Below are positions 1 to 64,000 of a DNA stretch of 64,000 nt, piece by piece. A program made the translations under genes and the position numbers. This stretch comes from Acholoe squamosa (taxonomy: Eukaryota; Annelida; Polychaeta; Phyllodocida; Polynoidae): positions 5,327,674 through 5,391,673 of the forward strand of contig OX439045.1 of the NCBI GenBank assembly GCA_949317995.1. The letters are read 5' to 3'. Numbering within the stretch: the stretch's first letter is position 1; each line of letters starts with the position of its first letter. Below the pieces are notes generated by a model. That model did no database searches and was not told where the DNA came from. It saw only the letters and a list, made by a program, of their open reading frames with translations.

Positions 1-365
1 AGCGGCACACGGCGAAGAAAAGATGCTTCTCGCGGTTATGTTTGTGTATAAATACTATAATACACCTCCTCGCCCGGCAGCGGACAGCGGCAGCGCACAC
101 GGCGAAAAATATGCTTCTCGCGGTTATGTTTGTGTATAAATACTATAATACACCTCCTCGCCTGGCAGCAGACAGCGGCAGCGCACACGACGAAAAAAGA
201 CGCGTCCGGCCCGGGAATCGATCCGCGGACCTCTCACGGCTGAGCGCGACGTGCTAACCGCTAGACCACCGCGTCTCCTCCTTCAGCGCCCCGCGTCTCG
301 CGGTTATGTTTGTATATAATACACCTCGTCGCCCGGCAGCGGACAGCGACAGCGCACACAGCTTC
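1..365 (-). repeat. Tandem body units of a tRNA-headed repeat, reverse orientation
   Basis: Three GC-rich units (the first two about 88 bp apart) carry 'GCGGTTATGTTTGTGTATAA' and 'GGCAGCGGACAGCGGCAGCG'. A tRNA-like segment at 201-278 separates the second and third. The same units appear in opposite orientation at 1104-1330, so this block is the left arm of a large inverted repeat. It is cut by the window start. Confidence 0.8.
201..278 (-). mobile_element. tRNA-like SINE head (family T1)
   Basis: The reverse complement carries an A-box-like TGGTCTAGCGGTTAGCAC and a B-box-like GGATCGATTCCCG at tRNA spacing. The ends do not pair as a clean acceptor stem, and tandem repeat units flank it, so a pol III SINE head is more likely than a functional tRNA gene. 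Confidence 0.6.
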
Positions 366-405
366 GTATCATATCCAGATTTGGTTCTAACCGAGTGTAT
401 CTCGT

Positions 406-892
406 CAGTCCCTGTGGCGCAATGCATAGGGAGTTGGATTAGGGATCTGAGACTGTAGGTTCGAGCCCTGCCCTGGCCTTGAAAATTTCGTGGGTTTTAA
501 CATGTAACATATGACATGTAAGGACATGAGGTTGTCAATGTAAGGCGTGCGGTTATCCAGGATAACCGCACGCCTTACATGGATAACCGCACGCCTTACA
601 TTGATAACCGCACGCCTTCCAAAATTGATGTTACAGCCTATAGGGTGTGCAATATCGACAGATATGTGGATGGGAATAGACCCCAAAAAGCACTGTGTAA
701 GCCAGAAATCGTGGTATAACCATGGATAACCTGCATGCCGTGTGGTTATCCATGGATAACCCACACGCCTCTCATGTCCTTCCATGTCATATGTTACATG
801 TAAAAACCTATGATAATTGCCAGGGTAGGGGTCGAACCTGCAGCCTCAGATCCCTAGTCCAACTCCCTATGCATTGCGCCACAGGGACTGAC
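406..892. mobile_element. Fold-back element with two opposed tRNA-like heads (family T2)
   Basis: A tRNA-like head at 406-478 (+; B-box GGTTCGAGCCC) and a near-identical head at 819-892 (-) face outward. Inside them, 'AACATGTAACATATGACATG' on the left is matched by its reverse complement on the right. The centre holds three copies of a unit with GATAACCGCACGCCTT (about 545-620). A second copy of head plus body lies at 38060-38400. It may be two SINE copies inserted head-out, or one longer inverted element. Confidence 0.75.
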
Positions 893-1023
893 TGATGGTG
901 GCTGGCTAGAACTAAACCAAACCAAAGCAAGCCTATCTGGGCACCGAGGTGTGTGTACCGATCGTGTATACATAACCACGGGATGCGTTCAAATCAATCC
1001 AAGCCGAGACGGCCGCTGAAGGA

Positions 1024-1330
1024 GGAGACGCGGTGGTCTAGTGGGTAGCGCATTGCGCTCAGCCGTCAGAGGTATGCGGGTCGAGTCCCGGTCCAGGCTC
1101 GTTTTTTTTCGCCATGTGTGCTGTAGCTGTCCGCTGCCGGGCGACGAGGTGTATTATACACAAACATAACCGTGGGACGCATCTTTTTATCGCCGTGTGC
1201 GCTGTAGCTGTCCGCTGCCAGGTGAAGAGGTGTATTATACACAAACATAACCGCGAGACGCATTCAAACAAAGCCAAGCCGAGACGGTCGCTGTCGCTGT
1301 CTGCTGCCGGGCGCCGAGGTGTATGTACCT
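1024..1330 (+). mobile_element. tRNA-like head followed by 81-bp body units (family T1)
   Basis: A-box-like TGGTCTAGTGGGTAGCGC and B-box-like GGGTCGAGTCCCG lie in 1024-1101. Body units with CTGTAGCTGTCCGCTGCC follow at 1119 and 1200 (81 bp apart), with a diverged third near 1290. This is the opposite arm to 1-365. Confidence 0.7.
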
Positions 1331-1437
1331 GTACACACTATGGCTGGCTTCGAGTCCCGGGGAAGGAAACAAATTTTTGTTTTCAACTTGAATTTATTGA
1401 TCTTCTATTGATTATCTATTGGTATCGTGGAATAAAA

Positions 1438-1530
1438 TAAGTAGTCAATGGATAATTCATGACTTGTGTGTGTTAGCAAAGGCTTCACTAACACACACGC
1501 GTCATGAATTATCCATTGATTACTTGTTCA
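1438..1530. repeat. Near-perfect hairpin
   Basis: Arms of about 35 bp (AATGGATAATTCATGAC...GTTAG and its complement) surround a short centre reading AAAGGCTTCA. One arm of the same sequence recurs alone at 37988-38035, so this is a dispersed family. Confidence 0.8.
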
Positions 1531-1664
1531 CCATGAAACCCCAGAGAACAGCAGAGTAAAGGAATGTGTTATCTCTCTGATAGTAACGGTCAAAAAGAGG
1601 ACTGTCATTATTTTGACAGCTCTTTTCGCAGTACAGTTGTGTATGATATGGCTATACCAACCTC

Positions 1665-1775
1665 ATGGTAGTGCAGCTGTTGGAATGATGCATGAATGTA
1701 GCATTGGCGAGTTACTCGCCAGGGCTACATTCCTGCATCATACCGACCAAAATGTATTAATGCATAAAAGCAGTT
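1665..1775. mobile_element. Family P fragment (B hairpin)
   Basis: Holds one 'ATGAATGTAGC...GCTACATTC' hairpin with apex GGCGAGTTACTCGCC and the outer GACCAA...ATGTATTAATGCAT segment. The G-to-A change in the stem is matched on the other arm. No terminal TTAA is seen. Confidence 0.7.
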
Positions 1776-1975
1776 GACAAATCTGGGTATCATATGCTGG
1801 ATCATGTACATCATGCTTAATTCCCTAGGGATCCAATGTAGTCATGCTCAAAGAAATTGGATGAGATGTAGTTTAATCAGAGGCGGATCGGGGAGGGGGG
1901 CTGGGGAGGAGGGCACGCCGTGCACCCCTAAACCCCCTTAAAACGATTCTTCTCCTAACTATAGGAAATGTGGTC

Positions 1976-2251
1976 CAAGACCCTGGCATCATGCCCATTG
2001 GTCAGTATGATGCACCAATAAAGTGCTGGCCAGCACTTCATTGGTGCATCATGGAGTTTATGTGTCTTCCTGCATGTAGGGTCAGCAGATTACTCCATGC
2101 TGACCCTGCAGGGTTAATACATAAACACCCGGAGGGTCGACATGATGCTCCAATGAAGTGTTGGCGAGCAGTCTCACCAGCACTTCATTGGTGCATCATG
2201 ACGACCAATGGGCATGATGCACTCCTGCATCAGCAGCCTTTAAAGGGTTAA
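1976..2251. mobile_element. Family P copy with right TTAA end
   Basis: Order seen: CATGCCCATTGGTC, an A hairpin (CACCAATAAAGTGCTGG and complement), linker hairpins near 2075-2140, a second A hairpin (2149-2198), then the terminal repeat CATCAGCAGCCTTTAAAGGG ending at TTAA 2248-2251. The left terminus is degraded. Confidence 0.75.
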
Positions 2252-2574
2252 AGGGTAGACTCTCTGGTACTCTCTCTGTCGGATTAATGTGATCCGATAT
2301 GTATGGCGGTGGTACCAAATCCTACAAAGCTCCATATCAGTTATTTTTGGCGGGAAATAGATAAGGGATTGTGATATGAGGGTTTTAGACATAATCCTAC
2401 CACACTATGTCACCGGAAATATTGTGGGAATACCTGGGGAGAATACTCACAAAATGCCATACCATTAGTTTCTTCATTATGATTTGAGGATGGTGGCCAA
2501 TTGCATGGAAATTGATTGGTAATGGAGAAAAAATAAATGAAATATTGAAATGGAGGCACTCAGTCCTATAACGG
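2252..2574. other. No gene or repeat recognised
   Basis: Unique-looking AT-rich sequence with no supported open frame or familiar element. Confidence 0.5.
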
Positions 2575-2813
2575 CTCCATTAATGCTTTGTGTCAATTGA
2601 TCGCCATGATGCATGAATGCAGCCCCGGGAAGTATATTCGCCAGGGTTGCATTCATGCATCATGATGACCTTATGGGTTGTAAGTAGTCCAGATGGCTTT
2701 GCATGAAGCCTGAATGCAGCCCTGGCGAGTTACTCACCAGGGCTGCATTCACGCATCATGATGACCAATGTGCACTCTATCCTAATGGCCATTACAGGTT
2801 TAAAGGGAGTAGA
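2575..2813. mobile_element. Family P copy with two B hairpins, interrupted at its right end
   Basis: Two successive B hairpins (about 2606-2664 and 2701-2760) precede a terminal 'TTTAA'. The final 12 bases of the P terminus (TTAAAGGGTTAA) are found at 3351-3362, on the far side of the element at 2814-3350. Confidence 0.75.
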
Positions 2814-3350
2814 CACGATCCAGCTGGTTCAAAATTGACCAATAATTTCTCTTAGTAACTTTTAGAGATGTTAAATTAATGCTTAGGTAACATAAAGAAG
2901 GCATAAAAACCATAGGTCACGGTGTCCATTTTTCAACTTGAAGGTATTAAAGTTTGGTGGCCTTAACTATGGCCGCCTATGAGAATTTGTGTTTTCCCAC
3001 ATTTAATTCCATAGAAATAAATCTTCTAACAATTTCTTAACCTAACCTCATGTATTTATACCTGAGATCATTAGAATTATTTTGGAACCAAAAAGTAAGG
3101 GGTCACAAGCGAATTGAAATTTTCCTGAATAAACAAAAAATATTTCTAATTCCTTTAGTAAAGGAGTCTATGGGTACAGGAAATATGAAATCCAGTGATA
3201 AGAATGTGTAGAATGCCACTGTATCACACCTAAAGGGTTGATAAAGAAGGGCTATGTCATGTAAATTAGGAATATGAGCAAATATTGTCAAATTTGGCAG
3301 TTTCGTTTTTTGCCACCAGGTGCTGTTTGAGTAGATCATGTCTACTCGCT
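2814..3350. mobile_element. TTAA-flanked MITE nested in a P terminus
   Basis: The ends are 17-bp inverted repeats, AGGGAGTAGACACGATC and, as reverse complement of the right end, AGCGAGTAGACATGATC (two mismatches). TTAA occurs immediately on both sides (2810-2813, 3351-3354). Removing the element restores the P terminus. A 78-residue open frame inside (minus strand) resembles nothing I know. Confidence 0.75.
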
Positions 3351-3362
3351 TTAAAGGGTTAA

Positions 3363-3649
3363 TATTTCATATAGTTGGCCCAAGTCCACCTTTAGCACTA
3401 CCCAAGTCCAACCTCAATAGTAATTGTAAAGCACTGTCCTAGGAATGCTTTTCAAGTTGAAATCCAAATCCAAATAACGAGGTTACTCCAAGAGTGTGAC
3501 CACAAAACGAACCTATTCAGTCCCCAAAGCAAGGCATGAGGTGAGGTCTATACATGGAATGTAGGCCAACGTGAGGAGTTGAGCATTTGCCAATAAAAGT
3601 TCATGCAAAAGGAAATTAACCTCACTGAGTTGACAACTTTTCAGGGTTG
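3363..3649. other. No gene or repeat recognised
   Basis: Unique-looking AT-rich sequence without a supported open frame. Confidence 0.4.
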
Positions 3650-3775
3650 GTGCACTCCTGTAGGGTTGGCATGATGCTCCATAAAGTACTGGTGAGAAAC
3701 CTCATCAGCACTTCATTGGTGCATCATGCCGACATATGAGTATGATGCACTCCTGCATAAGCTTTTAATTCTTGA
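3650..3775. mobile_element. Family P fragment (A hairpin)
   Basis: One diverged A hairpin (TCCATAAAGTACTGG / CAGCACTTCATTGGTG) with the outer GATGCACTCCTGCATAAGC segment. Both TTAA ends are lost. Confidence 0.7.
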
Positions 3776-3824
3776 GCAGTGTGTGGCCCTCTGTGGCTTC
3801 AAACACACAGTGGCAAACATGACC

Positions 3825-4447
3825 AAATTCAATGTAAATACAGTGGCCTTCCCACCTCCAGGGTAAATATTATGTTGTCCCCCTCCTCCAGATGGGCTGA
3901 CCTCAGTGGTATCATGCCCATTGATTGGCATGATGCACCAATGAAGTGCTGTATGGTGTGTCCAAGGGCCCGAACTGGATCTCTAGAAGTGGGGTAGGGG
4001 TTGAGGCTATATATAGTACAGGGTAGGTCACTCTTGGAGCCGCCATACTGGTACAGACTGCTTGACAGTAGGCTCAAAGCAGACATGGAACATTGCTGAC
4101 ACAGTGCAAACCCTATGGGCTCAAGGCAAATATGGAACTACTGTGACTGACACTGTCCTAACCTTCTCTCCACAACCTCTGCATGGAGAATGACTCAAGT
4201 TGGTACATGTGGGCGTGTCTGCTCGCCAGCACTTCATTGGTGCATCATGCTGATCTTCTGGGAGTGTTTTCAAGCCTGTAGGACTGGAACGATGCAGTAA
4301 TGTACCCAGCCAAGTCTTAATTTGTGCATCATGATAATGCTTAATTATTGACCTGACCAAGACCACATGCAATGTAAATACAGTGGCCTTCCCACCTCTA
4401 GTATAAACAGTGTGGTCCTCCTGCTTCTCCAGGTGGGCTGACCTCAA
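3825..4447. repeat. Direct repeats flanking a split family P copy
   Basis: A segment of about 80 bp with AATGTAAATACAGTGGCCTT and GGGCTGACCTCA occurs at 3825-3905 and again at 4360-4447. Between them lie the left half of an A hairpin (3912-3950), about 250 bp of unrelated sequence, and the right half (4208-4250) plus a degraded tail to 4345. The P copy was therefore split by later insertion or rearrangement. Confidence 0.7.
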
Positions 4448-4617
4448 TACAACTCTCTGCCATGGCACTTTCTCCATTATAATCAATCATTGTAATAAAA
4501 ACAAGCATGTGTAGGTCCATAAAGGGATCAAAATCAGCTGTGTATTATTTTTGGTCTCATGTCAGGGTCACAAGTATGCATACAGTTTTGATTTTGATTC
4601 AATCAATTTTGTTTTAA

Positions 4618-5136
4618 AGGAAAACAGCACCCAAAATTTATTATATCATATTTTGATAGCATATATATCAAATAAAAATATTCTGGCGTAGTTAGTGAAA
4701 TAAGCATCAGCATACAGGAAAACAGTAGGCTTATCTTCTGTATCTGATGACGTCACGATGGGGCAAAACGCACTAGATTAGTGCTTGCACAGTACTGTTA
4801 GCCTACAATCAAATACTGTTTGTTGCATTTCACTAGCACAATCTGTCTATTTCCTTTGAGAGATATTACAAGGTAACCCTACAGAAGGTCCTGGTATAAG
4901 ATCATGATGGCATATATAATCTATTATTCTAACTACGATATTTTTTGTCACACCCTCCATGCATTAACAATACAACACCTGATGCATTAGCCCAATCGTG
5001 ATATCATCAGATGCATCACTTAAACCTGCTGCTCTCCTCTTTAGTGATAGATATTTTGATAACTTTGACACAATCGTTTTATTGGATACCAAAGCTATCA
5101 AAATGCGATGTCATGAAAGTATGCCACTGTTTCCCT
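4618..5136. mobile_element. TTAA-flanked MITE, about 519 bp
   Basis: The left end AGGAAAACAG matches the reverse complement of the right end, AGGGAAACAG. An internal ATTTTGATAGC also recurs inverted near 5090-5105. TTAA flanks at 4614-4617 and 5137-5140 suggest a TTAA target duplication. No transposase frame is seen. Confidence 0.6.
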
Positions 5137-5811
5137 TTAATATATAGGTTTGACAATCAGAACATGTATAAACAGGAACATTGATGGTGGGGGACATGTC
5201 CAATGTCGATTTTAAGAAATGCCCTCATCCCAATCTACATTAAAAAAGCGCAATGTCCCATGTTGAATGGGTTTGGTCCAAAAGTCGCTCATGTAGCCAG
5301 GTCGAATTTTGGGGTCTAGAACCATATGAATTCTTTCATCTTGGCTTGCTTCTTTCTCCCTGTGTTGAACAGTCTAAAATATCTTTTATGTCCTGTTTGA
5401 AACAGATCTGGGCCAATCGATGCGCTTTTGGTTGATAGTGGTGACAGTCTGACATTTATGTTGATTTCTATTGGTGTCAACAGCTGACAGTATCACCTGT
5501 ACCACCCACAGAGCACACTTTGTTTACATTGTATAAATTGGCATAAAGCCCCAAGCATAAGCCGCACCTGGGACCATAGACCATATCATAGTCTTACTGT
5601 GGCTCATGGCATTGCCCTGATCTCAGGGTGCGATATGTGAGGTTTTGCCACTATAAAACTGTACTGAAACTAAAATCAGTAAGCCCCAGTTTTGGCTTAA
5701 AGCCTTTTTTCAAAGTTGGGAGGTGTATATCTGTGTCTTCTTACACACAAGGAGTTGTTGTAGGCATATTGCTGTCTCACCAATATCTACCTGTGGATAC
5801 AAAGTAAATAG
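5137..5811. other. No gene or repeat recognised
   Basis: AT-rich, apparently unique. An open frame of 60 residues near 5253 has no recognisable features. Confidence 0.4.
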
Positions 5812-5897
5812 GCAAAGGTTCACGAGTGTTGGATCTGACTGAGTGTTATCTCACGAGGCTTCGCCTCAGTCAGAGCCAATACGAGTGAACCTTTGCA
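5812..5897. repeat. Hairpin with GCTTCGC centre
   Basis: Arms GCAAAGGTTCACGAGTGTTGG and TGACTGAG pair with the right side. The centre at 5858-5864 is GCTTCGC within GAGGCTTCGCCTC. GTTATCTCAC lies in the left arm, as in the hairpins near 6010 and 15022. Confidence 0.8.
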
Positions 5898-5993
5898 TTT
5901 ATTTCATGTTATTTTGATCAGAATTATTTGAAACTATTTCAAAATTGCATAAAATGATTAATATTTACATGTTTTATGGTCATTCTACTGGCC

Positions 5994-6055
5994 GTGGAAT
6001 ACGGGGAATGGTTATCTCACGGAGCTCCTATATTAATCGGGTGTCCGTATTCCAC
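5994..6055. repeat. Short fold-back with GGTTATCTCAC
   Basis: GTGGAATACGG at the left is inverted at the right as CCGTATTCCAC. The interior begins GGTTATCTCACGG. Confidence 0.65.
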
Positions 6056-6187
6056 TGCTTCCAACATAAAATGATAGCACGGATTACCTACCTGAGGACA
6101 GGTGAGGGGAAGGGATATGTAGTGAGACAGCCAGAATATTGATAGAGAGCTCAATATTACTCGAATACACGAAGGACTAAGTATTTA

Positions 6188-6297
6188 AAAGCTAGAATAT
6201 ATGTAAGCAGGCAACAAAAAGGATCATACATGCGGCCTGTGGTGGGTTGGATGTCCCTTTCTGCTTGCCTGCTCACATATAGTAAAAGTTATATTAG
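6188..6297. repeat. Fold-back repeat
   Basis: ATATGTAAGCAGGCAA (6199-6214) is inverted at about 6266-6281 as TTGCCTGCTCACATAT, with a roughly 50-bp interior. Confidence 0.65.
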
Positions 6298-6711
6298 AAC
6301 ATCTCAAAGATATTAACTGAGACGTTCAAAAGATTCTATATTAGGCTCTCACAAATCTCAAATATAATTGCCATCCAAAAATGTGAAGTTATCAAGTGTG
6401 GCACGATTCAAAGTGCCTTGGACATGATCCAAAATGTCAATCAAATTTCACCTAGCCATGGATCACAGGCCCATTATGTCAGAGTTATTGGTTCATAAAT
6501 GGCTAATGCTACCTGGACTCCTCATGGAGTTATTTTTAGTCACAAGGGGAATTCCGCGGACGTCATTTATAAGGTGGGAATCCCCATGATGGAGCATGTT
6601 AATATTGATGATGGTGTCATGTATTGTGTGAAGAGAGATCAATACCTGAGGTAGGATGGGGAGCTGGTTCACACACGCTGTACAAGCACTGTTAGAAAGA
6701 TACACTGTTTA
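6298..6711. other. No gene or repeat recognised
   Basis: Nothing supportable beyond short open frames of 60-70 residues. Confidence 0.4.
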
Positions 6712-7041
6712 TGCTTTAAGGGCTGCTGATGCATTAATGCATCATGGCCATTAGTCGGCATGATGCACCAATGAAGTGCTGGTGAGACTACTAGCAAGCA
6801 CTTCATTGGTGCATCATGCCCATTGGTCGTCGTGATGCACCAATGAAGTGCTGGCGAGCAGTCTCGCCAGCACTTCATTGGAGCATCATGCCGACCCTCT
6901 GGGAGTTTGTGTATCAACCCCGTATGGTCGGCATGATACAGGAATGCAGCCCTGGCCAGATACTTGCCAGGGCTGCATTAATGCATCATGACGACAAATG
7001 GGCATGATGCATTAATGCATCAGCGGGCCTTAAAGAGGTAA
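6712..7041. mobile_element. Family P full-length copy (reference layout)
   Basis: The modules are: TIR (CTTTAAGGGCTGCTGATGCA), an A hairpin (6757-6818), a second A hairpin (6830-6890), a linker hairpin with CCGACCCTCTGGGAG and its partner ATGGTCGGCATG, a B hairpin (6931-6987) and the inverted TIR to about 7041. It has no room for a transposase, so it must move in trans. The CCCTTTAAGGG tips and TTAA ends elsewhere suggest a piggyBac-type MITE. That class assignment is inference. Confidence 0.85.
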
Positions 7042-7061
7042 CATTGGCTCTCTGTCAATTC

Positions 7062-7238
7062 TGGAACCACTTTTTTTCGCCCAGAGATTCCTTGTAACAT
7101 GGTGCTTTACCGTACTGCCATCTGGGGCTTCTTTTATAAAAAAAACTACACTGCTCCACTGTTTTACAGTTATGGTGATACACTGATAAGTTTATGAGGG
7201 ATGTCTGGTAGATTCTATGGTTCTTTGGTCTAACACTC
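7062..7238 (+). mobile_element. Family C MITE, 5' truncated
   Basis: Shares CAGAGATTCCTTGTAACA, GCCATCTGGGGCTTCTTTT and CTGGTAGATTC with the copies at 10121, 16179, 37751, 39394, 46381 and 49765. The CACTGTAAAA start is missing. Confidence 0.75.
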
Positions 7239-7964
7239 GAGTGCAGTTGATCGCCTTTCCTGCAATCTGATTGGTCAAGAGCGCATGTTGGGTCAGGGGA
7301 CCAAGTGAAAGCACTTCCGGTCTCACTTCCTGTTTGTGGCTTTGCTTCTTATTTGTGAATTATTTTGAGAAAAATCTAAGTTTTTTCTCGTGTCAGAATG
7401 TAAACAAAGCCCTCAGATGCGAGTTTGTATCCTGCCCTCGGCCCTTGGTCCTCGGGTCAGGGTACAAACTCACATATTTGTGCTTTGTTATTACGTTAGA
7501 GTGTAGCATACATCCTACCTGTATCTGACTGACTGGTCAATCTCAATCAATTCAAACAACACTGACAGATAGTTGACCCACATATTTAGTGTTAATTTAC
7601 TAATTGTTCTCTTAAACAGTTCATGTCTATTATATTGGAGACCCCTACAGTATATATCTACAGTATATATCTCGATTATAAGTCACCAAAGGCCCATGTA
7701 ACCATGTCGATTTTTGGGATCTAGAGCCCTTGATCTAGGTTTGTTTTCCTGTGGATTTTATCCAACGTTGGAGCTGTGGTTTTTCACATTCATAAATCCC
7801 ACTTAATCGTACTTGAAAACAAATACAGATAAGATCAAGTGGAAACAGTAATTCATGTGTTGTAAATGGCCAGGTCCACAGAACCACTGCTGGGTGTTTA
7901 AGTGGTCAGACTAACTTAATACTCATAAACTGGCAGTAAGTCTTTCCCAGGACCCCAAACTGAT
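7239..7964. other. No gene or repeat recognised
   Basis: Contains an unremarkable 85-residue open frame ending at 7528 and a small doublet of CTACAGTATATAT near 7646. No family match. Confidence 0.4.
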
Positions 7965-8211
7965 TTAACATTTAAGGGCCGCTGATGCATTAATGCATCA
8001 TGCCCATTGGTCGTCATGATGCAGTAATGAAGTGCTGGTGAGTCTGCTTGCTAGCACTTCATTGGTGCATCATGCTTATCCTCTGGTTGTATATCAACGC
8101 TGCAGCGTCGTCATGATGCATGCATATCAATACATGAGGTGTTATTCACCAGGGCTGCATTCGACCAATGGGCATGATGCATTACTGCATCAACAGCCCT
8201 TAAATGGTTAA
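7965..8211. mobile_element. Family P copy with TTAA at both ends
   Basis: TTAA at 7965-7968 and 8208-8211 directly flanks inverted termini CATTTAAGGGCCGCTGATGC and its complement (AACAGCCCTTAAATG). The A hairpin is intact and the B hairpin has lost its left arm. This is one of the clearest boundary examples for the TTAA assignment. Confidence 0.85.
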
Positions 8212-8463
8212 CATGTCAATGTGACCCCATGCTAGAGGGCACTAGTACCTGTGTACAATAATGTGAGAAACCTAACAGTCAGGATGCCCCATGGAGCCCT
8301 TCATGGATTATCCTTTCTGCTCAGAACCATGTATAACAGTCATACCTGCAGGGGCTCATTTCCACCTGTAAGAGCCACCGCCCATGGAGGGATCCCACCA
8401 ACATACCTACAGCATTATACACCTGTGTGTTGGTCAGATTAGTTTGGGCTCAGATAGCCCTTG

Positions 8464-8729
8464 AAGAGCCACTGATGCTGGAGTGCATCATGCCCATTGG
8501 TTGGCATTATGCACCAATGAAGTGCTGGCGCATCTGCTCGCCCTGGCGAGTCTACTCGCCGGCACTTAATTGGTGCATCATACTGTCCCTGCAGGAGTGT
8601 ATTAACCCTGTAGGGTCAGTACGATGCTTGGATGTAGCCCTGGCACGTTACTCACCCAGGCTATATTCATGCATCATGACCACCAATGGGCATGATGCAT
8701 TAATGCATTAGCAGTCTATAAAATGTTAA
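8464..8729. mobile_element. Family P copy, partly duplicated at 10.7 kb
   Basis: A hairpin with a duplicated apex (two CTCGCC segments, 8533-8560), then linker, a damaged B hairpin and the right TIR ending at TTAA 8726-8729. The right part plus unique flank to 8776 recurs at 10717-10904. Confidence 0.8.
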
Positions 8730-8776
8730 AGGCCAGAGAAATTCCTTCAGGTATTCTTCTGACCTTGACCAGATTT
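8574..8776 (+). repeat. Segmental duplication, copy 1
   Basis: Near-identical to 10717-10904, including non-P flank GGCCAGAGAAATTCCTTCAG and TCTGACCTTGACCAGATTT. Shared flanks show duplication of a DNA segment and not an independent transposition. Confidence 0.85.
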
Positions 8777-9532
8777 AATGCTTATAAATCTCTCATTTCA
8801 GTGTAAAATATCAAGGATAGTAGACTAATTCTAGCATCAAAATATCACAAGTATTTTACAATGAAATTAAACCTTGCAAAACAGTAAAACCTCTATTATT
8901 GTAAACCTCTTCTGAGGAAAGTAAGGACTAAATGCTAAAACATCCATCCTGTTTATCATATATTCCTGTCTGTAGTTATATTTTGTTTTCTCCTTCTCCC
9001 AATGATCAAAGTCCCAGTTGGACCCCCCTCCTCAGGATAACATGGCCCCAGTGGTGGTCCATAGTGTCCCAACACTTCTAATCCCTCAGCATACACTGAA
9101 CTATTTCAACAAGTACTCAACTCAGGTGCTTTGGAAGGGTCCCAATAACAGGGCTGAAGATCAAAGACTAAAAAGGACCATAGTAATGGTGTAAATATTT
9201 GGTGAGTCATTGGTAATTAATAAAGAAGGGGGTGGAGTGTTCTCATCAAGGCATTCCTTGTTAATTAGTTTGGGTCAATTGAGTTTATTTGGCTCCAGCA
9301 ACTCTTTAAGAGCAGTATTTCAGTGCTTGATTTTCTATATACTGTATATTTTATGTGTAATGTGGGGATTTGCGCAGTTTGGCAATACCAAAGCAGGAAT
9401 GATAATTCTTATGAAACAAGTTGATATTGAGACAGATATTTAGAATTTATATTCTGATTCATTGTCTATCCCATCCTCAAGATGTAATTCTCTCATAGGC
9501 CAGTCCAAGATTTACAAGTGACTATTGAGGGC
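8777..9532. other. No gene or repeat recognised
   Basis: AT-rich. A 77-residue open frame (9210-9443) has no domain or signal I can identify. Confidence 0.4.
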
Positions 9533-9716
9533 TAGCATCGACTATAGTCGATACCATGGTAGGCCTAGCATCGACTATAGTCGACACCATGGTAGGCCTA
9601 GCGCAGACTATAGTCGACACCATGGTAGGCCTAGCGCCGACTATAGTCGACACAATGGTAGGCCTAGCGTCGACTATAGTCGACACCATGGTAGGCCTAG
9701 CGTTGATTATAGTCGA
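9533..9716 (+). repeat. 33-bp minisatellite made of palindromes
   Basis: About 5.5 copies of a 33-bp unit. Each holds the palindromes GTCGACTATAGTCGAC (16 bp), ACCATGGT and TAGGCCTA end to end. Substitutions among units are few. The overlapping open frames (33 is divisible by 3) are an artefact. Confidence 0.9.
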
Positions 9717-9825
9717 TGCCTGTTATATAGGATTAGTATAGGAATTGAAAATAGGCTCGTCCTCTAGGAACTATACTTTTTTCAGATACTGTCCCCATGG
9801 CCAGGGCAACAATTTTTGCTCTGTC

Positions 9826-9930
9826 CTTAAAGGGTTAAAAGCATAATGCATCATGCTGACCCTACAGGGTTGTCATGATACATAGATACAGCTGCATTAG
9901 TGCATCATGACTGGGTTGATTGTGTCTATT
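9826..9930. mobile_element. Family P remnant
   Basis: Begins with AAAGGGTTAAAAGC and contains a degraded B hairpin and GCATCATGCTGACCCTACAGGG. Strongly eroded. Confidence 0.55.
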
Positions 9931-10120
9931 TGCATGACTGAGTGCTGATGCATTTTAGTGAAATGAATACCTGCCCACATGCACATGGCCCATGGGCTAT
10001 AAATTTTATGTTTAATGTCACAAATAAATGCCATCAATCCAATTAAAACAAAGATTGATGGCAACTAAAAAATAAAAAATGTAATTTTCAGGGTCCATTA
10101 GCCTCCAGACATAGTGGGTA

Positions 10121-10338
10121 CACTGTAAAAAAGTGCCGTCAAATTAATGACCATTCTCCAGCGACATCGGGACAAAGCTTTCACTGTTATTATCACAGAA
10201 ATTCCGCGTAACACTCTGCTTCACCGTTCTGTTTCCTGGGACTTCATTGTGGAAACTACACTGCTTGACTACATAAAAAGTATGGTGATTCACAGTGCAG
10301 TTTTACAGGGATTGATTTAACAGTTATTTCTTAGAGTG
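10121..10338 (+). mobile_element. Family C MITE with TA on both sides
   Basis: Starts CACTGTAAAAAAGTGCCGTC and ends TTATTTCTTAGAGTG, with TA at 10119-10120 and 10339-10340. 218 bp with no coding capacity. The TA duplication would fit Tc1/mariner-like mobilisation, which is inference. Confidence 0.75.
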
Positions 10339-10464
10339 TAGAAGATAGCATGTTGTCCATCCATTACCTCTACCTTCATTACCTGGGGTGGAAACTGAGT
10401 CATGCAGAGTTTTGTTGGAAGGTGTTGCTGCTGGTGTTTTAGGTGTTACGTTCAGCCCTGGACC

Positions 10465-10853
10465 CTTTAAGGATACTACTAAGGGTCAGTGATGCAGGAG
10501 TGTATCATGAGCACTGGTTGGCATGATGCACTGGGGAGACTGCTCACCAGTACTTCATTGTGGCATCATGCCATCCCTTTGGGAGTGTATCGAACCCATA
10601 GCGTCGACATGATGCTTGGATGCAGCCCTACGTCAATGCATCATGATGACTAATGGGTATGATGCATTAATGCAACAGTGCAGTGGTGGCCCCGCGCTTC
10701 ATCCATGCACGTCATTGGAGCATCATACTGTCCCTGCAAGAGTGTATTAATCCTGTAGGGTCAGTACGATGCTTGGATGTAGCCCAGGCTATATTCATGC
10801 GTCATGACCACCAATTGGCATGATGCATTAATGCATTAGCGGCCCATAAAATG
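10465..10853. mobile_element. Composite of two family P copies
   Basis: A degraded P copy (10465-10675) is followed by a partial copy (10717-10853) that arrived as part of a segmental duplication. Further P debris extends from 10905 to 11035. Confidence 0.75.
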
Positions 10854-10904
10854 TTAATGGCCAGAGAAATTCCTTCAGGGATTCTTCTGACCTTGACCAG
10901 ATTT
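10717..10904 (+). repeat. Segmental duplication, copy 2
   Basis: Counterpart of 8574-8776, lacking about 15 bp within the B hairpin (CTGGCACGTTACTCAC in copy 1). Confidence 0.85.
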
Positions 10905-11035
10905 TTGTCCATGCATCATGATGACAGATGGGCATATGATGCATCAGGGCAATGATGCACCAGGGTTTCATTTATGCATCATGAAAACCTATGGGCATGA
11001 TGCATTAATGCATTAGCAGCCGTCAAATGGTTTAA

Positions 11036-12139
11036 AAGTGTACAGATTGGATGGGTGTGGTGGTTGAGCAGGGTGGGACCTAGTCAAAACATAACAGACT
11101 AAAAAGCCCCAGGCAGATTACTCTATTGGTAATGGTATGGAGAACAAATAAAAAAAACAATGGTTGAATGCTAGGTACAAAACGAACTTCCCAACCATCA
11201 ACTTTCTCATCCCCATTGCCAGAAAAAGTGTGATAACTACCCTGGGGAATTTCTAATTACCACTTATGAATGCCCAAGTCATAAGTTCATGGGTGAAAGC
11301 AATCACTGTCTACCTGTTATACATAGAATCGTGACAAGCTTCTGAAATCACACTCAAAAATGATAAAAGATAAAATGAAATCATGCCACCCAAATTACCT
11401 TTAAAATCTTGTCTCTGTGAATACAAGTTTATAGAAATACGTATAAAAAGGTATGGTTACATTATGGGTACATTTTAAGGACAATAGTCTGGGTGACCCC
11501 TATAAAACAGCCTCAGGTTTCACTGAGAGTCCATAGAAGCCACTTGTAACCTATTTACATATTTACTGTTCACCCATATGTCTATAAAGTGGGAACAGGG
11601 ACAGCTGGATCTGTCTATCATATAGGGGTAACCAGCAGACTGGATAATCCGTGCATCATACATGGTGGTGACGCTCCTCCTGCAGGTGTGGATTTGTAGG
11701 TCATAAGGGTCAAACAGCCTATAGGGACAAATTGTACTGTTGCGTTTTAGCCACAGAGCACAACGTGTCCACATATCAAACTTCTATAGAAACCCCTCTC
11801 ACAAGATGCCCACAGAAGGTGCTACAAGATGTCCACAGAGCACATTTTGACCACAAATCCTCTCACATATTGTCCACATGGCACAAAATGTATGAAATAA
11901 ATTTCAAAAGCATTACACTACCCCAGATGTGGGTGTTAGGATATACATGTTCCAGGGTCACAAATAAGCACCGGTCTCCAATATGCGCTCGGGTATCTTC
12001 CGCTAAGAGTCTATTGAAATCAATCTTAAACACCTGGGTGCGTAAACGAGTCATTAAGTTACTGCTTATAGAGATCAACTTAACTGTACAGTGGATGCAG
12101 GCATTGCTGAATTTGTATTAAATATCAAATGTAGGTCAA

Positions 12140-12140
<1 letters not shown>
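11036..12140. other. No gene recognised
   Basis: An open frame of 129 residues (11732-12121, +) and one of 84 residues (-) lack any recognisable domain, and I do not accept them as genes. Near 11965-12045, 'GGTGCTTATTTGTGACCCTGG' read on the minus strand resembles the interior of the G-type elements at 15.7 and 40 kb. Confidence 0.4.

Positions 12141-12141
<1 letters not shown>

Positions 12142-12177
<36 letters not shown>
12142..12177. repeat. (TA)n microsatellite, left of LTR
   Basis: Uninterrupted TA repeat that stops exactly where the LTR begins. Confidence 0.95.
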
Positions 12178-12181
<4 letters not shown>

Positions 12182-12551
12182 AGGGTTTTGTGGTCTTACG
12201 GACCTGGGGGGTTCGGGTCTTACGGTTCGGAAAGAAAGAGTAAGACAGTATTCCAAGTGTATGCCAACGGTCGGTTTTATTACTTAACGCATACTCACGG
12301 CTGCCGGATGATATCAGAGAGGCAGCTAATGTTAAAGGATAATGGTCTACATGGTGTGGAGGCCAGAAGGGCCTCTGACGTAGCGGCTGAGCCCTGGGCT
12401 TTATATACGGACCCAGGTGTTCGTCGTCAGACGTCCCCACAGACCCGGATCGGTGCTGCCACCTATCCGGAACCTGAGGAACGTCCGACGACTCGACTCA
12501 CCCGCCACGTCAGACGGTACCCAACTCCTATGGTTTAATAACGTGTACCTC

Positions 12552-12555
<4 letters not shown>
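12178..12555 (-). mobile_element. Probable solo LTR inserted in a TA microsatellite
   Basis: On the minus strand the 378-bp segment starts TGTAGAGG and ends CCCTTACA (TG...CA). It has a TATA box (TATATAAAG, about 12398-12406) and an AATAAA signal downstream (about 12277-12282), the normal LTR order. TA repeats flank it on both sides, so TATAT could be the target duplication but cannot be proven. No internal retroelement genes are adjacent, so recombination between two LTRs is the likely origin. Confidence 0.65.
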
Positions 12556-12597
<42 letters not shown>

Positions 12598-12602
12598 TAT
12601 AT
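12556..12602. repeat. (TA)n microsatellite, right of LTR
   Basis: TA repeat with one CA interruption, continuing the array interrupted by the LTR. Confidence 0.95.
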
Positions 12603-12992
12603 GATCAAAATGAATAGAACAGCTCTAGAAAATAAGACAGAGCTCACCTGGAGCACATTGAAAACTGTAATCTTAAATCTTGTTCAATAAGCATATCCAT
12701 TATCTATTTTGTAAGATGATTAATTAATTCGTAATTATGTGACTAAGATTTGAGCTCCTTGACATGGTAGACATGTTCATGGATGAGGAAAGATACAATC
12801 TGAGCTCACTGATTGGTCTATATGATAGCCCTTGAGTGACATTGAGTACCATTATGTAGATAGGTCTGTGTGTGTGTGTGGGGAGGGGGGGGGTTGGAGA
12901 GTTGACTAGGCAGGCCATATAACATGTATAGTGGTTGGAATAACCTGGTAGTTGTCATGTAGTACTGATGGCGCTCACTAACATGCATCCCC

Positions 12993-12994
<2 letters not shown>
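12603..12994. other. No gene or repeat recognised
   Basis: Includes a (TG)n/G-rich run at 12867-12893 and nothing else of note. Confidence 0.4.
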
Positions 12995-13029
<35 letters not shown>

Positions 13030-13085
13030 ACACACACACACTCACACACACATACACACACTCACTCACACTCACTCACTCACGC
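12995..13085. repeat. (CA)n microsatellite with CTCA interruptions
   Basis: ACACAC runs interrupted by CTCACA and CTCACTCA. Confidence 0.95.
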
Positions 13086-13114
13086 ACTCAGCCAGGAACA
13101 TCGTCCATATGTAC

Positions 13115-13731
13115 CTTTATAGCCAGCATGATACCTCCAGTTTCATGTTTGCTGGTCGGCATGATGCACCAATGCAGTGCTGGTGCATCATGAAGACCCT
13201 CTAGGAGTGTATCAACTTGATAGCGGTGCATTCATCCATACATCATGACAACTAACGGGCATCAAGCACTAAGGGAGTGGTCATTATTTATCAACATGGG
13301 GGGTGGTGGGTTTTCGCACGGACACGCAGAAATTTTTTACGCCCCCCCCCCTCGACGGCAGTCAAATTTTTTTGCACCCCCCATGCCGAGAGAGAGTTTT
13401 CGCGCCCCTCTTTGATCTATAGTAGCACACAGGCTTTTTTTGCTGCTAAAAAAATTTTTTTAGCCCCCCCTCGGGAGGGGTCTGCAAATTTTAGGCCCCC
13501 CCTCAAACCCACCACCCCCCTGTTGATAAATAATGACCCATCCCTAAGTAGCCCTTAACTTTTTAAGTGCCACTCATATAATGATGTATCATGCCGACCC
13601 GCTAAAGCTCCATCGGGTCGGCATGATGCGTGAATGCGGCCCTGGTGAGTGACTCACCAGGGCCGCATTCATGCATCATGCCGACCAATGGATATGATGC
13701 ATTAATGCACTATACCCCCTTTACATGGTTA
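13115..13731. mobile_element. Family P copies interrupted by an H1 MITE
   Basis: The left P remnant (13115-13270) has a collapsed A hairpin and its right TIR is split by the H1 element. The remainder, TAAGTAGCCCTTAA, resumes at 13545. A second P copy (13565-13731) has a long B hairpin whose stem reads GCGGCCCTGG on the left and CCAGGGCCGC on the right, a matched pair of changes from the usual GCAGCCCTGG. Confidence 0.75.
13273..13544. mobile_element. H1 MITE (PIF/Harbinger-like), copy 1
   Basis: Inverted termini of about 35 bp: GGGAGTGGTCATTATTTATC at left, with GATAAATAATGACC and CCC at right. TAA is duplicated at 13270-13272 and 13545-13547. The 3-bp TWA target duplication is characteristic of PIF/Harbinger elements. 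The interior is rich in C and T/A runs and has no transposase. Confidence 0.75.
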
Positions 13732-14264
13732 TCCAGTTATCATACTAGTATAGAAGGTCACAGGTGGTGGTAGATCGATAAGTGATCAATATTAGGATGA
13801 TCAGCTGACGTGAGCAGTGGGCACATCATGTACAGCCTCACCTACATATACACATAGATGTCTGTCTGTACTACATCGTAATGTATTACCAGGTCAGATC
13901 ACTATAGACCCATGTGACAAGAAAGGGTGACTTTTCATGGATAAGATTGTGTTTAGAGCAATTTTGATGGAATGCTCATACCTTTCCTTGTAGTGACCAC
14001 ATGTGCAAATGAATTACACTGAGGGCTTCACAAGACAATTATCTTTAAAATAATGGGTACTACATGGCAGGCCTGATAAGGAAAGTTTGAATTCTCAATA
14101 GATTTCCTTAAAAAAGGTCCAAAAGCTTTATTAACAACTTCTATGAAAAGTCCCTTTTTCTTGTTGTATTCATAGGGTACATTAGATTCTAGGGCTGGTA
14201 GGGATGGCTTCTTTTAATTTTAGCCATAATTTTGGGGGGTTAAACTGGGTTAAGAGCCTCACAC
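13732..14264. other. No gene or repeat recognised
   Basis: AT-rich sequence without supported features. Confidence 0.4.
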
Positions 14265-14410
14265 AGACCCTCTGGGGGACTATGTATTGGTCAGCATGAG
14301 GCATGACTGCAGATATGGACAGGCAATTGACATTTGAACCATGGAAATAGTATACCTAAAGCGTCCTGATGCACGGATGTAGCCCTGGTGAGTTACTCAC
14401 CAGGGATAGA
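14265..14410. mobile_element. Eroded family P remnant
   Basis: GACCCTCTGGGGGACT, GGTCAGCATGAGGCATGA and a final B-hairpin piece GCCCTGGTGAGTTACTCACC remain. Everything else has diverged. Confidence 0.5.
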
Positions 14411-16178
14411 ATATACCCCCCTATTAAGATGGTTCTAACCCCCCCCCACCCCCCTTTATTATTTGGTTACTTATCATGCAATTCTTTTCTTGTTTCGCCT
14501 AGGTGATTTCCTGTTTAACATCTTCATACCTAAGATCATCTACGCAGAATAGGAGCAGCACGCATTGCTTTAAAACTATTTTTATTTTTACTGGCATTCA
14601 AAGAATGTGTTTAAAAAGGCTCCTTTACATAAAACGCCTAATGATTATCTGGAACCATACACATAACCAGTTTTTGGTGGGCACTCAGCTGTGTACAACC
14701 CCACAATCGACGTTGAGTAACTGACTACCTTAAAGCGCGCTGGGACATGAAATGCTAGTTTATCATCGTAGTGAAATATGTGGTCCTATATATAGAATAT
14801 ATCAAGTAAGGTGACGAAATAGCCCTGGAGATTTACCCTGCATATAAGCCTGTGTATTCTGAAGAAGAGGTAAATAGTTTAAAAGTTAAAAGAGCTATGA
14901 ATAGCAAGTAATGCATAGGAGCGTTCTGATTAATTGAGTAATCACAACAAAAGACGACCCATGCATAATTGAGAGTTGAGAAAATCTATGTCATTGATAA
15001 GAAAAGGAAGTCTGATTGATGGTTATCTCACTCGGCTTAACCTCGTGAGGCCCAACCCTCGTGACCCTTTGTCTATATCCCTGGATTTCACTCAGTGATT
15101 CTGTGTCAGATCGGAATACATACACTTCTATTCATACACAGCTGTGTTGTATGTACAAACTGGTATTATCCAGAAAGGTCACCAGTATGTATCTATGGAG
15201 TACATACATATAAATGTAGGAGGATGAGCAGAAGGGATAATCCATGGCAGGGAACATGGGGTATCCCCTCACTTTGCCTGTTCACTTATGTAGATATAGA
15301 CAGGTGTATAAATACACACAGACAGTGATGTTCCATTGTTGTCTTGTCTATAGATATAGATTTGGTACATTGACACCTTCTCCATGTATAAAATAAGAAT
15401 AGATTCATAGATGTATAAATTATACTGACTTACTGGTACGAGGTTTCGCATTTATTTTTCCTTCCTATTATCGCTTGGTGTAGACAGGAGAGAGTACCAG
15501 CACTGTGGCAGGTGTCCAGACTCATACGAATACATACATAAATGTACAAGTGTGTCAGAAAACTCTCCATACCATATGACACACATTGTAGCAAATGTTG
15601 GCTACCTTAACCCAGGTGTGACAACAGTAGTATAAGACCCACCCAGAGTTTGTAGATTTGCCCCCACTCCCACATTTTTAGAAGTTGCTACCACAGTAGT
15701 CCGTACAAGCACCCGGGCATTTATTGATTTCAATCCATCTGTACCCCTGAGACAGGCGCTTATTTGAACACTGTTTTTAATGCTTAAAATTGTTTTCAAC
15801 ATGTCAACTTTAAGAACTACCCACTTTTCTTTTTGTTTTCCTTGTGTCACTATGGGATAGCTTATCAGTCAAATTGTTATATGTTAGACACCTTTTTCAA
15901 TGCCTCAGAGGCAGCATTTGGGGTAACATTAAATTATTGAAGACTCGTTGTGGACAGAAACAGTAGCAACCAAGACACCTCAGTTCTCTAGCTGCCTGAC
16001 CTTAGATGCCTCCTTTTATACTTTTTGTGTGTTTTCCAAAAGCTTTGAAGTTTTCACAGAGTGCACGAGTACTGATGTGAGCATGCGTGTCGTCATCTCC
16101 TCAGGTTTTTCCCTCAAACTCTGAGACTCTAAACAAACATGATACATGCCTGGAGAATGCTGAACACGTGGGTGGGTG
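14411..16178. other. No gene; two small repeat remnants
   Basis: Contains a fold-back with GGTTATCTCACTCGG near 15020-15060 and a G-type interior (GAGACAGGCGCTTATTTG, near 15749). The other short open frames look random. Confidence 0.45.
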
Positions 16179-16400
16179 CACCTTTAAAAAATGCCGTCGA
16201 ATAAACTACAGTTCTTCAGCAACTTTGAGACAAAGCTTTCACCATTATTTTCACAGAGATTCCTTGTAACACGGTGCTTTACTGTGCTGCCACCTGGGGC
16301 TTCTTTGTAAGAAACTACACTACTCCAATGCATTGCAATTATAGTGGTTCACTGTTCAATTTTACGAGGATGCCAGGTAGATTAAACAGTTAATTGGAGA
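16179..16400 (+). mobile_element. Family C MITE
   Basis: Has AAAAAATGCCGTCGAATAA, CAGAGATTCCTTGTAACACG, TGGGGCTTCTTTGTA and AGGTAGATTAAACAGTTA in family order. The right terminus is diverged. Confidence 0.75.
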
Positions 16401-17018
16401 TGCCCTTTGACTCCTGACAGGCTTTTTGTTTCATGAAAATTGGCCAGTGAAATTGCCTGAGTCGACCAGTGCATCTGTAAATTACCTTATTTGATAGTTT
16501 CTATACTAATATCTACATAGAGTATGTATAAGCCAGTAAGGACTGCACCTAAGTGGTTAGATTATGGTCTATTTACCCATACCCTTTCCATGGCAGGTGC
16601 CCCATCACTAATCCCTATGTTTGCAAAAGCTGTGATTTCACTTTCTCACTCAGTGCTTGCTGACAGCCGCATGCCTGCATATATTATGATGTAATACCTC
16701 TCTCACCTGTTCCCACTCCTCCCTACCGCCCCCCCCCTCCCACCTACCAATCACCTTATAGACGGGCGTTAGTAGCCTATTAATCACTGTCATAGTGCAT
16801 TAATGCACCATGATGGCCCTTGTGTAGAATGCTAGGATGCAGTACAGGGTCTTTAACGATGTTTTCACACAACTGGTGACTTGTAAAGCAGTATGGAATT
16901 GGCGTGGTGGAAAGCATTAAAATTCATATGTTACATCCGTTACATGTTGAAATGTGGACTTTCTTTTAGATCTAGGGCATCTCGTTAGGACTGAGCTCCA
17001 TTCTTCACAACACCTCTA
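16401..17018. other. No gene; small P remnant
   Basis: A piece of the P outer segment (GTGCATTAATGCACCATGATGG) lies near 16795-16818. No supported gene. Confidence 0.45.
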
Positions 17019-18131
17019 GGGTTGATTAACCTAAAGATGACCATTCCTGTGCAGGTTTTCAATAAGGGAAATGCAGTCGCTGATATATTTGAGTCTAATA
17101 GGTCCTTATGGTTCCCCAAGGTACTAAGTGAAAGACAATTATTTGGGCTTTTTGACCAATTACCTTTCTCAAATCCATGTGTAAAGTTTATCTACTGTTT
17201 TTCATCATTTCTAAGACCATCTTAGTTTATTTTCACCTTGAGATGATCACCTTGCACCTTGAGTGGACCACTTGATAACTACCCTTTTAATGGTGCTATG
17301 CTCATTAAACTATTATTTTTGAAAAAAGAATAAGTGTCTTCTATAGATATGCAGTAAAATGGCATAATTAAAACTAATGCATCATAAGAACATGTATGTT
17401 TTTACAGTGACTGAATTAGAATGGAAATTTGAGGCAATTTTATGGCCATGGTTATTGTAAATCTCATCAAAATAGAAGTGGTATTTCCAACCCTGCATTA
17501 TAAAGGCTTTGTTTTTAATGTTCTTGTATATACCTTCAATATGGACTATAATAATTCATTCCTTAACTTTATCATCACAATCTCAGTATCAAATACTTCC
17601 TCTACACAGTAATAACTATAGCATTACAGTAAAGACTGAAATGTATGCATCAGAGCATAATCCAGTGAAGATTTCTATCCCAAACTATTCTGGCCACAAA
17701 TCTTGTGATGTAATCCTACATAATCATTGGTTTCTATTCAATTTAATGTACAAATAGGTGTATAAGGAGTGGTCAACTCAAGGTGAAATGGTGGTCATCT
17801 CAAGGTGAAGTCGGTATGTTCTAGGAAATAAGTCCTATACAGAAAGTATTTAACATTTCTGCACTTGTTCTTATGCTATCATTTAGCAAAGATATTGATC
17901 AATTCCTAGAGTCAAAATGTTGTATATGTGAGCACTTGTCATCTTCAAATTATCGAACCAAAGTTGGAGAATTCTGATGAAATGGCCAGCTGGGCATGGT
18001 AAAAACCATTCCAACACCTCTATCTTAATAATATTAGGGTTCAAGACCAATGCAGTACATGTGAGAATGAGAAAATCTAGCTGACAGGTGGTCGACTCTA
18101 GGTATGTGGTCGTCTTTAGGTTAATCTACCC
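17019..18131. mobile_element. 1.1-kb inverted-repeat element flanked by TA
   Basis: The left end GGGTTGATTAACCTAAAGAT matches the reverse complement of the right end, GGGTAGATTAACCTAAAGAC. TA flanks at 17017-17018 and 18132-18133. Inner inverted segments lie near 17236-17270 and 17767-17812. It shares its GGGTAGATT...CACATACCT ends with the 213-bp element at 57959-58171. Two short open frames inside carry no recognisable domain. Confidence 0.65.
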
Positions 18132-18151
18132 TAATCTCACTGCTATAACAT

Positions 18152-18830
18152 TTAATCCTCTAAGGGCCCATAGTACATTGATGCATCATGCCCATTGGAT
18201 GGCATGATGCATCAATGTAGCCCTTGTGAGTAACTCACCATGGCTGCATTCATGCATCATGCAGACCCCATAGGGTTGATACACTCCGCAAGGATCGTCA
18301 TGATGCACCAATGAAGTGCTGGTGAGCACATTTGCCATCAGTCCATTGGAGCATCATTCCATCTGTCTAAGTATATATACTAACCAGATACAGTCATAAG
18401 GCCAAATAAAAAAAAAGGTTTGTTCCCAGTTACCCGACCGACCCTAGCAAAACATTATTTTGAGAATTTTTTGCATTTTAAGAATTTTTGATATTATTTT
18501 TCGATTTTTATGGTTTTTCAACAATTTTTCATGGATATAATCTTTGGGTTATCAGGTAATGGCTTTATAAGACACATCTTTTGCATTATATTTCACATTT
18601 CTTATTTTCTTGTCCATGTTCTTACCTTGATATCAAAAAACAGATAGATTTGCCCATACATTTCTATACAAAATAAAAAAAAAAATTTTTAAAAAAATCC
18701 GAGCTACCGACCCTAGCTCTGTGAGTCATGTAACTGGAAACACATAAAAAATTTGTTTTGGCCTAATGATGCATGAATGCAGAACTGGTGAGTGTTAAGC
18801 GCTGCATCTCTGCATCATAACAACAAACGA
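18152..18830. mobile_element. Family P copy carrying a nested H2 MITE
   Basis: TTAA 18152-18155, a left TIR, a B hairpin (18200-18262), a linker and an A hairpin (18300-18355). The H2 element interrupts at 18400-18763 and B-like sequence resumes to about 18830. The module order differs from the usual A-then-B, so it is likely inserted in reverse. Confidence 0.75.
18400..18763. mobile_element. H2 MITE (PIF/Harbinger-like), copy 1
   Basis: The left end GGCCAAATAAAAAAAAAGG with TTCCCAGTTACCCGACC matches the inverted right end (GTAACTGGAAACAC, then TTTGTTTTGGCC). TAA is duplicated at 18397-18399 and 18764-18766. The interior is AT-rich without coding. Confidence 0.75.
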
Positions 18831-18939
18831 ACATTAAAATAATGTGTGGTATTTGAATGGTTTTGACTGTTGCCTTTTGCGCAATAGTCATACCACTGGG
18901 TGCCTGAGGCCTTGGGTTGCATGTCGGTCCCTGTAGGTG

Positions 18940-19203
18940 AGGGGTTAATGTGAGATTGGCATGATGTCTCAAAGTTCATTTATCTCTGGTCGGCATGATG
19001 CACCAATGCAGTGCTGATGAGTCTACTCACCAGTACTGCATTGGTGCATCATGCCGACTCTTAGCAAGAGTTCAAATCAAACGTATAGGGTCTGCATGAT
19101 GCGTGGATGCAACCCTGGCGAGTTAATCACCAGGGCTGCATTCATGCATCATGACAACCAATAGGCATGATGCATTAATGTACCATCACCACTTAAAGGG
19201 CCA
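18940..19203. mobile_element. Family P copy with matched stem changes
   Basis: The A hairpin (18995-19047) has AATGCAGTGC on the left and GTACTGCATT on the right, so the A-to-C change is matched by T-to-G opposite. Linker and a full B hairpin (19097-19152) follow, then a right TIR to TTAAAGGGCC. Confidence 0.8.
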
Positions 19204-20011
19204 TAGATGGTTAATGGTCCATTGGCATGGTGCAAGCTGGCAGCCACTCACTGCCTCAGTGCACAATGCTCATGCACCTGACATCAATAGAGACTGCTGC
19301 CAGACCAAGTATTATACTATAGACATGAAGTACTGAGTTGTAGCAAGGATCTCCCCAGGCTATGTATTGATTTATCATACACTACTATGGGCAATTATGA
19401 TGATTAGTCTATTGTATTGTGCTTGCCAATACTCAAGGCATTGCCTATAAGGACATCCATTGTGCCCAATGCTGAAGTCTGGCGATTTGACTGCCTAGCC
19501 TTTGCCTTACATAGCATTGTGATTTGACTTCAATGCACCTGCTACCTCTATAGCTCATTGTTAATCATCAGGAGTTTGCCAGGAACTCCAGAAATAAAGA
19601 TAAAATATTTTGAATTATGTCTATTGTTTAGAACTGTACTTAGCATAAGGAAGTTGGCATAATAAACAACTCTGCAACCTTAACTATTAGATTACCATGT
19701 GCAGGAATATCCAGATTTTCTGGATAAGCAAAAATCCGCCTTTTTCAAAGAAAAGGTGGATTGGCTGGTAGGAATCCACCCACCACCCGTGACCCACCTC
19801 CATGCAAATTGATACTGGATGTTATTTGTAGAATCAATGCTATAGAGGCATTTATATAGCACCCTACCTTTCAGCCAGACACGGCCTTACATATATCTAA
19901 GCTGTACCAGCCCCATCAGTGATCATGTCTGTATGTAGAATTAATACACTGTCTGCACGAGCCCTGACTTGGTTCATTGAACAAGGAGACCACTCTACTC
20001 CACCCCTACCT
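19204..20011. other. No gene or repeat recognised
   Basis: Contains a short imperfect inverted pair of GGTGGATTGG and AATCCACC near 19757-19775 and no supported gene. Confidence 0.4.
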
Positions 20012-20274
20012 GTCTGCACATTCCTGACATTCCTTAACCCTTTAAAGGCCGCTGATGCATTGGTGCATCATGCCTTTTGGTCGTCATGATGCACCAGTGC
20101 TGGCGAGACTGCTCGCCAGCACTTCATTGGAGCATCATGCCGACCCTCCAGGAGTATATTTATCAAACCTGTAGGATCGTCATGATGCTTCATTGGCGCA
20201 TCATGACGATGAAATGGCATGATACACTTCTGCATCAGCAGCCTAACCGTCTGCACATTCCTCACATTCCTTAA
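20012..20274. repeat. 26-bp direct repeats around a P copy
   Basis: TCTGCACATTCCTGACATTCC plus TTAA (to 20037) recurs with one mismatch at 20249-20274. The repeats are far longer than a TTAA target duplication and the P right end between them is truncated, which suggests a repair or template-switch event. Confidence 0.75.
20034..20248. mobile_element. Family P copy, right TIR truncated
   Basis: TTAA 20034-20037, then CCCTTTAAAGGCCGCTGATG, an A hairpin with a shortened left arm (CACCAGTGCTGG against CCAGCACTTCATTGG), a linker and a partial A-like hairpin. The terminal AGCCCTTAAAGGG is replaced by AGCCTAACC. Confidence 0.8.
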
Positions 20275-21335
20275 AAGCCACAGGGACACGGTCCACTGCG
20301 CATGCTCATCACGTAACACTGGCTGATTAATGAACTCGGCAGTGTACATATCCTTGAGGTATAGATAAAATGGGAATTGTAATATCATATATATAAGATT
20401 CTTTAGGGCTGGGGTGGTCCTTTTTGTACGATAATGAGGTCATCAACCTCTTATGATATTCTGGGACCACTTATTTTCTTCTTTTTTTTTCTCTGCGATT
20501 TGTTTCTATTGAATTAATTTTAGTAAGTGCTATCTAAGTATGGGTATAAATTGCAGGTGAGACAGAAGGTGCACACCTGTACGTATATGTACAATACTTA
20601 ACAGGTATCAAGACAACGCCCTTACCGCCCATATGTATGTACATTGACTTCCTAAGTTTCAGTCAACGAGGAATCTTTAGCTAGACAATGGTATATAATA
20701 TGCATTTAGTATCCATCCCATAATTCCTGTTTGATATAGCTTCAACTGTCCCTATACCTCCTAACATGGTACGTTCCCTACCTAATACCTTAACTGTGGT
20801 TAAAGACAGGACTCATGAGGAGGGGGAGGAGGCACCATTGGGAAACAGAGCATGGCATTCATGCACCCCCCTCTCTACCCCCCTACCCCGCTACCCACAC
20901 ACACATATCCTCCTTGTCCTCTTCCTCCTACATATCCTTTATATAGAGGAATATACCTTAAGAAATGAGATCATTAAGAAAGAGGTAATCTTACTGTGTG
21001 CCAACTGAAACACTCTCAAATCACAGTCCGATGTAATCATTTAGGACAGTAGAGTATACTCAATCCATTCTAGTTTCCAAATCATATAAATCAGAGATAG
21101 CTAAAGGATTTCATGACATAGCCAGTCCTCCTTAAGTATAGGGGAAGTTACTATGATTGCAACTACACATGCTATATACATGTGTAACCAAAGGTGTCTA
21201 TGTATACAGGAGTAGCCTTTCAGCAGTTTTGCCAAGATTTAAGAGAGAAAAATGTAGTTGAGGGCACGTCTTCTTAATGCCATAGATAATGTCCAAGCTG
21301 AACAACATAAAAACGCTGGGAACGTTGGCACAGAT
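20275..21335. other. No gene or repeat recognised
   Basis: A small fold-back (GGTGGTCC/GGGACCAC) spans 20414-20470. Otherwise unremarkable. Confidence 0.4.
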
Positions 21336-21545
21336 TGCAACAGAATTCATTTTGGTACCATTTGATTCAGAAATGTATGTAGAATAACACCTCAAAAATC
21401 TAAAAGAATGTCCTTGGCGGAAGAGTGTCTCAACGTATGCTAGTCAGGCACTCTTTCACCAACCAGATGCCCTTAGATTTTGGGTATGTTTTCTACAATT
21501 TTTTCTGAATCAAATGGTACCAAAATTAATTCTGTGGCAATTTGT
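21336..21545. repeat. Fold-back repeat with about 50-bp arms
   Basis: TTTGGTACCATTTGATTCAG (21352-21371) is inverted at about 21506-21525. Similarity continues outward through GAATT and inward to TAGAA and AATCT. Confidence 0.75.
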
Positions 21546-22024
21546 GGTAAGTCAGACCCATTTTCATCATGAAAATACTGCAAAGGACTGACTTTGGCCA
21601 AACTGGTGGAAATTGATGATATGAAAATATTTCAGAAGGGAAAATGGTTTGGGTTATTTTACCCCATAATGGCATCTCTAAAGTGTGTCCATGATTATCA
21701 TTGTATCTGTTGTGGACATCATTATATTTCTTCTTTCATCTACAACTTTCACCTTTAAGATTTCACCTTTATAACAACATAATTTCAGTAAATTGCTCCC
21801 AGATGGTATTCTCTATACATGTCATAATGCTTGATGGCATTTGCCTGTCTAGATCCTGTGGAGGTTTACAATATATCTAAGTGATTTTTGTGTGCTAAAA
21901 AGATCAAGTCAATTTCATGGAATAAGCGTGGGGTGAGAAAAGAAATGTTGTCTCTTTTCAAATCCAGAAGAACAGGGATAAAAACAGATATTATGGTATT
22001 TCATGAAGAAACCGGCAGCTGTAT
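21546..22024. other. No gene or repeat recognised
   Basis: AT-rich sequence with no supported features. Confidence 0.4.
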
Positions 22025-22745
22025 ATCTAATCCTTGAAGGGCTGCTGATGCATTAATGCATCATGCCCATTGGTGCATGAATGCAGCCCTGGCGAGTAAC
22101 TCGCCAGGTCTATATGTCTATATTTATGCATCGTGCCCATTAATTTTTTTTTTATGTCCTATAAAATAGGCATTTATTGTAACTGCACATGGCGATTTTC
22201 TGTTACAATATGAAGATATTATTGTTTCCTGGAATAGATATAAAAACAGTTTCACAAAAAGCATATTGGCATCATGTTGGTATGTCGGTAATTCCAGTAA
22301 ATTACTATATTGCATATCCAATGGTGTTTCTATGGGTTTACAAAGCTTGTGTTTGTGTATGATTTCAAGAAATCTCTAGTACAATATAATTCTAATCACA
22401 TATATAGTCATTTCAATTTACCTGCCTGCCACTTTAAGAACATTTCTATAAACAACATGAACAGGGATGAAATTATTTACATTTGATGATAATGAACAGG
22501 TTAACACATGTTTCGCTTTAAATGGTAATGTATGAGGTACTGATGGATAACTCCTCATCTCTTTTGGACTAATAATCATAGTTTTTTGTGGGGCATGAAT
22601 TAGTAACATTACAATATTCATACCCAGAGGGTCGGCATGATGCTCCAAAGAAGTGTTGGTGAGACTGCTCACCAGCAGTTTATTGGTGCATCATGCCGAC
22701 CAATGGGCATGATGCACTCCTGCATCAGCGGCCCATAAAGGACTA
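22025..22745. mobile_element. Family P copy split by about 480 bp of other DNA
   Basis: 22025-22140 carries the left TIR (GAAGGGCTGCTGATGCATTA) and a B hairpin with a perfect GGCGAGTAACTCGCC apex. 22618-22745 carries a linker, an A hairpin and the right TIR (CAGCGGCCCATAAAGG). The intervening AT-rich segment has no clear inverted ends. Confidence 0.65.
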
Positions 22746-23976
22746 AGCCTGCACGAGACAAGACTATCAATCTACCTGGTCTTTATGTCAAAGATAGGAG
22801 CACCATTGTAGCCCAGGAGGTGTTGGAATTTGAAATTGCAAAAAGCTACAAAAAGTAGGTCATGAAAATAATGGACAAAAGGGACGTCTTTCTTGTGTGT
22901 GTCTATTTTCCTCCCTCCAACGTCTGTTAGCATTTTCAATATGGACATTGGTGTTGGTTAAGTCTCGCAGAGTTGGTATAAATCTGACAGTTTTGGCGCC
23001 ATTGAACAGTACTTAGTCAGCAATCTTCAAACAACAGGTGTTTCTTGTTGTTTTTTTCCTAATATGAGGGTACAGCATATACCTGCGGGTTTACAGTAAT
23101 TTTGGGGATGGGTTGACAATTTGGGATCACTAAGGTATTCATATAAAGAATTTTCTGTATAAAAGTTGAAAAATTTTAAAACTATGGCATCACCGTGTGT
23201 CAGATAGAATAAGATGTTACATAGACTGATTTATAGACTTTGGCCAACTATTGACAAGGGGCCCCGCTGTCTTCCACACCCCTATTATATGTAGCAATGG
23301 TATTTATCTAGCCATACAACAGACACAATAACTCTTTTTTTTAAAGACTGCCAACTAGGTGTGTGGATAGAAGAAAAAGTTGTCTCTTGGGATGACGATA
23401 GTCTATGTAAAGGGGAGGCTAATATTTTCTTCTTTTTGGAGTGTTCAAGAGGTTATTGCCAGTTAGAGTTTGAATAACTTGTAAGTATATTTTGTTTTAT
23501 TTTGTAAAATTATCAAGATGAACATGTTTGTAACATGTACCGTGAGCTGATGTAAGCTTAAAATAAGCACTAACTAACCATTATACTGAAGGGAATCCTG
23601 AATTTAAGGTATTCTTTATTCATTGAAAACTCCATAGTAAAATTATCAAAGATGAAAGCTTTTTTTTTTGCAAATGGAGCAGCCCTCCCCCATACAAAAA
23701 AGAGAGAATTATAGTAATGAATTAGATTCAATATAATAAATCACAATAGCACCCCTCATATTTGCAGACACAGTCCTCTGACCTCTGACTTTAACCTATC
23801 ACACAGCCCATTGTACTGTCCCTAACAGATGTACTGTGACTAATTCCATGTTCAGCTCCAGTCTCTAACCGTTTAAGGAATGGATAATGCCTCCAGGTCC
23901 ATGCCCATTTGGTTGTCATGATAGCAAATAATACCAAACCTTCGAGAAAGTCTCAAGCCTGTAGCTTTGATATATA
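22746..23976. other. No gene recognised
   Basis: An eroded P-like piece (CCGTTTAAGGAATGG...CATGCCCATTTGGTTGTCATGA) lies at 23868-23922. No supported coding region. Confidence 0.4.
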
Positions 23977-24083
23977 GAGAGAACTAATCGACCGTGGTGT
24001 ACAAGGTGGCCGATCCACCACGAGGGGGAGACACCCCCAAGGGGTGGATCACCCACCAAGTACACCAGGGGAGTTTAGTTCTC
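23977..24083. repeat. Palindromic element
   Basis: AGAGAACTAATCGACC...GTGGTGTACAAGGTGG pairs with CCACCAAGTACACC...TTTAGTTCTCT. Inner CCGATCCACC and GGGTGGATC also pair, around a GGGGGAGACACCCCC core. Confidence 0.75.
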
Positions 24084-24167
24084 TATTTATTTTATGTTTT
24101 TAGAGGATTTAATTAACTGAAAATCAACAAAATCTGTTACCGTAGTTCCCCATACGAGTGGCGGTCC

Positions 24168-24622
24168 GCCATTTTGAATGTTTACATGCACCCAGAACGA
24201 GGCTGCAGTACTGGATTGGCCGCTGTGGTAGATCGGCACACGTTACGCCACTGTGTGGCGATCGGCCCTGCAATGCTATCCTTATGGAAAGAAGTTATTC
24301 ACATAAAATAAGGTGTATAAATGCAGCCCTAGGGGGTGAGGGCTGCATTTATGTATCATGATGACCCAATGCAGCACAATGCATAATGCCCATTTGTATC
24401 ATGATGTATGAATGCAAGAAACTCACTATGCCTGCATTCAGATACCATGCTGACCCTACAATGTTGATTTATGTCAAGGTGAATATCGATGCTCCATAGA
24501 GAAAGCACTGAGACCACGTATTGCACCCCTGCGTTAAATAACCGGCGCCCAATCTGCAGGATGATGTCATAGGTCTATTGCACATGCGCAGCCTTTTTGA
24601 AACGTAAACATTCAAGATGGTG
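24168..24622. repeat. Inverted pair around P debris
   Basis: CCGCCATTTTGAATGTTTAC (24168-24187) is inverted at about 24603-24622 with two mismatches. Degraded P modules lie between (24310-24475). Confidence 0.6.
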
Positions 24623-25041
24623 GCAGTCAGCATTTCGTGATGAGGATGGGTAAATAAGAGTTTATTTTCAATCTTATTAATGAAATATCGATTGATTTTC
24701 CACTCAAACACCTTGACATAATTGTAAAGATGAACTCTGATCAGTTTGAGCTTCCTGTTTCTTCACTCGCGTGTCCTGCCCGCTCCGCACTCGGCACTCC
24801 GCATGAGGCTGGTAGGCCGAGTGCGGAGCGGGCAGGACACGCTCGTAAAGAAACGGTCAGCTCAAACTAATCATCATTCACCTTTACCATTATATTCTAA
24901 GAGGGTAAGCATGGTGCCCTATTGAAGTGCTGGCAAGCAGACTCGCCAGCACTTTTTTTGGTGCATCATGACGACCAATGGGCATGATGCACGACCAATG
25001 GGCATGATGCAATCCTGCATCAGCAGCCCTTAAAGGGTTAA
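24310..25041. mobile_element. Family P copy interrupted by fold-back DNA
   Basis: Left-side B-type modules occupy 24310-24475. The A hairpin and right TIR occupy 24900-25041, ending at TTAA 25038-25041. A 20-bp tandem duplication (ACGACCAATGGGCATGATGC) lies at 24968-25010. Confidence 0.65.
24738..24876. repeat. GC-rich hairpin in AT-rich DNA
   Basis: GTGTCCTGCCCGCTCCGCAC plus TCGGC (from 24771) is perfectly inverted on the right (to about 24841). Weaker pairing continues outward through GTTTCTT and TTTGAGCT. The loop is about 20 bp. Confidence 0.85.
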
Positions 25042-25963
25042 TTTGTTGCTAACAGTGATTGGAGTAGTGCCCTAGGTCCCCCCTGTCCCACCCATCACCT
25101 ATAGATACAGATACAGCAGGCCTCTGGGGTAATCTGGTAATGAATGGTTGGTCCACCAGGGGGCAGTAGCATTCTGTGTCCATAGGGACCTGTGTGCCAC
25201 ACCCACAGGGTGAGGGTGAAATGGGGAAATGGGGGGGGGGGGTAGGATGGAAGGGTGAGGGGTGGAATGAAGTCTAGGTTTCCAGACTGACTTGTATTTT
25301 GTATCCCTTGATTTATGATTTGCTGTTTTGTATACATGCTCAGGTACCAGATTGGCCCTGTTGCAAGGCAGAATCCCATAAAAAAAAATGGCTTCAAAAT
25401 TAGAGAGATAGTGTAGCGTGCAAAGCCCGGGTGCATAGCTTTGAGTGTGGACTGTTTCACAAAAGAAAACATCTATATTCTATAGCCAGTGTTTGCAGAT
25501 ATTTATATGATACCTACGTTTTTAAGAAATACCAACTCTGAAAACATAATTTATATTATGCCCGCATTGGAATAAGTCACCCAACGGTTTACATACACTT
25601 CTTGATATTGTAGACATCCATGGAGAATATATACCAATTAAAAACATCAACCTGTTCTCAGTTCAATTCAGCAATGGTGGTAGCGCTTGCACTTTCTATG
25701 GAAGGCACAGGTCCGTACCATCACCTTACCAAATATATAGCATGACTGTAACAGTTCTACCTTACATGATTCAAGTACAAAATCACACCAATACACTACA
25801 CACACCTGACTGACTCTGACTGGGTCCGATTTGGTCTGACTTGGCAATCATGTCCATGTGACTTATATCCTATTAAGGTGGATGTCAAGTGTCACAAGCA
25901 CTGACAGTGGGCCAGACAACCAATGTCACAAACCAAGTCAGCTGTCATTAACCATATAAAGGC
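25042..25963. other. No gene recognised
   Basis: Contains a G-run at 25230-25242. A 125-residue open frame on the minus strand (25095-25472) is proline-rich where it reads through simple sequence, and I do not accept it as a gene. Confidence 0.4.
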
Positions 25964-26285
25964 AGTAAGTGCATTCATGCATCATGTCGACCCCGTGGGG
26001 GTCAATGTGCATCTATAGAGGATGCATCAATGAAGTGCTGGGGGCAGACTTGCCACACTCTCAGACCGCGCGGCTCTATTTACAGCACAATGCAGTGTAT
26101 TTTTGGAAAACACTAGGACCTGCTGTTATTACAAACCCATAGAGCCTACAGTAGATTGTCATGTACCCAGTACAGTGGTCTCTGCTGCCGATTTACAATT
26201 CGGGCTGAGAGTGCAGGACTTTAGCGATGTGTCTTGACGGCTAATGGACATTATTCATTAATACATTAGCTGACCCTAGAGGGCT
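25964..26285. mobile_element. Degraded family P copy with a nested small MITE
   Basis: P modules (GCATTCATGCATCATGTCG, ATGAAGTGCTGG) are interrupted at 26055-26213 by a segment with inverted ends CACTCTCAGACC / GGGCTGAGAGTG. P sequence resumes as GACGGCTAATGGACATTATT. Confidence 0.6.
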
Positions 26286-26359
26286 AACAGCCACAGGTGG
26301 GTTGTACTAATACACTTTATACATATGTACAGGTGTATTCACAGGGGGTATACTCTACT

Positions 26360-26570
26360 CTTTAAGGGCCCCATACTGTTTTAATCCATGGATTATGCCT
26401 GTATTCATTGTCAAACATGAATACAGCCTTGGTTTACTAACCATGGAGGCTCTTTTCATGATTTAAGCCAGGCCTTTTGGCTTGAGATGCATGTACATAT
26501 GACAGCATGATGCACCGATGAAGTGATGCTCGACTGTGCTGCATTGGTGCATCATGACAACAAAAGAAAT
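26360..26570. mobile_element. Eroded family P copy
   Basis: Has CTTTAAGGGCCCCATA, a B-like fold (CATGAATACAGCC) and a diverged A hairpin (CACCGATGAAGTG / CTGCATTGGTG). Confidence 0.55.
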
Positions 26571-26605
26571 TTGTGAGGCCTGAAGCCATTACGGTCTGTA
26601 AACAT

Positions 26606-27047
26606 ACTGCTAATGCAGGAGTGCATCATGCCCATTGGGCGTCATGATGCAGCAATGAAGTGCTGGAGAGACTGCTCACCAGTACTTCATTGGTGCATCA
26701 TGCCCATTGGTCGTCATGATGCACCAATGAAGTGCTGGAGAGACTGCTCACCAGCACTTCATTGGTGCATCATGCCCATGGGTCGGCATGATGCACTAAT
26801 GAAGTGCTTGAGAGACTGCTCACCAGCACTTCATTGGGCGTCATGATGCAGCAATGAAGTGCTGGTGAGTCTAGTCTCCAGCACTTTATCGGAGCATCAT
26901 GCTGACCCTCCGGGAGTGTATTAGTCCCGTAGGGTCGGCATGATGCTTGAATATAGCCCTGGTGAGTTACTCACTAGGGCCGCATTCATGCATCATGATG
27001 ACCAATATGCATGATGCATTAATACATCAGAGGCATTTAAAGGGTAA
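26606..27047. mobile_element. Family P copy with A hairpin amplified in tandem
   Basis: Four successive A hairpins start at about 26641, 26713, 26785 and 26840 (steps 72, 72 and 55 bp), each a near-perfect stem of CAATGAAGTGCTGG. Linker, B hairpin (26940-26998) and the right TIR (ATTTAAAGGG) follow. Single copies normally have one or two A hairpins. Confidence 0.85.
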
Positions 27048-27804
27048 GAGGGACCCAGGGTAACCTAAGGTCATGAGGGAAAGCAATGGTAACTGGGGCA
27101 AAACACAATCAATCACAATTTATCCCTCAGGGAAGGGAACCTTAGTATTGGGTTTAATGATAGGACATCAGTACCCCCCCATCTAGGTCTGAGGGCAGAG
27201 CTATACTTTAATCACTAGTCACTACCTGACTAGGTAGCCTGGGAGTCACTCTCTATTTTTCCTTTAATGTTAGGAGCTATGTCTGACAATCACCTTGAAT
27301 ATGCTACTCTAGCCAAAGAGATAAATAAAATAAAGAAATAAAGTAGGGAAAAGAAAACACAGAAATGTGGTTCAATCTGAACCCCAATCACAGGGCAACC
27401 AGGGATGGTATACATCAAGCTCAATTAATAATAGATTTTCTTTAGAAATGCCAAATGTCCAGATAATATAGCCTGTACCTTTAAGTCCGGTCCACATATG
27501 ACAGCCAAATCTGGCTGAGTACCCCCCCCCCCCCGGGGGGGGACTAGACAGACAGTAGGCCAGCAGTATGTGGGAGTTTCCCACCCATCCTTCCCAATTT
27601 AGCTGATTGTGTTATTGCAGTGTAATCAGGGACACGAAAGGATGGACAGACAATGACTGGATGGTGAAATATTGTTATTATAGGTTTGCTTGTCATCTAC
27701 AGAAAGAAGATCAAAGATTGGTTTAATGGGTAGCCATCTGATCCACAACCTGGTCTCTATATTAACTATAGGGGTAGAGTGAGAATTGTCACCTTTTCCA
27801 GTTA
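27048..27804. other. No gene recognised
   Basis: Contains a self-complementary run of Cs followed by Gs (about 27522-27542). No supported gene. Confidence 0.4.
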
Positions 27805-28774
27805 CACTGCAAAAGTGGTGTTTAGATTTTAAACATGTTTAGTTCTAAACATGTTTAAAACCTAAACACATAGGTCAGTTAGGTATCTCATCAACTACAC
27901 ATTTAGGAAATAAACACTTTTATTCTAAATACATAAACATCTTTGCTAAACATGTTTAGAGTTTAAACATATGTGACATGTACTGGGAAAGGGGGTCTTA
28001 TTGCCCCCTGCACTAAGACCCTTTTTCACAGATCATGTCACATATTTAATACTAATGTGATACTAGGTGTTTAGATTTAAACATCAATATGTTTAGACAC
28101 TTGTATGTCAGATACACACCAGGTAGCAGCACTACCTGTGAATAGCCTATCAATAATCAGTAGCTGTGACAAATGTCCCTAAATCCCAAATTGATCTTGG
28201 TTTCATTTAATAGAATATCAAGAGAATAGACATGGCAATAAAGAAATGACTGAATTCACCTTACACCACCATCATTGGCATAAAATAAGCAATAGGTTTC
28301 ATGACTAACACCTCTTTCATGTTATTTTGTAATGGCCAACGCAATGTCCTTCCTGCCAAACTGTTGTACTTCATCAAGTCTCTCATTCTAATGCAGTATG
28401 TACATAAGTGTATACATGAATGTATATACCCATGGCTGATGTCTTTGCAGACTTCTAAATACCTGATGTCCCCCACAAGATAAATGAGAAAACAAATAAA
28501 AAATAATCCTTTATTTTCTGAATATAAACATCTTCAACTCCTAAATTTTGATCAAATCAATTAGACATCTAAACATAAAAGTTCATAAACACCTAAACAC
28601 AAAATTTCATAGATATCTAAACACAAAATTTCAAACCTAAACACCTAGATTTCTAAAAACTTGAGCTAAACACATTGTTTGGCTAAACATGTTTAGGAAC
28701 TTAAAGTGATTAGAAAAATGTGACAAGAATATGTTTAGAATTATGTTTAGGATCTAAACACCATTTTTGCAGTG
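27805..28774. mobile_element. 970-bp inverted-repeat element flanked by TA
   Basis: Ends CACTGCAAAAGTGGTGTTTA and, inverted, CACTGCAAAAATGGTGTTTA, with TA at 27803-27804 and 28775-28776. The subterminal regions are full of TAAACATGTTTAG-like palindromes and CTAAACA motifs. Open frames of 60-71 residues in the centre have no recognisable domain. The termini resemble family C (CACTGTAAAAA), so it may be a longer relative. Confidence 0.75.
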
Positions 28775-28776
28775 TA

Positions 28777-29755
28777 GGAGAAATGGGCACTGCTAAAATC
28801 ATTTATTTTCCTATACTCATTCCATTTCTTATTTTCAAAGCATGATTTCATTTCTTGCTCCAAGTTAAGAATTAGATAAATGGCAGAAACAAAAGACTTG
28901 TCTAACAGACAATATGCTGTCTAGATGGCCTCTATTGGTTCAAAGGAGGGCTGTAACCAAATCAGTAAGAACCAATTATTCTTCTGCCTCAATATAACTT
29001 CAATATTGGAAATTATGGTGGGGGATAATGTAATATGACTGTTCTGGAATGACACGTTTATCGAGCCTTGACCTAGCTTTTTGAATGCCACTCACAAGCA
29101 GCTGGTCTTACATGCCAACACACCATGTATGCCACCTGACATTCTTAGAACTAGAAGTCTGAGAAAATAAATCAAAAAGAAGGTGATAACAAAAGCAGCA
29201 GTGTTTGGGCTCCTGGGGCATTCTGTTTTCCCATCAGCCCATCAGAGGTAGAGAAGACTTACCGCAATGCTCTCATCCATGGCCTCTGGGCACAATCAGG
29301 TTACTGGATGAAAACAAGCAAATACTGAAATATATGTATACGACACACCCTGCATATAAGGCGCACCTTGACATGAAGAAGAAGGCGTATGGGGTACATC
29401 TGGGGTTTGATTTTGACCACTTGGGTGCTGTTCTACACATACTCTGCATGAAACCCTGAGATTTTGGCACATTTTAGTATGGCTTATCTGATGCCTGTTG
29501 TTGTACAGTGATACATCTCATTATTAAAAAAGGACTTCTGCAGCAGTAGAAAAATATGAAACTAAGGAAGATCATTTAGGGAGAATAACAGAAATAGGTG
29601 TATTTGTATTTTTGAATTATTTTTCCCAGAATAAACAAGGCAGTGGTATTTCAAATGAGGTTTGGTGTGAGAGAGTTGTGTTGGGCTGTGAACAGTGGGT
29701 ATGTGTACCTGATGGTATAGGGCCTGTCAGGTGTTCTGAAGGCTGACACACAGAT
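28777..29755. other. No gene; small G-type fragment
   Basis: CATATAAGGCGCACCTTGA near 29352 resembles the interior of the TACCGTA elements. No supported gene. Confidence 0.4.
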
Positions 29756-30013
29756 TTTACCCTTTAAGGGCCACTTATGCAGGAGTGCATCATGCCCATT
29801 GGTCGTTATGTAGCACCATTGAAGTGCTAGTGAGTCTGCTCGCCAGCACTTGATTGGTGCATCATGCCGACCCTCCAGGAGTGTATCAACACTGTACGGC
29901 CGGCATGGTGAATGGATGTAGCCCCGGTGAGTTACTTATTAGGGCTGTGTTCAAGTATCATGATCACCGATGGGTATAATGCATTCATGTATTTTCAGCG
30001 CTCAAAGGATTAA
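29756..30013. mobile_element. Family P copy with diverged B hairpin
   Basis: ACCCTTTAAGGGCCACTTATG start, A hairpin (one arm altered: TGATTGGTG), linker with CCGACCCTCCAGGAG and ACGGCCGGCATG, eroded B hairpin, end at TTAA 30010-30013. Confidence 0.8.
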
Positions 30014-30384
30014 ACTGCTCCAGGGTGAAGTGAGTCTGAATAGAAAAAAAAAGCTCCTGTGTTTTCTTAACAAAGAAAGCCATTTTTGTAAATAAGTATG
30101 GCAAGACTAAAAGGATAGCATGATTGAGGTAGTGTTTGACAGTTAGCTAATCCAGTTTGTGGTCTGTGGATTCTTGTCTGTTTCTTGTGGTGGCAGAAAT
30201 GTGTGAGAGATGGCTTTCACAATCTCCTTAAGTCTTGCATTTCTTTTAGAAAGAAGCTCAGTAGTATGGCCATTTACCATTTTAGGGCAACTAAAGAAGT
30301 GCTGGTGAGTGTGCAATGGCATGACATATATAAGCAAATGGCCATGACCATGGAATATTTTTGCATCGTATTCACCGAGGTGAG
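30014..30384. other. No supported gene
   Basis: A 64-residue minus-strand frame (30143-30337) with ELLSKRNARLKEIV has a protein-like composition, but I cannot assign it or find exon signals. An old coding remnant is possible. Confidence 0.3.
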
Positions 30385-30580
30385 GCTGTCCGTATTCAAC
30401 AACGCCTTATATAGAGCCTCATCGACTGATAACAGCCACCATGATGGGGACCAGTTGTTACGTTATGCATTCTAAAAAGTCTGCAATATAAATGAAGTTT
30501 AAAAATGAACACTTGTGAGGTGTATTCTGTATACTATTAGTATATATCATACAGCCCAGGTGTGGCCTGTATATTATGAT
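30385..30580 (+). repeat. Interspersed repeat R, copy 1
   Basis: CGACTGATAACAGCCACCATGATGGGGACCAG...GTTATGCATTCTAAAAAG...TCTGCAATATAAATGAAG is shared with 32440-32590 and 40840-40990. Confidence 0.6.
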
Positions 30581-31087
30581 TACAATAACTGACAGGTGGT
30601 GTAGAACTCTGTCCGTAGACTCCTATTGTAAACATGTATACAGTGTATTGTAATCACACATGTGATACCAGCTTCTCTCTCCTCTGTGGGCCTATTGTAG
30701 TGTATAGAGACAGTAGTCTTTTAAGGGCCTTTAAATTGACATGGAAAATGCAGGCAGTTGAAAACAAAAAAAACCTGTTCTTGTTGTTTGATTGCCTTTT
30801 TCGTTTGCTTTTCTTTTAAAGGGAGGGTGTAAGTTATTAAATAGAGATATTACAGGCAAAATAAATGAATTCTTTTATGCAAAACATCATAGACACCAAA
30901 TTTATCTTCTATTTTTTTAAAAGTTATTGTGTACTTATCGTATGAAAAAAAGGGTCACTGTGTACCTGTTATTTTGATGCATTGGTATTATGTGTAGAGT
31001 GTAGCAGAGTGAGGTATGGTGGCCTCATGTCACCCGTTACTGCCCTGACAGGTAACAGCTACACACATTGACCATCCCCTCCCTAAT
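30581..31087. other. No gene or repeat recognised
   Basis: AT-rich sequence without supported features. Confidence 0.4.
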
Positions 31088-31094
31088 ACACACA

Positions 31095-31131
<37 letters not shown>

Positions 31132-31145
31132 CACACACACACACA
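31088..31145. repeat. (CA)n microsatellite
   Basis: ACACACAC with rare T interruptions. Confidence 0.95.
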
Positions 31146-31189
31146 TACTGACCACCACTGTACTACTGCCATGTACCTGTGGTCAACCT

Positions 31190-31285
31190 TTAACCCTTTA
31201 AAGACTGCATTATGCCAAAGTCATGCTCATTGGTCAGTATGATGCACTGATGGCCGCTCCAGCAAGTAATTCGCTAAAAAAAAAA
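31190..31285. mobile_element. Truncated family P copy (left end)
   Basis: TTAA 31190-31193 followed by CCCTTTAAAGACTGCATTA and CATTGGTCAGTATGATGCAC. It breaks off after an apex-like CAGCAAGTAATTCGC. Confidence 0.7.
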
Positions 31286-31854
31286 AGAAAAATGTGAATT
31301 TGAATTTAATCAGTCAGCATGGTTATAGCGCTGGTGAGTTCATCTACGATAAATGGATTAAAGGGGCATGATCTGTTTAGCCATAATGTCCATAGCCTAG
31401 CTCCATATATTGCAGGTCATATACATCTATGCTGTTTTAAGATTCATGTAGTATTGAGTGTTCTGAATAACCCTTTACTTGTAAAATCCTTTTATCTAGT
31501 CAGTGAAACTTTTATTCCTGTAAACTAATGTATATCTCCTTGTCTCCTTTTACAGGTGAGTAGACAAACAAACAGACATAGATGTCAGGTAACGTACCGG
31601 CGCGTTTAAGCATTTGGAGGGGCTATTTATCCTGGCGCTTATTGAAGACAAGCACTTATTTGAGACATGAGCTTATATATTTTAAGTGAATATATATTTG
31701 CAGTGAAATAAGTTATGTATTATTGGCAGTGTATTTTGTGGCATCGTTTGACACCCTCAGAGAAGCTGCGCATGTGTAAAGCCACGCAAAGGTGTGACAA
31801 AGCTTTGAACCTAAAAGGCAGTTCAAAAAATGAGGAGGAACTTGATATTTAACT
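31286..31854. other. No gene or repeat recognised
   Basis: A 69-residue open frame (31319-31528) is unsupported. TTTTACAG|GTGAG-like sequence at 31549 is probably chance. Confidence 0.35.
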
Positions 31855-32005
31855 TAACCCCTAAATGGCCTTAACAGGACTCTAAGGCACCATATCCATT
31901 GGCCGGCATTATGCATAGATTGCTCATCAGGGCTGCCTTCATGCATCATGGTGACTTATGGGCATGATGCATGAATGCATTTTGATACCCCTGAAGGGTT
32001 CCCAG
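31855..32005. mobile_element. Eroded family P copy
   Basis: TTAACCCCTAAATGGCC start, GGCCGGCATTATGC, half of a B hairpin and GGGCATGATGCATGAATGCA. Confidence 0.65.
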
Positions 32006-32439
32006 GTACACAGATTGTCCATCAGTGCCCACTGTCACGTACCATAGGTTCAAGGTGCAACATGTACTATGTGTCACCACATCCTACCTAGTGACATCAG
32101 CTGGTTAACCCTTAAAGAACCATATAATACGTGAAAACATTATGTTGCCATTAGAGGGTTTTCAGGTACACATATCGTCCATCAGTGCCTATTGGGTGTA
32201 AGCGGGAGTGGAGCTGGTTCTGGCGACTTGCACTGATACGCTGATTAGATGGGGACCAGCATGTCCCTGGAAGTAGATGTTATCCAGGGACAAGGTACCC
32301 ATCAAGACAATGCCTTAGCAGTGTGTTTTGCCACCTTTGGCATAACCAGCGAAATTCAAAATGGTGGACACACTGGAAATGGGTCCAGGCTCCTATAGGG
32401 CTTAGTGTTGACGCCTAGTGGAACGGCCATCGCTTGATC

Positions 32440-32590
32440 TGGCGCCAGGCTAGATAAGCACTGATAACAACCAGCATGATGGGTACCGGGTGTTACATAA
32501 TGCACCCAAAAAGAAATCTGCAGTGAATACAGGGTATCATCTGATTGGTTAATAATATATCCCGGGTGAACCCTATATAGTGCCATGTAT
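32440..32590 (+). repeat. Interspersed repeat R, copy 2
   Basis: CACTGATAACAACCAGCATGATGGGTACCGGGTGTTACATAATGC and GATTGGTTAATAATATATCC align with 40840-40990. Confidence 0.7.
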
Positions 32591-32880
32591 CTTTGGGTCA
32601 ATGTGTAACTTGGCATCTGTCAGACTCATCCACTTGCTGAGGTACATGAAACTCACCCACCGTTATGTTCTGTGTGAGGACACGTCCTACCTTCTGATGT
32701 CGGCTGGTTAACCCTTTAAAAACCATGTGATGCATAAGAGGATTCCGATGCCCTTAAAAAGGTTCAATGGTTAACATATATGTCCGCCATCTTGGATTTT
32801 GAACAGATCTGAGCTGTTTTACTTTATTTAAAAGCAAAATGACCCCCTAGCCCATGACATAAATGCAAATGTTCACTTCC

Positions 32881-32987
32881 ATAGGATTTTTTACATCGTA
32901 TTCCCCTCTGTAGGACTGGTGTATCCCACGAAGCCATTATATGGCTGAGTCCCACCTCGGGGAATACGATGTAAAATATCCCATGGT
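32881..32987. repeat. Fold-back repeat
   Basis: TTTTACATCGTATTCCCC is inverted as GGGGAATACGATGTAAAA. The core includes GGACTGGTGTATCCCACG and GCCATTATATGGC. Confidence 0.75.
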
Positions 32988-33333
32988 CGTGGACATTTGC
33001 TTATGTATGAGCTCCCAGGCACTTATATATACGGGCTACTACGGTATGGACATCATGCTGGTTGTAAAAGGGTTAAAGTTTTAGAGGGGATGATCCAGGT
33101 AGGATCCTACATTTGTATGCCCCTCAGATAAAGTAAATGTCACGGCGGTTTGGTTGGCCTACCCTGATGATGTACGGTGAATACACCTAAATAGTCTTAT
33201 ATTGTATACCAAGTATGTTGTAGGTCTGTGGGTTGTATTCAGGTAGTAGGCTCCAGTTAGATGTCTATTTGAAATGTCCTGATTTGGGGTGAAAGTATTG
33301 CAATATATTTGAATAGGAGTTAGATAAGGAAGT
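32988..33333. other. No gene recognised
   Basis: A lone P-end-like GTAAAAGGGTTAAAG at 33063. Otherwise nothing. Confidence 0.35.
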
Positions 33334-33513
33334 GGACTTCCCTAGCCCACTTAAAAGGGTCTATATCTTCTCTTTGCTATCCCCTCAGGTGTGTGTGGTG
33401 CACATATGCGTGGGCACTGACACATTCCTCTGTGAAATTGTGTAATGTCTTTCTCGCCATGAATATGACCTTAGCTGTCGAAATGGCGTTAAACATCTAT
33501 TACTCACTCACTC
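33334..33513 (+). mobile_element. SINE family S, copy 1
   Basis: Runs from CTTCCCTAGCCCACTTAAAA to the ACTCACTC tail. The flanks AGATAAGGAAGT (33322-33333) and AGATAAGGTAGT (33514-33525) are a 12-bp target duplication with one mismatch. The body includes GTGGTGCACATATGCG and ATGACCTTAGCTGTCGAAAT. No tRNA, 5S or 7SL-like promoter is apparent. Confidence 0.85.
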
Positions 33514-33619
33514 AGATAAGGTAGTTGTGACACATTTTGGTTAGATTAAATGGGGCAAGATACATGCTTAAACTTTGTGAGAGCTAAGGATATATTAGCC
33601 GTCCAAAGCTAAGTATCAG

Positions 33620-34165
33620 GGCTGTAATTCTTGGCGATACGATATCTGTGCAGTTTGATGTCTGTCTATTCCAATACCCTGTCTATTCAAATGCCCTGTA
33701 GCCTTAAGTATTGAAACATACATTGAATGAGTCTTAAGGATGGGCAACAGGGCCGTCATTCTTGGTGAAAGGATATATATGTAGTGGATGTGTATTCATG
33801 CACTGGTTTAAGGAGATAGGAACAGTAAATCTGAATAGGAGTTACATCTCTTACACATTGTGGGTATTTTAAATGGGCTATGGTGATACATGTCTATAAG
33901 ATATAAAGTAGCTCTCCTAATCTGGACGAGTCAGGGTTGTCATTCTTTGTGATACGATATCCATTCAAGCTGCGGTTGATCCCCTGCAGTTAGGTGTCTA
34001 TTCAAATGCCCGAACTCCTGAATATTGAAAGATACTTGCATGAGTGATATCTTGTATAATGGTGGGAGAGAGTAAGCCCTACAAATATATAGGTAACATG
34101 GTTGTCACTCTTGCGATACAATATCTCTGCAGTTGGGGGTCTATTCGAATGCCCTGATTTCTAGC
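33620..34165 (+). repeat. Degenerate tandem repeat, about 125-185 bp period
   Basis: The module 'GTCATTCTTGGTGATACGATAT' followed by 'GTCTATTCAAATGCCCTGA' recurs near 33627, 33757, 33940 and 34105, with a probable earlier unit near 33240. Units are strongly diverged. Confidence 0.6.
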
Positions 34166-34574
34166 ACATTGCGGTTGCAATAAGCTTTGCATGGTGGTAC
34201 ATTCATTGGTGCCTGGCTCATCTTAATATTGTCTTTGTTGTTGTTGTTGTTGTTTTTGTTTTGGTTGTAAAAAAGAAACTGAAAAACCCTCCCAAATGCT
34301 CCTAATGCAAGACTACAACACCACAGATCTGTTAGTTACGTTGGTGGTGTTTGCCTGTTCCCAAGCTACACCCCCATCCTTTTCAAATTCCCATGTCCAC
34401 GTCTCCCCCAAAAGGGTATTTTGGGTTGATCTATAGTGGGGTATGTCTGATACTTATCTCCTTCAGAGTGACCATTAACTGGTCTCAAGAAGATCCCCAT
34501 GATGTAAGTCTGTCTGTAATAGTCATACCAGTTGTGTAGCATACAGGGATTAACTGACAGCATCTTCAAACGTT
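34166..34574. other. No gene recognised; (TTG)n
   Basis: A TTGTTG microsatellite occupies 34237-34262. Opposing 60-residue frames at 34351-34569 are unsupported. Confidence 0.4.
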
Positions 34575-35510
34575 AACCCAGTAAATGCAGTGTTGGCAAC
34601 TGACTCACCAGGGCTGCATTCATGCATCATGTTAACCCTACCAGGTAGATAAAAGGTGAGGCTCCACTATGGGATTTATTAGTACATTCTCACCTAATTC
34701 TATCCCTATAGTGCCTAAGGTATAGGGTGTTGACATTTCTATATTGTAAACATGAGATTCAAAATTGTAAACATGAGATTTCAGGGGTTATTTTATGGGT
34801 GATCTCTCTCCTTGTGTGCCATATTTACCAACTAACCTGCACCTGCACAGACTCTGTGATTGGGTGGGAGTTCAATATGTAAACATCAACGCAGCAAAAT
34901 ATAAATAACAACACAGCAGTCACACAGATCGCAGGGTCTTGCACTGTAAAAATCAAACCTGTCTGATATTGAGTTGCAGAGAGTCATCAGTGTGAAAGTC
35001 TGCAATATTTACATTAGGTCAACTTGATTTAGTAAACAAATACATCTTTTGGCAACAAAAATGTGCCTGAGATTGTACACAAAGCCTTCCCCACATAAAC
35101 AAAAAGCTCTCTCAATCTTCTATTTACACCTTGAAATAATAACAAATACCACTCTATAATCTGTGTTTGTGTCTGCTTTTGTGAGAATAGCTCCGATTTT
35201 CAACAAAAATCGCGTAGTGGAGCCTCACCTACTCACTCCCAGAAGCTTACCAGCAATGAAAAAAGGATGAGCCAGTCCTTCTTTGGTGCATCGTCTTGAT
35301 TAATGCAACGGTGCACCATAACACCGAGGGAGCCTAAACAATGAGGCATCAATCAGCCTTTAACCATGTAAAGACCACTACTACTGCAGGAGTGCATCGT
35401 GCCAGTTGGTCGTCATGATGCACCTATGAAGTGCTGGTGAGACTAATCACCAGCACTTCATTGGTGCATCATGACGACCCTCCTGCAGTGGATCAACCCT
35501 TCATTCATGA
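34575..35510. mobile_element. Family P pieces interrupted by a MITE
   Basis: A B-hairpin right arm (34600-34632) precedes the nested element at 34654-35230. Degraded P sequence (35275-35345) and a fresh A hairpin (35415-35470) with a left TIR (ATGTAAAGACCACT...) follow. Confidence 0.65.
34654..35230. mobile_element. MITE with AGGTGAGGCTCCACTA ends
   Basis: The left end AGGTGAGGCTCCACTATGGG matches the inverted right end (AGGTGAGGCTCCACTACGCG). 577 bp with no coding. An internal doublet of ATTGTAAACATGAGATT lies near 34743-34778. Confidence 0.75.
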
Positions 35511-35689
35511 ATACGCACCCCTCAAGAACTAACCTACAAAGGTTTCTATTAATTTTGTGGTCTATCATGTAAATTTTGTAGCATGTTTACAGTCTATATT
35601 TTTCACCATTAAACACGCCGTTGGTAAAATCCTCAAATTACACATCCAGTTAAATAGTGTACTGACATCCCAATCAGCAATGGAGCATT

Positions 35690-35775
35690 GGGCCATGCTT
35701 GTCCATGCTTGGCCCAATATAAGCTGATATTGGCCCAATATAAGCCGACATTGGCCCAATGTATCCTTGCTACCT
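35690..35775 (+). repeat. Short tandem repeat with TTGGCCCAAT
   Basis: Three to four units of about 24 bp: TTGGCCCAATATAAGCTGAT, TTGGCCCAATATAAGCCGAC, TTGGCCCAATGTA. TTGGCC(C)AA is itself near-palindromic. Confidence 0.75.
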
Positions 35776-36303
35776 GGGATGGGTTTTGGTCATAATTGTT
35801 GGCAGTCCATTAGTGAAATTGATAATTTACTTCAAAGTGTCCGCAGCAAAGGTCCTCCTTCTTGCCTTTCACTTAATGGCTTGTGTCTGGCAACTGTAGG
35901 AAGGGAAATTTAGTCTGGGTTAATTTTCTGGATATTTTAAAAAGCCCTAGGTCTCAAATCATTACGCATTTAAATAGCAGAGATTATTGATATAAATTTT
36001 TTTTTTTTATGCGGGGGGGGGTTTAGGGGGAGGAGGTTATTTGGCAGACATGTGATACAAAAGAAAGCAACAAAGTTGCGTTTCTCTTGGGGAACAAAAT
36101 GTCTCCACTTGGACTGAAATTAGAGTGTATACCAAATTCCCATGCCGGAAACTTGTGAAAGTAACTTCCTTTAAAGGGTATTAATAACGATTCTCGTTAA
36201 ATGCATGTTGCCGCAAATCTCACCTCACATATATAATCTCTCAGCAGGTACTATATTAATACATTTGCCCTCCCACTGAGCTGTATCCTCTGCTGTTCCA
36301 TGG
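35776..36303. other. No gene recognised
   Basis: Includes a T-run and G-run at 35997-36030. Nothing else. Confidence 0.4.
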
Positions 36304-36775
36304 ATATGTCTATATGGACAAGTCTCACAAAATGGGGTCACACATTGAAGAACCACTCATGCCACATATTTTCTTGGCCATTTTCTTTTCTCATGTGTTC
36401 CATTTTGAAAAGGAACATAAAAGCATTACTGATTCAGTACACTATCAAAGTAAGGTATTTGAGAGTAAATTGATGGCTACATGCCACTTCCAAGATATAG
36501 CAACTTTTATTATGTAAAAGTGCCACAGAACCATACGCGCCATACATGTGGAACCATACGTGTCACACATTGTATCATTTATCTCATCGTAGTTTTCAAA
36601 TGAATCAATTTTGCCTTGTCCATCTGATCCCTTGTTTCATTAGCGTGTTGTGACAAAAGTATCCGATAGTTGATTCCAAAATTAAATGTATGAGGAATGG
36701 TAATATGTGGCACGTATGGTTCCTCAATTTGTGATCCAATGTGACCCCATTTCACGAGACTTGACCATTTATGTA
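36304..36775. repeat. Inverted repeat with about 65-bp arms
   Basis: ACAAGTCTCACAAAATGGGG...ACATTGAAGAACC...GCCACATATT on the left is inverted at 36702-36775. An extra pair of GGAACCATACGTG-like pieces sits at 36525-36565. Confidence 0.75.
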
Positions 36776-37750
36776 TATACATGGGGTATATCAGGTACAT
36801 CATCAAGGTTGGCCTACTTACCTAACCTGCCTAATTTGGACTTCCGGTTGGGATGTGCAGGAAAGGTTTGGGGAGCATGGTTAACCCCAGAAGGGTTACA
36901 TTGGATCACAAGGCTCAGTTCAGTGGCTGGGAGGCCATGGAGGACGTGGGATGCACCCCCCCCCCCGATAAAAAAAAAGAAAAAAAAGTGGGAAAACACT
37001 AAATCATATTTAAATAATAGATTTTTGTGAAATTTTACCAGATTTTAAATTGCTCATCCTCCACATGTTTCTTTTGGCTGCTCTTCCTCTACTGATGACT
37101 CCATGTTAATAAGTTGCCAAACTATTTTATATCAAATGAGTACAAAACCTGTTGAAGTTGAACCCTGGATTTGCCCTTGAGGTATAACCTTATACACAAC
37201 ATAGCCATCCCTGGTGGATGTACCTGTGTATACTGCGCAAATATACCCACACTTAATCATTAATTCAAATTCAGTATTTTTAAATTGACACCATATGCTG
37301 GTATATTCTTGTCAAAACCAAACATGACATATTAATTCCCTTAGCTATCATGGACAGATGGAAATGGCATGTTCCTAATTAATGGTTTTTGACAAATATT
37401 CATACTCTTTTCATGTCATTCGCAAGTGAGACAACAGACACAGTAGATCAGCCATACCATATTTTTCGGGCTATGTTTTCTGCGTGGCGACCCACTCATG
37501 CCCACTTATAGCTGTGGGTCCCTTAGAAATATTTCCATACACATGTGTATTGCATGTAATAAATACTAGCTGCACCAAACGCTTAATGTCTTAAACTTTT
37601 TGATGTCCATACTCATAGATAACTCTGGCTACTAAGCCTACTTTGACCCCCCCCCCATTTCCTCCCCAACTTCCTTCCAAAATAGCCAGGTACTCCAGAA
37701 ATGGCACCATTAGGCTATATCGTTTTATGGGAGGTGAATTTATATATAAG
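36776..37750. other. No gene recognised
   Basis: Poly-C then poly-A tracts at 36955-36988, and CCCCCCCCC at 37648. Open frames here run through simple sequence. Confidence 0.4.
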
Positions 37751-37953
37751 CACCGTGAAAATAAAATGTCGAAATAACAGCGAAATCCTTGCCTCAAAGT
37801 TGCCAGAGATCCGTTATTATTTTCGCAGACATTCATCGGGCCACCATATTGCCATCTGGGGTTTCTTGTGAAAACTACACTTCTTCACTACAATGTTTTA
37901 TTATTCAGTTTTACGAGGATCCCTGGTAGATTCAACAGTTAATATTTACAGTG
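37751..37953 (+). mobile_element. Family C MITE
   Basis: CACCGTGAAAATAAAATGTC start, CAAAGTTGCCAGAGATCCG, CCATCTGGGGTTTC, GAGGATCCCTGGTAGATTC, ending TATTTACAGTG. Confidence 0.8.
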
Positions 37954-37987
37954 AAGAACACTATAGGTGTTTACCCACTTGAGGGTT

Positions 37988-38035
37988 ATTGAACAAGTAA
38001 TCAATGGATAATTCATGACGCGTGTGTGTTAGCAA
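37988..38035. repeat. Half copy of the 1438-1530 hairpin
   Basis: AACAAGTAATCAATGGATAA, TTCATGACGCGTGTGTGTTA and GCAAAGG match one arm of the hairpin at 1438-1530. The second arm is absent. Confidence 0.75.
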
Positions 38036-38059
38036 AGGATAATTACACGAGGGCGTAGC

Positions 38060-38400
38060 CTATCATATCAAGACCTGGTTCTAACCAAACATTTCTCGTC
38101 AGTCCCTGTGGCACAATGCATAGGGAGTTGGACTTGGGATCTGAGACTGCAGGTTTGATCCCTACCCTGGCCATGAAAATTTTGTGGGTTTTAACATGTA
38201 ACATATGACATGTAAGGACATGTAAGGTGTGCAGGTTATCCATGGATAACCCCACCGGGTGCCTGTTATCCTTGGATAACTGCACACCTTACAAAAGTCA
38301 TGATGCAGGCATCATGGTGTGCAATATCGACAGGTATGTGCATGGGAATATCCAGGAAAAGCACTCAGAATCCCAGAAATCATGTAATAAGTGACTTTAT
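38060..38400 (+). mobile_element. tRNA-headed repeat T2, second copy
   Basis: The head at 38100-38172 (B-box-like GGTTTGATCCC) and body (AACATGTAACATATGACATG, GTGTGCAATATCGACAG, AAGCACT...CCAGAAATC) align with 366-720. Similarity starts upstream of the head (GGTTCTAACC), so the repeat unit is larger than the tRNA-like part. Confidence 0.75.
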
Positions 38401-38467
38401 CCCGTACATTGACTATTGTCCATGGGGTGATTAAGATTACTACATGTACACCTATAATTGCCCTTAT

Positions 38468-39195
38468 CCCTTTAAGGGCCACATGATGCCTCCAGTCTAT
38501 TGCTTGTTTGGAGGAGTGCATAATGCCCATTGGTCGGCATGATGCACCAATGAAGTGCCGGTGAGATTTTCGTTAGAGCAGCATGTCGAACCTCTGGGAG
38601 CATATCGACCCCGTAGAATCGGCATCCCTGGAGGGTTAGTCATCAAGGCTGCATTAATGCATCATATGTCACCCAATGTCCATGATGCATTAATGCATCA
38701 TATGTCACCCAATGTCCATGATGCATTAATGCATCATATGTCACCCAATGTCCATGATGCATTAATGCATCATATGTCACCCAATGTCCATGCTACATTA
38801 ATGCATCATATGTCACCCAATGTCCATGATGCATTAATGCATCATATGTCACCCAATGTCCATGATGCATTAATGCATCATATGTCACCCAATGTCCATG
38901 ATGCATTAATGCATCATATGTCACCCAATGTCCATGATGCATTAATGCATCATATGTCACCCAATGTCCATGATGCATTAATGCATCATATGTCACCCAA
39001 TGTCCATGCTACATTAATGCATCATATGTCACCCTATGTCCATGATGCATTAATGCATCATATGTCACCCAATGTCCATGATGCATTAATGCATCATATG
39101 TCACCCAATGTCCATAATGCATTAATGCATCATATGTCACCCAATGTCCATGATAAATTAATGCATATACTACCTTGAAAGGACCATAGGGTTAA
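38468..39195. mobile_element. Family P copy expanded by an internal minisatellite
   Basis: CCCTTTAAGGGCCACATGATG left end, a truncated A hairpin and a linker precede the 36-bp array. After it come TTGAAAGGACCATAGGGTTAA. The array occupies the place of the outer GCATTAATGCATCATG segment. Confidence 0.8.
38650..39166 (+). repeat. 36-bp minisatellite, about 14 units
   Basis: Each unit holds the perfect palindrome ATGATGCATTAATGCATCAT followed by ATGTCACCCAATGTCC. Units 4 and 10 share the variant CATGCTACATTAAT, consistent with duplication of a six-unit block. The 207-residue open frame across it exists only because 36 is a multiple of 3. Confidence 0.95.
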
Positions 39196-39393
39196 TTACC
39201 TTGGGATAATTAGGACATACCTACTACACCATATCATGTAGAGATTGGAGATGTGTTAGAAAATTACCGGATGTTAAGGCTTCGCTAACCCCCTCTGGTG
39301 GTGTCTATGTAGGTTAGGGTTGTGTCTGAATCTCTTATATCCAGATCACAATCTCTACATTCAAATTCAAACCTGAGCCTGCAATAGTTTCTA
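39196..39393. repeat. Imperfect fold-back with GCTTCGC centre
   Basis: TGTAGAGATTG (39237 on) is inverted as CAATCTCTACA (39351 on). Inside, GTTAAGGCTTCGCTAAC has GCTTCGC at 39279-39285. Confidence 0.55.
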
Positions 39394-39622
39394 CACTGTT
39401 ACCAAAAAAAAATGTTGTCAACTTAATGGCGGTTGTCTGGTAACATTGGGACAAAGATTTCATTGTTATTTCACAGAGATTCCTTATAACACAGTGTGTT
39501 ACTGTCCTGCCATCTGGGGCTTCGTTGTAGAACTACACTGCTTCACTGCATGACGGCTATGGCGGTTCACTCTATAATGTTAGGAGGATCCCTGGTAGAT
39601 TCTGCTAGTCATTCCTTAGAGT
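39394..39622 (+). mobile_element. Family C MITE
   Basis: CACTGTTACCAAAAAAAAATG start, CAGAGATTCCTTATAACAC, GCCATCTGGGGCTTCGTTGT, GGAGGATCCCTGGTAGATTC, ending CCTTAGAGTA. Confidence 0.75.
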
Positions 39623-39981
39623 ATACCTTGAAGTAAATTTTATCTGGGATTAGAAATTTGCCCAGAATTATGTATGTTAGTATGAATTTGTCACTGTCTT
39701 TTGAAAGTGAAAGTAAAAAGGCTATTGAGCGGGAAGGATGTAGAAAAGGGAAGCACAGAATCCTCTCAATAATCCAAAAAGAGGGCGCATGTAATATATT
39801 CCCGCCCCAGGTGAAATCGGGTAAGAACATGAAACATTCACAAACATTAATTCTCCTAAAACATTGATATGATTGATGGGGTTCTGGACCTCAAATTAGA
39901 CTAGCTATTCTTTTACTATTTGATTTGGTCTGGAATAGAGAATCCCCATGTACAAGATAGCAGCTCCCTAAACCACCACCA
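39623..39981. other. No gene recognised
   Basis: Overlapping 69-73 residue frames on opposite strands have no recognisable features. Confidence 0.35.
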
Positions 39982-40182
39982 TACCGTAGAGGCCGGTATA
40001 AGCGCCCCTGGCGCTCATTGATTTCAACTCCACTTTACCCCCGGCGCTTATATGGGACAGGCGCTTATTTTTGAATACTGTTTTTAATGCTTGAGATCAA
40101 TTTCAGTACCCCTGTAACCCTGGCGCTTATTCGAGACCGCTGCTTACTTGAGACCCCGGCGCTTAAAGGGGGCATTACGGTA
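39982..40182. mobile_element. Family G MITE (TACCGTA ends), copy 1
   Basis: Outer inverted TACCGTA / TACGGTA. The interior is repeats of GGCGCTTAT and GACAGGCGCTTATTTTTGA on one strand. Interior relatives are at 15.7 and 50.6 kb. Confidence 0.65.
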
Positions 40183-40254
40183 TGTATATGCAGACAGAGG
40201 AAGAGAAGAAAAAATAGCAATGAGGCACTGACTCCAATTCATTATAACATTGCA

Positions 40255-40660
40255 CTCTGTGTTTTTAGCTGTTTGAGGACTGCAAAGTGCATAATTGAAT
40301 TGAAGTGCTGGCCGGTCTGCTTGACAACACCTCATTAAAGGGGGTCTAGCACAGCAAAAATCAATATGGGTACCGACCCAAAGATCGTTCATAAACTCCC
40401 GGGATCCAGCGGAAAATATGCAGCGCCCTGATTCGTCAATGGGTGGTCACGTGACTTGCTAAAGCAGGTACGTCTTATCTGTGCTAGCCACCCTTTGAAG
40501 CATCATACTTACCCTCTGGATGTCTCAATCCCCATAGGAATGGCATGATGCATCAATGTAGCCCTGGTGAGTTACTTCCCAGGGCTACATTCATGCATTG
40601 TGATGGTCAATGTGCGCAATGCATCAATACGTAGCCCTTAAAGGATTGGCTAAAGGATAT
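40255..40660. mobile_element. Family P copy with a small nested MITE
   Basis: Half of an A hairpin (AATTGAAGTGCTGG) is followed at 40341-40494 by an element with ends GGGGTCTAGCACAG / CTGTGCTAGCCACCC. P then continues with a linker, a B hairpin (40547-40600; GTAGCCCTGG matched by CCAGGGCTAC) and a right TIR (GTAGCCCTTAAAGG). Confidence 0.7.
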
Positions 40661-40799
40661 AACCATATCCCTTTAAGGGCCATATCCCTTTAAGGGGTGT
40701 ATTTTCTCAATGTGAAATATCAGCACCCCAGGTGTATTTAGGACTAGGTGCATTACAACCCTTGACGTATTGTACTGTTTAAGTACTGTATTTTGAATA
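40661..40799. repeat. Duplicated ATATCCCTTTAAGGGCC
   Basis: ATATCCCTTTAAGGGCCAT is followed directly by ATATCCCTTTAAGGGG (40667-40699), a local duplication of a P-like tip. Confidence 0.6.
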
Positions 40800-40839
40800 A
40801 GCACTAGTCTTGTATTCCCAGTTAGCGGGATCCTTAGTG

Positions 40840-40990
40840 GGCTGACCCCTGCTTGAGCCGGTACCTCGCGAGATAAGGACTGATAACAGCCAGCATGATG
40901 GGTACCAGGTGTTATGTAATGCAGCCTAAAGAATCTGCGCTGAATGAAAGGAACTTTCTCATTGGTTAATGATATATCCAGCTAGGTCAG
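40840..40990 (+). repeat. Interspersed repeat R, copy 3
   Basis: GGACTGATAACAGCCAGCATGATGGGTACCAGGTGTTATGTAATGC and CATTGGTTAATGATATATCC align with copies at 30.4 and 32.5 kb. Confidence 0.7.
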
Positions 40991-41011
40991 AATAAGCCCC
41001 AGGTTTAATGG

Positions 41012-41320
41012 CCCCTCGAGCGACTCACCAGTGCTGCATTAGGGAGTGATCACTTTATTACAACAGGAGTGCTGGTGGGTTTGTGTGTGGATACGCGAAA
41101 AGAAATTTGCCCCCCCTCTCGACAGGTCGAAATCTTTTCAAACCCCCTCTCAAGAGGCGAAAAATTGTGTGCGAAAGCACCCTTTTAACCTATAGTAACA
41201 ATTCTGACCCCTCAAACCCACCAGCCCCCTCCCCCCTGTTGTTAAAAATGATCGCTCCCTTAGTGCATCGTATGTCAACCCTAAAGGTGCATATCAAACA
41301 TGTAGGGTTGTTCTGGTGCA
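41012..41320. mobile_element. Family P remnant carrying H1 copy 2
   Basis: GAGCGACTCACCAGTGCTGCATT (half of a B hairpin) is cut by the H1 MITE. P sequence resumes with TTAGTGCATCGTATGTCAACCC and the linker arm TGTAGGGTTG. Confidence 0.7.
41042..41259. mobile_element. H1 MITE (PIF/Harbinger-like), copy 2
   Basis: Ends GGGAGTGATCACTTTATTAC and inverted GGGAGCGATCATTTTTAAC, then CAACAGG. TTA is duplicated at 41039-41041 and 41260-41262. Like copy 1, it sits inside a P element. Confidence 0.75.
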
Positions 41321-42160
41321 TTCTCGGGAGCAGAACCCTGGTTGCTAGGGATCAGGCAAAGGGTCAAATTACATAGGCAATGTACTAGAAAAAGTAGCCT
41401 TTTTGCTTTCTTTTCAAATATTGGGATTAGAAAATAATGCTTCACGTATGTAATGCAAATTTTGAATATCTTTCTGATTTTGAAATGCATTTTGCTGCAC
41501 GGTGCCTAGATCTTTTCTGATAAGGGTTTTAACACCTTTTTCTACTACATTTCCTATTTGATTTATGCCTTCATGAGGATCCTTATCAGTAGGGAGATAA
41601 GCCTGATGAGGGCTGCGCTGGTTGCTATTACGTCACTGCTGCTCCCTGCCATCATGATACCCATAATGCACTCCTGCATCACCTGTCCTGAAAGGTTTAT
41701 CTCAGCCTCTAGCCAATTCTGCCCCAGGGGCTAAATGGCCTGGAGGTCATGTAGACCAGTCATTTAGACATTAGTGGACGTCTAGCATATGAGTCTAACA
41801 GTTGGGTTTATAAATAATCCCCCCTACCTGGGTCATAACAATGACAAGTAATCATGCTAAGTGGTCATTAACCATGTTTCAGTGCAGAAATAAAAGAATT
41901 TGTATCAGATGAAGTATTGGATGATTCAGAACAGTAATATGGCAATAATTCCCATAGTCCACTTGGATTATTCACACGAATGAGCCATAGAGACCTTATA
42001 TAAAATCTGACAAATGAGACCTAGTGGACTATGAATATTATAGATACAATGCAGTAGGAAAGTGCCTGAGTTTGAGATTTAAAAGTGGGACATGGTGATG
42101 GGTCGTAGATCTATCAGATATAAAACACTAAACCACCCTTTGTGTTGTTAGTGTTTGAAT
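41321..42160. other. No gene; P tail and a small inverted repeat
   Basis: A right P end (CATAATGCACTCCTGCATCA...CCTGAAAGG) is at 41660-41697. CATAGTCCACT (41956) is inverted as AGTGGACTATG (42021-42031). Confidence 0.45.
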
Positions 42161-42163
42161 CCT

Positions 42164-42165
<2 letters not shown>

Positions 42166-42245
<80 letters not shown>
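42166..42245. repeat. (CT)n microsatellite
   Basis: About 32 uninterrupted CT units, then CTAT units and further CT-rich sequence to 42300. Confidence 0.95.
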
Positions 42246-42250
<5 letters not shown>

Positions 42251-42691
42251 CTTTATCTCTCTCCCATTCCCTCTCTCACCCTCTCTCTCTCTTCTTTATT
42301 CCATCTTTCTTGGTTTTAAGTGAAAAGGATTCATAGATATACTTCAGTTCTGGTCTTTGTGGCTTAAATCAAAGGACCAAACATGGAGGCAATACCACTT
42401 TCTGTATAACAAGCAGTGCATGGATCAAATATTAATCAAATAGGTCAGTATTCGGTACCTCTTTAGTGCGGAACAAGACTCTACTGCAGTAGATCTATGA
42501 ATATTGTCTGAGTCAATGGGGAGGAGCTTGAAATTTAAACCTGTGTGACTGAACCCAGGTAAAACCCATGTCAACATTTCATTGGGACTGTCCGAGTGTA
42601 CAAAAAACGGTCATAGTGAACATGTAGTGTGGCTGCTGGTCATCATTATGTCAACACTGCACGGTGAGCATTGGAAATTCCCTCTACTCTA
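42246..42691. other. No gene recognised
   Basis: No supported feature beyond the CT-rich continuation. Confidence 0.4.
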
Positions 42692-42815
42692 CACTCTTAA
42701 AAAAAATTGAATCTACCAGGGATCCTTGTGAAACTGAGTGTTGCACCACCATAATTGAAAATAACGACGGATCTCTGGAAACCTTGGGACTTGGATTCCA
42801 TTGATAACAGTGTGC
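42692..42815 (-). mobile_element. Family C MITE, truncated, reverse orientation
   Basis: Read on the minus strand, GATCCCTGGTAGATTCAATT leads to a terminal GAGTG. CGTTATTTTCAATTATGG and CCAGAGATCCGTCG are also present. This is the only family C copy on the minus strand. Confidence 0.65.
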
Positions 42816-42994
42816 CATCCATAGGAAGGTGATCCTTGTGATGCTCCACCCAGCACTAAAAGGATGGAATTTTGCTGAAGAATGAACATGAAACATGCAG
42901 CACTGGTGAATAACGCACCCTCCCGGGCCTACCCTTTCATGTATAACATGCCACCCTGGCGAGTTACTCACCAGAGCTGTTTCATGATGCCGGG
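42816..42994. other. P debris
   Basis: CACCCTGGCGAGTTACTCACCAG and TTCATGATGCC represent a B-hairpin remnant. GCACCCTCCCGGGCCTACC resembles an arm of the 51077-51155 hairpin. Confidence 0.45.
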
Positions 42995-43090
42995 ATTCCC
43001 TAGCCCACTTAAAAGGGTCTATATCTCCTCTTTCCTATCCCCTCAGGATGTGTGTGGTGCACATATGCGTGGGCACTGACACATTCCTCT
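42995..43090 (+). mobile_element. SINE family S, 3' truncated copy
   Basis: Matches the first about 95 bp of the family (TTCCCTAGCCCACTTAAAA to GACACATTCCTCTGT), then diverges. No tail or target duplication. 3' truncation is unusual for target-primed retroposition, so later deletion is likely. Confidence 0.75.
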
Positions 43091-43099
43091 GTTAAATTA

Positions 43100-43631
43100 T
43101 CAACCTGTGAAGCACGGGATAGCCACTTAGTGCCGCTAAAGTGCTGTAAAACACAAATCAATCAATGTTTCATGATGCACCAATGCATCATCAGCCTTTA
43201 ACCAGCTCGGTTCCTCAGGGACTTTTGAGAACAGTCCTTCTCTTCATCAATCTTTAAAGGGTCAACCTAACACCTTTGTCAGTCCCTAGTGACTAATTTG
43301 AACACAGAGGGTGGGGCTCAAGTGAAAGTCATCAATTAATAAATCAGGTTTGTGCCCAACCTTGTACAGTTGTACTTTTTGGTTGAGATGAATGGCCTCG
43401 GTCTGACCGACCATCAACGTGTCCAACAGGTAGACAGGTTTATACCACGATTTCGGGACTTCCGGTGGGTTTATATGCAGTTTAGCCGTGCATTATTCTG
43501 CATATACTACCCTTGTGCATTTTTGAAATTTTTGGTATATACTTTTTCGAGGTCACGTTGGACTTAGAATATTTTTGGAACTGTGTGGCAGATATACAAT
43601 GTCAATCTGGCCATTTTCCATGGTGAAAAAT
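43100..43631. other. No gene; small P remnant
   Basis: TCATGATGCACCAATGCATCATCAGCC lies at 43170-43196. ACTTCCGGT, an Ets-like word, occurs near 43459, but there is no evidence of a promoter there. Confidence 0.4.
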
Positions 43632-43709
43632 CGTCCCAACTCGTATGAGGATCGAACCCCGGCCGCAGTGGTGGTAGGCGAAGGCTCTAGCCATAGCGCC
43701 ACACTGAAC
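43632..43709 (-). mobile_element. tRNA-like SINE head (family T3)
   Basis: On the minus strand: GTGTGGCGCTATGGCTAGAG (A-box region) and GGGGTTCGATCC (B box). Acceptor-stem pairing is poor. It lies 5' of the recombinase gene on the opposite strand. Confidence 0.6.
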
Positions 43710-43959
43710 GGTGATGAAACACAGTGCGAAAATAAATAAGTTCTAACCTGAGGTCCTAGTGGTAAGTTTGCAGTAAGATTTCGTCTTGATTCCAAGCATG
43801 TCAGGTAATAATATTGAAATCCCAAGAAGTTTTCGATCCATAGAAGAGGAATGCGTGCTAATTTTCTCCATTTTGTTCGAAATAAATAAGAATCCATTGG
43901 TTTTCCAAACCGGTCCCATATTTTCGGCGTGTTCCTCGTACGACGATCACTTGACCTAT

Positions 43960-44031
43960 ATCTACAGCGTCCTTGCCGGAAGTGACCTATTTCTATTCTA
44001 CCTCCACTCTGGAAGATTTCTTTCTGTCAAC
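43960..44031 (+). promoter_or_regulatory. Candidate promoter/5' leader with Ets-like site
   Basis: TTGCCGGAAGTGACC (43973-43987) matches the Ets core CCGGAAGT, common in animal TATA-less promoters. It lies about 45-60 bp before the chosen start codon, and no TATA box is evident. The open frame continues upstream of the ATG to 43786, which I treat as leader sequence. Confidence 0.4.
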
Positions 44032-45813
44032 ATGGCTTCTACGTGGTTGTCACGGTTCAAAATTGGACAGTTTGTGGAGGTAAATAAGGATGAAGAATGG
44101 ATATGTGGGATAGTAACCAATGTCGTACACAAAGGCTACTATGAATACGAGGTGCGACTTTTTACAGACGGCTCGTATGTTAAAGAAATGGCCAGACAAA
44201 TGCGAGAAACTCCAGTGGATATGAGCGATGAGACTGCACCCGAATATAAACCTCCTACCGGTATCAAAGACGAGCCGAAAAGATTTGTTTCTTTGCCAAA
44301 TGAACATCTAAATACCATAGAAATGGCCTCTAAATCGAAGAACACGCACAAGGCTACCAAATGGGGTGTGGATATTTTCAAAGGTAAGAATTTATAATGT
44401 GAATTCTAGTTTGACAAGTCGAAAAAACTTTCATATACATTATGCAGGGCCTTATGGCGGGCCGCGACCGGACCATGAATACGCATGATGAGTGCGCAGG
44501 GAGCATATATTAATTTTTTCGTCGTTACTTGGTACATATGAACGTTCATTGTAAAACTTGAAGTAGAAGATCAGCTATTTTTTTTTTGTAAATACTTTAT
44601 TAAACATTCAATTTTTTCTCAAATTGTTTAATTTTTTTTTACAGCTTGGCTGGTGGAAAATGACGAACAAAGTGACTTTGAAGAATTCTCCAAAGAAGCT
44701 CTGGCTCCCCTATTGAGACGTTTCTACGGAGAAGTTAGGACAAAAGATGGTCAGGAATACAACAAGAGATCTTTGATGTCCATAAGAGGTGCCATTCAAC
44801 GTCATATAACTTCTCCCCCATTCAATAGAAATTTCAACATAATGACAGATCCTCTCTTTGTTCAATGTAACAATATGTTGAAGGGAAAAATAAAAATGAA
44901 CAAAAAAAGTGGTCTAGATGTATCTAAGCATTACGAACCTATCACTGAAGAAGACAAAAAAAAAATGTACTCTTCAGGTGTTCTTTCAAATGACAGCCCT
45001 TTCTCTTTACAGAATAAGGTTTTCTTTGAGATGGTGTTACATTTTGGTCGCAGGGCCAGAGAGGGTCTACACGATTTGAAAAAGGAAGATTTTGTGTTCA
45101 AATTAGATGCAGATGGGCATGAATTTGCTTCTCTCAGGTTTAATTCCACTGAAAAAAATCATCAGGGCATGACCCAGGATGCCCGAGAGCATGAGCAGAG
45201 GATGTACTCCACAGGCACTGCCTCATGCCCTGTGAAATCCCTGAAGATATATCTGTCAAAATTGAACCCAAATTGTACAGCTTTCTTGCAAACCTACAAG
45301 AAAAAAAATTACAAGTTGAGTACCACTTGGTATACTGTGACTCCCATGGGTGTAAATACCATAGGAAAAATCATGAATCGTATATCTTATGCTGCCTGTC
45401 TCAGTAAAATATATACAAACCATTGCATTCGTGCTACATGTATAACCACACTCAGAGAAAAGGGTCTTGCTGCCCGTGATATAAAATCTGTAACAGGGCA
45501 CAAGAGTGAACAATCTATTGATTATTATTCCAAGACTCCAGATGCCCTGAGGCATGTCATGTCCCTGACCTTGGCAGGTGACAATGCCTCAAGGCATGAG
45601 AAGTCTGCCACAACCACCAAAGCTTGTGCCACAGCCTCTAAACCTTGTGCCACAACCTCCACAGCTTCTGTGCCAAGTGCCACCAATATCATATCTTCTA
45701 CCAAGAATGATGTAAAAATGGCTGACATCCAAATCTCTGAGGTACAAGATAAAACCACAGTATTCAGCCATGTAAACTTCACCAACTGCACTGTTCATAT
45801 CAATATGAAATAA
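44032..45813 (+). CDS. Crypton-type tyrosine recombinase (DUF3504-like) with Tudor-like N-terminus, two exons
   Basis: Exons 44032-44383 and 44645-45813 join in frame to give about 506 residues. The start CAACATGGC is a strong Kozak context. Residues about 8-60 (FKIGQFVEV, EEWICGIV, YYEYEVRLFTDG) look like a Tudor/Agenet barrel. Residues about 108-230 (WGVDIFK joined to AWLV, then LLRRFYGEVR, YNKRSLMSIRGAIQRH) match the core-binding region of Crypton and KIAA1958/ZMYM-like proteins. The catalytic part has GRRAREGL (Arg near 254), NHCIRAT (His 377, Arg 380), TGHKSEQS (His 403) and YY (411/412), the tyrosine-recombinase signature. A Ser/Thr/Ala-rich tail ends in FTNCTVHINM. Known Cryptons cut and rejoin DNA through the tyrosine, and vertebrate relatives are domesticated. 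Whether this one is a mobile element or a host gene is undecided. No paralogue or terminal direct repeat was seen. Confidence 0.85.
44384..44644 (+). other. Intron of the recombinase gene
   Basis: Donor AAAG|GTAAGAA and acceptor TTTTTTTTTACAG|CT fit GT/AG rules. Splicing joins a phase-1 codon (G+CT, Ala) and brings the motif IFK next to AWLV, as in relatives. Without splicing the frame stops at 44395-44397. Confidence 0.8.
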
Positions 45814-45933
45814 ATGAGTTGTCTTATGTGACATGTAAATGTATTGGACATGTCCTTTCATGTATATGTACAATGACATGTATGCTTTGAGATTGAACAT
45901 TTACAAAAATATTGTTATATTTATTTCTATTTA

Positions 45934-45939
45934 AATAAA
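45934..45939 (+). terminator. Polyadenylation signal AATAAA
   Basis: Lies about 120 bp after the stop codon of the recombinase gene, followed by T-rich sequence (TTGTTCTGTTTTCC). It fits the 3' end of that transcript. Confidence 0.7.
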
Positions 45940-46065
45940 ATTGTTCTGTTTTCCTACCTTTTGTCTCTTTGTACTATTGCTATAGCATTTAGAAATTACA
46001 GGCGGGAAACGCGTTATACACGTAAAAAATAATATATGCTCCCCCATACCTTGCAACTAGGTCAC

Positions 46066-46180
46066 CTTAGCGACTTCCGGTCCAATTAACGCAAAGTGGA
46101 AAACAAAATGGCGTTTCATTTCTGTCGAATCGAGAGAAGAAATTTGTCTATTTCGGGACTTTAAATGCTTTTAAAGGTAA
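46066..46180 (+). promoter_or_regulatory. Possible promoter and first exon
   Basis: GACTTCCGGTCCAATTAACG combines an Ets-like and a CCAAT-like word. AAAATGGCG (46106 on) resembles a YY1 site. AAAG|GTAAGAAAT at about 46173-46183 could be a splice donor. The ATG there opens only 18 codons (MAFHFCRIERR... to TAA). No downstream exon was found, so this is a weak call. Confidence 0.25.
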
Positions 46181-46224
46181 GAAATTGATACAAAATGGAG
46201 AAAATGGTGGTATAAACCTATTAG

Positions 46225-46333
46225 GTGATGCATATCGGGGCCCCACGGGCTGTATATGGTGTATATACCCTCGCCGCTTCGCGGCTCAGGTATATACACC
46301 ATATACAGCCCTAGGGCCCCGATATGCATCATC
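46225..46333. repeat. Long hairpin with GCTTCGC centre
   Basis: GATGCATATCGGGGCCC...GGGCTGTATATGGTGTATATACC is inverted on the right with very few differences. The centre GCCGCTTCGCGGC has GCTTCGC at 46276-46282. The arms are about 47 bp. Confidence 0.9.
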
Positions 46334-46380
46334 TATTAGCTTAATATAGGTGGCCAGGCAGGTAAGTAGTTAGCTAGGTA

Positions 46381-46590
46381 CACTGTGAGAAATAAAATAG
46401 TCTCTAGAATAATGACGAAATCCTTGTCCCAAAGCTGCCAGAGATCAGTCGTTATTTTCACTGAGATTCGTTGTACCACCGCACTGCCATCTGGGGTGTC
46501 ATTGTAGAAACTACACTGGTTCACTGCAATGCAATTACTGTTTAGTTTTACTAGGATCCCTGGTAGATTCAAAAGTTATTCTTTACAGTT
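46381..46590 (+). mobile_element. Family C MITE with TA flanks
   Basis: CACTGTGAGAAATAAAATAG start and AAGTTATTCTTTACAGTT end, TA at 46379-46380 and 46591-46592. The interior shares CCAGAGATCAGTCGTTATTT and GGATCCCTGGTAGATTC. Confidence 0.8.
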
Positions 46591-46612
46591 TAGCCTGGGG
46601 GGGAGGTTAACG

Positions 46613-46692
46613 TATGAACCCTTGAACGGCTAGTAATGCAAAAATGCATTATGCTCATTTGCCACCATGATACATGAATGCAGCCCTAAGCT
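46613..46692. mobile_element. Family P remnant (left end)
   Basis: AACCCTTGAACGGCTAGTAATGC, then CATTATGCTCATTTGCC and ATGAATGCAGCCCTAAG. The rest is missing. Confidence 0.6.
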
Positions 46693-47029
46693 TGAAATGG
46701 TCCTTAAGCCGTGGCTTATATGCGCACCTTTTCGGTATAAAGGAATGTGTGCACTCACTATGGGAATGGCGACCAGTGACTACATGTTGGCAGGACACCC
46801 ACCTGACTCCCTCCCCCAGGTGATTAAATAATTAATCAGTGCTGCCTTAGACAGGTGTGTCCTACCTTATATACAGGTGGGTCCCGGTGGTAGGACAGGT
46901 AACACTCATGTGCACTGAGGGAATGTGGGTGAAATTCCTAAAGCTGAATTCAGGGTGGGGCTTATATGGAGGGTTTTAAATATGTATACAGTAAGGAATG
47001 GAAACCTTCCAGGCCCTAGATGCAGCTTA
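46693..47029. other. No gene; G-type relics
   Basis: GTGGCTTATATGCGCACC and GGGGCTTATATGGAGGG resemble G-element interiors. No coding. Confidence 0.4.
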
Positions 47030-47093
47030 GGCCAAAAGAAATAAAGGTGTGTTTCCAGTTACTTGACTTGAAAAGAGAGGGTTGGTAGGTCGG

Positions 47094-47160
<67 letters not shown>

Positions 47161-47431
47161 TTATATAGGAAATGTTAGGGCATATAACAAAAGATGTATC
47201 AAATTCTTTTGATTTCATTGTAAAATAATGACGGGGAAATCACAGATGTGAGAGAAGAGAAGAACATGAAAAGGATGCAGGAAATGCATGAAAAAAATTA
47301 ATGAAAATTTTCTTTAAAATATGAAAAAAAATGAGACAAAATTCTTCAAGATCAAAAGAAAATATGTTGGTCCTGTTTTGCTAGGGTTGGTCGGGTAACT
47401 GGAAACAAACCTTCTTTCTTTTTATTTGGCC
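47030..47431. mobile_element. H2 MITE (PIF/Harbinger-like), copy 2
   Basis: GGCCAAAAGAAATAAAGGTG and TTTCCAGTTACTTGAC at left match inverted GTCGGGTAACTGGAAAC and TTTTTATTTGGCC at right. TTA is duplicated at 47027-47029 and 47432-47434. A (TA)n tract grows inside at 47098-47160. Confidence 0.8.
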
Positions 47432-47607
47432 TTATAGCATTTTACCAACGTCAGGGTGTGGCTTATTCGTGGATGCGGTTTAGCCATGCCTATATTGACA
47501 GGTACAAAGGATGGGGTAGTATGACATGTCACTCATGAGCACACATCTGATGTTAAACATATTGGCAGCTGCGACTGGAATTTATAGCGCTGTCAACTAT
47601 AATTCTG

Positions 47608-47911
47608 CACTGAAAACATGGAAGATCCGAAACTAGTCAGCGGTGACCACTTTAGGTCCTCATGTTGACGATACCTAAAACTACAACTTTAGGTAGTCAA
47701 AAGGATGACTTTAGGTCGTAATCCTGACGACCTGAGTCTTCAATATGAAGACTCTGTACTGTCAGTATTGTCATTCTGACGACTCAGATCGTCAGGACGA
47801 TGACCTAAAGTCGTCATTTTGACTACCTAAAGTTGTAGTTTTAGGTATCGTCAACTTGAGGACCTAAAGTGGTCACCGCTGACTAGTTTCGGATCTTCCA
47901 TGTTTTCAGTG
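47608..47911. mobile_element. 304-bp near-perfect palindrome (CACTGAAAACATGG ends)
   Basis: The first about 90 bp of the left arm and the last about 90 bp of the right arm differ at about one position. Pairing continues with more differences toward the centre. The arms repeat ACTTTAGGT / ACCTAAAGT and GACGA words. It has the structure of a hairpin MITE, but no clear target duplication is visible. Confidence 0.85.
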
Positions 47912-48227
47912 TGCATTTCCAATCCTCCTGTGTCCAGCACTCATAATCAGAGGTTCTACCTTTTCCAGAACAGAATGGACCATTGAATTTTGAAAATTCA
48001 ACCAATCATAGGCCTTCATTCTTGATGCACCCTACCCTGGGTCTGAATTGGATGACTAATGCTTGAAAAACATATTCATAGACGATTTCATCCCATTTAG
48101 AACTGCACGTTGTCTTTAAAAGCCCCGAAGCCATACTACATTAAATTGGCACCAGATGGTCAAGTATTTCAGATACAGAGCAACATCAAACATGAAGCCA
48201 CAGGTCATTATAGTTAAATGTATATAT
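47912..48227. other. No gene; short (TA)n
   Basis: A short TA repeat from 48221 abuts the next P copy. Confidence 0.4.
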
Positions 48228-48483
48228 ATATATATATATGGCCACTAATGCAGGAGTGCATCATGCCCATTGGTCATCATGATGCATGAATGCAGCCTTG
48301 CCGAGTAACTCGCCAGGGCTACATTCACACATCATACCAACCCTAACAGGTTCATACACTCCCAGAGGATTGGCATGATGCTCCAATGAAGTGCTGGTGA
48401 GCAAACTAACAGCACTTCATTGGTGCATCATGACGACCAATGGACATGACGTGTTAATGCATCATCGGCCCTTAAAAGGTTAA
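48228..48483. mobile_element. Family P copy, B then A order, right TTAA end
   Basis: GGCCACTAATGCAGGAGTGCA left segment, a B hairpin whose arms differ (GCAGCC against GGCTAC), linker, an A hairpin and the right TIR (ATCGGCCCTTAAAAGG) ending at TTAA 48480-48483. Confidence 0.8.
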
Positions 48484-49330
48484 ATGTAGTTTATATGGCC
48501 CCAGGACTCAAACTGAATAATTTCAGACAGTGGGGACCTTTTTCATAACTGCCATGATTTGAAAGTGTTAGCCGAGGGCAGTGATGGGAATTGCTAAAAT
48601 TGTAAAACCTCGCATGTAAGCCGCAGCTTATAGACACTTTCAGACCCTGGGAGGGATTTATAGTCACCCTGAGGGTGCATCTTTTAAATGGGGTTTTACA
48701 TTTATAGATTATGACAGTTTATAGCAAAGCCAGCAACCCATGGCACTATTTATATGTGGATGTGGCTTATACGCTGTTTTTTTATGATAGTTAGTATGGC
48801 TGGGAACTTTCCCACGGCCCTCACTCTCTGACCAGGCCATGTGAAAGGTACATGTATATGGTCTCATTGGTTAACATAGTAACCACTTTTACCAATGGTA
48901 TCTCTTTCATCTCTAAATATGGTTTGTGAAATATGTTGAGCAGCAATCAAATGCCATACCAGTCAGGAGGAATCCAATTTAGCATAGAAATCAAACTAGG
49001 TATCACATGGTTATGGATATTTTTTGAAATCTCTCAAGGGATGGTACACCTAATCATGATTTTCATTGGGCTTTTTTCCCCTTTGTTTACAGTTTACAGA
49101 TCTAAACAGCATATAATGTATCAGTGATATAACTGTTTAGAGACAGACAGACAGATAGATAGAGAGACAGACAGACAGAGACAGACAGAGAAATCACCTC
49201 AGCTTTGTCAATATTGTCCATAGTAGAGTATTGAGTCTGTTGACCTCATTGTTCCAGGGTTTGGACTACACTGGAGAATATGACATGCCCTACAGACCGC
49301 CTCCACTCTCACACCTCAACACCTGAACTG
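48484..49330. other. No gene; GACA microsatellite
   Basis: AGACAGACAGACAGATAGAT-type repeats at 49140-49192. G-type relic words (ATGTAAGCCGCAGCTTATAG) near 48615. No supported gene. Confidence 0.45.
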
Positions 49331-49655
49331 TTAATCCCTTAAGGGCATGTTGTACCACTGCATTAGCTGCCTTAGTCACCACTTGCTGCATCAGTGAGCA
49401 TGGTGAACCGATGCTGCATCGGTCAGCATGGTGAAGCGGTGCTGCATCAGTGAGCATAGTGAACCGATGAAGTGCTGGACAGTCTGCTCACCAGCACTTC
49501 AGTGGCGCAACATGCCAACCATCTTGGGGTTTATCAACCGTGTTGGGTCAGCATGATGCATGAATGTAGCCCTAGTGAGTTACTCACCAAGGCTGCATTC
49601 ATGCATCATGCCGATTTGGGCATGATTATGCATTCACCAGTCCTTAAAGGGTTAG
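49331..49655. mobile_element. Family P copy with a 28-bp internal triplication
   Basis: TTAATCCCTTAAGGGC start. GCTGCATCAGTGAGCATGGT-type units repeat three times at about 49386-49468. Then come an A hairpin (one arm mutated, CTTCAGTGGCGC), linker, B hairpin and right TIR (AGTCCTTAAAGGGTTA). Confidence 0.8.
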
Positions 49656-49764
49656 CCACATTCACCACCACTGTGTAGGGGTCCCTTTGATCTGTATTTG
49701 GCCATAGACAGCTGCAGCTGGCAGAGATCCATGACTCACCTGGATCCCTCACATTCTACAGGTG

Positions 49765-49998
49765 CACTGTAAAAAAAATTTTGTCAAAATAACGGCGCAA
49801 TCCTCCTCCCAAAGTTGCCAGAGATCCGTCGTTATTTTCACAATTCCTTATACATTTGTGTACCACCGCACTACCACCCAGACCTTATTGTAAAAACTAC
49901 ACTGGTTCAATGCTACATTGTATACTGGTACTATCATAGTGGTTCACTGTTCTGTTTTAAGAGGATTCTTGGTAGATTCAAAAGTTATTTTTTTACAG
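49765..49998 (+). mobile_element. Family C MITE
   Basis: CACTGTAAAAAAAATTTTGTC start, AAAGTTGCCAGAGATCCGTC, AAAGTTATTTTTTTACAG end. The inverted termini CTGTAAAAAAA/TTTTTTTACAG are clear here. Confidence 0.85.
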
Positions 49999-50568
49999 GT
50001 AGGAGGCATGGACACATCGAGTAAATAAGGTGTGGTAAACAGGTGTGGCAGAGGATTTCTCTGCATTCTTGTTTCAATATTTGCTTTCATTTATGTAAAT
50101 AAACAACACTTTATAATTATAGCTTAGCAATTAGGTTTTGCATAACATGCATATATCATAGCATCTTATGGGAAGTGCAAACGTGTGCAAAGCAAAATGT
50201 CTTCATTTCTCCTTTGACAATGTTCAGCTTATTTTGCCTATTTTCAAAGAACGTTTACAGAGAATCAGATCCAATATAAGATATTCTTTAATGATATGTA
50301 AAGGGAAAAAGTAGGAAAGATTTACAGCAATGAAAATCAATAAATTGGCTTTCTCTTTACCGGTATTTACTTTTACATGCACAGTTTACATCAACCCCAA
50401 CTATGCTTAGCCAGGTTATATGATCACTCACCTCATGCCCACAATGAACAACACAGGCTGTCACTAGTGAGATGTTCCTTCTCAGGCTGGGAAGCCATGG
50501 CACCATAAACCACACTCTATACACACCTCAGGTGTCAGTGTGGGAACTTTAACCCTCTATTTACCACA
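49999..50568. other. No gene or repeat recognised
   Basis: AT-rich sequence without supported features. Confidence 0.4.
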
Positions 50569-51065
50569 TACCGTATTGGCATGTATAAGCACCGGGTCTC
50601 GAATAAGCACAGGGGTACAGGTAGGAGTGCGGGCCTCCCCAGCCCCAGGCCATCTTTAAAAGGGGTCTATGTCTTGCTTTTCTATCCTCTCTGAGTGTGG
50701 GTGGTGTCCATATGCGCGGGCACTGGCACATATTCGTTCCTTGAATCTCCTCTTTCCTGTCCCCTCTTTCTTACATGTGTCTGGTGTCCATATGCATGGG
50801 CACAGGCACATGTATTCCTTTGTGACGTGATGTCTAATGTACTTTTTCCGCCATGAATATGACCTTAGCTGTCGGCTTGGCGTTAAACAACCATTACTCA
50901 CTCACTCACAGGTAGGAGTGTCATTGACATCCAATTTATGTCAGGTACAGGTGTGTTGAAATTCCAAAATACATTTTACCCAATAATCTAAGTCTTGAAT
51001 AAGCACTGGTTTTGAATCACTTGAAATCAATGAGCGCCCAGGAGCGTATACAGTGCAATAAGGTA
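50569..51065. mobile_element. Family G MITE interrupted by a SINE
   Basis: TACCGTATTGGCATGTATAA and CGAATAAGCAC lie left of the SINE. TTGAATAAGCACTGG, AATGAGCGCCC and a TAAGGTA end lie right of it. The interior matches 39982-40182. Confidence 0.65.
50630..50907 (+). mobile_element. SINE family S, copy with internal duplication
   Basis: Flanked by the perfect 13-bp duplication ACAGGTAGGAGTG (50617-50629, 50908-50920). At 278 bp it is about 95 bp longer than its relatives. The module TCCTTTCC...GTGTCCATATGCGCGGGCAC occurs twice. Tail ACTCACTCACTC. Confidence 0.85.
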
Positions 51066-51076
51066 TTATGCTTAAA

Positions 51077-51155
51077 ATATGTGGATCAACACAGTAAAAG
51101 GTATGCCCGCGCACCCCCTCCCGGGCGTACCTTTTACCGTGTTGATCCATAAGTC
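51077..51155. repeat. Hairpin
   Basis: GTGGATCAACACAGTAAAAG then GTATGCCCG pairs with CGGGCGTACC then TTTTACCGTGTTGATCCA, with a loop of about 12 bp. Confidence 0.85.
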
Positions 51156-51196
51156 TTATTGTCCACAGTCCAATATAAGGCCAGTTTGATTCACCA

Positions 51197-51378
51197 TTTT
51201 GGGCTTCCCTAGCCCACTTGAAAGGGTCTTTTTCTCCTCTTTCCTATCCCCTCGGATGTGTGTGGTGCACATATGCGCAGGCACTGACACATTCCTCTGT
51301 GAAATTGTGTAATATCGTTCTCGCCATGAATATGACCTTAGCTGTTGAAATGGCGTTAAACATCTATTACTCACTCAC
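51197..51378 (+). mobile_element. SINE family S, copy
   Basis: Target duplication TGATTCACCA at 51187-51196 and 51379-51388. Full-length body ending CATCTATTACTCACTCAC. Confidence 0.85.
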
Positions 51379-51597
51379 TGATTCACCAATTAACCATGAA
51401 CCTTTAAATTGGCTGTTTTCCATGCCTGTATTGGTTCATCATTATGAAGCAATGTGTTGTTCTTAACTGGTTAACTCGGCATACAGTTTTATACTACTGC
51501 AGTAGTGGACACCTACCTGCCCAATCCACACCTGGAGGCATCAAAGGTACCCTGGAGGGCCTCCAGCACCCTCTCACCTGGTCACCGAGACCCCTTA
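51379..51597. other. No gene recognised
   Basis: Short unsupported frames only. Confidence 0.35.
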
Positions 51598-52086
51598 TTT
51601 ACCCTTTAAGGGCTGACTCCAGTTTTGTGTTCCATGTGGTCTCAGCCCTGTCAGAGCTTGTAATGCATTAATGCATCATGCCCATTGGTCGGCATGATGC
51701 ACCAATGAAGTGCTGGTGCGTCTGCTCAACAGCACTTCATTGGGTTACCCAGTCTATACGAAAAGTATTTCTGCTCGCAGGCCATTCGGTCCTGCAGATC
51801 CCACGGGCCTGGATTGCTTTTGGCAGGACCGAACACCTCAAGATTATTATTATCAGGAAAGAAATATTGAAACAGAAAGAATTATCTCACTATTTTAATA
51901 AATGAACTCCTCAAAATTTAACAAAAATTAACACCTTTTGTTTTAGGCTGTAAAAGCCTGAATAATGGTCCGATTTGCAAGCTGTAAAAAACAAAATGTA
52001 GGCCAAGGTCCTGGGATTACAGCCTGGTATTCGGTCCTACCAATGGGGATGATGCACTTCTACATTAGTGGTCGTTAAAGGGTTAA
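51598..52086. mobile_element. Family P copy split by about 290 bp
   Basis: Left TIR and A hairpin (51598-51747) are followed by about 290 bp holding a TTCGGTCCTGC/GCAGGACCGAA hairpin and a later ATTCGGTCCT. The P right end (CAATGGGGATGATGCACTTC to TTAA 52083-52086) resumes near 52040. Confidence 0.65.
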
Positions 52087-52636
52087 CCCAAACACTGTAT
52101 GAAATAGAAGAGGTTGCATGTACATGCTGAAAGGTCATGGAGGATATTGATATGGCCAATAAGGTATTAGGGTTAATACCTGATTATCACCCATGAACCT
52201 GTTATATTGGGGTGAACCAGAGTCCAAATACTACGTCCCATACATGTGAACATATTATCAACCTGTTCTATTGGATAGCTGCATGAGTTATCAACCAGTA
52301 AGATAATTCTCTGCATCTAATACAGGGTGCAAACGTCTGGTACCCATCATAAGAGCTGGTGTCAGTGTGTATCTCACCAGATCAAGCAATGGTAGCCTCT
52401 AAGGGACTAGGGGACATGCAAAAATCCTGTTTTGTCATTTTAACTTTATTCTTGACGCCTTTCTCCTATTTTGTTTGTTTCTCCTTTTTAGCAAGTTCAT
52501 TGCCTCGGTCATGCATTACAGATATGCTCCATATATTGCCTTGATAAAACATTCTATTTGGCTATTCATTTTCACTTCCCAGGTTAAAGTTGCCCTTTTA
52601 CAGTGGACTACCATATAACAAGAAATGCGGTTGTGA
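52087..52636. other. No gene recognised
   Basis: No supported feature. Confidence 0.4.
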
Positions 52637-52795
52637 CCGCGTAAAAAAACGCCTCCCGCCGTTAATGTTGGTTTTCAGTAATTTTGTATTGTGAGACCTC
52701 ATCACATGGGGCAAATGAAATCATTATAGCGCACTCCCGTACCGCTTCGCGGTACCGCCGCTACGCGGCGTGGGAGGCGCTAAAAAAAACTAGTA
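52637..52795. repeat. Fold-back with nested GC hairpins
   Basis: AAACGCCTCCCGCCG at the left matches the inverted GGCGTGGGAGGCGCT at the right. Inside, GTACCGCTTCGCGGTAC (GCTTCGC at 52744-52750) and CGCCGCTACGCGGCG are two adjacent hairpins. Confidence 0.8.
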
Positions 52796-52999
52796 TAACA
52801 AATTATATAATTCAGTTCTTCTTGGTAGCTCTACCTCCCCTATAAATCTGAGGAAGTATGTTAAATAACCACAAATATGTCAATACCCCCTCCCTTGCAA
52901 TCTCTATCACTACAATCGTGGTTTTGTATAGAATGCATTCCCATTTTGCCTTTTTTTTCTGTGTGACCATTATTCACATATAGTTCTTGTTGGTTGGAC

Positions 53000-53436
53000 C
53001 ATTAAGGGTCCCATGATGCCTCCAGGTTAATGGTCCTGGGTCGTCATGATGCACCAATGCAGTGCTACTCACTCGCACTGCATTGGTGCATCATGACAAC
53101 TCTGTAAATACAGGACTCTCCAGGGCTGCATTCATGCATCATGACAACTGCAGGGCAATGCAGAAGTGCATCATGCCCACTGGGCATCACGATGCACCAA
53201 AGAAGTGCTGGCGCGTCTTCTTGCCACAACTTAATCAGCGCATCTGGCCGACTCAGTCAGCATGATGCATGAATGCTGCCCTGGTGATTTGTTCCACAGG
53301 GCTGCATTCATGCATCATGACGACCAATGGGCATGATGCATGAATGCTGCCCTGGTGATTTGTTCCACAGGGCTGCATTCATGCATCATGAAGACCAATG
53401 GGCATGATGCATGAATGCATCATCGGCCCTGAAAGC
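53000..53436. mobile_element. Two family P copies with a duplicated B hairpin
   Basis: The first part has an A hairpin with matched changes (AATGCAGTGC / GCACTGCATT; 53052-53092). Further right, a 71-bp B-hairpin unit (GCATGATGCATGAATGCTGC...) is present twice in tandem from 53260 to 53402, both copies sharing the same unmatched GCTGCCC/GGGCTGC stem. Ends CATCATCGGCCCTGAAAG. Confidence 0.75.
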
Positions 53437-53654
53437 AGCATATGTGACAGGATCTGTGAAAAGGGCACTTAGTGCAGGGTGCATTAAGGTCCCTCTTCCC
53501 AGTATATGTCACAATTATATAGTCCTCCAAGGGTTTACTAGGGACAACAGACTGACTGGTTGGCTACAGGACATTCCCTCACGTCCTGTTCTGTAGGGGG
53601 ACACCCTGTCTGTGTTTGTCCACCGTTACCTCTATACCCCAGCATTAGTGGCCT

Positions 53655-54307
53655 GTATCACACTACCTATCACACAGGAGGGGTGTGATACGTAGTGAGA
53701 TACCTAGGGTATCACACTGTGTATCACAAAGGAGGGTGTGATATGTAGTGTGATACCTGGGTATCACACTACATATCACACAGGAGGGGGTGTGATACGT
53801 AGTGTGATACCTGGGTATCACACTACCTATCACACAGGAGGGGTGTGATACGTAGTCAGATACCTAGGGTATCACACTACGTATCACACAGGAGGGGTGT
53901 GATACGTAGTGTGATACCTGGATATCACACTATGTATTACACAGGAGGGGGTGTGATACATAGTGAGATACCTAGGGTATCACACTACGTATCACAGAGG
54001 AGGGGTGTGATACATAGTGAGATACCTAGGGTATCACACTACGTATCACACAGGAGGGGTGTGATACGTAGTGTGATACCTGGGTATCACACTACGTATC
54101 ACACAGGAGGGGTGTGATACGTAGTGAGATACCTAGGGTATCACACTACGTATCACACAGGAGGGGTGTGATACGTAGTGTGATACCTGGGTATCACACT
54201 ACGTATCACACAGGAGGGGTGTGATATGTAGTGAGATACCTGGGTATCACACTACGTATCACACAGGAGGGGGTGTGATACGTTGTGAGATACCTAGGGT
54301 ATCACAC
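53655..54307 (+). repeat. Minisatellite of 52-55 bp hairpin units, 12 copies
   Basis: Each unit contains TATCACACTACGTATCACAC and its exact inverse GTGTGATACGTAGTGTGATA around AGGAGGGG. The junction between units (ATACCTGGGTAT) is also self-complementary. Two unit types (GTGTGATACCTGGG and GTGAGATACCTAGGG) alternate in part, suggesting a dimeric higher-order unit of about 107 bp. Confidence 0.95.
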
Positions 54308-54625
54308 TTATGGTCCATCCCTGCATTTCCACGGATTTGTCATCATGACAGTATAAATTCATCAACTTAATGCATGCATCGTGCAATTTCGGTGTCTGTG
54401 CGATATATATTCCTGACTGCACCCTTGCGATGGATAGGCAATGTATCTTGCAGATATACAGACTATATCAAGAATCAGTAGACATGAAGGTTGGGGCGGG
54501 GGGAGGCGAGGATTTAAGAGCAGTGATCAGCAAATATGGCCCTAGTCCAGGTAGGCCAACGGTTACATGAGTGGGTGCACAACTCAGGTAGCAATGATAA
54601 CGGCTGCTCTGCATACCCTTGTGCG
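54308..54625. other. No gene recognised
   Basis: A 66-residue frame is unsupported. Confidence 0.35.
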
Positions 54626-54837
54626 TTAACCCTATAGGGGCCGCTGATGCAGGAGTGCATCATGCCCATTGGTCTTAATTGAAGCATCATGCCGGCCCAT
54701 TAGGGGTGTTTCAGTTTCAGGGTTCGTCATGATGCATGAATGCAGCTCTGGAAATTAACTCGCCTGCTCTGCATTCATGCATCATGCCAACCAATGGGCA
54801 CGATGCATTAATCAATTTATGGCCCCTAAAGTTTTAA
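54626..54837. mobile_element. Family P short copy with TTAA at both ends
   Basis: TTAA 54626-54629, CCCTATAGGGGCCGCTGATG, no A hairpin (deleted), linker, B hairpin, right TIR (TTTATGGCCCCTAAAG) and TTAA 54834-54837. Confidence 0.8.
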
Positions 54838-54904
54838 ACCTGTATGTGGCTTATAATGCGTTCAGCTTTGAAATCCTGTGTCTTGTGCATTTTAATCATT
54901 TATA

Positions 54905-55122
54905 TACCGTATTCTCCCGCGTATAAGGCGCGTCTTATACGTGAATCAGAGGCCACCTTTGCATAAGACTGAAGTCAGGGTGCGCCTTATAGGTGGGGTA
55001 CTTTTACTATAGAGCAGTACTAATCCTTCAAAATTCAGGCCTAGGTGAGCCTTATAGGTTTCTCTTCAACTCAGGGTGCGCCTTATACGCAGGATGCGCC
55101 TTATACACGGGAGATTACGGTA
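54905..55122. mobile_element. Family G MITE, copy 2
   Basis: TACCGTATTCTCCCGCGTAT and inverted CACGGGAGATTACGGTA. The interior repeats GCGCCTTATA words and has TTTTACTATAGAGCAGTACT. Confidence 0.8.
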
Positions 55123-55674
55123 GTAAAATAAAAAAAAAGGCACCTAGACCACACACGAACTTGACTGTCTTAGAGCGTTGTTTATTCATTTAAACCACCC
55201 ATGCACCACGGCTTAGAGAAAATCGCAAATGAAACAAATAAAAACCAACTTTTTAACTCATGAAAACTGAATAGAAATACCCCAAACTGAATATAAATGT
55301 CTTTATACCTTAACCTAAGTAGAGTAACCTGACTATAAGATCTAGATCAGGGCTATTACTCTCTGTAGGGTAAGACTGGTTGACGACAGTGGTGAATTAG
55401 ATTGATGTCAATAGGCTGGAGGGTGTTGCCAAAAGAGAAATGTGCATCGGTTTATCCTGCCCTGACACCTTCTCAACTGAAACAGTCCATGTTTGGATGT
55501 GACCCTCATACTTTATATACCTTATTTTTCTTTCAAATACACATTCTGCTGTACTCCACCATGCCAAGGGTTGTGGATCCATGTCCTCTCGTCGTCCATG
55601 CATTTGGAAACAAAATGTAAACTAGAAAAACACAAAGAACCCATACAGCACTCTTTGAGTCTCTGGTTGACAAC
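55123..55674. other. No gene recognised
   Basis: Overlapping frames of 68-102 residues on both strands have no recognisable domain. Confidence 0.4.
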
Positions 55675-55911
55675 TACCGTAATCTCCCACGTAGAAGACG
55701 CGTCTTCTACGCCAAACCAATGCCTGTTGCGTCTTATAGGATTATCTGGAGTTGGGGGTGCGTCTTATACGCGGGGTAATTTTACTATAGAAAAGTACTA
55801 ATCTTACAGAATTGTGCCCTAAGAGGTGCGTCTTATACGCGAAACAACCATTGGCAAGTTAGGGGTGCGTCCTCTACGCGCACTGCGTCTTCTACGCGGG
55901 AGATTACGGTA
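55675..55911. mobile_element. Family G MITE, copy 3
   Basis: TACCGTAATCTCCCACGTAG and inverted TACGCGGGAGATTACGGTA. Shares TTTTACTATAGAAAAGTACTAATC with copy 2. Words GCGTCTTCTACG and GCGTCTTATACG recur inside. Confidence 0.85.
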
Positions 55912-56494
55912 TACATCGTTTTCCTTTCTGCAACACCCCCTGTTACCTATATAGAGTTTTGACACAACTAAGTCATGACATTATCATTAATTATCCTATG
56001 TATGGCTGCAGGTGTGTGTGGGGGGGGAGGCCCTACACACCTGGGAATGTTAATTCCTGACCTGGGAATGCTAATTTCTGCCCAGATAGAACACAGGGAC
56101 CTGTCTACTTATATAACACCATATTTGGACTTAATCAGTACATGTTTCCTTTAATTAACTAAGTCTTTTGTTATATCCCCCATGCATTACTCAAATAGGA
56201 TGCTCATGCAATTTTTATCTATTTTTTGTATATTCATTTTCTTATAGCATTCTCTGATAGATATAATGAATTGATTGACTTGACATAAAATACCGACTTC
56301 TTTTAAAGCTATAGACCACACTACATTTGAAATCCAATTTATCAAACACACCTGGGTTGAGAAAGCTATAGCATACCTGCCATCAATGTAGGGTGATAAC
56401 TACATAAACAAATATATAATCCTTTTAAAACAGCAAAATGCTTCAAAAATCTTGTTAAATTGTGGTCACTATAAACCAAAAGAGCTCAAAGGGA
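55912..56494. other. No gene recognised
   Basis: No supported feature. Confidence 0.4.
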
Positions 56495-57035
56495 ATAAGC
56501 CGCAAATGCTTTAATGCATCATGCACAATGGTTTTCATGATGCATGAATGCAGCCAGCAATTCATCAATTGTCATTGGACATGATGTGCTCCTGCACCAT
56601 CGGACCTTAAGGTTTAAAGGCTGCTAATGCATTGGTGCATCATGCAGAGCCTTTACGAGTGTGAAAGTGCCTTGGGTCGGTGTAATATGCAAAATGTCAC
56701 TCCGTGAGAAATGTTTCCGCAGAAAATCAAGTTGCACTTTGCATTAATCATACTTCTACAGCGTAGGGGCAGTATCATTAGGTTAGGGTTGTTGCTTTTT
56801 CAATTTCTATAAGAGGAGAGGGTTATTATCATGGTTTCTTCCTTTCAATGAAAAAAAACTATTTGTTTCGAGATTAAGCAACCTTTATCACTCTCCAAGC
56901 AGATCTTTCAATCCTAGTGCCATACAATTTAGAGGTTGCAAAGTCTGTTAGAAGAACGCTGGAAACATTTTGCATGTGGCGACATTCTGCATGCGACATC
57001 GGCATGATGCACGAATGTAGCCCTGTTTAGGTAAT
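56495..57035. mobile_element. Degraded family P copies with a nested inverted-repeat element
   Basis: P pieces at 56495-56686 (GCTTTAATGCATCATGC, GGACCTTAAGG, GGCTGCTAATGCATTGGTGC) and 56998-57030 flank a segment whose ends (ATGCAAAATGTCACTCCGTG; inverted GGCGACATTCTGCAT) are weakly complementary over about 36 bp. Confidence 0.5.
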
Positions 57036-57036
57036 C

Positions 57037-57055
57037 ACTAGTGGCTTCGCCACTA
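57037..57055. repeat. Small hairpin with GCTTCGC centre
   Basis: CTAGTGGCTTCGCCACTA: perfect short stem, GCTTCGC at 57044-57050. Confidence 0.75.
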
Positions 57056-57958
57056 ATGCACCATTATCACTCCCAAATTGTACCTTTTTGCAAGGCAATT
57101 TGTCCCCCATTTGCATGGCAAACTGTGTCCCATTTGCACAGCAAACTGCTGCCCGTTGACGCTGCCTAGTGACGTGACTTTACCAGGTTACATGACGTTG
57201 CTATGTTACGTGATGTTGCGTCAACAATCATGATAGCAACATCACTCTCCCAGCAGATACTCTCGGAGGTTTAAGTTTTACCATTGACTTCTCTGCAACT
57301 ACTTATCAGATATTTACATATGACCTATCAGATTAAAGCTCTCAGCGAGTAAGATCTAGATCTGTAAAGATCTAGATATTTCGTACATAAATTAGATCAG
57401 GAAGGACCCCGATCTATCTGAACTGAGATCCAAAATGGCGGCCATTTCAGCTTTACTGACGATTTTTGAGGCCATAAAACGTTTTACCAAAATATGATTT
57501 AGATAAAACTTCAATAGCAAACATTAGGAATAATCAAATTGGAAAAGTACTGCAAGGTTTTGAAAATTTATGTTTAATTGTCTATGTACCAGGTCGAGTT
57601 AGCTGGCACTTTCCTCACTGGTTCATGGCATGAAAATTTTGCTTCATCTGGTACCCCAAGGGTACTCTAGCCTAAAGCAGTCAAAAGATCCGAGTTTGTA
57701 ACCAGCGATCTAGTAACCCATTTTTATATATAGTGTAATAACCAGGGATGTAACCATGCTTTATCTAATCCTTATGCAATGATTCACAATCCAGTCCTTG
57801 GAGGGTTAATAGACAAAGTACAGCGTGTTGGTGATGAGACATAGAGTTCACTGGTTGTCTCTCCCACGCTGTGCTAGCTGAGACTTAACCCTCTAAGAGC
57901 TCTACGCTGTATAATGCCCCTTTTTCTCCCCATAGATATTTCCAAATACATGCATGTA
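57056..57958. other. No gene recognised
   Basis: Contains tandem words CATTTGCATGGCAAACTG / CATTTGCACAGCAAACTG (57107-57150), GATCTAGAT repeats near 57352-57378 and AAAATGGCGGCC at 57431. No open frame supports a gene. Confidence 0.4.
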
Positions 57959-58171
57959 GGGTAGATTCACCTCAAATCGGCCACATACCTGGAGTCGGCC
58001 AACCCTCCAGGCAGCTTAAAAATTATGATGGTATTGAATGAACATTGCTAACTAATTTAATAGCATTGATTCAACTTGTTGGCACTCTTACTTCATTACT
58101 ATCACAATTGCTAAGCTCCCTGGAGGGGCGGCCGAGTCCAGGTATGTGGCCGACTTGAGGTGAATCTACCC
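57959..58171. mobile_element. MITE with GGGTAGATTCACCT ends
   Basis: The inverted ends extend over about 55 bp (GGGTAGATTCACCTCAAATC, GGCCACATACCTGGAGTCGG, CC...CTCCAGG). TA lies on both sides. It is a short relative of 17019-18131. Confidence 0.8.
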
Positions 58172-58194
58172 TAAGCTAGATGAGTATCTCATTA

Positions 58195-58500
58195 GGGAGA
58201 CATTCATACACCATGCAAACCCTGAGGGGTTGTCATGATGCACGACTGTAGACTTTGTGTGTTATGATGACCTATATTCATGAAGCATCATCGTCCAAGT
58301 TCTGGCCAGTATAGTTATTTGCCAGAACGATGCAGCAATGGAGTTCTTAAAGTCTGTTTTTTTTCAGATCCTCAGTGGTGCTGACCCACCACATAGGGTA
58401 GATGTGATGTGTAAATGCAGCTATGGGGAGCAACTCACCAGGGCTGCATTCACGCATCCACACAATGGGCATTATTTATCAATACACCATAAGCTTTTAA
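58195..58500. mobile_element. Eroded family P copy
   Basis: CATGCAAACCCTGAGGGGTTGTCATGATGCACGA, a decayed B hairpin (58408-58450) and AAGCTTTTAAAGGGTTA. Confidence 0.6.
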
Positions 58501-58603
58501 AGGGTTATGGTATGGACCAAGACATGTTGTGCATACCAAGTAGTCTATACACAGAGGTGATATCATACATCATAGTATCAGTTTACATAGTCTATGTCTC
58601 AGC

Positions 58604-58781
58604 GAGCTTCCCTAGCCCACTTAAAAGGGTCTATTTCTCCTCTTTCCTATCCCCACGGGATATGTGTGGTGCACATATGCGCGGGCACTGACACATTCCC
58701 CTGTGAAATTGTGTAATGTAGTTCTCACCATGAATATGACCTTAGCTGTCGAAATGGCGTTAAACATCTATTACTCACTCA
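58604..58781 (+). mobile_element. SINE family S, copy
   Basis: Perfect 12-bp target duplication CTATGTCTCAGC (58592-58603, 58782-58793). 178 bp, tail ACTCACTCA. Confidence 0.88.
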
Positions 58782-58832
58782 CTATGTCTCAGCTATTGAG
58801 GCAGTTAACGTCTCTATAGGCACCTGTAGAGC

Positions 58833-59395
58833 TTAACCCTTTAAGGGTTATTGATCCAGGGGTGCATCATGCCCATTGGTCGTCATGATGCACCAATGAA
58901 GCGCTGGAGAGACTACTCGCCAGCACTTCATTGGTGCATCATGCCGACCCCTCCAGGTTTGTATCGAACCCGTAGGATCAGAATGAATGCAGCCTACCCG
59001 CCAACACCGCAATGGGGGATCAAGGATTTGTGAGAGGAAGGGGCATGATCCAAAAGGATATCATCTTAGCACATAATCTTAACTAGAGAGGCCGTGTCTA
59101 AATACCCCTGATCGGAGCATCATGCTGACCCTCCAAGACCGTCTCAACCCTTGAGAGCATGACGCATGAATGTAGCTCTGATAAGTTCCTAACCATGGCT
59201 ACATTCATGCATCATGCCGACCCAACAGGGTCAATTGAACCCGGGCGGTCAATACAACCTTGGAGAGTCGGCATGATGCTCACATGAAGTGCTGGTGAGA
59301 CTTCTCACCAGCGCTTCATTGGGGCATCATGACGACTAATGGGCATGATTACTCCTGTTATTTTATTAGTTGCTCTTAAAGGCTGAAAGGGTTAA
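58833..59395. mobile_element. Two adjacent family P copies
   Basis: TTAA 58833-58836 begins a copy with A hairpin (58884-58940) and linker that decays near 59010. A second set of modules (59105-59395) has a B hairpin, a double linker (CCGACCCAACAGGG, GGGCGGTC), an A hairpin (59272-59332) and ends at TTAA 59392-59395. Confidence 0.7.
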
Positions 59396-59980
59396 TAGCT
59401 CCCTATATGTGAGGTGTGATAGAGTGGGAGATTCCCAGTCCACTCTATACAGGTACAATACATCACTGAGGTGATGAAATGCTCACCTTATGGACCATGT
59501 CATGCTAATATATGGGAAATTTATACCAAATGGGGGACATACTAGCATAAGGTTTGACCTTCCTCTACTTCTCCCTCCCCCCCCCCCTTTCTTTTTTTTT
59601 TAGACGGTAAGATTGAAAGCAGTTTCTCATTGATGCATGGAACATCGCGTTGGTTAAGTTTCAGTTTTCTTTTTAAGATTTGAAATTTTTATTGCATCAC
59701 CCATAAAAGTGAAAATAGAACTAGAATATAGGGCCATATCAACGTGCATAAAGCTGGGCTTCCAAGATAGAAGGGTAAATAAAAGTTAGAGGTATAATAT
59801 TTAGACTATAAGTGGTCCCATGCACCGCTACATTCCAGAGAACCACTGATGCTATTTTAATTGATCTATGGTCTATATTTCCAATTTTATATACGTATCA
59901 TATCTTGCATATTAGTAGCGTATGTTGATGTGCCAGTAGTTTTGTTAGAGGAACTGGTAGATAAATGCAAGAGGAAAAAG
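59396..59980. other. No gene recognised
   Basis: Poly-C/T tract at 59575-59601. No supported gene. Confidence 0.4.

Positions 59981-60036
<56 letters not shown>
59981..60036. repeat. (TA)n microsatellite
   Basis: Uninterrupted AT repeat of about 28 units. Confidence 0.95.
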
Positions 60037-60038
<2 letters not shown>

Positions 60039-60159
60039 ACAGTATATATACTGACTATAAAGTAAATAAACATCCAACCATGGTACAAGTCACATTGAAA
60101 TAGGGTTATCTTTTCCTTTAAGGAACATCAATACAACATGACTCAAGTTTTATTAGCCC

Positions 60160-63100
60160 TTAACTATCTGTTCCCTCCCCCTCCCCACCATCAGACAACC
60201 CTAGCCCTGATGTTACTTTCTGTACCCAGTCTATCCGTCCCCTCCCCTCCCCACCATCAGACAACCCTAACCCTGATGTTACTTTCTGTACCCAGTCTAT
60301 CCGTCCCCTTCCCTCCCCACCATCAGACAACCCTAACCCTGATGTTACTTTCTGTACCCAGTCTATCTGTCCCCTTCCCTCCCCACCATCAGACAACCCT
60401 AACCCTGAAGTTACTTTCTGTACCCAGTCTATCCGTCCCCTCCCCTCCCCACCATCAGACAACCCTAACCCTGATGTTACTTTCTGTACCCAGTCTATCC
60501 GTCCCCTTCCCTCCCCACCATCAGACAACCCTAACCCTGATGTTACTTTCTGTACCCAGTCTATCTGTCCCCTTCCCTCCCCACCATCAGACAACCCTAA
60601 CCCTGATGTTACTTTCTGTACCCAGTCTATCCGTCCCCTCCCCTCCCCACCATCAGACAACCCTAACCCTGATGTTACTTTCTGTACCCAGTCTATCCGT
60701 CCCCTTCCCTCCCCACCATCAGACAACCCTAACCCTGAAGTTACTTTCTGTACCCAGTCTATCCGTCCCCTCCCCACCATCAGACAACCCTAACCCTGAT
60801 GTTACTTTCTGTACCCAGTCTATCCGTCCCCTCCCCACCATCAGACAACCCTAACCCTGATGTTACTTTCTGTACCCAGTCTATCCGTCCCGTCCCCTCC
60901 CCCACCATCAGACAACCCTAACCCTGAAGTTACTTTCTGTACCCAGTCTATCCGTCCCCTCCCCACCATCAGACAACCCTAACCCTGATGTTACTTTCTG
61001 TACCCAGTCTATCCGTCCCCTCCCCTCCCCACCATCAGACAACCCTAACCCTGATGTTACTTTCTGTACCCAGTCTATCCGTCCCCTCCCCTCCCCACCA
61101 TCAGACAACCCTAACCCTGATGTTACTTTCTGTACCCAGTCTATCCGTCCCGTCCCCTCCCCACCATCAGACAACCCTAACCCTGATGTTACTTTCTGTA
61201 CCCAGTCTATCCGTCCCCTCCCCACCATCAGACAACCCTAACCCTGATGTTACTTTCTGTACCCAGTCTATCTGTCCCGTCCCCTCCCCCACCATCAGAC
61301 AACCCTAACCCTGATGTTACTTTCTGTACCCAGTCTATCTGTCCCGTCCCCTCCCCACCATCAGACAACCCTAACCCTGATGTTACTTTCTGTACCCAGT
61401 CTATCCGTCCCCTCCCCACCATCAGACAACCCTAACCCTGATGTTACTTTCTGTACCCAGTCTATCCGTCCCCTCCCCCACCATCAGACAACCCTAACCC
61501 TGATGTTACTTTCTGTACCCAGTCTATCCGTCCCCTCCCCACCATCAGACAACCCTAACCCTGATGTTACTTTCTGTACCCAGTCTATCCGTCCCCTCCC
61601 CTCCCCACCATCAGACAACCCTAACCCTGATGTTACTTTCTGTACCCAGTCTATCCGTCCCCTCCCCTCCCCACCATCAGACAACCCTAACCCTGATGTT
61701 ACTTTCTGTACCCAGTCTATCCGTCCCCTTCCCTCCCCCACCATCAGACAACCCTAACCCTGATGTTACTTTCTGTACCCAGTCTATCCGTCCCCTCCCC
61801 ACCATCAGACAACCCTAACCCTGATGTTACTTTCTGTACCCAGTCTATCCGTCCCCTCCCCACCATCAGACAACCCTAACCCTGATGTTACTTTCTGTAC
61901 CCAGTCTATCCGTCCCCTTCCCACCATCAGACAACCCTCACCCTGATGTTACTTTCTGTACCCAGTCTATCCGTCCCCTCCCCTCCCCACCATCAGACAA
62001 CCCTAACCCTGATGTTACTTTCTGTACCCAGTCTATCTGTCCCCTCCCCTCCCCCACCATCAGACAACCCTAACCCTGATGTTACTTTCTGTACCCAGTC
62101 TATCCGTCCCCTCCCCTCCCCCACCATCAGACAACCCTAACCCTGAAGTTACTTTCTGTACCCAGTCTATCCCTCCCCTTCCCACCATCAGACAACCCTA
62201 ACCCTGAAGTTACTTTCTGTACCCAGTCTATCCGTCCCCTCCCCACCATCAGACAACCCTAACCCTGAAGTTACTTTCTGTACCCAGTCTATCCGTCCCC
62301 TCCCCACCATCAGACAACCCTAACCCTGATGTTACTTTCTGTACCCAGTCTATCCGTCCCCTCCCCACCATCAGACAACCCTAACCCTGATGTTACTTTC
62401 TGTACCCAGTCTATCCGTCCCCTTCCCTCCCCACCATCAGACAACCCTAACCCTGATGTTACTTTCTGTACCCAGTCTATCCGTCCCCTCCCCTCCCCAC
62501 CATCAGACAACCCTAACCCTGAAGTTACTTTCTGTACCCAGTCTATCCGTCCCCTCCCCACCATCAGACAACCCTAACCCTGATGTTACTTTCTGTACCC
62601 AGTCTATCCGTCCCCTTCCCTCCCCACCATCAGACAACCCTAACCCTGAAGTTACTTTCTGTACCCAGTCTATCCGTCCCCTCCCCCACCATCAGACAAC
62701 CCTAACCCTGATGTTACTTTCTGTACCCAGTCTATCCGTCCCCTCCCCTCCCCACCATCAGACAACCCTAACCCTGAAGTTACTTTCTGTACCCAGTCTA
62801 TCCGTCCCCTCCCCACCATCAGACAACCCTAACCCTGAAGTTACTTTCTGTACCCAGTCTATCCGTCCCCTCCCCTCCCCACCATCAGACAACCCTAACC
62901 CTGAAGTTACTTTCTGTACCCAGTCTATCCGTCCCCTCCCCTCCCCACCATCAGACAACCCTAACCCTGATGTTACTTTCTGTACCCAGTCTATCTGTCC
63001 CCTCCCCTCCCCACCATCAGACAACCCTAACCCTGATGTTACTTTCTGTACCCAGTCTATCTGTCCCCTCCCCTCCCCACCATCAGACAACCCTAACCCT

Positions 63101-64000
63101 GAAGTTACTTTCTGTACCCAGTCTATCCGTCCCCTTCCCACCATCAGACAACCCTAACCCTGAAGTTACGTTCTGTACCCAGTCTATCCGTCCCCTCCCC
63201 TCCCCACCATCAGACAACCCTAACCCTGATGTTACTTTCTGTACCCAGTCTATCCGTCCCCTCCCCTCCCCCACCATCAGACAACCCTAACCCTGATGTT
63301 ACTTTCTGTACCCAGTCTATCTGTCCCCTCCCCTCCCCACCATCAGACAACCCTAACCCTGATGTTACTTTCTGTACCCAGTCTATCTGTCCCCTCCCCT
63401 CCCCACCATCAGACAACCCTAACCCTGATGTTACTTTCTGTACCCAGTCTATCCGTCCCCTCCCCTCCCCCACCATCAGACAACCCTAACCCTGAAGTTA
63501 CTTTCTGTACCCAGTCTATCCGTCCCCTCCCCTCCCCCACCATCAGACAACCCTAACCCTGATGTTACTTTCTGTACCCAGTCTATCTGTCCCCTCCCCT
63601 CCCCACCATCAGACAACCCTAACCCTGATGTTACTTTCTGTACCCAGTCTATCCGTCCCCTCCCCACCATCAGACAACCCTAACCCTGAAGTTACTTTCT
63701 GTACCCAGTCTATCCGTCCCCTCCCCTCCCCACCATCAGACAACCCTAACCCTGATGTTACTTTCTGTACCCAGTCTATCCGTCCCCTCCCCCACCATCA
63801 GACAACCCTAACCCTGATGTTACTTTCTGTACCCAGTCTATCTGTCCCCTCCCCACCATCAGACAACCCTAACCCTGATGTTACTTTCTGTACCCAGTCT
63901 ATCCGTCCCCTTCCCTCCCCACCATCAGACAACCCTAACCCTGATGTTACTTTCTGTACCCAGTCTATCCGTCCCCTTCCCTCCCCACCATCAGACAACC
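60160..64000 (+). repeat. 61-67 bp satellite with telomere-like and G-run motifs, about 60 units
   Basis: The unit is ACCATCAGACAACCCTAACC, CTGATGTTACTTTCTGTACC, CAGTCTATCCGTCCCCTCCC. Length variation is almost entirely in the C-rich spacer (one or two CTCCC blocks). Point variants GATGTT/GAAGTT and TCCGTC/TCTGTC are mixed along the array. The words TCTGTCCCCTTCC at 60363 and 60561 are 198 bp (three units) apart, hinting at local three-unit higher order. Each unit has AACCCTAACCCT (telomere-like). The array runs off the right edge. Open frames of up to 255 residues on both strands are artefacts of 66-bp units. Confidence 0.97.

What the first reader, a model, noticed from the sequence alone, without database searches (positions are those of the whole stretch)
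6712..7041. Family P: a transposon built as a chain of hairpins
Full copies consist of consecutive near-perfect hairpins (A stem CACCAATGAAGTGCTGG, linker stem CCGACCCT, B stem ATGAATGCAGCCCTGG) between inverted termini whose tips, CCCTTTAAGGG, are themselves palindromic. All hairpins share the frame CATGATGCA...GGCGAG. More than 30 copies or fragments lie in 64 kb. Ordinary MITEs have one pair of terminal repeats, so a serial-hairpin architecture is unusual. It could feed small-RNA pathways or arise from repeated palindrome duplication. Function is not shown.
Basis: partly seen in the sequence, partly recalled or inferred. Interest (0 to 1): 0.85.

Follow-up and report, generated by a model that had tools for sequence, protein, structure and literature searches.

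The report
Palindrome-studded TTAA-inserting MITE family
The "chain of hairpins" is a very abundant short DNA transposon that inserts at TTAA and is built of palindromes nested inside one end-to-end palindrome; it looks like a piggyBac-type passenger element rather than an RNA device.

Summary
The copy at 6712-7041 belongs to a very large family: the A-stem 17-mer (up to 2 mismatches) occurs 84,265 times in the 1.48-Gb genome, tandem arrays included; reversed control 103. A consensus of 41 two-hairpin copies is TTAA|CCCTTTAAGGGCCGC-[mini-hairpin]-spacer-[hairpin]-linker-[hairpin]-spacer-[mini-hairpin]-GCGGCCCTTAAAGGG|TTAA. The serial hairpins are real, but the A-A consensus folds best as one end-to-end hairpin: palindromes nested in a foldback MITE. 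Seven fetched empty sites of one insertion lack the element. Best reading: a non-autonomous piggyBac-like MITE. Its terminal mini-palindrome lies at bp 16-33 from the tip; piggyBac's CRD-dimer palindrome lies at 17-33, and one resident piggyBac end has one at 15-34; most other ends lack it. Hairpin types A and B differ at five positions, always on both arms, with no chimera in 133 units. Within type A, arm mutations are independent (7 compensated, 6.5 expected). Copies crowd chromosome ends (72 of 77 exact tips on C1 in the outer 16 Mb; 19 expected). No autonomous partner was found.

The parts
6709..7041 (.). Three-hairpin copy of the MITE, including degenerate TTAA remnants (TTAT 6709-6712, GTAA 7038-7041)
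   Evidence: sequence; profile hits 6711-7040; fold
6727..6744 (.). Left terminal mini-palindrome TGATGCATTAATGCATCA (predicted transposase CRD-dimer site)
   Evidence: exact match; position compared with piggyBac ends
6759..6818 (.). Hairpin A1 (CATGATGCA CCAATGAAGTGCTGG ... TGCATCATG)
6831..6890 (.). Hairpin A2, a tandem duplicate at 72-bp spacing from A1
   Evidence: (TRF 6738-6892, period 72)
6891..6931 (.). Linker with inverted CCGACCCT / AGGGTCGG arms (right arm here ATGGTCGG) around an asymmetric loop
6932..6990 (.). Hairpin B (GAATGCAGCCCTGG ... CCAGGGCTGCATTAA)
7005..7022 (.). Right terminal mini-palindrome TGATGCATTAATGCATCA
   Evidence: exact match
7967..8211 (.). Two-hairpin copy, both ends
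8456..8729 (.). Two-hairpin A-B copy, both ends
20034..20244 (.). Copy with both ends
26606..27046 (.). Copy with A hairpins multiplied in tandem (72-bp and 55-bp periods) followed by a B hairpin
29757..30013 (.). Copy with tip CCCTTTAAGGGCC
38464..39182 (.). Copy whose terminal mini-palindrome + spacer is amplified into a 36-bp x 14.4 array (38650-39166)
48238..48483 (.). Two-hairpin B-A copy
53260..53418 (.). Tandem B hairpins, 71-bp period, 98% alike
54626..54836 (.). Copy with both ends (TTAACCC at left)

Best explanation
It is a non-autonomous cut-and-paste DNA transposon (MITE) of piggyBac type. It inserts at TTAA and duplicates it (shown for one insertion by empty sites, and by TTAA at both ends of many copies). 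No coding sequence was seen in the copies, so it must be moved by a transposase in trans (inferred; the partner was not found). Its tip plus the mini-palindrome at bp 16-33 match the two transposase-contact zones of known piggyBac ends: the tip bound by the core domains and a palindrome bound by a CRD dimer (inferred from position). The motif TGATGCA/TGCATCA, which frames the A and B hairpins, is best read as the CRD half-site reiterated inward: DNA recognition, not RNA folding. The internal hairpins arose in source copies by inverted duplication, giving A and B as complete palindromes (inferred), and by tandem duplication of hairpin+spacer units. After insertion each copy decays neutrally, arms included (shown for type A).
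For: TTAA: 34 of 61 copies with a recognisable 3' end finish exactly in TTAA although only the left TTAA was in the query, and 19 of the other 27 are one substitution away. Empty sites: 9 of 49 matches to the joined flanks of 8 loci span a junction, all for L090; 7 of these 9 were fetched and all 7 run through the junction without the element, 5 with intact TTAA and 2 with one substitution. Resident piggyBac elements L009, L010 and L013 have TTAACCC on both sides. Palindrome position: MITE 16-33; L013 right end 15-34, same centre; piggyBac 17-33 (PMC7351741, passages); piggyBat 19-30 with further palindromes inward on its left end (PMC11707139, passages). The 4-bp centre varies (TTAA, GGAG/CTCC) while half-sites and spacing mostly hold. 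Arms: 91 A/A, 39 B/B, 0 A/B of 133 units; type A compensated 7 vs 6.5 expected.
Against: No transposase gene with this tip and mini-palindrome as its own ends was found: 30 loci at 25 places and 20 further flanks of 10 of them were examined; 60 of the 90 PF13843 matches gave no locus. Family fragments in two flanks (L138, L128) are read as truncated copies. The palindrome match is not general: of 7 other resident ends (L009 two, L010 two, L013 left, L011 right, L012 right), L009 left has a looser repeat at 14-35 (6-bp arms, 10-bp spacer; its tip is ambiguous), L012 right one at 26-41, and the rest none with perfect arms there, although L011 right, of L013's kind, has an imperfect version by eye. 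Type B shows 13 compensated against 7.7 expected (shuffle mean 7.6, sd 2.4), 7 of them at one C/T position, read as a subfamily. TTAA is also used by Kolobok (recalled). Empty sites come from 1 of 8 loci.
Confidence: 0.7

Rival explanations
1. A TTAA-inserting MITE moved by another superfamily that also uses TTAA, such as Kolobok. The mini-palindrome would then match the piggyBac position by coincidence.
For: TTAA duplication alone does not separate the two; no piggyBac gene with this tip was found; most resident piggyBac ends lack a palindrome at that position.
Against: CCC/GGG tips shared with three resident piggyBac elements; palindrome centre at bp 24.5, the same as in L013 right end and close to published piggyBac ends.
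Confidence: 0.15
2. A hairpin-RNA or small-RNA source: stems are kept because transcripts are processed into 20-24-nt RNAs.
For: Very stable folding of the window copy and of the consensus; A and B stems differ at five positions, all matched on both arms; type B has more compensated pairs than expected (13 vs 7.7); G.T is slightly commoner than A.C (142 vs 112, p 0.07).
Against: Within type A, arm mutations are independent (7 vs 6.5), so individual copies are not held to pairing; no Rfam match at gathering score. Any transposon made of inverted repeats folds well.
Confidence: 0.07
3. A palindromic satellite or repeat spread by recombination or replication slippage rather than by transposition.
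For: Some units are tandem arrays (24-, 34-, 36-, 72-bp), and copies crowd chromosome ends.
Against: Empty sites of L090, defined tips, TTAA on both sides of dispersed copies.
Confidence: 0.04

Closest known systems
piggyBac-type non-autonomous elements / MITEs
   Same: TTAA target duplication, CCC...GGG tips, no coding sequence seen, palindrome at about bp 17-33 from the tip
   Different: Several large internal palindromes that share one frame, nested in an end-to-end inverted repeat; variable hairpin number; no partner found
piggyBac and piggyBat transposon ends (PMC7351741, PMC11707139; passages read)
   Same: Tip motif followed by a CRD-dimer palindrome; piggyBat LE repeats its motif+palindrome pair three times inward
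   Different: In the MITE the half-sites recur at the bases of ~60-bp hairpins, and both ends are alike
Foldback elements such as Galileo and Tm1 (PMC4168063, PMC3169594; title and start of abstract in the listing only)
   Same: Long inverted repeats with internal repetition (recalled, not read)
   Different: Galileo is placed in the P superfamily and Tm1 called Mutator/Foldback in that listing; here the target is TTAA
SIRC of Arabidopsis (PMC10342631; abstract and outline seen)
   Same: Proposed origin as a complex internal repeat structure of a MITE
   Different: Direct repeats that lost their terminal inverted repeats, pericentromeric; here hairpins, intact tips and distal location
TE-related satellite DNAs of oysters (PMC11136912, PMC8268682; title and start of abstract in the listing only)
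   Same: Tandem arrays linked to transposable elements
   Different: Other families and hosts; here the amplified unit is the predicted transposase-binding end unit

Membership tests
piggyBac superfamily (non-autonomous) | TTAA target-site duplication | tested here: met
   34 of 61 right ends exact TTAA; 7 of 7 fetched empty sites of L090 continuous, 5 with intact TTAA
piggyBac superfamily (non-autonomous) | Tips CCC...GGG like resident autonomous elements | tested here: met
   L009, L010, L013 have TTAACCC on both sides; consensus
piggyBac superfamily (non-autonomous) | Subterminal palindrome at the CRD-binding position | tested here: inconclusive
   MITE 16-33 and L013 right 15-34, but of 7 other resident ends only L009 left has a (looser) repeat there
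piggyBac superfamily (non-autonomous) | Shares termini with an element coding a DDE_Tnp_1_7 transposase | tested here: inconclusive
   None among the 25 places examined, but 60 of 90 matches had no locus and long flanks were fetched for 10 genes only; no genome-wide paired-tip scan was possible
MITE (general) | Short, non-coding, high copy, inverted termini, target duplication | tested here: met
   consensus 263 bp including both TTAA; counts; empty sites; non-coding judged by length and decay, no coding test run
Kolobok (TTAA) | Shares termini with a Kolobok transposase element | not tested
   no search made for a Kolobok transposase
Hairpin-RNA / small-RNA locus | Base pairing maintained across copies | tested here: not met
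   type A arm mutations independent, 7 vs 6.5; type B 13 vs 7.7, 7 of the 13 at one C/T position
Hairpin-RNA / small-RNA locus | Stacked 20-24-nt reads | not testable with these tools
   no RNA reads available

The most novel reading that the evidence does not exclude
The element is a transposase-site multiplier: the CRD-dimer half-site pair TGATGCA/TGCATCA has been copied recursively (mini-palindrome, hairpin bases, end-unit arrays of 34-36 bp), so one short element offers many binding palindromes. This would help it win transposase or titrate it, and it would explain both the serial hairpins and the birth of satellites from its ends.
Probability: 0.3. Interest if true: 0.6.

Novelty: new variant of a known kind. 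Interest (0 to 1): 0.45.

Why it matters
It turns a puzzling 'hairpin chain' into a testable statement about transposon ends: the recurring palindrome sits where piggyBac transposases bind as a dimer. With thousands of copies in one genome (13,070 tips within 2 mismatches), it offers a large natural series of end architectures, shows how MITE ends can seed satellites, and gives a case where strong predicted folding carries little sign of RNA-level selection. The distal bias (72 of 77 exact tips on C1 in 25% of its length) is worth explaining in its own right.

Tried and rejected
Autonomous partner: searched PF13843 (90 matches, 30 loci at 25 places), scanned those loci for the family's tip and frame motifs and fetched 20 flanking stretches of 10 of the genes. 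None has the tip and mini-palindrome as its own ends. L138 holds about 70 bp of a right terminus behind what looks like a retrotransposon tail, and L128 a decayed copy; both read as copies near the gene. L011 and L012 lie beside 38-bp arrays of end-like repeats TTAACCCTTTATGGATGGCATGATGCA; considered as autonomous ends and rejected, because both loci also show a different GGGTTAA tip (in L012 nearer the gene than the array, in L011 on the other side of the gene).

Arm correction or selection on pairing within copies: rejected for type A. Type B has an excess (13 vs 7.7), 7 of the 13 at position 6 C/T.

Species: the 18-chromosome top shell Gibbula magus was tried and rejected (longest scaffold 117.5 Mb in passages of PMC10394393, vs 127.1 Mb here). 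A test for an abalone protein family (PF01303) did not complete.

Empty sites within already fetched DNA: the spanning matches fell on the locus itself or on sequence of this same family (read from coordinates), hence the genome search.

Divergence of distal (36, median 0.15) and interior (5, median 0.16) two-hairpin copies does not differ visibly; 5 is too few to conclude.

In print: literature searches and a letter search for six stretches of the family (one unrelated bacterial paper) showed no description of it in titles and abstracts listed. Subscription journals and repeat databases are not held.

Full report
WHAT WAS CHECKED. The window is G000:C11:5327674-5391673 of a 1.48-Gb genome in 63 contigs, unnamed. 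The window holds 39 clusters with at least two frame motifs, one mismatch allowed; a profile made from copies elsewhere in the genome covers 8,869 of 64,000 bases.

CHANCE. The A-stem 17-mer with up to 2 mismatches occurs 41,755 + 42,510 times in the genome; the reversed control 36 + 67. This count includes tandem arrays of A-like halves such as the 24-bp x 40 array of L001, so it is not twice the number of hairpins. The 26-base tip TTAACCCTTTAAGGGCCGCTGATGCA (up to 2 mismatches) occurs 6,555 + 6,515 times, control 0 + 0. A 37-base B-hairpin half (up to 3 mismatches) occurs 4,521 + 4,572 times, control 0 + 0. The window has 23 + 20 A-stem matches, 672 per Mb against 57 per Mb genome-wide.

ANATOMY. 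I fetched 80 of the 100 exact tips listed (68 of the 77 on C1, 12 of the 23 listed on C2, chosen by hand along the list). Of the 80, 61 have a recognisable right end. Their lengths cluster at 221-276 bp; these 41 were aligned (L042 and L043 among them are near-identical duplicates). Consensus: TTAA, CCCTTTAAGGGCCGC, TGATGCATTAATGCATCA, spacer, hairpin, linker with CCGACCCT/AGGGTCGG arms, hairpin, spacer, mini-palindrome, GCGGCCCTTAAAGGG, TTAA. Median divergence from the majority consensus is 15.2% (4.3-24.0%). Hairpin orders among the 61: A-A 19, A-B 13, B-A 12, one hairpin 11 (A 10, B 1), three or four 5, none 1; no B-B. Copies with a weak second hairpin count as one; L103 (A-A-A-A) is two elements side by side. 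L108 (162 bp) is a one-hairpin form and, by eye, almost an end-to-end palindrome.

FOLD. The A-A consensus folds as a single end-to-end hairpin of -168.8 kcal/mol (DNA; shuffles -40.6, z -35). The window copy folds mainly as a long foldback stem with local linker and B hairpins. So the chain is one of two alternative folds: palindromes nested in a foldback.

TRANSPOSITION. 34 of 61 right ends finish exactly in TTAA, and 19 of the other 27 are one substitution away, although the query fixed only the left one. I searched the joined flanks of 8 loci. Nine of 49 matches span a junction, all that of L090; seven of the nine were fetched, and all seven are continuous through the junction, five with TTAA intact and two with one substitution; small gaps lie elsewhere in the flank. 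The other seven loci gave no spanning match among the 49. So this element inserted at TTAA and duplicated it.

WHICH TRANSPOSASE. The genome has piggyBac transposases (90 PF13843 matches). Three elements (L009, L010, L013) have TTAACCC on both sides. None of the 25 places examined has the MITE tip and mini-palindrome as its own ends. Positional evidence: published piggyBac ends carry a palindromic repeat at bp 17-33 bound by a CRD dimer (PMC7351741, passages), and piggyBat one at 19-30, repeated inward (PMC11707139, passages). The MITE mini-palindrome is at bp 16-33, and L013's right end has AGGGCCGAAAATTCGGCCCT at 15-34, the same centre. Against it: of 7 other resident ends, L009 left has a looser repeat at 14-35 (its tip is ambiguous, as TTAACCC stands there twice), L012 right one at 26-41, and L009 right, both L010 ends, L013 left and L011 right none with perfect arms in that place; L011 right has an imperfect version of L013's, by eye. 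Half-sites and 4-bp spacing mostly hold while the centre changes between TTAA and GGAG/CTCC, as expected for a protein site. I therefore think it works as a piggyBac-type passenger, but leave formal membership open.

HOW THE HAIRPINS AROSE AND WHETHER THEY ARE KEPT. From 115 loci (L001-L118 less L002, L007 and L025, which overlap others) and the window I took 133 hairpin units by frame alone, not by pairing. Five positions separate A from B; the arms are A/A in 91, B/B in 39, unclear in one arm in 3, A/B in none. So A and B are separate complete palindromes, as inverted duplication would give. Within type A, mutations on the two arms are independent: 7 compensated vs 6.5 expected, with position 15 (a CpG; 12 vs 10.0) left out. 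Type B has 13 vs 7.7 (shuffle mean 7.6, sd 2.4), position 15 again left out, 7 of the 13 at one C/T position, which I read as a subfamily. Mismatches of G.T kind number 142 against 112 A.C (p 0.07): a slight lean. Type A copies thus decay without upkeep of pairing. Hairpin number grows by tandem duplication of 71-72-bp units (26621-26845, 94%; 53260-53418, 98%).

END UNITS BECOME SATELLITES. In the window copy at 38464-39182 the end unit (mini-palindrome + spacer) is amplified to 36 bp x 14.4. L003 shows an A-linker-B copy whose end unit is repeated 7.5 times (34 bp) before the tip; L006 has a 34-bp x 6.2 array of the same unit; L001 has a 24-bp x 40 array of an A-like half.

CHROMOSOMAL PLACE. 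Of 77 exact tips on C1 (127.1 Mb), 72 lie in the outer 16 Mb at either end; 19.4 expected if uniform. Of the 100 exact B halves listed, the 75 on C1-C5, C7 and C8 were counted: 69 in the outer 16 Mb, 24.0 expected; 25 on C6, C9 and C10 were left out (length unknown or list cut). A control repeat has 100 listed places in the first 14.25 Mb of C1, where the list ends, 78 expected from its genome-wide count; tips have 38 there against 8.6 expected from their C1 count. The bias is therefore stronger than for that one repeat.

VERDICT. A real, very abundant TTAA-inserting MITE, probably piggyBac-type, with an unusual modular palindrome architecture. The small-RNA idea has no clear support in sequence and awaits RNA data. 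I saw no description of the family in the searches named; repeat databases were not available.

Noticed in passing
window 60164-64000: 66-bp satellite (59.5 copies, 93%) with strong C-over-G skew (-0.64 in the last 4 kb) and a telomere-like CCCTAACCCT in the consensus unit; runs to the window end.
   Followed up: no
window 53655-54308: 54-bp tandem array of palindromic units (GTATCACACTACGTATCACAC...), 12 copies.
   Followed up: no
window 9528-9716: 33-bp tandem array with an internal palindrome GTCGACTATAGTCGAC.
   Followed up: no
window 44632-45813: 393-aa open frame with DUF3504 and a weak phage-integrase match, resembling Crypton-like tyrosine recombinases (name recalled).
   Followed up: partly
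window 47608-47911: Inverted repeat with 141-bp arms, 93% complementary, 22-bp gap, not hit by the family profile.
   Followed up: no
L011:1-240 and L012:3150-3489: 38-bp arrays TTAACCCTTTATGGATGGCATGATGCATTGATGCACAG beside piggyBac transposase genes: a related end-like unit in tandem.
   Followed up: partly
right flank of L115 (C1:123069798-123069851): Another dispersed repeat that begins at TTAA (TTAAGCTGACCGCAGACGGG...), matched at many places; possibly a second TTAA MITE family.
   Followed up: no
genome-wide, e.g. C1:392445 and C1:392714: Repeat TACCGTAATCTCCCGCGTATAAGGCGC, 8,105 exact places, often as inverted pairs about 269 bp apart: another MITE-like family; a related stretch is nested in the copy L099.
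   Followed up: partly
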